A DNA stretch of 33,896 nucleotides from Bacteriovoracaceae bacterium (GTDB lineage: Bacteria > Bdellovibrionota > Bacteriovoracia > Bacteriovoracales > Bacteriovoracaceae). The position numbers and the translations under genes are program-made. The notes under the pieces are model-generated. The model did no database searches and was not told the origin of the DNA. It worked only from the letters and a program-made list of their open reading frames with translations. Shown piece by piece: positions 1 to 33,896 of this stretch. The stretch is from the NCBI GenBank assembly GCA_947461175.1, contig CANHIY010000015.1, positions 1 to 33,896 on the forward strand, in the 5' to 3' direction. Numbering within the stretch: the stretch's first letter is position 1; each line of letters opens with the position of its first letter.

Positions 1-1
1 G

Positions 2-745
2 GATAGTGTGTATATAGGACTTAATAAGCTTAAAGAGCTTCTTAACCTTAAGGAGCGTCCACGAATCCTTGAATGTTATGACGTGGCCATTTGGCAGGGC
101 TTATCTCCTACTGCTTCTCAAATTGTTTTTGAAGAGGGAAAGCCAGATAAAACTAAATACAGATACTATCATTTGGAAGTCAGACCAGAGGGAAATAATG
201 ACTTTGCCATGATGAAGGAGGTCATCTCTAGAAGATTGAGTCATGGTGACCTACCTGATGTTTTTGTCGTTGATGGAGGTGTGGCCCAGGTGAATACAGT
301 TTCTGCTGTTTTAAGTGAAATGGAAATTTATCTTCCTGTCGTAGGGATCGCAAAGAGCAGAGAGGTTTCAGATTCATTCCAGTCAATTGAAGTGAAAAAA
401 ACCGAAGAGCGCTTAATTATACCGGGAAGATCAAACCCTTATATCTTAAGTAAATGTCCTTCGCTTTTTAAAATTATTGTTTCCATGAGGGATGAGGCCC
501 ACCGATTTTCGAGAAAACTTCACCATAAGGCTGAATCAAAAAGAGTGGTGTCTACGTGGTTAAATGAAGTGAAGGGTTTAAATGGGGAGACAAAGAAAAA
601 AATTCTCTCCCAGTTATCTCTATCACAAAATGAACTCAAGAACCTATCCATGCAGGAATTGATGAATTATTTTAGCTTAAGGCCACCCGAGGCCAAGATC
701 CTGTGGAAATTTTTAAATAAAAATGAAGAATTGCCTCAAAGTTAA
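2..745 (+). CDS. uvrC: UvrC, excinuclease ABC subunit C (5' end outside window)
   Basis: UvrC makes the two incisions around bulky DNA lesions in nucleotide excision repair, acting with UvrA and UvrB in the cytoplasm. The reading frame is open from base 2, so the gene starts upstream; about 247 residues remain of a protein usually near 600. What remains is the C-terminal RNase H-like nuclease, with the two acidic motifs ECYDVA and VDGG and the later conserved stretch MRDEAHRFSRKLHH, followed by a helix-hairpin-helix region (LNEVKGLNGETKKKIL). The N-terminal GIY-YIG nuclease and the UvrB-binding domain lie outside the window. The GTG at position 8 is internal, not a start. The stop codon overlaps that of the opposing gene by three bases, leaving no room for a separate terminator. 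Confidence 0.93.
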   Translation, partial: DSVYIGLNKLKELLNLKERPRILECYDVAIWQGLSPTASQIVFEEGKPDKTKYRYYHLEVRPEGNNDFAMMKEVISRRLSHGDLPDVFVVDGGVAQVNTVSAVLSEMEIYLPVVGIAKSREVSDSFQSIEVKKTEERLIIPGRSNPYILSKCPSLFKIIVSMRDEAHRFSRKLHHKAESKRVVSTWLNEVKGLNGETKKKILSQLSLSQNELKNLSMQELMNYFSLRPPEAKILWKFLNKNEELPQS

Positions 746-951
746 TTTAAAATGTGGATAACTCTTCTATTTCCACACCCACAATCCATACACCTTGCGG
801 TTTCTTGAACGAGGAGGTTTTTATAATCTGGCATGTGGGAGAGAAGAAGTTTTGAGCCACAAACTTTGCATTCATCGATGGTTTTTTTGACCTGATTAAT
901 ATCTCCGAAATATTCCTCAAAACTTTCAAATTTAAAATCTGTGTCAGACAT
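742..951 (-). CDS. small zinc-ribbon-like protein
   Basis: A 69-residue protein not assigned to a named family. Two cysteine knuckles are visible: CKVC near residue 29, and CMDCGC near residue 54. This is the CX2C...CX2C arrangement of a small zinc ribbon, preceded by an acidic N-terminus rich in Phe. A good ribosome site (AGGGAG, six bases before ATG on the minus strand) supports the start. The gene is tail-to-tail with uvrC, with overlapping stops, and divergent from the uracil-DNA-glycosylase-like gene. No membrane segment or signal is seen, so it is probably cytoplasmic. It could bind nucleic acid or a protein partner, but nothing in the sequence decides which. Confidence 0.72.
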   Translation of the reverse strand: MSDTDFKFESFEEYFGDINQVKKTIDECKVCGSKLLLSHMPDYKNLLVQETARCMDCGCGNRRVIHILN

Positions 952-1054
952 TTTTAACTCCCTGTGCTTTGAGAGCCTTTCGGTACATGAAAGATTTAAT
1001 TTAAAAAATTTTAAGGCTAGGAAATAAGGTTCACTCTGTGTTACAAAATCTCAA

Positions 1055-1747
1055 ATGAAAGATGTATTTAAGCAAAAATTATTGGATCTCAGGTCCCCTC
1101 AGCCTCCAAGAACTTTCAGTGAGGCCCTCTTTGGTGTCTGTTTTTGGGCACAGAAAAAATCGAAGATTCAGGAATCCTCGGTACCTATGATTTCAATTAA
1201 CGATGAGGCTTTTGATCCAGACTTTACCTTTAATGCACAACAGGCTGATCTTATTTTTAAAAATAAACAAACTAGTCAGGTAAAGGTTTTGTTTATCACT
1301 GAGAAGTTCAGAAATTGGGATGAGGCTTCCTTGGAGTTTAAATCCGGTTTTATTAATGAATTGATCATGGCATTTCCCCTACAGACGGCAGAACTTTTTG
1401 AGAGGATGATTAAGGCCATGAATCTGACAAGTGAGGAGGTGATAATCCTTCCTCTAATAGGGTTAGATGATAAGAACTGCTCATCTGATGTTTTTAAAGT
1501 TGCTGAAAGGTTTCGACCAGAAGTGGTCATAACCTTAGGTTCTAGTGCGACCACAGGAATACTTAAGTCTAGCGATCGACTTTCCTTAATCCATGGTCAG
1601 TTTTTTTCAAGAAAGCACTCCGATCAGTCAACTTTTCAGGTTGTTCCTCTTTTCCACCCAAGCATTATTGAGACAAATCAGAACATGAAAAAAACTGCAT
1701 GGAGTGATATGCAGAAAATCATGAAATATTTAAAAAAACTTCCTTAG
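1055..1747 (+). CDS. uracil-DNA glycosylase superfamily-like protein
   Basis: This 230-residue protein resembles the C-terminal half of the family 4/5 uracil-DNA glycosylase fold. It has the segment RPEVVITLGSSAT near residue 153, where the family has a VI.LG..A strand-turn, and an intact HPS motif (H201-P-S203) followed by a helix like that of the family (KKTAWSDMQKIM). The usual N-terminal motif GEAPG..ED is not recognisable; the corresponding strand reads VLFITEKFRNWDE. The cysteines that hold the 4Fe-4S cluster in family 4 are also missing. It may therefore be inactive on uracil or act on another base. No clear Shine-Dalgarno sequence precedes the ATG. It lies upstream of two cell-wall genes on the same strand, with a 61-base gap to the next start. 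Confidence 0.6.
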   Translation: MKDVFKQKLLDLRSPQPPRTFSEALFGVCFWAQKKSKIQESSVPMISINDEAFDPDFTFNAQQADLIFKNKQTSQVKVLFITEKFRNWDEASLEFKSGFINELIMAFPLQTAELFERMIKAMNLTSEEVIILPLIGLDDKNCSSDVFKVAERFRPEVVITLGSSATTGILKSSDRLSLIHGQFFSRKHSDQSTFQVVPLFHPSIIETNQNMKKTAWSDMQKIMKYLKKLP

Positions 1748-1808
1748 CTTTTCTGATTTTATGATTAAATAGTTTTTGAGTCGTATAATTTCCAAGGATA
1801 GGGAATTA

Positions 1809-2948
1809 GTGTTTAAAACAGGAAGTTTAACCTTAATTTTGCTTCATTCAGCATTTGCGGGCGCTGCTGTCCCGTCAGTAAAAGTTCTTATTGCAAAGTC
1901 TTTAAAAAATATCATTGTAGAGGGGATTGATCTCAAAAAAACAATCCATACCCAAAAAAAATCTCAACAATACGTTGGACGAAAAAAAATCTCATTTAAA
2001 TGTGGTCCCTTTGGTAGCAAGGCAAAGAATTCTTTAAAAAATCCTCTGTTAGTGGCCTCTTTGAGTTCTCCAACTGGACTTATTTCTTGGGGAGATCAAA
2101 AATACAAAGGTGAACTTCACCTTTTAACGAGTCCCAATCAGCAAAGTTGTGATCTTGTAAACAATGTTTCTATGGAAACATACCTTATGACTTTGCTGTC
2201 GAAAGAAATGAATGGAACCTGGCCTATTGAAGCGTTAAAGGCCCAGGCCGTAGCTGCAAGAACCTATGCCTATGAAAGGCTTAATAAGGTTGGAAGCTTT
2301 GATGATGATAAGTTATATCATCTTGAGTCTTCAGAAAAAGATCAAGTCTCAGGTAATTATCATGACATTACAAAAAAAACTCTTAACGCCGCCAAAGAAA
2401 CCCAAGGCATGATTTTAGTTGGTCCATCTGGAAAGATTTCTCCTGCATTTTTCCATTCAAAGTGTGGTGGTAAGACCCTGCGGCCTGACCAAGTCTGGGG
2501 AGGGGTGGAAGAAGGTTACCGGTCTGTGGATTGTCACTTTTGTCAAAGAACTGGGATGAAGGATTGGAATTACCAAATCAAGGGAAATAAGCTCACTCAG
2601 ATGGTAGATCAGGTTTTGAGGCGCTATTATGCTGACGAAATGGAGGGAGATGATTTACGGCTCATGCCTGATTCTCCTCACAACTCGGAAATTCGTTTGT
2701 ATGCCGGAGATAGGCTTCATATCATAAAAAAGTCTTACCTAAGGAATCTTGCCGGACGAGAACTTTTGCCATCAAATAATTTTGTGATTGAAACCAAAAA
2801 AAATGAATTTCATGTCCAAGGTCAAGGCTACGGTCACGGAGTTGGACTTTGTCAACTTGGTGCACTTGAATTAGCAAAACGTGGCTATAATTATCAGCAA
2901 ATCCTTTCTTTTTATTTTCCCAAACATCGTTTAAGAAGAGCTTATTGA
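1809..2948 (+). CDS. SpoIID/LytB-domain exported transglycosylase
   Basis: SpoIID-type enzymes are lytic transglycosylases that cut glycan strands already stripped of stem peptides. The family core is clear: METYLMTLLSKEMNG with the probable catalytic Glu at residue 133, then ALKAQAVAARTYAYER, then the C-terminal signature GQGYGHGVGLCQLGALELA. A cluster of His and Cys (FFHSKCGG and, later, DCHFC) could bind zinc, as has been described for a clostridial SpoIID. A longer frame opens with TTG at 1776, but the GTG at 1809 has AGGG five bases upstream and yields a signal peptide (FKTGSLTLILLHSAFAGAA), so I place the start there, giving 379 residues. It is followed after one base by an amidase, the enzyme class that makes its substrate. 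In a non-sporulating Gram-negative cell the pair presumably works in periplasmic wall remodelling. Confidence 0.88.
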   Translation: MFKTGSLTLILLHSAFAGAAVPSVKVLIAKSLKNIIVEGIDLKKTIHTQKKSQQYVGRKKISFKCGPFGSKAKNSLKNPLLVASLSSPTGLISWGDQKYKGELHLLTSPNQQSCDLVNNVSMETYLMTLLSKEMNGTWPIEALKAQAVAARTYAYERLNKVGSFDDDKLYHLESSEKDQVSGNYHDITKKTLNAAKETQGMILVGPSGKISPAFFHSKCGGKTLRPDQVWGGVEEGYRSVDCHFCQRTGMKDWNYQIKGNKLTQMVDQVLRRYYADEMEGDDLRLMPDSPHNSEIRLYAGDRLHIIKKSYLRNLAGRELLPSNNFVIETKKNEFHVQGQGYGHGVGLCQLGALELAKRGYNYQQILSFYFPKHRLRRAY

Positions 2949-2949
2949 T

Positions 2950-3678
2950 ATGCAGAGTTTTTCTTTTTTGTTTTTTTTCATTCTTTTGAGCCTAAATTGT
3001 TTTGGAAAAACAGTGCTGATAGATCCTGGTCATGGTGGAGAGGAAATAGGAGCGATAGGTTATTTGGATAAAGGAAAAACCAAAAAGGTTTTTGAAAAAG
3101 ACCTATCCTTGAGGCTTGCCCAGAAAGTCAAAGACCTTTTAAACAGAAGTACCACTGCCTACTTGACCAGAAGCTTAGATAGGGCCGTAACTTTACAGGA
3201 GCGGGCGGACCTGGCCGATATAGTAAAAGCAGATTTATTTCTTTCAATCCATTTTAACTCATCAACGAACCCCTCAAGTCATGGCTTTGAACTTTATTAT
3301 TTGGACAATAATTCAGATGTGGCGGCAAGAAAAGTTGAGAAGGCTGAAAATCTTAATCTCAAGGGGGAAGAACTGATTATAAATCAGATACTCGTTGATC
3401 TGGTTGTTCAAAAAACAGTGGAACATTCAAAACAACTTGCTTCATTGGTGCATGAAAGTGTGAGTCCCTATGTGAAAATGCATGGGATAACAGACCGGGG
3501 AGTTAAATCGGGACTTTTTTATGTGCTTGCTTTATCTAAAAGACCTGGTCTTTTAATAGAAGCTGGATTTGTTTCAAATCAAACTGAATTAAAAAAAATT
3601 GGGGAAGAAAAATACCTCAATGATCTAGCAAAAGGCATCTCTGAAGGTGTTTTGAAGTTTATTAAAAATCAAAAGTAA
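2950..3678 (+). CDS. N-acetylmuramoyl-L-alanine amidase (Amidase_3)
   Basis: A zinc amidase that removes stem peptides from peptidoglycan in the periplasm. The four family positions are present: H28 in DPGHGG, E49 in FEKDLS, H101 in SIHFN and the catalytic E204 in IEAGF. The first 19 residues form a hydrophobic signal peptide (FSFLFFFILLSLNCFG). At 242 residues it is essentially a bare catalytic domain, without the AMIN or SPOR domains of AmiC-type division amidases. The ATG sits one base after the SpoIID stop, so the two are almost certainly co-translated; amidase action would create the denuded glycan that SpoIID enzymes cut. It converges with the lipoprotein gene downstream, and only 20 bases separate the stops. 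Confidence 0.93.
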   Translation: MQSFSFLFFFILLSLNCFGKTVLIDPGHGGEEIGAIGYLDKGKTKKVFEKDLSLRLAQKVKDLLNRSTTAYLTRSLDRAVTLQERADLADIVKADLFLSIHFNSSTNPSSHGFELYYLDNNSDVAARKVEKAENLNLKGEELIINQILVDLVVQKTVEHSKQLASLVHESVSPYVKMHGITDRGVKSGLFYVLALSKRPGLLIEAGFVSNQTELKKIGEEKYLNDLAKGISEGVLKFIKNQK

Positions 3679-3698
3679 GAATTCTTAAAAAACGCTAA

Positions 3699-4289
3699 TT
3701 ACATTCTTCTGCAGAATGAAAAAGGGGCGCCTAGGGATGTACCACCATCCATCCAGCGGAATTCAGCACTCCCTCCGCCAGGGAATAGCATGGTAGCGGC
3801 AGTCATAGGTTTAAATAGACAATTTGAATAAGCTCCGATTTTTACTCCCATTAATTGCCCTTGTCCGGTTGGTGCAAAGGATCTTGGACACATGTATCCA
3901 ACAAAAAGTGGTGGACGACCAACTGGCTGACCCACTAAAACTGAGACGTCTCCGAAGGAGGTAACTCCAACATAGATATCATTTGGTGGAATGACGGTGG
4001 GAAAATTAACCAAGGGAATTTGAATCGGAATTCTTTGTCCAGCGTAGGGACTATTGAATCCGGTCATGCCGTTGAATCCACTTCGGCAAGGATTTTGTTG
4101 CATGACTTGATTTATGCTCATTCCTCCATAGCTATATGGGGAGTTGATATTATTTACAGGAAGCATTCCGTTGGTGTAAGGATTGTTGTAGCCCCAATTT
4201 GTTCTTTTTCCTGATTCATTATTTTTACCACATGAAAAAAGAAAAAATAGAAGAGTAAGATACCAAAAGCTTGGGCCTACGGATTTCAT
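3699..4289 (-). CDS. lineage-specific Gly/Asn/Pro-rich lipoprotein
   Basis: I do not recognise a family. The frame extends upstream to 4373, but the ATG at 4289 has AAGGAG eight bases before it and opens a typical lipoprotein signal (KSVGPSFWYLTLLFFLFSC), with the lipid-modified Cys at residue 20; this gives 196 residues. The mature part begins with a flexible stretch rich in Asn, Gly, Tyr and Pro (about residues 24-80) and ends in a more compact region with paired Cys residues. It stands alone on the minus strand between the amidase and a membrane protein transcribed the other way. The location (inner or outer membrane) and function cannot be read from sequence. Confidence 0.78.
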   Translation of the reverse strand: MKSVGPSFWYLTLLFFLFSCGKNNESGKRTNWGYNNPYTNGMLPVNNINSPYSYGGMSINQVMQQNPCRSGFNGMTGFNSPYAGQRIPIQIPLVNFPTVIPPNDIYVGVTSFGDVSVLVGQPVGRPPLFVGYMCPRSFAPTGQGQLMGVKIGAYSNCLFKPMTAATMLFPGGGSAEFRWMDGGTSLGAPFSFCRRM

Positions 4290-4291
4290 GC

Positions 4292-4309
4292 TAAGACTCC
4301 TTCGTCTTA
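4292..4309 (-). promoter_or_regulatory. hairpin holding the lipoprotein Shine-Dalgarno in its loop
   Basis: On the minus strand the six-base arms TAAGAC and GTCTTA enclose the loop GAAGGA, which is the core of the ribosome-binding site for the ATG at 4289. This is a perfect inverted repeat. Whether it presents or hides the site depends on RNA folding that I cannot compute. Confidence 0.45.
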
Positions 4310-4420
4310 AAATTTCTCCCTTACTCATCGGAGCAAACTGGTAGGAGACTTTAGTTTTTTTTTTGATGAACAAAATCTGCCTAGTTTTAAGTATTTAGAA
4401 TCAAGATTAAAATATTTACC

Positions 4421-5362
4421 ATGGTACTTACTAAAATTGTTCATGAGTTTCGAGGGGTTTTTAAGACCGAAAATAGCCGTTTTGTGGCCTCTGTTGGGCT
4501 TAAGGTCTCAGGAATTTCTTTAATCATCACCTTTGCTATTTATTGGTTTTTATTTCAAGTCTTGAGACTAAATTACGCTTTTTTTAGGGCCCACGGATTT
4601 CCTGAAGTACGGGATGACAGTTCTTTTTTTGATCTGGTTATTGTTGAAACTCTTGATACATTACCTGGCCTTTTTGTATTTCATATTTGTCTTTTTTTCA
4701 TTGGATCCTATGTTGGTTGGTTGATGCTAAGACCTTTTAAAACAATGGGAGACTATTGTGAAAATGTTTTAGAAAATCTTAATTATGCCTATAAAGTTGA
4801 AGAATTTAGCTCATACACTTTATTTACTCGTTTTTCAGAATTTTTCTTTGAATACCTTAGAGAATCCAGAAGAAAGAAGGAAATTCTATCAAATAGCATA
4901 CCTCCCCAATATTCTAAAATTCACAAACCTGTGATTGATTATATATTCCTTTTGCATTTTGGTTTGCTTCTGATCATTGTCTCCATAGTAAGTGCTATCT
5001 TTATTATTGAAAATACCGGGACTGTTTATGCTTCGATGGTAGAGTTAGCGACCAAGACCTTAAAGGATCAAGCCTCAGTGAGTAAGTACTTCACGGAGCA
5101 AATGTTTATCATGGATAGTATTTTTAAATTAACGATTGTTCTTTTGACTTTCTTTTATACGCTCCTGGGGCTTCACTTGTATTCAAAAATTTCTGGCGCA
5201 TCATTTGCCATTTTTTCTACCATGCGGACTTACATGAAAGGTAACTATTCTAGTCGGGTACATCTGGTTGGGTATACCCATATGAGAGAATACACAAGAA
5301 AATTAAATAAGTACCTTGATTACGTTCAAAAAAATTTTTCCAATGAACAGTCCAAGAATTAA
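4421..5362 (+). CDS. four-helix membrane protein with HAMP-like C-terminal tail
   Basis: A 313-residue inner-membrane protein with no family I can name. Hydrophobic helices lie at about residues 24-48, 82-103, 172-196 and 232-254. The segment between helices 2 and 3 (about 104-171) would be cytoplasmic, and that between 3 and 4 periplasmic. The tail after helix 4 (MRTYMKGNYSSRVHLVGYTH, then a helix ending near DYVQKNF) looks like a HAMP linker, and a similar stretch (RPFKTMGDYCENVLENLN) follows helix 2, suggesting an internal duplication. There is no kinase, cyclase or chemoreceptor output domain after it. No strong ribosome site precedes the ATG. It lies 52 bases ahead of the DsbA-like lipoprotein gene and may share its transcript. 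Confidence 0.8.
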   Translation: MVLTKIVHEFRGVFKTENSRFVASVGLKVSGISLIITFAIYWFLFQVLRLNYAFFRAHGFPEVRDDSSFFDLVIVETLDTLPGLFVFHICLFFIGSYVGWLMLRPFKTMGDYCENVLENLNYAYKVEEFSSYTLFTRFSEFFFEYLRESRRKKEILSNSIPPQYSKIHKPVIDYIFLLHFGLLLIIVSIVSAIFIIENTGTVYASMVELATKTLKDQASVSKYFTEQMFIMDSIFKLTIVLLTFFYTLLGLHLYSKISGASFAIFSTMRTYMKGNYSSRVHLVGYTHMREYTRKLNKYLDYVQKNFSNEQSKN

Positions 5363-5414
5363 AACTTTGTGGTAATTTATTAGATATATTTATCCACGCA
5401 TACAAAGGAATAAC

Positions 5415-6191
5415 ATGAAAAGAATTTCTTTCCTTGCAGTTGTCTTATTGGCATCTGCTTGTACAACAAAAGATGATTTAAAAAAAATGATTAAGGAAAA
5501 TCCAGAAATCATCACAGAAGCGATCGAAGCAAATCCTTCTCAGTTTATCGAAGCTCTAAATAAAGCAGTTAAGGTAGCACAAGAGGGTGAAGGTAAAAGA
5601 CGTCAGGATGAGGAGAAAAAGGCCCTAGAAGATTCCTATAATAACCCCATCCTTCCGAACCTACGAGCCGATGAAAGTTTCCGTGGCAACAAAGATGCCC
5701 CTATTACTCTTGTTGAATACTCAGATTTTGAGTGCCCATTTTGCTCCAGAGGATTTAACACTGTCATGGAGTTAATGAGTAAGTATGAAGGGAAGATCCG
5801 CTTTGTTTACAAGCATCTTCCATTAAGTTTCCATCCTCAGGCCATGCCTGCTTCTCAGTACTTTGAGGCAATTCGCCTTCAGAGTCCTGCTAAAGCTTGG
5901 GAATTTCATGATAGAATTTATAAGGATCAGCGTCAGCTTCAAAATGGAGAAGCTTGGTTAAAATCAATTGCAAAGGAATTAAGGGTTGACCTTGCAAGAC
6001 TTGCATTAGATGTGAAATCTGAGACAGTTAAGAAAAGAATTGATGAAGATATGGCAGAAGCGGCAAAATTTGGTTTTCAGGGTACACCTGGTTTTGTGAT
6101 TAATGGTATTCCTGTAAAGGGAGCATATCCTATTAATCATTTTGAAGGAATTGTTGAGGAGCTAAAGAAAAGAGGAAAACTCTCCCTCTAA
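5415..6191 (+). CDS. DsbA-family thiol oxidoreductase lipoprotein
   Basis: A thioredoxin-fold disulfide enzyme of the DsbA/Com1 type that acts outside the cytoplasm. The N-terminus is a lipoprotein signal (FLAVVLLASAC, Cys16). Next comes a charged helical segment with the recurrent ENPEIITEAIEANP motif common in this subfamily, and then the thioredoxin domain from about residue 90. The redox centre is C107-P-F-C110, and the cis-proline loop is G223-T-P225. At 258 residues it matches membrane-tethered DsbA proteins. AAAGGA precedes the ATG. It is the last gene before a strong terminator, so it ends the transcription unit ahead of the flagellar cluster. Substrates are unknown; Cys-containing exported proteins such as those encoded at 1809 and 21410 are possible. 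Confidence 0.92.
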   Translation: MKRISFLAVVLLASACTTKDDLKKMIKENPEIITEAIEANPSQFIEALNKAVKVAQEGEGKRRQDEEKKALEDSYNNPILPNLRADESFRGNKDAPITLVEYSDFECPFCSRGFNTVMELMSKYEGKIRFVYKHLPLSFHPQAMPASQYFEAIRLQSPAKAWEFHDRIYKDQRQLQNGEAWLKSIAKELRVDLARLALDVKSETVKKRIDEDMAEAAKFGFQGTPGFVINGIPVKGAYPINHFEGIVEELKKRGKLSL

Positions 6192-6211
6192 TTATTTTAC
6201 ATACTCTTTAT

Positions 6212-6249
6212 CAAAGGGCCCTGTGTTTTCACTGGGCCCTTTGTTTTTT
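6212..6249 (+). terminator. intrinsic terminator after the DsbA-like gene
   Basis: A perfect ten-base inverted repeat, CAAAGGGCCC and GGGCCCTTTG, is extended by three further pairs around a TTTT loop and followed by six T residues (6244-6249). This is a strong factor-independent terminator that separates the DsbA-like gene from the flagellar cluster. Confidence 0.93.
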
Positions 6250-6363
6250 ATACACTATTCTCATTTATATTCATCACACTTGAATTTCCTGGATTAAAGT
6301 ATTTTAAAAGAGACGAGAAAATTTTGCCTAGGGGAAAATTCTTTCTATCTGTCCTCCTTCACC

Positions 6364-6392
6364 TTGATTCAAATGCTATTGGAAGTTATAAT
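6364..6392 (+). promoter_or_regulatory. housekeeping-type promoter of the flagellar cluster
   Basis: TTGATT (6364-6369) and a perfect TATAAT (6387-6392) are separated by exactly 17 bases, fitting a sigma-70 promoter. Transcription would begin near 6398-6399, some 36 bases before the fliL ATG. It is the only good promoter I see between the terminator and fliL, and no FliA-type promoter is convincing there. Confidence 0.72.
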
Positions 6393-6395
6393 TTT

Positions 6396-6420
6396 AGATG
6401 ACTCAAGGAATGGGTCATCT
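6396..6420 (+). promoter_or_regulatory. 5' leader hairpin before fliL
   Basis: AGATGAC and GTCATCT form a seven-base stem that extends by a G-T and a C-G pair around a short AAGGAAT loop. It lies exactly where the transcript from the predicted promoter should begin and ends four bases before the fliL ribosome site GAAAGG. It may stabilise the mRNA 5' end or affect fliL translation. Confidence 0.5.
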
Positions 6421-6434
6421 TTTGAAAGGTATTT

Positions 6435-6989
6435 ATGGCCGAAGACAATAAACAAGCTCCTCCTGCTCAAATAAGCCCTTCTAATAAAAATCCTCTCATG
6501 ATTCTGTTGATGATCGTTAATATTGCGGCCTTAGGAATGATCGCTTTTTTTCAGTGGAAATTCATGGAAATGGAGGCGAAAAGACCAGATCTCACTCAGT
6601 TATTAAAAGAAAAACCATCTGGAACACCCGCAGAAGGCTCAGAAGAAGCCCAGGCAGAACAAAAACCAGCGGAAGTGGTCAAGAAGGAAAATTTACTGGC
6701 ATTGGATAGTTTCACGGTCAATCTTGCACAAGGTGAAGGACCCAGAAGGTATGTCAGGTTAGATGCAGTTTTAAAAATGAGTGAGGATGCAAAAACTCCT
6801 GAATTTGAGGCAAGGAAACCACAAATACGGGATACCATCATCAGTATTTTGAATACGAAAAGAGCAGATGATCTTTTGAAAAAAGAAGGAAAAAGTTACT
6901 TAAAGGAAGAAATTAAATCTGCTGTGAATTCCTTTCTCGTAGATGGGAAAGTGGAAGATATATATTATATAAGTTTTCAAATCAACTAG
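6435..6989 (+). CDS. fliL: FliL, flagellar stator-associated protein
   Basis: FliL is a single-pass inner-membrane protein that surrounds the stator units and supports torque. This 184-residue protein has a short cytoplasmic N-terminus, one membrane helix at about residues 19-41, a Pro/Glu/Ala-rich linker, and then a periplasmic FliL domain from about residue 85 (LALDSFTVNLAQGEG, RYVRLDAVLKMS, KPQIRDTIISILNTK). That order and its position directly before fliM identify it. GAAAGG five bases upstream sets the ATG start. It is first in the flagellar cluster and directly follows the predicted promoter and leader hairpin. Confidence 0.93.
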   Translation: MAEDNKQAPPAQISPSNKNPLMILLMIVNIAALGMIAFFQWKFMEMEAKRPDLTQLLKEKPSGTPAEGSEEAQAEQKPAEVVKKENLLALDSFTVNLAQGEGPRRYVRLDAVLKMSEDAKTPEFEARKPQIRDTIISILNTKRADDLLKKEGKSYLKEEIKSAVNSFLVDGKVEDIYYISFQIN

Positions 6990-7004
6990 TGAACAGGATG
7001 TTCA
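6990..7004 (+). other. inverted repeat between fliL and fliM
   Basis: TGAACA, GGA, TGTTCA: a perfect 15-base dyad starting right after the fliL stop, upstream of the fliM ribosome site AGGAGG. It could be a small RNA hairpin that insulates or protects fliM mRNA, or an operator-like dyad; the sequence alone does not decide. Confidence 0.35.
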
Positions 7005-7033
7005 GTTGGTGTTAAATCCCAGGAGGGGATAGC

Positions 7034-8032
7034 ATGGCCCAGGTCTTGAGCCAAGATGAAGTAGACGCATTACTTAATGCTGTAAATGATGACCCTGAGT
7101 CATCAGGAGAGGCTGAGAATGGTGCGGATGGTTCAGGTGAAAATGGTCAAAGTGATGCCAATATCCAGCCTTATGATCTTACTAACCAGGACAGGGTTAT
7201 CCGCGGAAGGATGCCCATTCTGGAAATTATTTATGAAAGATTTATTCGTCAGTTTCGTGTTTCCCTTTCAAATTCTTTAAGAAAAATTTCTACTATATCT
7301 ATGATATCAACCGATCTGTTAAAGTTCGGTGAGTTTGTGAATACGCTTCCTATCCCATCCTGCATGTGTATTATGCGGTTCAATGAATTACGCGGACCTG
7401 CTCTTATTGTTTTTGAATCAAAGCTTGCCTACGCCATTATTGATTCTTACTTTGGGGGAACAGACAGGCCTTTTACTAAAATAGAGGGAAAAGAGTTTAC
7501 ATCAATAGAGCTATCATTCATGAGACGAGTTATGGATATGGCGATAAATGACCTTGAGGAGGCATGGGCCCCTGTTCATAGGATTGATGCTCAGTACGTA
7601 AGGACTGAGATTAACCCTCAATTCGTGGGAGTGGTTCCTCCTTCAGATGTTATCATCACCACCACCTTTGAAGTTGAGTTCGAGTCTGCGTCGGGAACCA
7701 TCATGGTGGTCATTCCTTACTCAACGATTGAACCCATAAAGCAAAAACTCTCATCAAGTTACCAAACAGATAATGATGTCGTAGATACACTCTGGACCAG
7801 ATCAATGCAGGAACATATTCAACACGCGCAAGCAACTGCAGTGGTGAAATTGGGTGAAACTGAGATGACTATTGGAGATCTGGTGGGGCTTCAAGTGGGA
7901 GATATTATTCCTCTTTCTCAAGAAGTTTCGGGGGAGCTGGATTTAGAAATTGAAGATGCAAAAAAATTAAAATGCCTGATTGGCGTATATAAGGGCAGTC
8001 GAGCTGTACAAATTACCCGTAGGATTACATAA
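7034..8032 (+). CDS. fliM: FliM, flagellar motor switch protein
   Basis: FliM forms the middle of the C-ring and binds phosphorylated CheY to reverse rotation. The N-terminus LSQDEVDALLNAV is the conserved CheY-P-binding peptide. It is followed by an acidic linker (about residues 18-45), the CheC-like middle domain (about 50-230, with YFGGTDRPF), and a C-terminal SpoA domain (about 250-332, with VVKLGETEMTIGDL). At 332 residues it has the usual length. A strong AGGAGG precedes the ATG. An intact CheY-binding peptide implies a chemotaxis-controlled switching motor. It is followed by fliN after 12 bases. Confidence 0.97.
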   Translation: MAQVLSQDEVDALLNAVNDDPESSGEAENGADGSGENGQSDANIQPYDLTNQDRVIRGRMPILEIIYERFIRQFRVSLSNSLRKISTISMISTDLLKFGEFVNTLPIPSCMCIMRFNELRGPALIVFESKLAYAIIDSYFGGTDRPFTKIEGKEFTSIELSFMRRVMDMAINDLEEAWAPVHRIDAQYVRTEINPQFVGVVPPSDVIITTTFEVEFESASGTIMVVIPYSTIEPIKQKLSSSYQTDNDVVDTLWTRSMQEHIQHAQATAVVKLGETEMTIGDLVGLQVGDIIPLSQEVSGELDLEIEDAKKLKCLIGVYKGSRAVQITRRIT

Positions 8033-8044
8033 AAGGAACTTATT

Positions 8045-8401
8045 ATGAATTCACCAGAAATGTCTGAAAATAGCAGGGATGCAATCCGGGAGTTAGCGGA
8101 TCAAATAAAGGCTGGAGATGATGCTCTCAATAAGCTAAAAGTACAAAACCTCGATTTTATCCTGGATATTCCGTTAAAAGTCAGCGTGGAACTCGGAAGA
8201 GCAAAGGTCATTATTAAAGATCTGTTACAACTTGGACAGGGTTCAGTATTGGAACTTGATAAACTTGCTGGTGAACCATTAGAGGTTCTTGTGAATGGAA
8301 AGTTGGTTGCCAGAGGAGAGGTCGTTGTTGTGAACGAGAAGTTTGGAATAAGGCTTACTGATATCATAAGTCCACTAGAGCGTATTGAATCATTGAAATA
8401 G
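8045..8401 (+). CDS. fliN: FliN, flagellar motor switch protein
   Basis: FliN forms the bottom of the C-ring and helps dock export substrates. The protein has 118 residues: an N-terminal helix of about 35 residues, then a single SpoA domain with the family sequence [20 protein letters not shown], the turn [16 protein letters not shown], and [13 protein letters not shown] near the end. This matches FliN rather than the longer FliY, because no CheC phosphatase domain is present. It begins 12 bases after fliM, continuing the usual switch-gene order. Confidence 0.96.
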
Positions 8402-8440
8402 ATTAATATTTTTTGGCGAAAACCAGGAAGGAAAGCCACT

Positions 8441-9604
8441 ATGTTCAGGAAGATTGCGATTCTTATAGTCATGATTCTCGTTTCACTTAGCATAAATGCT
8501 GATGCGGGAGTAAAAATTACTTCCATGGACCTTCAGCTTAGAGGGGCAAATGGTTATATCGACATTAATTTAGATGGTCGCCACCAGGAACTGCCGGATC
8601 TAAAAGTAAATGGAAACATGATACAAATTATTCTTACTGGTGCTGATCAGTTCAAACCAATCAGACAAAAAGTGAGTGGAGCAATTCTGTCTGCCAATAT
8701 CTTTAATAATAAGGCGATTGTAGGGGTTGAACTTCCCTACGAAGTAAAAGCGGAGAGCGTGGATGTCGGTTGGAAAAATAAGAATATTCAAATAGTTTTT
8801 CCTCGAGGTAAGGTCGGAAATAAAGGATCGTTGACAAATAATACTCCTGAAGATTTAAGAAAAGTCGCCATTCCCTTAGAAGAAATTGAAAAGAAAGAAA
8901 GTTCTTTGTCTAAAGAAAATCTTAATGAAGATTATTTAAACAAGTTAGTTGAGGAAGAAAAAACAAAATCTACTATTACAAAAAATACTAACGAAAAAAG
9001 TGATGATGTTAAAACAGATGATGTGCGAACTCAGCAATCTGCTTTTAATAAGTCACCGGAATCTCTAAAGTCATCTTCTGGCCCAGAGGGGGGAGACAGC
9101 TTTTCTCTTGCTGGTTATGCTTTGAAATTTTTTATTTTCCTCGCTCTTGTTTTAGGGCTTTTTTATGGTGTTGTTCAATTGCTGAAAAAAGGTTTGTTCA
9201 ATAAAGGTAAACTCGGTTTTTTAAATAATTCTCAAATGATTCAAGTTTTGTCCACCACCTATGTAGGGCCTAAAAGATCTTTAATGATCGTAAGAGCACA
9301 TAAACAAATTTTTCTCGTTGCTAATTCTGAAAGTGGAATTCAATTCCTTTCTGAAATGAGTGATACTGCCGGACTAATAAAAGAGGGCGAGAAAGTAGTA
9401 AGTGGGACAAACTTTGACATGAATCTTGAAACAGCGGATGTTTCTACAAATGAATCTTCTTTTAAAATAAAGGAAAACATCAACGAGTCCACTCCACTTC
9501 CTGAAGAGAGGGGTATTCAAAGCCTTAGTGCTAAAGACATCGTAAAATTTTCAGATGAGTTGAAAAAGAAGGCAAGAAAACTAAAACCAATCGAGTTTAA
9601 CTGA
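8441..9604 (+). CDS. fliO: FliO with long periplasmic AMIN-like extension
   Basis: FliO assists assembly of the FliP ring of the flagellar export gate. The FliO core is at the C-terminal side: one membrane helix at about residues 225-248 (LKFFIFLALVLGLFYGVV), followed by the cytoplasmic domain with MIQVLSTTYVGPKRSLMIV at about 263-282. Unusually, the protein is 387 residues, about three times the length of enterobacterial FliO. It starts with a signal peptide (about residues 1-23), then a beta-rich domain of about 110 residues that resembles an AMIN domain, then a charged low-complexity linker (about 135-220). The position between fliN and fliP and the one-base gap to fliP support the call. 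AMIN domains usually bind peptidoglycan or secretin complexes, so the extension may tie the export gate to the wall; that is inference. Confidence 0.85.
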   Translation: MFRKIAILIVMILVSLSINADAGVKITSMDLQLRGANGYIDINLDGRHQELPDLKVNGNMIQIILTGADQFKPIRQKVSGAILSANIFNNKAIVGVELPYEVKAESVDVGWKNKNIQIVFPRGKVGNKGSLTNNTPEDLRKVAIPLEEIEKKESSLSKENLNEDYLNKLVEEEKTKSTITKNTNEKSDDVKTDDVRTQQSAFNKSPESLKSSSGPEGGDSFSLAGYALKFFIFLALVLGLFYGVVQLLKKGLFNKGKLGFLNNSQMIQVLSTTYVGPKRSLMIVRAHKQIFLVANSESGIQFLSEMSDTAGLIKEGEKVVSGTNFDMNLETADVSTNESSFKIKENINESTPLPEERGIQSLSAKDIVKFSDELKKKARKLKPIEFN

Positions 9605-9605
9605 C

Positions 9606-10346
9606 ATGATTTTTTTTAAAAAAATGACTTTCTTTTTTTTATTACTCATGTCAAGTCTTGCTTCAGCTCAGCAGGCAAATCTACCCGGAGTATCAGTAAA
9701 TTTTGGACAGGGAACTAACCTGGTTGATACCCTAGAAGTGCTTCTTCTTTTTACGATACTTACCCTTGCTCCAGCAATTGTTATTCTTTGTACATCTTTC
9801 ACTCGTATAGTGATCGTTCTTTCATTTATGCGACAAGCCTTGGGGACACAAAACATGCCCCCTAACCAACTTCTTATCGGTTTTGCTTTATTTCTTTCGA
9901 TTTTCGTCATGATGCCAACTGGTAAATCTATTTATGAAAATGCCATAAGGCCCTATCAAGAAAAACAAATTGATGGCACCAAAGCATTTTCTGTTCTAGA
10001 AAAAGATTTACGTTTATTTATGGAAAAGCATGTCAGGAAGAATGACATTGGTCTTTTTTACGATGTTACTAATGCAAAAGCACCTTCCGATATAAAAGAA
10101 GTACCCACTCACTATCTCATACCTGCTTTTATTATCTCTGAATTAAAAACGGCTTTCCAGATTGGTTTTCTTCTTTATATTCCGTTCATTGTTCTTGATA
10201 TGGTTGTGGCATCTGTTCTTATGGCCATGGGGATGATGATGTTACCTCCTATGCTTGTGTCTATGCCATTTAAGCTACTTTTATTTGTTCTGGTTGATGG
10301 ATGGCAGCTGGTTACAGGAGCAATCCTCAGGTCCTTTAATACTTAA
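9606..10346 (+). CDS. fliP: FliP, flagellar export gate protein
   Basis: FliP builds the pentameric core of the flagellar type III export channel in the inner membrane. It has a cleavable signal peptide (ending LASA), as is typical of FliP, and then four hydrophobic segments. The hallmark regions are present: the long conserved block around residues 53-110 with FTRIVIVLSFMRQALGTQN and PPNQLLIGFALFLSIF, and the C-terminal MAMGMMMLPPMLVSMPFKLL. At 246 residues it matches the family. It starts one base after fliO and is followed by fliQ after 11 bases. Confidence 0.98.
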   Translation: MIFFKKMTFFFLLLMSSLASAQQANLPGVSVNFGQGTNLVDTLEVLLLFTILTLAPAIVILCTSFTRIVIVLSFMRQALGTQNMPPNQLLIGFALFLSIFVMMPTGKSIYENAIRPYQEKQIDGTKAFSVLEKDLRLFMEKHVRKNDIGLFYDVTNAKAPSDIKEVPTHYLIPAFIISELKTAFQIGFLLYIPFIVLDMVVASVLMAMGMMMLPPMLVSMPFKLLLFVLVDGWQLVTGAILRSFNT

Positions 10347-10357
10347 GGAGTTATTCG

Positions 10358-10633
10358 ATGGAGAATGAATTTGCTATTGAGGTCATAAGTCAGGCAATGA
10401 AGGTGACCTTGATGTTAGCGGCACCAATGCTTCTTAGTGCTCTCGTCGTTGGTATCCTGGTTTCAATTTTTCAGGCAGTAACTCAGATCAATGAACAGAC
10501 CCTTTCTTTCATCCCCAAAATTCTTGTCATCATAGCCGCTTTGGTGATTTTTAGTCCCTGGATGATGGAGACCATGGTGAGTTACACGCAAGATCTTTTT
10601 GCAAGTATTCCTGAATTAATAAGACGATCATGA
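10358..10633 (+). CDS. fliQ: FliQ, flagellar export gate protein
   Basis: FliQ is a two-helix protein; four copies wrap around the FliP/FliR core of the export gate. The 91-residue protein shows both helices (about 14-38 and 52-74) and the conserved loop FQAVTQINEQTLSFIPKI. AAGGAG precedes the ATG. Its stop overlaps the fliR start in an ATGA arrangement, so FliQ and FliR are translationally coupled. Confidence 0.97.
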   Translation: MENEFAIEVISQAMKVTLMLAAPMLLSALVVGILVSIFQAVTQINEQTLSFIPKILVIIAALVIFSPWMMETMVSYTQDLFASIPELIRRS

Positions 10634-11409
10634 ATGTTACGATCTCAGATCAGACACTCTTTCTTGCTTTTTGGTTAAGCTTTTCAAGATGGCTTGCCGT
10701 CCTCATGCAGCTTCCTTTGTTTGACAATGTGGCGGTACCTTCTTTGATTAAACTTCTTGCATCTTTCCTTATTTCATTTGCTTTTTTTCCAAATCTTTCA
10801 GGCACGCTTGTTGCAGAGATTAATTCTGTAGGAATGAATAATGTGTGGGTGCTTACAATGTTTCATACCACAATCGGGTTAATTATAGGATTTTTGGTTA
10901 AAAGCATAATGAGTTTATTTGTTTCCACTGGTAGCATTTTGACCCAGCAAATAGGTTTCAATTCTGTGAGCTATTTTGACCCCACTCAAGGACAACAGGT
11001 TGGTCCTTTTGAAAGGTTAATTGAATGGACTCTACTCATTCTTATCCTTTCATCAGGTGCGCTTGTTCCTATGTTTAAGGGTGTCTTTCAATCTTTTTCA
11101 GTGATTAGTTTCTTAAATTCTACAAAGATGATGAAATCTCCTGAATATTTTGTGCTTTTTTTTAAATCGGCATTTAGTGCATCGATACTTTTGGCCGGAC
11201 CACTCATCTTTGCTAACTTACTCATGAACCTTGTTATGGGGATTATATCCCGTGCCGTTCCTCAGATGAATGTCTTGATGGTGAGTTTTGTTTTAAATAT
11301 TGGATTAGGATTACTGCTTTTCCTTGGGATAGTGGAAGAATTTTTTCAGGTTAGTTTTGATTTATACATTGAGAAGCTTGGCAATTGGTACCAATTTCTT
11401 TCTAACTAG
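10630..11409 (+). CDS. fliR: FliR, flagellar export gate protein
   Basis: FliR is the single-copy subunit that closes the FliP ring of the export gate. The 259-residue protein has several hydrophobic helices and the family signature regions FSRWLAVLMQLPLF near the N-terminus, FDPTQGQQVGPFERLIEWT in the middle, and RAVPQMNVLMVSFVLNIGLG near the C-terminus. Its ATG overlaps the fliQ stop. It is followed by the largest gap inside the cluster (94 bases) before flhB, which suggests separate control of flhB onwards. Confidence 0.97.
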   Translation: MNVTISDQTLFLAFWLSFSRWLAVLMQLPLFDNVAVPSLIKLLASFLISFAFFPNLSGTLVAEINSVGMNNVWVLTMFHTTIGLIIGFLVKSIMSLFVSTGSILTQQIGFNSVSYFDPTQGQQVGPFERLIEWTLLILILSSGALVPMFKGVFQSFSVISFLNSTKMMKSPEYFVLFFKSAFSASILLAGPLIFANLLMNLVMGIISRAVPQMNVLMVSFVLNIGLGLLLFLGIVEEFFQVSFDLYIEKLGNWYQFLSN

Positions 11410-11438
11410 AAAGGATATAAACGAGGGAGGGTCATTCA

Positions 11439-11483
11439 CGTTTTTTTTGAAACGACTAAACTAGTCATTTTGTTTAAAACAAA
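11439..11483 (+). promoter_or_regulatory. cluster of dyads in the fliR-flhB gap
   Basis: Three adjacent symmetric elements lie here: CGTTT...AAACG (11439-11454), GACTA-AAC-TAGTC (11454-11466) and TTTGTTT-A-AAACAAA (11469-11483). The two latter are perfect. An orphan purine-rich, Shine-Dalgarno-like GAGGGAGGG lies just upstream with no usable start codon. No confident promoter is visible. The elements could be operators or RNA structure that controls flhB. Confidence 0.35.
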
Positions 11484-11503
11484 CTCTGAATACCTATTTC
11501 ATA

Positions 11504-12580
11504 ATGGCCGAAGAAAACGACAACGAAAAAACCGAAGAACCATCCCAGTATAGGATGGATGAGGCAAGGAAGAAGGGAGACGTTGCTTCTTCGAAAGAAC
11601 TTTCTTCAGTTCTCTTATTGTCCGGATCACTTCTGACGTTAATTATTTGTGGTGTTTACATCTTCGAATGTTTTTCTGATTTTCTGGACTGGATTTACCG
11701 ACAGGATTTTCAAAATATTTACACTAAAGAGAGAGTAAACGATGTCATCTCTCAAACTGCATGGACTTTGGTCAAATGCGTGGCGCCTTCTTTTGGTGCT
11801 TCCATTTGTCTTGGAGTTTTATCGCAATTTGTTCAAGTAGGATTTCTTTATTCGCCTGAAATCATTAATGCTGACTTAGAACGTATTAATCCAATGAAGG
11901 GGTTTTCTCGTTTATTTTCTAAGAAGGCCCTTGTTGAAGCAATAAAAAGTGTTTTTAAATTTACGGTTGTTATTTTTATTACTTACACAGTTATTAAGAA
12001 TAACATTAATTCCTTCCTTGGTTTTCTTCACTCTGATGCCGGTGCCTCTTTGTCCTTTGGTAAATACCTGATGGTAAAACTTGGATTTTCTATTTTATTA
12101 GGACTCGCCATTATTGCACTGGCAGATTTTGCCTGGGAGAAATGGTCCTATCGTCAAAAGATGATGATGACAAAGCAGGAGGCCAAGGAAGAAGCAAAAG
12201 AAAAAGATGGTAATCCAGAGGTAAAAAATAGAATACGGCAGATTCAACGTCAGATGGCACAAAAAAGAATGATGGATGATGTAAAGAAGGCAGACGTAAT
12301 TGTTACAAATCCAACCCATATTAGTGTAGCATTGAAGTATGATGGGGAAACGATGGTTGCTCCCTCTGTCATGGCAAAGGGGGCCGATCATCTTGCACTT
12401 AGGATAAGAGAGATTGCGAAAGAAAATGATATTCCAATTGTTGAAAACATTACCTTAGCTAGGACTCTCTATAAAACAGTGAAAGTAGGACATGGAGTCC
12501 CACGAACACTTTATAAGGCAGTTGCTGAAATTCTTGCTTTTGTTTACAAGATTAAACGAAAGAAGAAAGCGTTAAAATAA
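11504..12580 (+). CDS. flhB: FlhB, flagellar export switch protein
   Basis: FlhB belongs to the flagellar export gate and switches the apparatus from rod/hook to filament substrates by self-cleavage. The N-terminus (ENDNEKTEEPSQYRMDEARK) is typical; four hydrophobic helices occupy about residues 29-210. The cytoplasmic domain follows, with the autocleavage site N269-P-T-H intact, so switching should work normally. It has 358 residues. No Shine-Dalgarno sequence is visible in the 20 bases before the ATG, unlike the other genes of the cluster, yet the protein start matches the family well. flhA follows closely. Confidence 0.97.
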   Translation: MAEENDNEKTEEPSQYRMDEARKKGDVASSKELSSVLLLSGSLLTLIICGVYIFECFSDFLDWIYRQDFQNIYTKERVNDVISQTAWTLVKCVAPSFGASICLGVLSQFVQVGFLYSPEIINADLERINPMKGFSRLFSKKALVEAIKSVFKFTVVIFITYTVIKNNINSFLGFLHSDAGASLSFGKYLMVKLGFSILLGLAIIALADFAWEKWSYRQKMMMTKQEAKEEAKEKDGNPEVKNRIRQIQRQMAQKRMMDDVKKADVIVTNPTHISVALKYDGETMVAPSVMAKGADHLALRIREIAKENDIPIVENITLARTLYKTVKVGHGVPRTLYKAVAEILAFVYKIKRKKKALK

Positions 12581-12610
12581 AAGCTCAGGATGAGCGCAAG
12601 AGGTAAAACC

Positions 12611-14686
12611 ATGGATAGGTTTTTAGAAAAATTAAAAATATTTTCAAAAAATTCAGAACTTGTAGTCGCTTTGGGTCTCATCCTGATCTTAGGGATTATG
12701 GTCGTTCCTCTACCTCCGATGATCCTGGATTTATTCCTAGCTCTCTCAATTGCAGTTTCAATAGCCGTGCTTCTTATGTCTGTTTACGCCAGAAAGCCTC
12801 TGGATTTTTCAACTTTTCCATCTGTTATTTTGATTACAACTCTTCTACGACTTTCACTCAACGTGGCTTCTACTAGAAACATTCTTATTCATGGAGCAAC
12901 AGACGGAACCAAAGCCGCGGGACACATAATTGAAGCATTTGGAGAGTTTGTTGTTGGAGGTAATTATGCCGTAGGTATCATTATCTTTCTCATCCTTGTC
13001 GTTATCAATTTTATCGTTATTACTAAGGGTGCTGGAAGAGTTGCTGAAGTAAGTGCAAGATTCACATTAGATGCTATGCCTGGTAAACAAATGGCGATTG
13101 ATGCAGATTTGAACGCCGGATTAATTGATGATAAAGAGGCGAAACGTCGCAGAGCAGAGGTTGCCCAAGAAGCAGACTTCTATGGATCGATGGATGGTGC
13201 TTCTAAATTTGTTCGCGGAGATGCTATTGCAGGTATTTTAATCACGGCGATTAACATTGTGGGTGGAATTATAGTTGGAGTTGCACAAAATGATATGGCC
13301 TTTTCTGATGCTGCCAGAACATTTACTCTATTAACGGTTGGTGATGGTCTCATTGCTCAAATTCCTGCACTTATTATTTCAACTGCCGCCGGTATTATTA
13401 CCACACGTAACTCCAATTCCGAGGCACTTGGAACTCAGGTTAATGAAGAATTCAAAGCACATCCTAAAGCTTTTTACATTACAGCAGCTGCTATTAGTTT
13501 TTTCGGTATCATTCCTGGATTTCCGGCGCTTCCATTTTTTGTCATAGGTTCTTTAATTGGATTCGCTGGATTTAAAATTGAAAAATCTAAAGAGTTGGAT
13601 AAAGTAGCTGCATCTTCATCAGCAATCCAGGAATCCAAATCAAAAAGTGAAACACTTGAGTCCTTACTCCCTGTTGAGTTGGTTCAGTTGGAAGTAGGAT
13701 ATGGGATAGTCAATATTGTAGACGCGGAACAAAATGGTGATCTTCTTGAGAGAATTTCACATATAAGAAAACAGTTTGCCATGGATTGGGGGGTCATTGT
13801 TCCCTCAGTTCGCATTAAAGATAATTTGGAATTAAAGCCTTGTGCCTACTCAATAAAGCTAAAGGGGATTGAAATCGCAAAAGGCGAATTGATGGCCGAT
13901 CATATGATGGCGATGGATCCCGGTACTGTCATTGAGCAAATGGAGGGCATTGAAACTAAAGAGCCTGTATTTGGTTTGCCGGCAATATGGATCAATGAAG
14001 AGCGTAAAGATGAGGCACAATATAACGGTTACACTGTTGTTGACTTGTCCACGATCGTAGCCACTCATTTAACGGAAGTCTTAAAGACTAATTTATCTGA
14101 ACTTTTTGGTCGGCAGGAATTAGTCAGGTTGCTTGATAACTTTAAGGAAGAGAATCCTAAAGTAGTTTCCGATCTTATTCCTGATATTGTTCCTTTAGGT
14201 ATAGTTCTTAAGGTTCTTCAGTGTCTTCTTCGAGAAGGAGTGTCCATTCGAGATCTAAGAACTATTCTTGAAACTTTAGCTGAATTTGGTACCACTTCAA
14301 AAGACCCCGAAGCTCTCACTGAATATGTAAGACAATCCCTTTATCGAACAATTACTGAAAAGATCAGGGATTCTCAGGGAGATGTTCCTCTCTTTACTTT
14401 AGATAAGTCTCTTGAGGAAACTGTTGCCCGATCAATACTTCAAACAGATCAAGGCACTCAATTAAATATGGATCCAAAAGTTACCCAGACGATTCTTGCT
14501 TCTTTACATGATAAAATTGAGGAAGCAACTTCTCAAGGGGAAAAAATGGTGGTTCTTTGTTCTCCAGTGATAAGGCGGCATTTTAAAAAGTTGACGGAAA
14601 AATTCATTCCCAACATGACAGTGGTAAGTCATAATGAATTAAGTCCGGAAGTTAATATACGATCTCTTGGAACCGTGAGGTTATAA
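12611..14686 (+). CDS. flhA: FlhA, flagellar export gate protein
   Basis: FlhA is the large export-gate subunit: a nonameric ring whose C-terminal domain docks chaperone-substrate complexes and whose membrane part couples to the proton motive force. Eight hydrophobic segments occupy roughly the first 320 residues. The conserved cytoplasmic loop AEVSARFTLDAMPGKQMAID is intact, and a full cytoplasmic domain follows (LLPVELVQLEVGYGIVNIVD onward, ending in RSLGTVRL). I prefer the ATG at 12611 (691 residues) because AAGAGG lies seven bases upstream; an in-frame ATG at 12590 has only a crowded AGG. It is followed by flhF after three bases. Confidence 0.97.
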   Translation: MDRFLEKLKIFSKNSELVVALGLILILGIMVVPLPPMILDLFLALSIAVSIAVLLMSVYARKPLDFSTFPSVILITTLLRLSLNVASTRNILIHGATDGTKAAGHIIEAFGEFVVGGNYAVGIIIFLILVVINFIVITKGAGRVAEVSARFTLDAMPGKQMAIDADLNAGLIDDKEAKRRRAEVAQEADFYGSMDGASKFVRGDAIAGILITAINIVGGIIVGVAQNDMAFSDAARTFTLLTVGDGLIAQIPALIISTAAGIITTRNSNSEALGTQVNEEFKAHPKAFYITAAAISFFGIIPGFPALPFFVIGSLIGFAGFKIEKSKELDKVAASSSAIQESKSKSETLESLLPVELVQLEVGYGIVNIVDAEQNGDLLERISHIRKQFAMDWGVIVPSVRIKDNLELKPCAYSIKLKGIEIAKGELMADHMMAMDPGTVIEQMEGIETKEPVFGLPAIWINEERKDEAQYNGYTVVDLSTIVATHLTEVLKTNLSELFGRQELVRLLDNFKEENPKVVSDLIPDIVPLGIVLKVLQCLLREGVSIRDLRTILETLAEFGTTSKDPEALTEYVRQSLYRTITEKIRDSQGDVPLFTLDKSLEETVARSILQTDQGTQLNMDPKVTQTILASLHDKIEEATSQGEKMVVLCSPVIRRHFKKLTEKFIPNMTVVSHNELSPEVNIRSLGTVRL

Positions 14687-14689
14687 ACC

Positions 14690-16225
14690 ATGCTAGTCAA
14701 GAAGTTCGAAGCTGACAATCTGGAAGAAGCACTTAAGGCAGTAAAAGTAGAGCTAGGGCCTGATGCCATAATTCTAAAAACTGTCACAAACAATGGAATA
14801 AAGGGTGCTTTCAAGAAAAAAAGAATTGAAATTACAGCAGCTATATCTGAGAAGAGTTACGAGAAAAAAGCAAAGGTGGATAAAGTTTTGAACAAGGATC
14901 AAAAAGAAGCTTTTTATCAAAAGCCCGCAGGAATGATTAAAGACTCGATTACAAAGTATAATGGCCCCGAAACAACTTCCGGCTACGGTTCCATGGGTTT
15001 AAATAAGGTCGTAAATACACTAGCAAGAGGTTCAGCTGGTTTATCTGATATTACTTCAAAGACTTCAAGTTTGATTAAAAATAGTCTGGATGATTTTCTT
15101 TCAGATCATGAGGATTCTGGTTTTGATATTGATTCCGCTGATGACATTTCAATTCAATCCAAAAGTGTAGGAAGAGGAAAGTATGCTGAGCCGCCTTTGG
15201 GTGATTCACGGATTTTAAATTCTCAATTTGAAAATAAACAATCTTCTAGGGCTGGAGGAGATCATTCTAGGAACATCTCACGTGAGCAAAACGCACCTTC
15301 ACAGAACCAAATTCCAAGCGTTGTGAGTAGAGAAGCTTATAATGAGCTTAAACAGGAGCTAAAAACTACTCAAAATAGAATGGAATTGCTGGAACAAAAA
15401 TTATTGGAGTTAAGTCAAAACTATCAGATAAATCCAAAGCATTTAAATGAGGCTAAAGGAGTTTTTCAGCTCAGAACTACTCTGAAAACTCTTGACGTCG
15501 ATGAAATACACATCATTGATCTTATAAAAAAAGCAAGTTATGAGCTCTCTAAAGAGGAACTAGATAATCCTGATGTTATTTTTGAATTTGCACTTCAGAA
15601 AATGGCAAGCTCCGTAAATACGGATATCCCCCTCTTCTCAAAGACAGAAAATAATACCCCAGTCATTACAGTTCTCATTTCTGAGGCTGCTTCAGGTCAG
15701 TCTTCGATGGGTACTAAAATTGCTGTATTGAAAAAAGACGTCATTCTCGTTCAATTATCACAAGACTCTCAAGATATCAGTTCCCATGACTTTGCCACTC
15801 AAGCTTTTGGGATAAAGGTTGAAAAAGTTAAGAACTTTTCTGAGGTTGTTGGAATTTGTCGAAAGGCAATGGATGCTAATAAATCTGTTTTGTTGGATCT
15901 CAGGTTAAGTAGTAAGTACACAGACGAGACAAAAAAATTCATCGAAACATTGAGACGTGGTTTCTCTCATGTGGAAGTACTTTGCACCTTGTCTGCCATA
16001 CATTCAGAACTCTACAACAGAAAAATTATTGCCCGTTACAAAGAAATCACGGATGGTGTTATCATTTCACATATAGACCTATGTATGAACTTTGGGGCAA
16101 TTTTTAATGTGCATTTAACACAAAATAAAATTCCCTTGAAGTTCTTTGGTACCGGACCGGTTGTTCCGGATGATATCGAAGGAGCAACTGCCGAAAGACT
16201 TATGGCAGGTCTTTTTCAGTTTTAA
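14690..16225 (+). CDS. flhF: FlhF-like polar flagellum protein with degenerate GTPase domain
   Basis: FlhF is an SRP-type GTPase that marks the pole where the flagellum is built. The N-terminal B domain is well conserved (LEEALKAVKVELGPDAIILKT), and so is the family C-terminus (PLKFFGTGPVVPDDIEGATA). Between them lie a long low-complexity linker (about residues 60-210) and a helical N domain. The G domain is present in outline, but its nucleotide motifs are gone: the P-loop aligns to S331-E-A-A-S-G336-Q337-S338 (Lys replaced by Gln), the DTAG motif reads D403-L-R-L406, and TKxD reads S460-H-I-D463. The frame is intact over 511 residues and lies in a normal flhA-flhF-flhG-fliA order, so this is a maintained gene, not a decaying one. 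It probably cannot hydrolyse GTP and may act as a fixed polar landmark; that last step is inference. Confidence 0.88.
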   Translation: MLVKKFEADNLEEALKAVKVELGPDAIILKTVTNNGIKGAFKKKRIEITAAISEKSYEKKAKVDKVLNKDQKEAFYQKPAGMIKDSITKYNGPETTSGYGSMGLNKVVNTLARGSAGLSDITSKTSSLIKNSLDDFLSDHEDSGFDIDSADDISIQSKSVGRGKYAEPPLGDSRILNSQFENKQSSRAGGDHSRNISREQNAPSQNQIPSVVSREAYNELKQELKTTQNRMELLEQKLLELSQNYQINPKHLNEAKGVFQLRTTLKTLDVDEIHIIDLIKKASYELSKEELDNPDVIFEFALQKMASSVNTDIPLFSKTENNTPVITVLISEAASGQSSMGTKIAVLKKDVILVQLSQDSQDISSHDFATQAFGIKVEKVKNFSEVVGICRKAMDANKSVLLDLRLSSKYTDETKKFIETLRRGFSHVEVLCTLSAIHSELYNRKIIARYKEITDGVIISHIDLCMNFGAIFNVHLTQNKIPLKFFGTGPVVPDDIEGATAERLMAGLFQF

Positions 16226-16303
16226 TTAATTATTTTTTCTCATGAGATCAGGCAGGATGCTGGATCTTTTTCCAGAGAAACTAGGTGCACTAACAGGAGG
16301 TTT

Positions 16304-17131
16304 ATGCACGAGAACAAAAACAGGCATTTGTCGTCATCAAATTCCTCAAGTGTTAAAATTTCTTTCACTGCTGGATCTCCAGGTTCAGGCAAGACCTTAA
16401 TTGCTCTTAAGACCGCCTTGGAATATTCGAGAAGTGGAAAAAAGACATTGTTTATAGATTGTGATGTTAATTCGAACAACTCTTCAATTAAACTTGGATT
16501 AGGGAAAAATAGTGAATTTCAAAAAATTATCTCAGGTGAGGGATCATTAGGTGAAACTGTCTTTAAACAAGGAAACTTTCATTTACTAGTGGCTGATGGA
16601 AGCTTCATTCCTAATGAAGAAAAAAATTTTGAGCAAATAGTTATTGATATCATTCATTCACATGAGGATGAATACGATTTTATCATTGTAGAATGTCCCC
16701 CTCTTGGTAAAAATTATTTCTTAAATCTCAACGCATTTTGTGATCATAGAGTGATCGTGATTACCCCGGACCGAAAGTCACTCACTGATTCCTACTCTTT
16801 CATAAAGATGATAACCCAGAGGTTCGGAAAAATTGAGAGCCATATTTTTGTCAATAAGTATTCAAACCATAATCAATTTCAAAAAGTTTCATCAAGCTTG
16901 ACTGAAACAATTGAGAACTTTATAGGTGCCAAAACTCACCTCATAGGTGGAATGCCCAAATTTAATTTTGATGATAATGGATTTGATACTTTTTTCCTCT
17001 CCGGATCAAAGAATGAAATAAATCATAACTTCGTTAAACTTTTATATGGATTTACCGAAAAAGCTGTAGGTTCGAGGATTTCCCAAAGCAAGGGAGTGAC
17101 TCAACGGACCAATGAACAGGAAGTTCATTAA
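16304..17131 (+). CDS. flhG: FlhG-like MinD-family ATPase, atypical
   Basis: FlhG is a MinD-like ATPase that limits flagellar number and normally stimulates the FlhF GTPase. The 275-residue protein starts with a nucleotide loop A23-G-S-P-G-S-G-K30-T31 and then LFIDCDVNSNNSSIKLGL, as in MinD/FlhG. The signature lysine of the deviant Walker A motif (KGGxGKT) is Ser25 here, although Lys30 is kept. The switch II segment reads IIVECPPLGK instead of the usual D-T/P-xAG. The first 20 residues (Ser- and Asn-rich) contain no DQAxxLR motif, the helix that FlhG uses to activate FlhF. AGGAGG precedes the ATG. The position between flhF and fliA supports the FlhG call over a generic ParA protein. Confidence 0.82.
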   Translation: MHENKNRHLSSSNSSSVKISFTAGSPGSGKTLIALKTALEYSRSGKKTLFIDCDVNSNNSSIKLGLGKNSEFQKIISGEGSLGETVFKQGNFHLLVADGSFIPNEEKNFEQIVIDIIHSHEDEYDFIIVECPPLGKNYFLNLNAFCDHRVIVITPDRKSLTDSYSFIKMITQRFGKIESHIFVNKYSNHNQFQKVSSSLTETIENFIGAKTHLIGGMPKFNFDDNGFDTFFLSGSKNEINHNFVKLLYGFTEKAVGSRISQSKGVTQRTNEQEVH

Positions 17132-17155
17132 ATCAAACAGCAGGAGAGCTAAAAG

Positions 17156-17941
17156 ATGTCATCACTTACAGCAAAATTAAAAAACTTAAAAGACTATCGC
17201 TCAACAGTTGATCCCAAGGTAAAAGATGAAATCATTCTTGAATATGCACCTCTCGTTCGTTATATAGCCCAGAAGATTGCCTCAAGACTACCACCAAATA
17301 TTGAGCTTGATGACATGGTTTCATGTGGGGTTATTGGTTTGATGGATGCCATTGAAAAATTTGATCCTTCTCGTGATAATAAATTTAAGACATATGCTGA
17401 ATTCAGGATTCGTGGAGCTATTTTGGACGAACTTCGGTCCCAGGACTGGGTTCCTCGTTCTGTTCGGGAGAAAGCAAAAGTCGTTGAAAAAGCCTATGCG
17501 CAGCTGGAAAAAGATCTAGGTCGTTCAGCGACTGATGAGGAAATGTGCGAGCATTTACATTGTTCAATGGAAGAGTTTCATCAACTCATAGATAAATCAA
17601 AATCTGTTTCTCTGATGAATATTGATGATGCTGCCACCATGAGTAAGGGTGATAAGCGTCTTATGGTTTCTTTGATGGAGAAGTCTCGTGGGGCAAATCC
17701 ACAAACAGCTGTTGGTTACAAAAAAGCCCAGGAAATAATCAAAGATGGGATTAAAACACTACCTGAAAAACAGCGTCTGGTTCTTTCGCTTTACTACTTT
17801 GAGGATTTAAATTTAAAAGAAATAGGGCAGGTTTTAGACGTTACAGAGTCTAGGGTCTCACAACTCCATACTCAAGCGATTTTAAAGCTTAAAGCAAAAC
17901 TTCGAAACCAATTCGAATCTTATGAGGATCTTGCCAGTTAG
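17156..17941 (+). CDS. fliA: FliA, flagellar sigma factor (sigma-28)
   Basis: FliA directs RNA polymerase to late flagellar and chemotaxis genes. The 261 residues show region 1.2/2 (LEYAPLVRYIAQKIASRLPP, DDMVSCGVIGLMDAIEKFDP, FKTYAEFRIRGAILDELRSQ), region 3 (DLGRSATDEEMCEHLHCSME) and region 4 with its helix-turn-helix (LNLKEIGQVLDVTESRVSQL). The block order and length are those of FliA/WhiG-type sigma factors. AGGAGA precedes the ATG. It is the last gene of the cluster, followed by a long hairpin. No anti-sigma gene flgM is seen in the window. Confidence 0.96.
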   Translation: MSSLTAKLKNLKDYRSTVDPKVKDEIILEYAPLVRYIAQKIASRLPPNIELDDMVSCGVIGLMDAIEKFDPSRDNKFKTYAEFRIRGAILDELRSQDWVPRSVREKAKVVEKAYAQLEKDLGRSATDEEMCEHLHCSMEEFHQLIDKSKSVSLMNIDDAATMSKGDKRLMVSLMEKSRGANPQTAVGYKKAQEIIKDGIKTLPEKQRLVLSLYYFEDLNLKEIGQVLDVTESRVSQLHTQAILKLKAKLRNQFESYEDLAS

Positions 17942-17966
17942 TAGCTCAAATTAAAAAAAATTGTCT

Positions 17967-18013
17967 ATAAATCGGTATTTTTTGATTTAAATCATCAAAA
18001 AATGCCGATTTAT
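17967..18013 (+). terminator. 20-bp hairpin after the flagellar cluster
   Basis: Two 20-base arms (17967-17986 and 17994-18013) are complementary except for one G-T wobble and enclose a seven-base TTAAATC loop. The arms are AT-rich, with a run of T on the left and of A on the right, and no strong T tract follows. It is probably the transcription end or an mRNA 3' stabiliser for the flagellar cluster. The rest of the 227-base gap up to 18168 holds no gene that I can support. Confidence 0.6.
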
Positions 18014-18168
18014 CTAATTCATACTATTCAATTCACTTCTTTTTATCAGAGAATTATAAACATCACTCTTGATTTCTCTGTGTTAAATATTTTAAAGACG
18101 ATTTCTGAGAACTCAAGTACCAATGTGAAGTGTAGTAATTTTTATTAAGTCTAATTTAGGTGAATTCA

Positions 18169-20466
18169 ATGGAATGGAAAAAAACCTTCAATCGTGGCCA
18201 ATGGTTTATTCACGGCATCTTTTTTACATCAATCATCATAGCTATCAGTACGCTGATTTTTTCCCTTAGGCTCCATCAGTTACAGGCAACAGAAGAAGAA
18301 AGAAGTCATAAAATTAATTTATTAGTAGATTTTTTTAAAAACGATCAGAGTTTTGAAAAAATCGGTAAATTTTTGTCCTGGGCAGAATCTGATAAGGCGA
18401 ATGACAAGATCAGAGAAGCCTCTCAGAAAATTGCTGAAACAGAGGAGCTTCTAGAGATTAAGGCTTCCAGTGACTTATCTCTTTCTTTGCGAACTTTTCA
18501 TCGCCTTATAAATAATAATTCTGAGGTGTCTGATCCTTCAGATGCTCTAAAAGTTTTAAAGACTAAAGTGAAAAGCCTCCTTGATTACTCTGGACAAAAA
18601 AAATACTCAAAAATCATGATGGTCTCTACTCGGATGAGTCAGAGGGTTGAGCGGTTGAACTCAAAAAATGTTGGAAGGTCAGCAGAGGTTAGAAATCTTC
18701 AAGCTGATGTTAATAGGCTTAATGAGATAGTTATGAATTCATCTCTGGATGATGAAGAAAAAAACTCTCTAAAATCACGTTTTAGCTCTCTTAATAATGA
18801 AATTCTTCTTCTCTCAAGTCTAAATTCACAGTCAAGAGACATAAAGTCCCATGTGACCCAGGCTTCACTTGCGCTCTCAGAGTGGATGATTGATGTGGAA
18901 AAGAGTGCATCTGATTTACAGGGAACTCGTTTAGAGAAACAAAATAAAGTCGTAATAATGCTGGCAGGTATGGTGGCGTTTTTTGTACTTTCTTGGATTA
19001 GTCTGGCGTATTTATTTAGATGGCAAAAACTTCGCATGAGTGAACAGGTTGAAACAGAGGTTAAAAGTGTTATTGAGAAAGGCATTCTTGGTGATCAGCG
19101 CTTTATGATAGATCATTACTCTGATCTCACTCGGGATGATATCATACATCTTTTAGACGAGTTAAAATTAAAGCTTAATCTCGGGACAATGTTGCACACA
19201 GGCCTTCCGTTTGCTGGTTGTTTGATTGACATGAATTTTAAACTTACCTGGTTTAATCATCTTTTCCTAGAACAGTTTTATCTTTCTGAAGAGGAGGTTA
19301 GATCGGAGGCGTTTAATTGGGATTATTTGCGTGATTATCTTAATCTTGATGAGGACCCCATTTATCAGGCCCTTGCCAATAAAATTGCTGGGATTTACCC
19401 CATTAAAGTTAAGCAAGATGAATTCACTCCCTCTCAACCTTATGAAATGTACGTCACGCCAATAACCGTCAACAGAGAAGACCGGGTTATGGTTTTCTTT
19501 TACCCTTTGGTTTCGGTTAAAGAGGCCATCAATGATCAGGTGAATCTTGCTCGTTTTAGCATCAATCGATTCCTGGAAAACTGGAATCTAGACGCAATAG
19601 ATGAGAGTCAACTTAAAATCATGGAGAAGGATTTTAAGAGCAATGATTTAGATGATGTTTTTCAAAATCTTTCTCAGATATTTGAAAGAATAAATGCAGA
19701 GAAGAAAGAATTTTTATTAAATATTAATGAACTAGAAAAACAAAACAGTCATTTTCAGAACACGATTTCAGAAATGAATTTACTTGAGGATGAAAAAAAA
19801 GAACTAGTTCGTCAGGAACTTCACTTGGTTCAGGAATTGAGAAATTTATTTATTGCCTCATTTCAAAGAATTGAATCGATGAATCAGATAAATCGAAGTA
19901 TTCTTCAGTATAATGATGATTTAAAACTTGATGGTCAAAAAGTTCAGCAAACATTTGTTGATCTTATGAGAAAAGTGAAGGAAACCAAAGATATTCTTGA
20001 TCACCTGGATGCTATAAAAGCTGATTATAAAAAACTCAAGTTTGAGCTTCTAGAAGTAAAGACTAAGCTTATATCAATTAATAACTCCCTTTTTTCTCAG
20101 CTTCCCCCATTTGATGAAAATCAACAGAAACTTGCCAATAGATATAAAGATGAATTAGCAAGACTAGATTTTAATGTTGTCACATTGGATAAAAAATTAT
20201 CTCAACTGGATGTTCTTCTGAATAAAATGAAAATGATGCATGAAAAAAATTCTAATGAGCAGATTGTTTTTAATTTCTCAACCACTCAAAAAGACCATGA
20301 AATAAAAGAGGCTGTATTCAATTTATACAAGAGTCAGGGTGTCGATGAGTTAAAGGTCTTTGATTATTTTAAATCACTACATTCACTTATGAAAAAAGAG
20401 TTGAACAAAAATCAGGATTTAAAAAATAATTCGAGAGAAATTCAAGAGAATACAATCACTCAATGA
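18169..20466 (+). CDS. transmembrane PAS/coiled-coil protein of unknown function
   Basis: No named family is recognised. The 765-residue protein has a membrane helix at about residues 11-34, a mostly helical extracytoplasmic region (about 35-258), a second helix at about 260-283, a short HAMP-like linker, and a PAS-like domain at about 345-450 (GCLIDMNFKLTWFNHLFLEQ is the typical start). A long coiled coil fills about 507-708. This is the layout of a sensor or chemoreceptor without histidine kinase, GGDEF or MCP signalling domains. The frame opens at GTG 18160, but the ATG at 18169 has AGGTG seven bases upstream. It follows fliA and its hairpin, and its stop overlaps the pseudouridine synthase gene by four bases. 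A structural or scaffolding role is equally possible. Confidence 0.82.
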   Translation: MEWKKTFNRGQWFIHGIFFTSIIIAISTLIFSLRLHQLQATEEERSHKINLLVDFFKNDQSFEKIGKFLSWAESDKANDKIREASQKIAETEELLEIKASSDLSLSLRTFHRLINNNSEVSDPSDALKVLKTKVKSLLDYSGQKKYSKIMMVSTRMSQRVERLNSKNVGRSAEVRNLQADVNRLNEIVMNSSLDDEEKNSLKSRFSSLNNEILLLSSLNSQSRDIKSHVTQASLALSEWMIDVEKSASDLQGTRLEKQNKVVIMLAGMVAFFVLSWISLAYLFRWQKLRMSEQVETEVKSVIEKGILGDQRFMIDHYSDLTRDDIIHLLDELKLKLNLGTMLHTGLPFAGCLIDMNFKLTWFNHLFLEQFYLSEEEVRSEAFNWDYLRDYLNLDEDPIYQALANKIAGIYPIKVKQDEFTPSQPYEMYVTPITVNREDRVMVFFYPLVSVKEAINDQVNLARFSINRFLENWNLDAIDESQLKIMEKDFKSNDLDDVFQNLSQIFERINAEKKEFLLNINELEKQNSHFQNTISEMNLLEDEKKELVRQELHLVQELRNLFIASFQRIESMNQINRSILQYNDDLKLDGQKVQQTFVDLMRKVKETKDILDHLDAIKADYKKLKFELLEVKTKLISINNSLFSQLPPFDENQQKLANRYKDELARLDFNVVTLDKKLSQLDVLLNKMKMMHEKNSNEQIVFNFSTTQKDHEIKEAVFNLYKSQGVDELKVFDYFKSLHSLMKKELNKNQDLKNNSREIQENTITQ

Positions 20467-21287
20467 AAATTTTTAAATCAACAGTTCGTAAAAAGTCATC
20501 TGATAAAATCAGCTTAGGTGATTTCCTCCTAAAGCTAACACCCTTGACTCCTTTGCAGTTAGGTGAGGTAGCAAAAAAAGGTGGCGTTTGGATTCAACGT
20601 AAAGGTAAGGGGAAAATCTTAAGAATCCGCTCCCTTAAGGAAGTGCTGGATCCCGATGATGTGATTGAATGCGTTTTTGATGTAAATGTCCTAAAAATTC
20701 CTGAAATTATTTCACTTCGATGCCTTTATGAGGATTCAAATTATGGGGTATGGGTAAAGCCCTCAGGAGTCGTTGCCCAAGGTTCTAAAGCTTCAGATCA
20801 TGCCTCCCTTCTAAGGTATGTTGAAAAATACAAAAAAAGAGAAGTTTTTCTAGTTCACCGACTTGATCGTGAAACATACGGTATTATGCTTGTGGCCTAT
20901 CATCGTAAAGCTGCCGCCGTTTTAAGTGATTTATTTCTGAAAAATAAAATTAAAAAGATTTACGAAGCTGTTATCTTTGGAGAGCTTCCTGTTGGTCACA
21001 AACAAACTATTGAGCTTCCTCTGGATGAAAAAGAGGCAATCACTCATTTTGAGGTTACCTCGTCGGCCAATGGGTATTCGTCCGTGCAGGTTTGTATTGA
21101 AACTGGACGCCTTCATCAGATCCGAAGGCATTTTAATTTAATAGGTTATCCTGTTGTTGGCGATCCTAAGTACGGCGTTGGTAATAAAAATAAAGAAGGT
21201 CTTAGGTTGATTGCGGCCAAGCTTTCTTTCTGGGACCCTTGGTTGAATGAGGATAAGATCTTTAGTTTTCATTCTTCAGAAGCGTAG
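20463..21287 (+). CDS. RluA-family pseudouridine synthase
   Basis: It converts uridine to pseudouridine in rRNA or tRNA. The catalytic motif is H132-R-L-D135-R-E-T, with D135 the nucleophile, and the downstream family motif TGRLHQIRRHFNLIGYPVVG is intact. The N-terminal 85 residues (LGDFLLKLTPLTPLQLGEVA, VIECVF) look like a weak S4-type RNA-binding domain. After the catalytic motif the usual SG is YG, a minor variation. Its 274 residues fit a RluA/RluD-type enzyme, but the target site cannot be assigned from sequence. The ATG overlaps the end of the PAS/coiled-coil gene in an ATGA arrangement, so the two are translationally coupled. No promoter of its own is evident. Confidence 0.93.
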   Translation: MKIFKSTVRKKSSDKISLGDFLLKLTPLTPLQLGEVAKKGGVWIQRKGKGKILRIRSLKEVLDPDDVIECVFDVNVLKIPEIISLRCLYEDSNYGVWVKPSGVVAQGSKASDHASLLRYVEKYKKREVFLVHRLDRETYGIMLVAYHRKAAAVLSDLFLKNKIKKIYEAVIFGELPVGHKQTIELPLDEKEAITHFEVTSSANGYSSVQVCIETGRLHQIRRHFNLIGYPVVGDPKYGVGNKNKEGLRLIAAKLSFWDPWLNEDKIFSFHSSEA

Positions 21288-21409
21288 TCTTGGCCTCAGA
21301 ATTTTAATTTAAGCCCTTAAAACCTTGTAATTTTTACCAAATATTTTTTTTCTAAGTTTTTTCTCATCATTCTCCATTAGGATACCTTCATTATTTATGG
21401 GGAGTGAAA

Positions 21410-22918
21410 ATGTTAAAGTTGAAATGGATACTACCATCTACTCTGTCTTTTTTTTGTATGCTACCTACCGTTTTTGCGGAGGTAAATTTTCAGAAAAAAA
21501 TAGAAAGAGTGAAGTATTTGGAAAAAATTAGCACCGATAATCCTTACATAAATTTAGACTCCTACAGACGTGAGTTAGAGTACGAAAAGAAAAATCTACC
21601 AATTGAGAAAAGGGCACAGATAGAGGCCAATCTCCTTGCCGAAAAAATAAAAATTCAGGTTCAGAAAGCTTATGATCTTGCCTTGGAAAATAGTGGGGAA
21701 AAGGAAGCTTTAAAAGAGGTTCGTTCTGGTATAGAGAGAGATTTGGATTTAATTGCATCTGAGTTTAAAGATGAAATAAGTTTGATTTCATCCTCAGCGC
21801 TTGAATCTGCGAGAAATGGTGGATTGAATACTTCATCCGACCTCTCCAACCTAGAGCGCCTCATGTTTAAGGGTAGTTCTGAGCGTTCAAATTATCTAAA
21901 TAAGGAAGATGAGGTTGAAGGTGATTTTCAGGGGAAGCCACCTTTATCAAACGGTGCTGGTATTAAAAGCTTTGAAAATTCCAGCTATCTCTCTAAAAGC
22001 GATGTTATAAATTCTTTAGTCTCAGATTTTGAAAGTTCACCATGGGTTTCCACTTCTAGCCTTAACTTCAGGTCTGATACTCTTACCAAAATCGAATCAA
22101 AAATAAATTTACAGCTTAAAGTAGAGTTTCTAGGAACGACTATTGAGGCAGGACCCACAATTGCGTTTAAGCGAGAACTTAAGACGAGTGTACTTATCAT
22201 GGCAGAAGATCTTAATCCAGTTCTTTTGCCGGATGGCCGTTTTGAAAATGTTCGAAGAGACGCTAATGGAAAAGTTTTACTGGAAAATGGTAGACCTAAA
22301 AAGCGTTATGTAAGTTTTAGTTGTGACGCCTCTCTGGATTTTGAAACTGAGTACGTTGGTGCCGGAGGATTTTCAATTGTCGGCTCAGGAATAGACCATT
22401 CCATTATGAAAAAGTACCTCAATTCAGTGGATCTAAGTTCTAGGCGCATAGTTGTTCCTGATGTGATCGAAGACAAAATTGTGACACTCGGTTACTTAAA
22501 TCAAATTTGTCACCATGATTTTTTAAATGCAAAAGTTTCAAGCAACATAACAATATCCAAATCATTAAATATTATGATGAAAAATGTTGTAAGTAGTTTA
22601 CGGTTCTCTCACCCTAAAACTTCCTGTGTATATGATAGTGACTGCCATAATTGGTTCTATGACCAAAATATTGCTCTCATGAGATTAAACAATGCTCCAA
22701 GGTGTGTGACTGATTCTAAGGAGAAGTATCAGTATTGTAGTTTAAGAGGTCTAAAAGGTCAGAACTGTACTGTATATAATTCAAAAGGTGTTAGAGTCTC
22801 CAATGGATCTTTTGAGTTTGCCTGTGACAAGGGTCTAAAATGTCTAAAGGTTAGAGAAGAAGGTTGGTTCCAGGGGTGGGAGTTGTATCAGTTCGCAAAA
22901 GGAGAGTGTTCTCCCTAA
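21410..22918 (+). CDS. secreted Cys-rich protein, lineage-specific
   Basis: I do not recognise this 502-residue protein. The ATG at 21410 is chosen because GGGGAG lies five bases upstream; an in-frame GTG at 21404 overlaps that site. A signal peptide ends near TVFA. The mature part has a charged, helical N-terminal region (about residues 30-140), a Ser-rich linker, a beta-rich middle (about 220-360), and a C-terminal module with eight cysteines spaced as CVYDSDC, RC, YC, NC, AC, KC, EC. The latter pattern suggests four disulfides and export to an oxidising compartment. It stands between the pseudouridine synthase and coaE, and its stop overlaps the coaE stop tail-to-tail. The role is unknown. 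Confidence 0.82.
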   Translation: MLKLKWILPSTLSFFCMLPTVFAEVNFQKKIERVKYLEKISTDNPYINLDSYRRELEYEKKNLPIEKRAQIEANLLAEKIKIQVQKAYDLALENSGEKEALKEVRSGIERDLDLIASEFKDEISLISSSALESARNGGLNTSSDLSNLERLMFKGSSERSNYLNKEDEVEGDFQGKPPLSNGAGIKSFENSSYLSKSDVINSLVSDFESSPWVSTSSLNFRSDTLTKIESKINLQLKVEFLGTTIEAGPTIAFKRELKTSVLIMAEDLNPVLLPDGRFENVRRDANGKVLLENGRPKKRYVSFSCDASLDFETEYVGAGGFSIVGSGIDHSIMKKYLNSVDLSSRRIVVPDVIEDKIVTLGYLNQICHHDFLNAKVSSNITISKSLNIMMKNVVSSLRFSHPKTSCVYDSDCHNWFYDQNIALMRLNNAPRCVTDSKEKYQYCSLRGLKGQNCTVYNSKGVRVSNGSFEFACDKGLKCLKVREEGWFQGWELYQFAKGECSP

Positions 22919-23571
22919 GACCGATCAGCGTAGATGATGGTGTCCAACAGTGAAGTAACATTCTGGTAAAGTTCTTTTTGAGATCCTTCGTTGAGGATTA
23001 AAAAATCTGCTTTATCTCTTTTCATTTCAATACCCATCTGTTGAGAAATTATTTTTTTTGCATCTTCTGTTGAACAACCATCTCTTTTTGTAAGCCTTTG
23101 TGTCTGAACTTCCTCCGGTGCGTAGATCAGCACAGAGACATCGACTTTCTTATCGATTTCTTTTTCAAAGAGAAGAGGGACATCATAGATGCAAAAATCT
23201 TGATTCGTAATTTTTAAGACCTCCTGTTTGAATGAGTAAGGTAGTTTTGAATAGATGAAATTTTCAATTAATTCTTTTCTTTTGTTGTCAGAGAAAAATA
23301 TGCTTCTTAATTTTTTAAAATTTATTTCTGAATTCATCCAAGCTTCTGGAAAGTGATCCTGAATAAATTTTTTTGCCTCATCGGTTTGATAAATCATTTT
23401 AACAAGATGGTCTGCATCTATAACAAACAAACCTTTCTGTTTTAATATACTGGTAACAGTGCTCTTCCCGGTTGCGATTCCGCCGGTAATGGCAACAATA
23501 GGAATATTGAGCCCATATAGCCTTTGACTCTGGGTCAGTTTTTCATATTTTTTATTAAATTCATTCTTCAT
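22915..23571 (-). CDS. coaE: dephospho-CoA kinase
   Basis: CoaE phosphorylates dephospho-CoA, the last step of coenzyme A synthesis, in the cytoplasm. The P-loop GGIATGKST (about residues 30-38), the following VIDADHLVK, the block YDVPLLFEK and the lid segment QRLTKRDG are diagnostic. The protein has 218 residues, with about 24 extra at the N-terminus compared with a minimal CoaE; no better in-frame start is present. The ATG lies 11 bases inside the end of mazG, so the two are translationally coupled. Confidence 0.95.
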   Translation of the reverse strand: MKNEFNKKYEKLTQSQRLYGLNIPIVAITGGIATGKSTVTSILKQKGLFVIDADHLVKMIYQTDEAKKFIQDHFPEAWMNSEINFKKLRSIFFSDNKRKELIENFIYSKLPYSFKQEVLKITNQDFCIYDVPLLFEKEIDKKVDVSVLIYAPEEVQTQRLTKRDGCSTEDAKKIISQQMGIEMKRDKADFLILNEGSQKELYQNVTSLLDTIIYADRS

Positions 23572-24349
23572 TTTTAATCATCATCCAATAACTTTCCAAC
23601 TCCTCCTGGGAGGTGTCTTCTATCTTTTTACCAGAATCTTTAACTTTATCTTCAACTTTATTAAATCGGTTGATGAATTTTTTGTTTGCCTGTCTTAAGG
23701 CCATTTCCGGATTAATGTGGAGGTGTCTTGCAAGTTGAGCAATACTGAAAAGAAGATCTCCAATCTCCTCTGTGAGTCTTTTATGGTCGAACTGACCAAC
23801 TGAAGGAAGCTCTTCTTTGACTTCCTGCCACTCTTCTTCAACTTTGGTAAGGACTTCTTCATAATTTTTCCAGTCAAAATTTAAACTGGTGGATTTTCTT
23901 CCAATTTGAAAAGATGATTCCAGGGCGGGTGCGTGTAGGAATTTTTCTGTAATTTTATATTTTTTTAAACCCTTTTCTGTCTCTTTAATCTTTTGCCAGT
24001 TCTCTATAATCTGATCAGAGTTAAGTTCTTCTTTAGATTCACCAAAGACATGGGGGTGTCGACGGATAAGTTTATCTGAAAGAACTTTTGCCGTTGATTC
24101 TAGGTTAAAAGTATTTTTTTCCTCCCCCATTGTTGTGTGGAGGAGTACTTGAAGAAGAACATCCCCAATTTCTTCTTCCATCAATTTTGAGTTGTTTTTT
24201 TCCACTGCCTCAATGAATTCATAGCTTTCTTCAATCAGGTACTTGAGTAGACTTTCATGAGTTTGTTCTAGATCCCAAGGGCAGCCAGTCTTTGGGTGTC
24301 GCAAGGCCTTCACAACCTCGATACATTTTTTTAATTCGGGGTAAGACAT
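23561..24349 (-). CDS. mazG: MazG, nucleoside triphosphate pyrophosphohydrolase
   Basis: MazG hydrolyses (d)NTPs to monophosphates, cleaning the pool of non-canonical nucleotides and modulating stringent responses. Two MazG repeats are visible: EESYEFIEAV with EEEIGDVLLQ (about residues 39-70), and EEWQEVKEEL with LTEEIGDLLFS (about 170-205). These contribute the ExxE/ExxD metal-binding positions. Although the frame extends to 24412, the ATG at 24349 has GAGAGG five bases upstream and matches the usual N-terminus (ALRHPKTGCPWDLEQTHESL), giving 262 residues. The gene is divergent from ybeY, with only 42 bases between starts, and overlaps coaE downstream. Confidence 0.95.
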   Translation of the reverse strand: MSYPELKKCIEVVKALRHPKTGCPWDLEQTHESLLKYLIEESYEFIEAVEKNNSKLMEEEIGDVLLQVLLHTTMGEEKNTFNLESTAKVLSDKLIRRHPHVFGESKEELNSDQIIENWQKIKETEKGLKKYKITEKFLHAPALESSFQIGRKSTSLNFDWKNYEEVLTKVEEEWQEVKEELPSVGQFDHKRLTEEIGDLLFSIAQLARHLHINPEMALRQANKKFINRFNKVEDKVKDSGKKIEDTSQEELESYWMMIKNEE

Positions 24350-24391
24350 AAAACCTCTCATCTCTTGCACTAAATCCCTCAAAAGGATAAC

Positions 24392-24919
24392 ATGGCAAGA
24401 ATGAAGAAACATCCTTTCATTGACATTGATTTTAATTCTACGGTTTCACTGACCTCAACTGAAAAACGCTTGTTAAGTCAGTGGTTGTATCTTTCTTGCG
24501 ACGTTATAAAATATCTCATTTCTAAACAGATTATTTCTGTAAAAAAAAATACTCGGGTCCATATTTCTCTCCTTATCTGTGGAGATAAAAAAATCCGAGG
24601 ATTAAATAAAGATTTTAGGAATAAGGACAAGGTAACTGATGTCCTCTCATTCCCTCATTATGATCATTTAAGATTTTCACCATCATTTGAAAAAGAAATC
24701 ATACTGGGTGATCTCGCTATTTGTTTGCCACAGGCAAAAAGGCAGTCAAAAAAGTTTAAAATTCACTTTATGGATGAATTTATTCATCTATTTTTTCATG
24801 GAGTGATTCACCTCATGGGATTTGATCATGAAATTTCTCTAAAAGAAGAAGAAATCATGGAAGCCTGGGAAGAAATGGCACTGAAAAAATTTGGTGATTT
24901 AAAACGAAAATCTAGCTGA
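24392..24919 (+). CDS. ybeY: YbeY, rRNA-processing endoribonuclease
   Basis: YbeY is a metal-dependent endoribonuclease needed for 16S rRNA 3'-end maturation and ribosome quality control. The metal motif H136-G-V-I-H140-L-M-G-F-D-H146 is intact, and upstream stretches typical of the family are present (LNKDFRNKDKVTDVLSFP, and LGDLAICLP). Its 175 residues are normal. AAAGGA precedes the ATG. It usually sits next to phoH, but neither phoH nor other rRNA genes are seen here; it is divergent from mazG and ends in a hairpin terminator. Confidence 0.95.
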   Translation: MARMKKHPFIDIDFNSTVSLTSTEKRLLSQWLYLSCDVIKYLISKQIISVKKNTRVHISLLICGDKKIRGLNKDFRNKDKVTDVLSFPHYDHLRFSPSFEKEIILGDLAICLPQAKRQSKKFKIHFMDEFIHLFFHGVIHLMGFDHEISLKEEEIMEAWEEMALKKFGDLKRKSS

Positions 24920-24957
24920 TCGTTAACTTTTGTCCCCGATCAGCTGATTGAATTTTT
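24914..24957 (+). terminator. intrinsic terminator overlapping the ybeY stop
   Basis: AGCTGATCG (24914-24922) and CGATCAGCT (24937-24945) form a perfect nine-base stem around a 14-base loop, followed by GATTGAATTTTT. The left arm includes the stop codon of ybeY. Confidence 0.75.
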
Positions 24958-24958
24958 A

Positions 24959-24985
24959 TTACGACCAAATAAACTTTGGTCGTAA
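24959..24985 (-). terminator. second hairpin between ybeY and the S8 protease gene
   Basis: TTACGACCAAA and TTTGGTCGTAA form a perfect 11-base stem with a five-base loop, starting three bases after the protease stop on the minus strand. It lacks a strong T tract on either strand, but it is placed to end or stabilise the protease transcript and to block read-through in both directions. Confidence 0.65.
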
Positions 24986-24988
24986 CGT

Positions 24989-26347
24989 TTATTTCTTAGG
25001 CTTTGATCGATTCATAGCGAGATTAAGGGCTGATTTCAAATTCACTCTACCGCCAGTAAGAATTTTCCCTAAATAATTCTCATCCCTGTTTGTTGAGTCC
25101 ATGATAATTTTTTTGACTGTAGTGTTGGTGAACTCTGGAAAGTATCCCATCACCATGGCAACGACACCCGAAGCATTAGGAGCGGCCATTGAAGTCCCTG
25201 AGGCCATACCGTATTTGTTTCCATTTAGTGTGGAGTAGATGCTCGAGCCAGGGGAGGCAATATCTACTGTGACTGGACCAATGTTTGAAAATCCTGAAAG
25301 AGATCCAGTTGAAGTTGTTGAAGCAATAACGATCATGTTTTGGCTGTCGAAAGAAGCAGGATATTTTGGAGAAATGTCGTTGTTGTGCCAACTGAAAGGT
25401 CCCATGGAGTCATTGCCTGCAGAAACGACAACAAGGACACCTTTTTTTGAAATCTGGTTCATAGTATCTCTTACAACCATCCCACCTTCGTTGACTGTTT
25501 TTCCAAAAGAACAGTTGATCACCTTAGCTCCCATTTTTGCGGCATAAAGAAAGCCTTCAACGATATCAGAATCTAATTCATCAGCGTTGTCAGGGACTGT
25601 TCTAATGGCCATGATCTTCACATTACTTGCAACTCCAGCTATTCCAAGACCATTGTTTTGAGAAGCGGCTATAGTCCCTGCTACGTGTGTTCCGTGCCAG
25701 TGTGAGGCCATGGTATTCATGGTAGCAAGTCCCTGAGCATCTCTTACAAGTGTATTGATTCCATGAATGTCATCGATGTAACCATTGTTGTCATCATCAA
25801 TTTTATTTCCCGGGATTTCTTTTTCATTTACCCACATTACATCTTTTAAGTCCTCATGATTGTGATCAACTCCAGTGTCTACGACTGCCACAATGACTTC
25901 CTCAGGTGAATAGTTGGGAAGGCTCTCATAAGCACTTAAGACGCTCATTCCGCTCGTAGAATTGAATGCCCAAAGACGGCCAACTTCAGGATCATTGAAG
26001 CCGTTAGAAAAATCATTCATTATTTTTTTAAAGGAGGTGTGTGCTTCATTTTCTAAGACTTCATGCTTTGGCATATCTCTTTTGCCGGCGAAAAAGTCTT
26101 TCTGAACATACTCAATCCCCTTATCTTGTTGAAGTTGGCTGGACAATTGATCAGCACTTGAAGTCTTAACGAGGTAAAGATCACCAAAAAGTCGCTTGGA
26201 TTTGGTGATAAGGCTTGATTCCGCGAGGGGGGTGCCTGGTTTCATTTTGATAAAGAGATGGTTTGGGTGGTAGCGCAGTTCCGAGGCTTGGGACATCCCA
26301 AAAGAACACAGAAAAATCGTTAAAATTCCAGTAGTTAGTTTCAACAT
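24989..26347 (-). CDS. secreted subtilisin-like serine protease (S8)
   Basis: An exported serine protease. The 452 residues begin with a signal peptide ending near SQASE. A propeptide of about 85 residues follows (HLFIKMKPGTPLA...GIEYVQKDFF, the inhibitor I9 / fervidolysin-like type), and then the catalytic domain. The triad is D157 in VVDTGVD, H218 in HGTHVAGT and S386 in GTSMAAP, with the oxyanion Asn in SAGND. An Asp/Asn-rich loop, NKIDDDNNGYIDD, is a likely calcium site. No C-terminal P-domain or anchor is present, so it is probably released to the periplasm or outside. It has AAAGGA before the ATG and is divergent from the outer-membrane barrel gene. Proteases of this type are abundant in predatory deltaproteobacteria-like lineages, but the target is unknown. 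Confidence 0.95.
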   Translation of the reverse strand: MLKLTTGILTIFLCSFGMSQASELRYHPNHLFIKMKPGTPLAESSLITKSKRLFGDLYLVKTSSADQLSSQLQQDKGIEYVQKDFFAGKRDMPKHEVLENEAHTSFKKIMNDFSNGFNDPEVGRLWAFNSTSGMSVLSAYESLPNYSPEEVIVAVVDTGVDHNHEDLKDVMWVNEKEIPGNKIDDDNNGYIDDIHGINTLVRDAQGLATMNTMASHWHGTHVAGTIAASQNNGLGIAGVASNVKIMAIRTVPDNADELDSDIVEGFLYAAKMGAKVINCSFGKTVNEGGMVVRDTMNQISKKGVLVVVSAGNDSMGPFSWHNNDISPKYPASFDSQNMIVIASTTSTGSLSGFSNIGPVTVDIASPGSSIYSTLNGNKYGMASGTSMAAPNASGVVAMVMGYFPEFTNTTVKKIIMDSTNRDENYLGKILTGGRVNLKSALNLAMNRSKPKK

Positions 26348-26447
26348 AGGTCTTTTCCTTTCAACAGAGTGAGGTAAGAGAGGTGAAAATCCTACCCCAT
26401 AAAAAGAAATCAGGGCAATAGAAAGTTCTCATCGGGTGAGACTTTAT

Positions 26448-26492
26448 AGGCATTTTGAGTCATCAGAGGTATGTAACCTTTTCAAAATGCCT
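26448..26492. repeat. nested inverted repeat upstream of the barrel gene
   Basis: AGGCATTTTGA (26448-26458) and TCAAAATGCCT (26482-26492) are perfect 11-base arms; inside the 23-base loop AGAGGT and ACCTTT form a second stem with one G-T pair. It sits in the 241-base gap between the divergent protease and barrel genes, about 100 bases before the barrel start. It has no following T tract, so it is more likely a structured leader or operator than a terminator. I see no confident promoter in the rest of this gap. Confidence 0.6.
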
Positions 26493-26588
26493 CGTAGGGG
26501 ATACATTTGCCTTGGTACGATGCGTAAACATGATTTGTGTTTTTTTGAGATAATTATTATTGAACTAACTATTTCTGAAGGATCCTTG

Positions 26589-27920
26589 GTGGATATGATG
26601 TCGAGAAGATACATATATGCAATCTGGCTCTTAGGGGTCTCATCCGCTGTTTCATCTAATTCTGGTTTAATTCAGGGTCATATCGGAGGAATCAGTAATC
26701 AGGTCTCAGACCGAGTTGGGAATGTTCCTGGAAATAGATATAATACAGATTTTGAGTTTGATTATTACCGTCCCATCCGCACCAATTATACCAGAAGTCT
26801 TGAAAGCCGATTCACATTTGCAGCTCTTGTTAACGATCAAAATCTTACGATGTATTCCCTAAAGGAAGCCTATGCAGGAATCAACCTGACCTCAAAAGAT
26901 CATCTGCGTTTTGGTCGTCAAATTCTTTCCTGGTCAAAAGTTGATGAAATGTGGGGCTTTGGAAAGGTCAATAATCGAAGGAATTTTGATTACTTTACTC
27001 CAGAGCAGGAAGGACTTCTCGGATTATTATATGAAAGAAAATCTTCTAATGGAATGAGATATAAAATTTTTGGTTCAGCTCTTTATGTACCAGAGATGAA
27101 TCCTTCATTAGATATAGATAAAAAAAATCAAACCATCACATCACGCCACCCGTGGTCAGATGCCCCCGCTCAGACAGCTGAAGTAGAAGGGGTGTTGATG
27201 AATATTAATTACGATGTTGAATATCCCGAAATTTCGGAGGTCATTTATCGTTATTCTGTTGGTGGGAATGTCGGTTGGGAGTCAAAACATTTTGTTTTTG
27301 ACAATTTTTACATGAGGAAACCAGAGAACACCACGACTCCGGACGTAGAAGTTAACGTAGATTTTGTACAGAGTGCTGTGAATGCAAATATCACCCCCAG
27401 GTTTTATTACCATGACATTTTCGGCTCAAGTTTAAAATACCGTAACAGTGACATAGAGGTGTATGTTTCGGGAATAGGGATCAGACCCAATGAGTATCCG
27501 GATGTTGATGAGAAAGTCAGGTATACAGAAATTAAAAATAAAAAAAGAAGAGAAGATTATCTTGGTGGTGGTATTTCAAAGTCGAATGACCTTTATAGTT
27601 TGAGTTTTAATTATGTGGCCCGACTTTCTCCCTTTGACAGAAATAAAGATGAGTTAACTCCTGACCCACGTTGGAATCAGGCCCTGAATTTTAGTGGTTC
27701 TCGTCATTTTGGTAAGTCTTTGAGCCTCTCCGGTGACCTGAAGTACGACATGTTAACCACCGACAGGCTTTTGATGCTGAGGGGATCCTACAAAGTTTCG
27801 AAAGAGTTAATCCTTAGTGCAGGGGTTAATATGATTGGAACACCTGTTGACGGTAAGTCCTTCTGGTCAACTTATACAAATAACGATGCTATTTATGGTG
27901 GGTTAAGATATGTTTTCTAA
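26589..27920 (+). CDS. outer-membrane beta-barrel protein (DUF1302/porin-like)
   Basis: A predicted outer-membrane barrel of about 443 residues. A short signal peptide (YIYAIWLLGVSSAVSS) is followed by many alternating beta strands; the motif LRFGRQILSWSKVDEMWGFG resembles the RxGRQ.V.W signature of DUF1302-type porins. The chain ends in GGLRYVF, whose terminal Phe is the usual signal for barrel assembly. The open frame reaches back to 26436, but that part runs through a structured repeat and has no signal peptide. The GTG at 26589 has AAGGA six bases upstream; ATGs at 26595 and 26598 are alternatives. Its last 11 bases overlap the next gene, which encodes a large lipoprotein, so the two are translationally coupled. 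Confidence 0.82.
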   Translation: MDMMSRRYIYAIWLLGVSSAVSSNSGLIQGHIGGISNQVSDRVGNVPGNRYNTDFEFDYYRPIRTNYTRSLESRFTFAALVNDQNLTMYSLKEAYAGINLTSKDHLRFGRQILSWSKVDEMWGFGKVNNRRNFDYFTPEQEGLLGLLYERKSSNGMRYKIFGSALYVPEMNPSLDIDKKNQTITSRHPWSDAPAQTAEVEGVLMNINYDVEYPEISEVIYRYSVGGNVGWESKHFVFDNFYMRKPENTTTPDVEVNVDFVQSAVNANITPRFYYHDIFGSSLKYRNSDIEVYVSGIGIRPNEYPDVDEKVRYTEIKNKKRREDYLGGGISKSNDLYSLSFNYVARLSPFDRNKDELTPDPRWNQALNFSGSRHFGKSLSLSGDLKYDMLTTDRLLMLRGSYKVSKELILSAGVNMIGTPVDGKSFWSTYTNNDAIYGGLRYVF

Positions 27921-30537
27921 TTTGAAGCGAGTTTTCTTTATTCTCGTCATGATTTTAACTCTTACTGGTTGCGGTGATCTCGTAAACAAGGAAGTCGTCA
28001 AGAAAGGTCTTGATGGTTCACAGTTTTCTGTCCAGTGTGAGATGGATATGGACAGTTTCTCACAAATCATGGAAGAGAACATAAGCTCTCAAATTCGCTG
28101 TTTAGGTGAAAATCTTAATTTATTTATTAAAATTGTTAAATCTGATAAGTTTGGCTATTTATCCCGATTTCAGCTAGAAAAGTACCTTGCCACACACCGA
28201 CCTGATGTAAAGCCAGAGGCTGTGAAGGGACTTAAATCTATTTTTGATTTAGGACATTTGATCACTGGAGAGGATCCTAACTACATTTCAAAAGAAACAA
28301 TTGATAAAGTTATAAATTTTGCCATTATCTTTAATCAGGAAGCGGCTCTTAATTTTGCCCCAATCTTCAAAAATGAGTCACCGGTTACCTATGCCCTTCA
28401 CCAAAACCACAGGGATAGAGTGTCTGCGGCTAATAAGGCCATTATACAGGCCTTGAGAACAATTTTTAAACCAAACCGAAATGGTGAAGTTCATAAACTT
28501 AATATCATTTCTCTCTTAGAAAGTTTTACCAATGAGGAAAATAGGGACAGCATTGAAACCGCTAAGAAAGTTCTCTTCTTAAAAAAGATTCTTCTCGGCG
28601 GTGATGATGAAATCATTACTCATCAAGAACTTGAGAAATTAATTTTTAATTTTGACCAGTTACTTTTGATTGGACTCGATATTATTCGCTACAAGTACAT
28701 CATTTTAAAACAAGACTCACTTCTGCAGCTTCTTAAGAGGGACGTAAACGATTTGTATGATATTGTTCATCAGGGAAATCTTAATAACCGTGATGAAGAG
28801 ATTCTTTTTACTCTAAATGAGGCAATTGATGCAGGGAAATTGTTCATCGAAAAAGAAACCTTTGATTTGGATAAATTCAGAAACATTATCGCTGAAGCAA
28901 AAAAGATATTTCTAAAAGGCAACAGCACTGAAGTAAAAGGTTCTGAATTAAAAAATCTTTTTACCCATGCTAAATCTCTTTTGAAGACTGGCACTGTTTT
29001 TCATCGTATTTATGATAAATTCAAGGTTCAACTTGAAAACCCTAAACCAGTTGAAGAAACTATAAATTTTGATGAGTACCGACATACCTATCCTGAGCAC
29101 CAAGCCGAGTTAAATCAATTTGAAAGAATTACTAAAAAGTATCGTTTCATGAAAGGGGAGTTCCTTGCACCCTACTATACTACCGGATCCAGACGGAATG
29201 CTGACGCAATTTTTGAAATAGCGATGCTTGAATACGCCATCAAAGAGCTTTTTGCGACTTTTGGTGTAAAGAGTCCCAATGCTGATGCTGTGGGAGGATA
29301 CTCCATCAATCAAGTTCTCATGCGTAAGCTGCTCAGAAAGTTTGAAACAGAACTTATTGAATTGAACCTCATCCTTCCTGGGCGAGTCACAAATACGGCC
29401 GATAATATCTCCCTTCTCGGCACCCTTTTTCAGTACCAGTCTGATAACAATAAATTCATGGATGTGAATGAAGGGACTGAGTTCGCGGTAAGCTTAATCG
29501 GGGCCTTAAATATTTCACAAGACCTGTTCATTTACATGAAAGATCAAAATTGCTCGATTGATGAGTTCGATCGTGTGGATCCAGCTTGTTTTAAAAATCA
29601 CTTCTGGAAGGGACTTTGTTCCTATTACAAAAATTATTTTCCTCTAATGTTTCAATCCCTGAATGCTCCAAAGAAGTGTGAGGACTTTGTTAATACACCA
29701 GAGGCAAAAATATTTTTAGATAAATCTATTTCTGCGGCGAGGACTTGTAATTACTATTCAAATGGTCAAAGAGAGGAGATTCCTTATTCAGAAGGAGACC
29801 TCATGACTATCATGTTGGCCCTCATGCACGCAGAGACAACGATCCTTCGTTGGGATATAAATAATACCAATATTATGGAACCGACCGAAGTTGACAAGGC
29901 CTATGATATTTATTCTCCCGCCCTCGACGGCTTTATGGAAAATATGAGCCCGGTTATTAAAAAGTTTAAAAAACAAATTTATAAGTTCCTTATTAAGCAT
30001 GAACGAGTACCTGATCCAAAAGACTTTGGAAGTATTTGGAAGTTTGTAAAATTCCTGGCGAGTTTTAATAAAGATGTACCGGCGAATCGTAAAACGATTG
30101 TATCTATTCTTTATGAAGTCGGTGAGCAAAATAAAAAAGCACCTGACAGTCCAAGGTTTGACTGTAACCTATTGAGAGATCCTGAAAATATCCCAAGTGA
30201 GTTTGAGAACATGCCTCCGGATGAGGACTTCCCTCCAGCACCAGTTTCTGATTCTGAAATAATCAACTCACTCAGAAATATAAAAGAAGTTGTAAACTCT
30301 CACTATTCAGGGAGTCAGCTTGATCTTAATTTAGAGATCCGCAGTTTTTCAGACGATATGGAAAAAAAACTCGTAACAAGAATTTCTGAAGTTCGTCAAA
30401 AAAACCTCAAAAGAGTATTTGAGGTCATATCAAGGGACCAATATCAAATTAAAGATATTCATCGATTAGTTAATCAGGGAAGTGAACTAGAAAAGATTGG
30501 TTTTGCCGTCTCTCTGGCTGTGACCACTCCTCTTTGA
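27910..30537 (+). CDS. large lipoprotein with EF-hand-like loops
   Basis: I do not recognise a named family. The 875-residue protein opens with a lipoprotein signal (RVFFILVMILTLTGC, Cys21). The mature part is mainly helical and contains loops spaced like EF-hand calcium sites: K77-Q88 (with D79 and G82), K187-N198 (KPNRNGEVHKLN), L229-E240 (LGGDDEIITHQE), L335-E346, Q510-E521 (QSDNNKFMDVNE) and D649-E660 (DINNTNIMEPTE). Several have a helix following with the E-L/V-x-K pattern of an F helix. Most lack one or more acidic ligands, so calcium binding is possible rather than shown. The gene overlaps the barrel gene by 11 bases, and a terminator-like repeat follows. A partner role with the barrel at the outer membrane is likely from the coupling. 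Confidence 0.83.
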   Translation: MFSNLKRVFFILVMILTLTGCGDLVNKEVVKKGLDGSQFSVQCEMDMDSFSQIMEENISSQIRCLGENLNLFIKIVKSDKFGYLSRFQLEKYLATHRPDVKPEAVKGLKSIFDLGHLITGEDPNYISKETIDKVINFAIIFNQEAALNFAPIFKNESPVTYALHQNHRDRVSAANKAIIQALRTIFKPNRNGEVHKLNIISLLESFTNEENRDSIETAKKVLFLKKILLGGDDEIITHQELEKLIFNFDQLLLIGLDIIRYKYIILKQDSLLQLLKRDVNDLYDIVHQGNLNNRDEEILFTLNEAIDAGKLFIEKETFDLDKFRNIIAEAKKIFLKGNSTEVKGSELKNLFTHAKSLLKTGTVFHRIYDKFKVQLENPKPVEETINFDEYRHTYPEHQAELNQFERITKKYRFMKGEFLAPYYTTGSRRNADAIFEIAMLEYAIKELFATFGVKSPNADAVGGYSINQVLMRKLLRKFETELIELNLILPGRVTNTADNISLLGTLFQYQSDNNKFMDVNEGTEFAVSLIGALNISQDLFIYMKDQNCSIDEFDRVDPACFKNHFWKGLCSYYKNYFPLMFQSLNAPKKCEDFVNTPEAKIFLDKSISAARTCNYYSNGQREEIPYSEGDLMTIMLALMHAETTILRWDINNTNIMEPTEVDKAYDIYSPALDGFMENMSPVIKKFKKQIYKFLIKHERVPDPKDFGSIWKFVKFLASFNKDVPANRKTIVSILYEVGEQNKKAPDSPRFDCNLLRDPENIPSEFENMPPDEDFPPAPVSDSEIINSLRNIKEVVNSHYSGSQLDLNLEIRSFSDDMEKKLVTRISEVRQKNLKRVFEVISRDQYQIKDIHRLVNQGSELEKIGFAVSLAVTTPL

Positions 30538-30539
30538 TG

Positions 30540-30595
30540 ATACCCGCCACATTTGAATTTAAACCCTGAAATTTCAATTACCATGGGTATTTTTT
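30540..30595 (+). terminator. probable terminator after the lipoprotein gene
   Basis: ATACCC (30540-30545) and GGGTAT (30585-30590) can pair around a long loop that itself contains the partly complementary TTGAATTT and AAATTTCAA; five T residues follow directly. The long loop makes it weaker than the other terminators in the window. Confidence 0.45.
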
Positions 30596-30659
30596 GCTTT
30601 TTTAAAACTCTTTTCAAAGCTTTACAGTCTTTGTTAAAGTGTTTTCTTCAAAAGGTTTA

Positions 30660-31815
30660 ATGATGGATGAGTCACTCTTTTTAAAACTTTCAGATTATAA
30701 GTCTCAATTCGTAGAGATCAAAACGACTTTAGAAACGATCCGGAGGTCGCTTTGACGTTGATCGTAGAGAAAATCGACTAAAAGAAATTTCTGAACTCGA
30801 ATCCCTAGATGGTTTCTGGAACGATTCCGCAAACGCAACCAAAATTCAAAAAGAACGATCAATTATTGAGGAAATCCTTAAGCTTTATTTTAGTGTAAAA
30901 AATCTGTCTGATGATTTTGAAGTACTTTGCGAGATGAGTGCTGAAGGTGATGAGGCTTCAGCTAGAGAGGCTATTGAGATTTTTCCAAGGCTTCAAACAG
31001 CTCTTCATGAAGCTGAAAAGAAGGCCCTCTTATCGGGAGAAACTGATTCAAATAATGCCATTGTAACCATAAATGCTGGAGCTGGAGGAACAGAGTCTTG
31101 TGATTGGGCAGGTATGCTTTTAAGGATGATTCAGCGCTGGTGTGAAGCCAGGGGATTTAAGGCCCAGGTAATGGATTTTCAGTATGGGGATTCGGCTGGT
31201 ATTAAGTCTGCTACCCTATTGGTTCAGGGTAATTATTCTTATGGTCTACTTAAATCAGAATCAGGAGTTCATCGTTTAGTTCGTATCTCACCCTTTGATT
31301 CAAATGCCAGAAGACATACCTCCTTTGCTTCAATCTTTGTGAGCCCAGAGGTGGACGATACGATTGAAATTGAAATTAATGATAAGGATCTTCGTGTCGA
31401 TGTTTATCGCTCCGGTGGTGCCGGTGGACAATCGGTGAATACGGCGGACTCGGCTGTGAGGCTTACTCACTTTCCTTCTGGGATTGTGGTGGCCTGTCAA
31501 AATGAGCGCTCTCAGATTCAGAACCGGGCCATGGCCATGAAAATATTAAAATCACGGTTGTATGATCTTGAAATGCAGAAACGAAAAGAAGCCCAGGATA
31601 AAGTTGAGGCCGGTAAGAAGGATATAGCCTGGGGCTCTCAGATACGTTCCTACGTTCTTCACCCTTATAAATTAGTTAAAGATCATAGAACAGGTTTTAC
31701 CTCCTCTCAGGCCGAAACAGTGCTTGATGGAGATTTAGATGAATTTATGAAAGCTTTTCTTCAATGGAAGTCCCTTGGAGGAGTGGTTCAGGATGCAGGA
31801 GATGAAGATTTATGA
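30660..31815 (+). CDS. prfB: peptide chain release factor 2, with programmed +1 frameshift
   Basis: RF2 ends translation at UGA and UAA codons. The first 31 codons (ATG at 30660, or 30663 for better spacing from AAAGG) end at an in-frame TGA at 30753-30755. Reading continues in the +1 frame from GAC at 30754 to the stop at 31815, giving 384 residues in all. After the shift the sequence is typical RF2 (RRENRLKEISELE, then WNDSANATKIQKE). The codon-recognition tripeptide S210-P-F212 and the peptidyl-hydrolysis motif G255-G-Q257 are present with the same spacing as in well-studied RF2. The last four bases overlap lysS. Low RF2 favours the shift, so the gene is autoregulated. A naive call beginning near 30934 misses the N-terminal 91 residues. 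Confidence 0.95.
30742..30756 (+). promoter_or_regulatory. prfB programmed frameshift site
   Basis: GGAGG (30742-30746), three bases, then CTT-TGA-C. The internal Shine-Dalgarno-like sequence, its spacing, the slippery CTT-T and the TGA-C context all match the canonical RF2 frameshift signal. Confidence 0.96.
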
Positions 31816-33377
31816 ACAATGAACATTTAACGACTTCGGGGAAAATTATGAAGGATAAACACATAAGAAGATGGACTGAAAAGTATTCTGAACAAATTGA
31901 AGTTCGTCTTGAAAAACGAAAGAAACTAGAAGAAATGGGTTCAAGTCCCTATAAAAACGGTTTAAAGCCGAATACCACTTTTAAATATCTGGTCACTCAT
32001 TACGGGCATCTGACTAAAGAACAGATTGGAGAAACGCCTCGCTATCACATTGCCGCCCGAGTTTTAATGGTTCGTGACTTTGGTAAAGCTGCATTTTTAC
32101 AATGTGACGACGGAACAGAGAGATTTCAGCTGTATGTAAATAAGCAAGTCACCTCAGAAAAAGGATTTTCAGAGTATAAGCTTCTGGATTACGGAGATAT
32201 TGTTTATGCCGAGGGAGATGTATTTAAGACTATGAAGGGAGAGCTCGCTCTTAACGCCCGTGAACTAACGATTGTAACAAAGTCTATTCGTCCATTACCT
32301 GAAAAATTTCATGGACTAACAGATCAGGAATTGAAGTACCGTATGCGGTATGTGGATATGATCATGAATCCTGAAACTCGGGAGAAATTGAAAAAACGCT
32401 CTGAAATTATCCGCTACATCAGAGAGCATTTTTATAAAGCGGATTTTTTGGAAGTGGAAACACCCATGATGCATTCGATTGCCGGTGGGGCCGCAGCGAA
32501 GCCATTTAAAACTCACCATAATGCTTTAAATATGGAGCTCTTCATGCGGATTGCGCCTGAACTTCATTTAAAGCGTTTGATTGTCGGAGGCTATAATAAG
32601 GTTTTTGAAATGAACCGCTGTTTCCGTAATGAGGGTCTTTCACTAAAGCACAATCCCGAATTTACTTCCATAGAGTTTTACTGGGCCTATGCCACTTATC
32701 ATGACCTGATGGATTTTACCGAGAATCTTTTGACTGGGATTGCACGCGACGTGATTAAATCCGATATCGTGAGATTTGGCGAAAATGATATTAATCTTAA
32801 GGGGCCCTATGCTCGTTACACCATGAGGGAAGCCGTTGCTAAGTTTACTGATTCTTCATTGGATCAGGTGAGCGAGCGCTCTTATTTATTAGAACTTCTA
32901 AAAGAGACAGACCTTGATCAGAAAAAACTTCAAAAGACTTCCTGGGGAAAATTACTAGTTCATTGCTTTGAGGAACTGGTGGAGTCAAAACTTATTCAGC
33001 CAACTTTTATTACTGAATATCCTACGGAAGTTTCTCCTCTTTCCCGTCGTAATGATGAGAATCCTGATTTCGTAGATCGGTTCGAATTTTTTATGAATGG
33101 ATGGGAAGTGGCAAATGCTTTTTCTGAGTTGAATAATCCCACAGATCAGCTGGACCGTTTTGCTGATCAGGCCATGGCCAAAGAAGCAGGGGACGATGAA
33201 GCAACCGATGTTGATTATGATTTCGTCAGGGCACTTGAATACGGAATGCCTCCTACAGCTGGTCAGGGAATTGGAATTGATCGTTTGGTGATGATCTTGA
33301 CTGACAGTCATACTATCCGAGATGTGATTCTGTTTCCTCTTCTTAAAAAAGAACATTACTTCTCCGAAGAAGAGTAA
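31812..33377 (+). CDS. lysS: lysyl-tRNA synthetase, class II
   Basis: LysRS charges tRNA-Lys. The N-terminal OB-fold anticodon domain (about residues 75-175, with ARVLMVRDFGKAAFLQCDDG) is followed by the class II catalytic core: motif 2 at FEMNRCFRNEGLSLKHNPEF and motif 3 at GQGIGIDRLVMILTDSHTIR. At 521 residues it is of normal length. The ATG at 31812 overlaps the prfB stop and has AGGAGA upstream; a second ATG at 31848 with GGGGA is an alternative start that would remove 12 residues. The prfB-lysS pairing is common in bacteria. It is followed with a one-base overlap (TAATG) by a permease gene. Confidence 0.97.
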   Translation: MNNEHLTTSGKIMKDKHIRRWTEKYSEQIEVRLEKRKKLEEMGSSPYKNGLKPNTTFKYLVTHYGHLTKEQIGETPRYHIAARVLMVRDFGKAAFLQCDDGTERFQLYVNKQVTSEKGFSEYKLLDYGDIVYAEGDVFKTMKGELALNARELTIVTKSIRPLPEKFHGLTDQELKYRMRYVDMIMNPETREKLKKRSEIIRYIREHFYKADFLEVETPMMHSIAGGAAAKPFKTHHNALNMELFMRIAPELHLKRLIVGGYNKVFEMNRCFRNEGLSLKHNPEFTSIEFYWAYATYHDLMDFTENLLTGIARDVIKSDIVRFGENDINLKGPYARYTMREAVAKFTDSSLDQVSERSYLLELLKETDLDQKKLQKTSWGKLLVHCFEELVESKLIQPTFITEYPTEVSPLSRRNDENPDFVDRFEFFMNGWEVANAFSELNNPTDQLDRFADQAMAKEAGDDEATDVDYDFVRALEYGMPPTAGQGIGIDRLVMILTDSHTIRDVILFPLLKKEHYFSEEE

Positions 33378-33896
33378 TGCATTCCTATCTTTCTGTTCTT
33401 AAAATAGCTCTCCATGGTCGCTCAGCAAGTAAAATTTTGCTTGCGACCATTTTTAGCTTCACTTTCTCCATAGCTGTTATTTTATGTACTTTTGGTTTAA
33501 TGGATGGATTTGATTATCTTCTTAAATCAGGTCTTAGGCACTCTTCTGGTGATATTCTGGTCACAAACCGTAGAGGCTTTTTTTCAGTGACCCCCGAAAT
33601 TCTCAAAAAAATTTCCACCTTAAAACCATTATCAATTGCACCTGTTATTCAGTCGGAGGCTTTTTTGCTTTCTCATGATGTGAGTAAAGGAGTTGTTGTA
33701 AGGGGAATTGAGAGCCAGAATTTTTCGGACTCAACCGGGTTAAGAGTTTCTATTCCTGCAGGTGGAATCGCCTTAGGAAAAGAGCTTTCAGAACAACTTA
33801 AAATTAAGGTCAATGATACAGTTGCTCTCACTTTTGGAAGTGGTGGTGAAACCGCCTCAACCTTGCCCTTGATTCAAACCTTTTTGGTAAGTTCTA
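33377..33896 (+). CDS. LolC/LolE-type ABC transporter permease (3' end outside window)
   Basis: About 173 residues are present before the window ends, without a stop. The N-terminus has one long hydrophobic helix (about residues 19-42, LLATIFSFTFSIAVILCTFG), then the start of a periplasmic domain with RHSSGDILVTN and the later ALGKELSEQLKIKVNDTVAL, matching the LolC/LolE permease layout. Such proteins extract lipoproteins from the inner membrane for transport to the outer membrane. That would suit a genome rich in lipoproteins. The ATG shares one base with the lysS stop, so translation is coupled. Other FtsX/MacB-fold permeases are possible until the rest of the gene, and a LolD ATPase, are seen. 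Confidence 0.82.
   Translation, partial: MHSYLSVLKIALHGRSASKILLATIFSFTFSIAVILCTFGLMDGFDYLLKSGLRHSSGDILVTNRRGFFSVTPEILKKISTLKPLSIAPVIQSEAFLLSHDVSKGVVVRGIESQNFSDSTGLRVSIPAGGIALGKELSEQLKIKVNDTVALTFGSGGETASTLPLIQTFLVSS

Follow-up and report, generated by a model that had tools for sequence, protein, structure and literature searches.

Can a flagellum be placed at the cell pole by an FlhF that has lost the motifs of a GTPase? The question is raised by one gene in a stretch of 33,896 nucleotides (here called the window). The stretch forms contig 15 in an assembly of 3.0 Mb and 211 contigs, a Bacteriovoracaceae MAG that is 89.7% complete. From species to species, reports disagree on whether polar placement requires GTP binding by FlhF, GTP hydrolysis or neither of the two. 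A preliminary description of the window, made from the sequence by eye, proposed that this FlhF had lost three nucleotide motifs at once under selection for a GTP-independent role. We therefore analysed the gene, its relatives in the family and the phylum, and its partner FlhG.

Results

The gene and its product

The gene order in the window is flhA-flhF-flhG-fliA, which is the usual arrangement, and FlhB and ORFs for FliL, FliM, FliN, FliO, FliP and an FliR-like protein are located upstream of the flhA-flhF block. The name FlhB was tested against families and the other names are by-eye readings. Another by-eye reading, at positions 30934-31815 of the window, is a release-factor-2-like ORF with a late start, as expected with a preceding programmed frameshift. 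The features of the flhF region are given in Table 1.

Table 1. Genes of the flhF region and parts of the FlhF protein, with positions in the window
Feature	Positions	Strand	Basis or remark
flhA	12590..14686	+	Synteny; FHIPEP E 2.4e-275, TIGR01398 above cut-off
flhF, probable pseudoGTPase-type FlhF, 511 aa	14690..16225	+	ORF open throughout, profile match, fold match
flhG (MinD-like)	16304..17131	+	Without DQAxxLR; in the window species also without the KGG signature and the W-L N-terminal motif of the family
FliA/WhiG-type sigma factor	17156..17941	+	Synteny
FlhF residues 1-70, B-domain with presumed FliG interaction domain (FID)	14690..14899	+	Strand-helix-strand-strand; best conserved part
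FlhF residues 71-213, helices up to about 91, disordered linker after	14900..15328	+	pLDDT, pN/pS
FlhF residues 214-322, long helix 214-246, then N-domain helices	15329..15655	+	Predicted model
FlhF residues 323-511, G domain, SRP-type fold	15656..16222	+	Predicted model, PDB fold match
FlhF residues 331-338, SEAASGQS at the P-loop site; Q337 at the Walker A Lys position	15680..15703	+	Alignment
FlhF residues 357-364, site of the G2/I-box DTF[KR]xxA, deleted or replaced	15758..15781	+	Alignment
FlhF residues 403-406, DLRL at the DTxG site	15896..15907	+	Alignment; Asp kept in 100/101
FlhF residues 435-445, SAIHSELYNRK, family-conserved block	15992..16024	+	Family alignment
FlhF residues 460-463, SHID at the TKLD site	16067..16078	+	Alignment; Asp kept in 101/101
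FlhF residues 485-500, FFGTGPVVPDDIEGAT, G5 region and C-terminus, kept	16142..16189	+	Family alignment

The FlhF profile TIGR03499 matched the window protein at residues 1-71 only (E 1.3e-14), and the score of the whole protein was 54.9 bits, below the equivalog cut-off of 174.15. The same profile matched all 68 family members of set A2 at E<=0.01, which places the N-terminal B-domain/FID of FlhF in each of them. The Pfam SRP54 profile (PF00448) did not match the window FlhF but did match 34 of these 68 family members. In a profile search against PDB sequences the solved FlhF FID (9en1) was matched weakly, with an E of 0.045, and the remainder was coiled-coil noise. A Pfam match to T4 gp9/10 (E 0.0056, under its cut-off) was set aside as chance.

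An AlphaFold2 model based on 67 family sequences (mean pLDDT 74.7, pTM 0.49) began with a strand-helix-strand-strand unit, followed by a disordered linker and then by the N and G domains. In blocks of ten residues, the pLDDT was 70-92 over residues 1-70 and 75-96 in the G domain, except for residues 361-370 (61) and 491-511 (42-57), and it was below 50 in the linker over residues 95-121 and 137-209. Of the 1661 Foldseek matches with E<=10, the first was to S. putrefaciens FlhF with bound GDP (8r9r, E 5.9e-12, 14% identity), and the FlhF structures 2px3 and 2px0 were within the first six, so that the structure prediction called for in the preliminary description led back to FlhF and the predicted model has the NG fold of SRP GTPases. 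Based on synteny, the N-terminal profile match and the predicted SRP/FlhF fold, the window protein is FlhF by descent, gene position and predicted fold.

State of the GTPase motifs across the family

The best FlhF-like ORF was taken from 186 of 190 loci, and 158 rows were left after removal of identical copies. Four rows (L001, L002, L189 and L190) were excluded as Ffh, FtsY or doubtful, which gave 154 rows, namely 105 from the family of the window and 49 from other families of the phylum. For the tallies the short family rows L024, L030, L110 and L155 were set aside, leaving 101 complete family rows.

The P-loop Lys was replaced by Gln in all 101 complete family rows, whereas it was Lys in 49/49 of the others. 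With the short rows included, Gln was found in each of the 104 family rows (of 105 distinct) that reach the site, and this state is therefore not due to chance. A Walker A motif was found nowhere in the protein in any of the 105 family rows, as compared to 49/49 rows of other families, and neither [AG]x4GK[ST] nor [NTS]KxD occurs over the full length of the window FlhF. Along with the Lys, the first P-loop Gly was changed, being Ser in 99 and Gly in 2 of the 101 family rows (Gly in 49/49 others), and the same comparison gave 2/101 vs 41/49 for the Gly of DTxG and 2/101 vs 33/49 for the G4 Lys. The Thr of DTxG was Y, L, V, I or F across the 101 family rows. A fourth loss, missed by the preliminary description, concerned the SRP-type G2/I-box DTF[KR]xxAxxQ, which is gone and partly deleted; its conserved Ala was gapped in 97/101 family rows and the other box positions were unconserved. 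The window FlhF thus lacks the G1-G4 nucleotide motifs. The record named H. marinus (L106) reads SETSTGQTSM at the P-loop site, i.e. the GQT form.

Several positions of the site were kept in the 101 family rows, including the second P-loop Gly (100/101), S or T at the P-loop Thr position S338 (98/101), the Lys five positions past it (K343, 101/101), the G3 Asp D403, the G4 Asp D463 and the G5 Gly (101/101). Blocks such as residues 435-445 were also conserved across the family. The alignment reproduced the by-eye placement of S331-EAASGQ-S338, DLRL and SHID on the P-loop, DTxG and TKLD, and the Gln proved to be common to the whole family, as the preliminary description had asked; of DLRL and SHID the Asp residues are shared and the position of the DTxG Thr varies. 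The claim that all three nucleotide motifs were lost at once went too far, as S338, D403 and D463 occupy conserved positions that are kept, and as Bdellovibrio-type relatives combine an eroded G3/G4 with an intact P-loop. Judged from these sequences, the change of the FlhF GTP site is family-wide, wider than first observed.

Selection, copy number and gene loss

Selection was estimated from the 253 pairs among 23 congeneric FlhFs, with dN/dS medians over the pairs with defined dS. Residues 1-70 had a median dN/dS of 0.023 (86 pairs), as compared to 0.047 in the G domain (180 pairs) and 0.153 in the linker (71 pairs); these values are rough because synonymous sites are near saturation. The median pN/pS was 0.05 for residues 1-70, 0.36 for the linker (71-230) and 0.11 for the G domain. 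By these substitution rates flhF is not decaying and its G domain is under strong purifying selection. Sequencing error or a pseudogene was ruled out as an explanation of the changed site by the 105 family rows together with dN/dS.

A second, canonical flhF in the same genome would have undermined the preliminary description, and none was found in the own genome, in 17 relatives or in 129 genomes of the order. In the own genome (89.7% complete) there were two matches to SRP54 that by length and score would be FtsY and Ffh, and none of the 17 family genomes had more than two strong SRP54 domains (G028 had one). In six of these 17 genomes the changed FlhF itself appeared as a weak, partial SRP54 match, and the few other weak matches were P-loop matches of 34-39 residues. 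TIGR03499 exceeded its cut-off in 0/129 genomes of the order, as compared to 55/144 genomes of the phylum. A canonical FlhF elsewhere was rejected on both searches, with the own assembly being 89.7% complete.

An FlhF relative was present in 119/129 family genomes. Eight of the ten genomes without an FlhF match are <90% complete, and the other two are G124 (99%) and G212 (91%). In-frame stops were seen in flhF of two family genomes, a TGA in G011 (L024 / L076 / L148) and a TAG in G227 (C25:18229-19629), and these would reflect either a sequencing error or a broken gene. No relative of the window FlhF was found in viral contigs.

A role without the normal GTPase cycle is likely for this protein, because the reading frame is intact without a stop over its 511 codons, the family termini are kept (the N-terminal profile match as well as the G5 region and C-terminus), the change is shared, a second canonical flhF did not turn up in the genomes searched and the G domain is under strong selection. 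In this respect the proposed selection for a GTP-independent role holds in part: the strong selection and the likely role outside the GTPase cycle agree with it, and the partly kept site does not.

Timing on the FlhA tree

The 14 family rows in a 62-row FlhA tree grouped as one clade (100/100), which was sister (98/94) to the lineages L033 and L035. In a quicker FlhA tree of 86 rows (38 family) the support was 100 for the clade and 89, unstarred, for the sister relation. The two genomes of L033 and L035 (families f24 and f17) have a canonical FlhF. On the FlhA tree the P-loop Lys-to-Gln replacement is a single change, and the loss of the P-loop Lys and of the I-box would appear to date from the common ancestor of the family.

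Bdellovibrio-type relatives (families f6, f11, f14, f18, f21 and f22) resemble the window family in an FlhF that in many rows has an eroded G3, G4 or both (DYTG, TSLD, NDLD) and in an FlhG without DQAxxLR; unlike the window family, they have the P-loop Lys in every row. As these rows branch elsewhere in the FlhA tree with different motif losses, the GTP site has eroded on more than one occasion and to varying depth.

The FlhG partner

According to a review, FlhG stimulates FlhF via a Gln located in the DQAxxLR motif at the N-terminus of FlhG. FlhG was assigned in 126 of 137 family loci (11 without), giving 96 distinct sequences, all of which overlap flhF or begin <=100 bp downstream. DQAxxLR was found in 0/96 of these, KGGxGK was present in 95/96, and 92 had a W-L motif N-terminal of KGGxGK. 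In the rest of the phylum FlhG was assigned for 38/48 tree rows; DQAxxLR was present in 16/19 rows with a canonical FlhF vs 0/19 rows with an eroded FlhF.

The canonical rows without DQAxxLR were L033 and L035, the sister of the family, and L183 (f23), the sister of the other Bdellovibrio-type rows, and these three possibly represent an intermediate state. Because in two cases the branch adjoining an eroded group is already without DQAxxLR, the sequences suggest that the activator motif of FlhG was lost first and the FlhF GTPase site afterwards. For a third eroded group (L180, L181, L187 and L188), with short FlhFs and a changed G3, no intermediate was seen, and its tree neighbours (f9; L052, L056 and L171) have kept both a canonical FlhF and DQAxxLR. 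FlhF state and FlhG DQAxxLR each changed about three times on the tree, which is too few for an independent-pairs test of co-loss.

In the FlhG of the window KGGVGKT is replaced by SPGSGKT, the sole case among the 96, and the W-L motif is missing as well. When this FlhG was compared to 19 genus relatives (five congeners were excluded because their genes were short or missing), its median identity was 50%, vs 73% among the relatives, whereas FlhF (74 vs 79%) and FlhA (84 vs 86%) were ordinary. The pN/pS of FlhG was 0.43 in pairs with the window and 0.26 in other pairs. By these comparisons the FlhG of the window species is fast-evolving relative to its own FlhF and FlhA, which is not a family trait.

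Elsewhere in the phylum the reverse pattern was observed in L038, L040, L045 and L046 (f8 and f19), which combine an intact FlhF P-loop and an FlhG with DQAxxLR with an unrecognisable KGG-type P-loop in FlhG. Additionally, ten loci with a P-loop-bearing FlhF (L034, L037, L043, L048, L055, L062, L175, L177, L178 and L179) had no match to the FlhG profile used in the locus; loss, divergence or short flanks may be the reason.

Discussion

We consider it probable, from sequence and predicted fold, that this flhF orthologue encodes an FlhF whose NG domain became fixed as a pseudoGTPase in the ancestor of the Bacteriovoracaceae and works as an adaptor. A GTPase fold without catalytic motifs, which defines the pseudoGTPase class, is what sequence and predicted model combine here. 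The family FlhF would be unable to hydrolyse GTP or to build the GTP-dependent homodimer with its composite site, and would act as a constitutive adaptor. In such an adaptor the B-domain (residues 1-70) would capture FliG, and thereby FliF, at the pole, the NG domain would serve as a protein-binding surface that holds the polar site, and timing, release or counting would be provided by the FlhG ATPase and/or the progress of the C-ring in place of GTP. A tether-only FlhF could work without GTP, since in Shewanella the NG domain is reported to bind the landmark HubP irrespective of GDP or GTP. Binding of FliG is described for the first 44-60 residues of S. putrefaciens FlhF. FlhF is probably retained as the tether in this family.

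Reports on other species point in different directions, and the premise of the preliminary description, that polar recruitment of FlhF normally requires dimerisation driven by GTP, is disputed by the Vibrio and Shewanella data rather than settled. FlhF of P. aeruginosa is reported to depend critically on its GTPase domain for staying at the pole, with GTP binding regulating the contact with FliG, and a review describes GTP-dependent dimerisation of FlhF as crucial. For V. alginolyticus it was reported that T306A and D439A abolish flagella and that E440K is aflagellate, and that G299A, G304A, K305A, D377A and K437A still form flagella, in smaller number and with less polar localisation of FlhF. 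Vibrio FlhF R334A is described to have no measurable GTPase activity and normal polar flagella, and the same authors state that GTP binding seems important. When the Vibrio positions were mapped by motif spacing, the counterparts of T306, D439, G304 and D377 were kept in the family and those of G299, K305 and K437 were lost; E440 was lost too (E in 2/101 rows), and the match to the mutant data is thus imperfect. The GTP-binding evidence from P. aeruginosa, the review and Vibrio counts against a pseudoGTPase adaptor, as far as these sources go.

The kept S/T338, D403, D463, K343 and G5 Gly also count against the pseudoGTPase reading, as they are expected if a nucleotide is still held. An alternative is that the pocket, despite lacking the two lysines, still accommodates a nucleotide (GTP, GDP or a different one), which is not hydrolysed and serves to set the fold or an interface. 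The near-invariance of these five positions and the invariant Gln, which is more than a dead site would require, would fit such a binder, as would the reported V. alginolyticus mutants, in which T306A and D439A abolish flagella and K305A, K437A and G299A do not. We regard it as unlikely, given that the first Gly is Ser in almost every row, that the G4 Lys is nearly always absent and that the I-box is gone; stability of the fold could also explain the kept residues. That FlhF is instead relaxed, dispensable for placement and on its way out of these genomes is highly improbable and was already disfavoured: the ten genomes without a match, including G124 and G212, and the in-frame stops in G011 and G227 speak for it, but the low dN/dS of the G domain, the conserved family blocks and a single motif state across the family rows do not agree with decay.

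It is also conceivable that FlhF has moved to a flagellar role other than placement (e.g. gene regulation or assembly order) and that an unrelated system places the flagellum. A review attributes functions in gene expression and C-ring checkpoints to FlhF/FlhG, and a search of five family genomes gave no convincing polar landmark. FipA was found in 0/5 of these, an absence that is weak as no genome of the control panel passed; PF10975 (FipA, DUF2802) matched 36/144 phylum genomes, many Bdellovibrio-type genomes among them and none from the family, with at least 20 family genomes unmatched and no positive control. FipA as a compensating landmark was rejected on this absence. The FimV/HubP C-terminus (TIGR03504) gave one weak match below its cut-off among nine genomes (1/5 family genomes), likewise with no positive control. 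These searches gave no polar partner for the NG domain, which counts against the adaptor reading, although the models for FipA and FimV may not reach the phylum Bdellovibrionota. We consider a non-placement role quite doubtful, since conservation in the protein is highest at the presumed FliG-binding end, flhF stays in the flhA-flhF-flhG-fliA order and the described relatives are reported to carry single, polar flagella.

These relatives are H. marinus BE01, Halobacteriovorax isolates and Bacteriovorax sp. As-1. With single polar flagella in Halobacteriovorax and Bacteriovorax and the GQT form in the H. marinus record, it is very probable that the changed FlhF and a polar flagellum occur together; the flagella and the flhF sequences come from different strains and records. 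The apparently ancestral change of the GTP site, together with strong selection, suggests that polar placement is possible without FlhF as a GTP switch. An extended proposal, which we put forward tentatively and with considerable doubt, is a GTP-free FlhF-FlhG system that places a single polar flagellum across the whole order, in which FlhF would be a permanent adaptor, the conserved N-terminal W-L helix would replace the activator helix of FlhG and bind the pseudoGTPase, the ATPase of FlhG would set the timing, and the activator would have been lost first.

The family can be considered a natural experiment, with a single polar flagellum in the observed members and a P-loop Lys and I-box apparently lost since the common ancestor, and the question becomes testable in cultivable predators, in which the tether function of FlhF is separable from the switch. 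Because the family FlhFs lie under the curated TIGR03499 cut-off, annotation by that model would miss them. No work joining FlhF with Bacteriovorax was found in a literature search that left subscription papers mostly outside; the matches for FlhF and Bdellovibrio included none about FlhF by title, and those listed for FlhF and degenerate or pseudo-GTPases included nothing relevant by title or start of the abstract. We thus found no earlier description of a family-wide FlhF without a GTPase site, which is not proof of its absence in print.

In comparison to known systems, the window FlhF has the fold of B-domain/FID, N and G domain in common with S. putrefaciens FlhF (8r9r, FID 9en1) and the FlhF structures 2px0 and 2px3, and its gene is located between flhA and flhG like that of canonical FlhF. 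It differs from canonical FlhF in the Walker A Lys (Gln), the first Gly (Ser), the deleted I-box and the lost G4 Lys, and its partner FlhG is without DQAxxLR. Among eukaryotic proteins, the degenerate septins (PMC10731463) are described to keep a GTPase-like fold in assembly after motif loss, and the pseudoGTPase domains of p190RhoGAP (PMC5593906) to have a GTPase-like fold without GTPase motifs, in both cases as here. No close homology to these proteins is claimed, and the window FlhF differs from them in being bacterial, of the SRP/SIMIBI class and a part of flagellar assembly.
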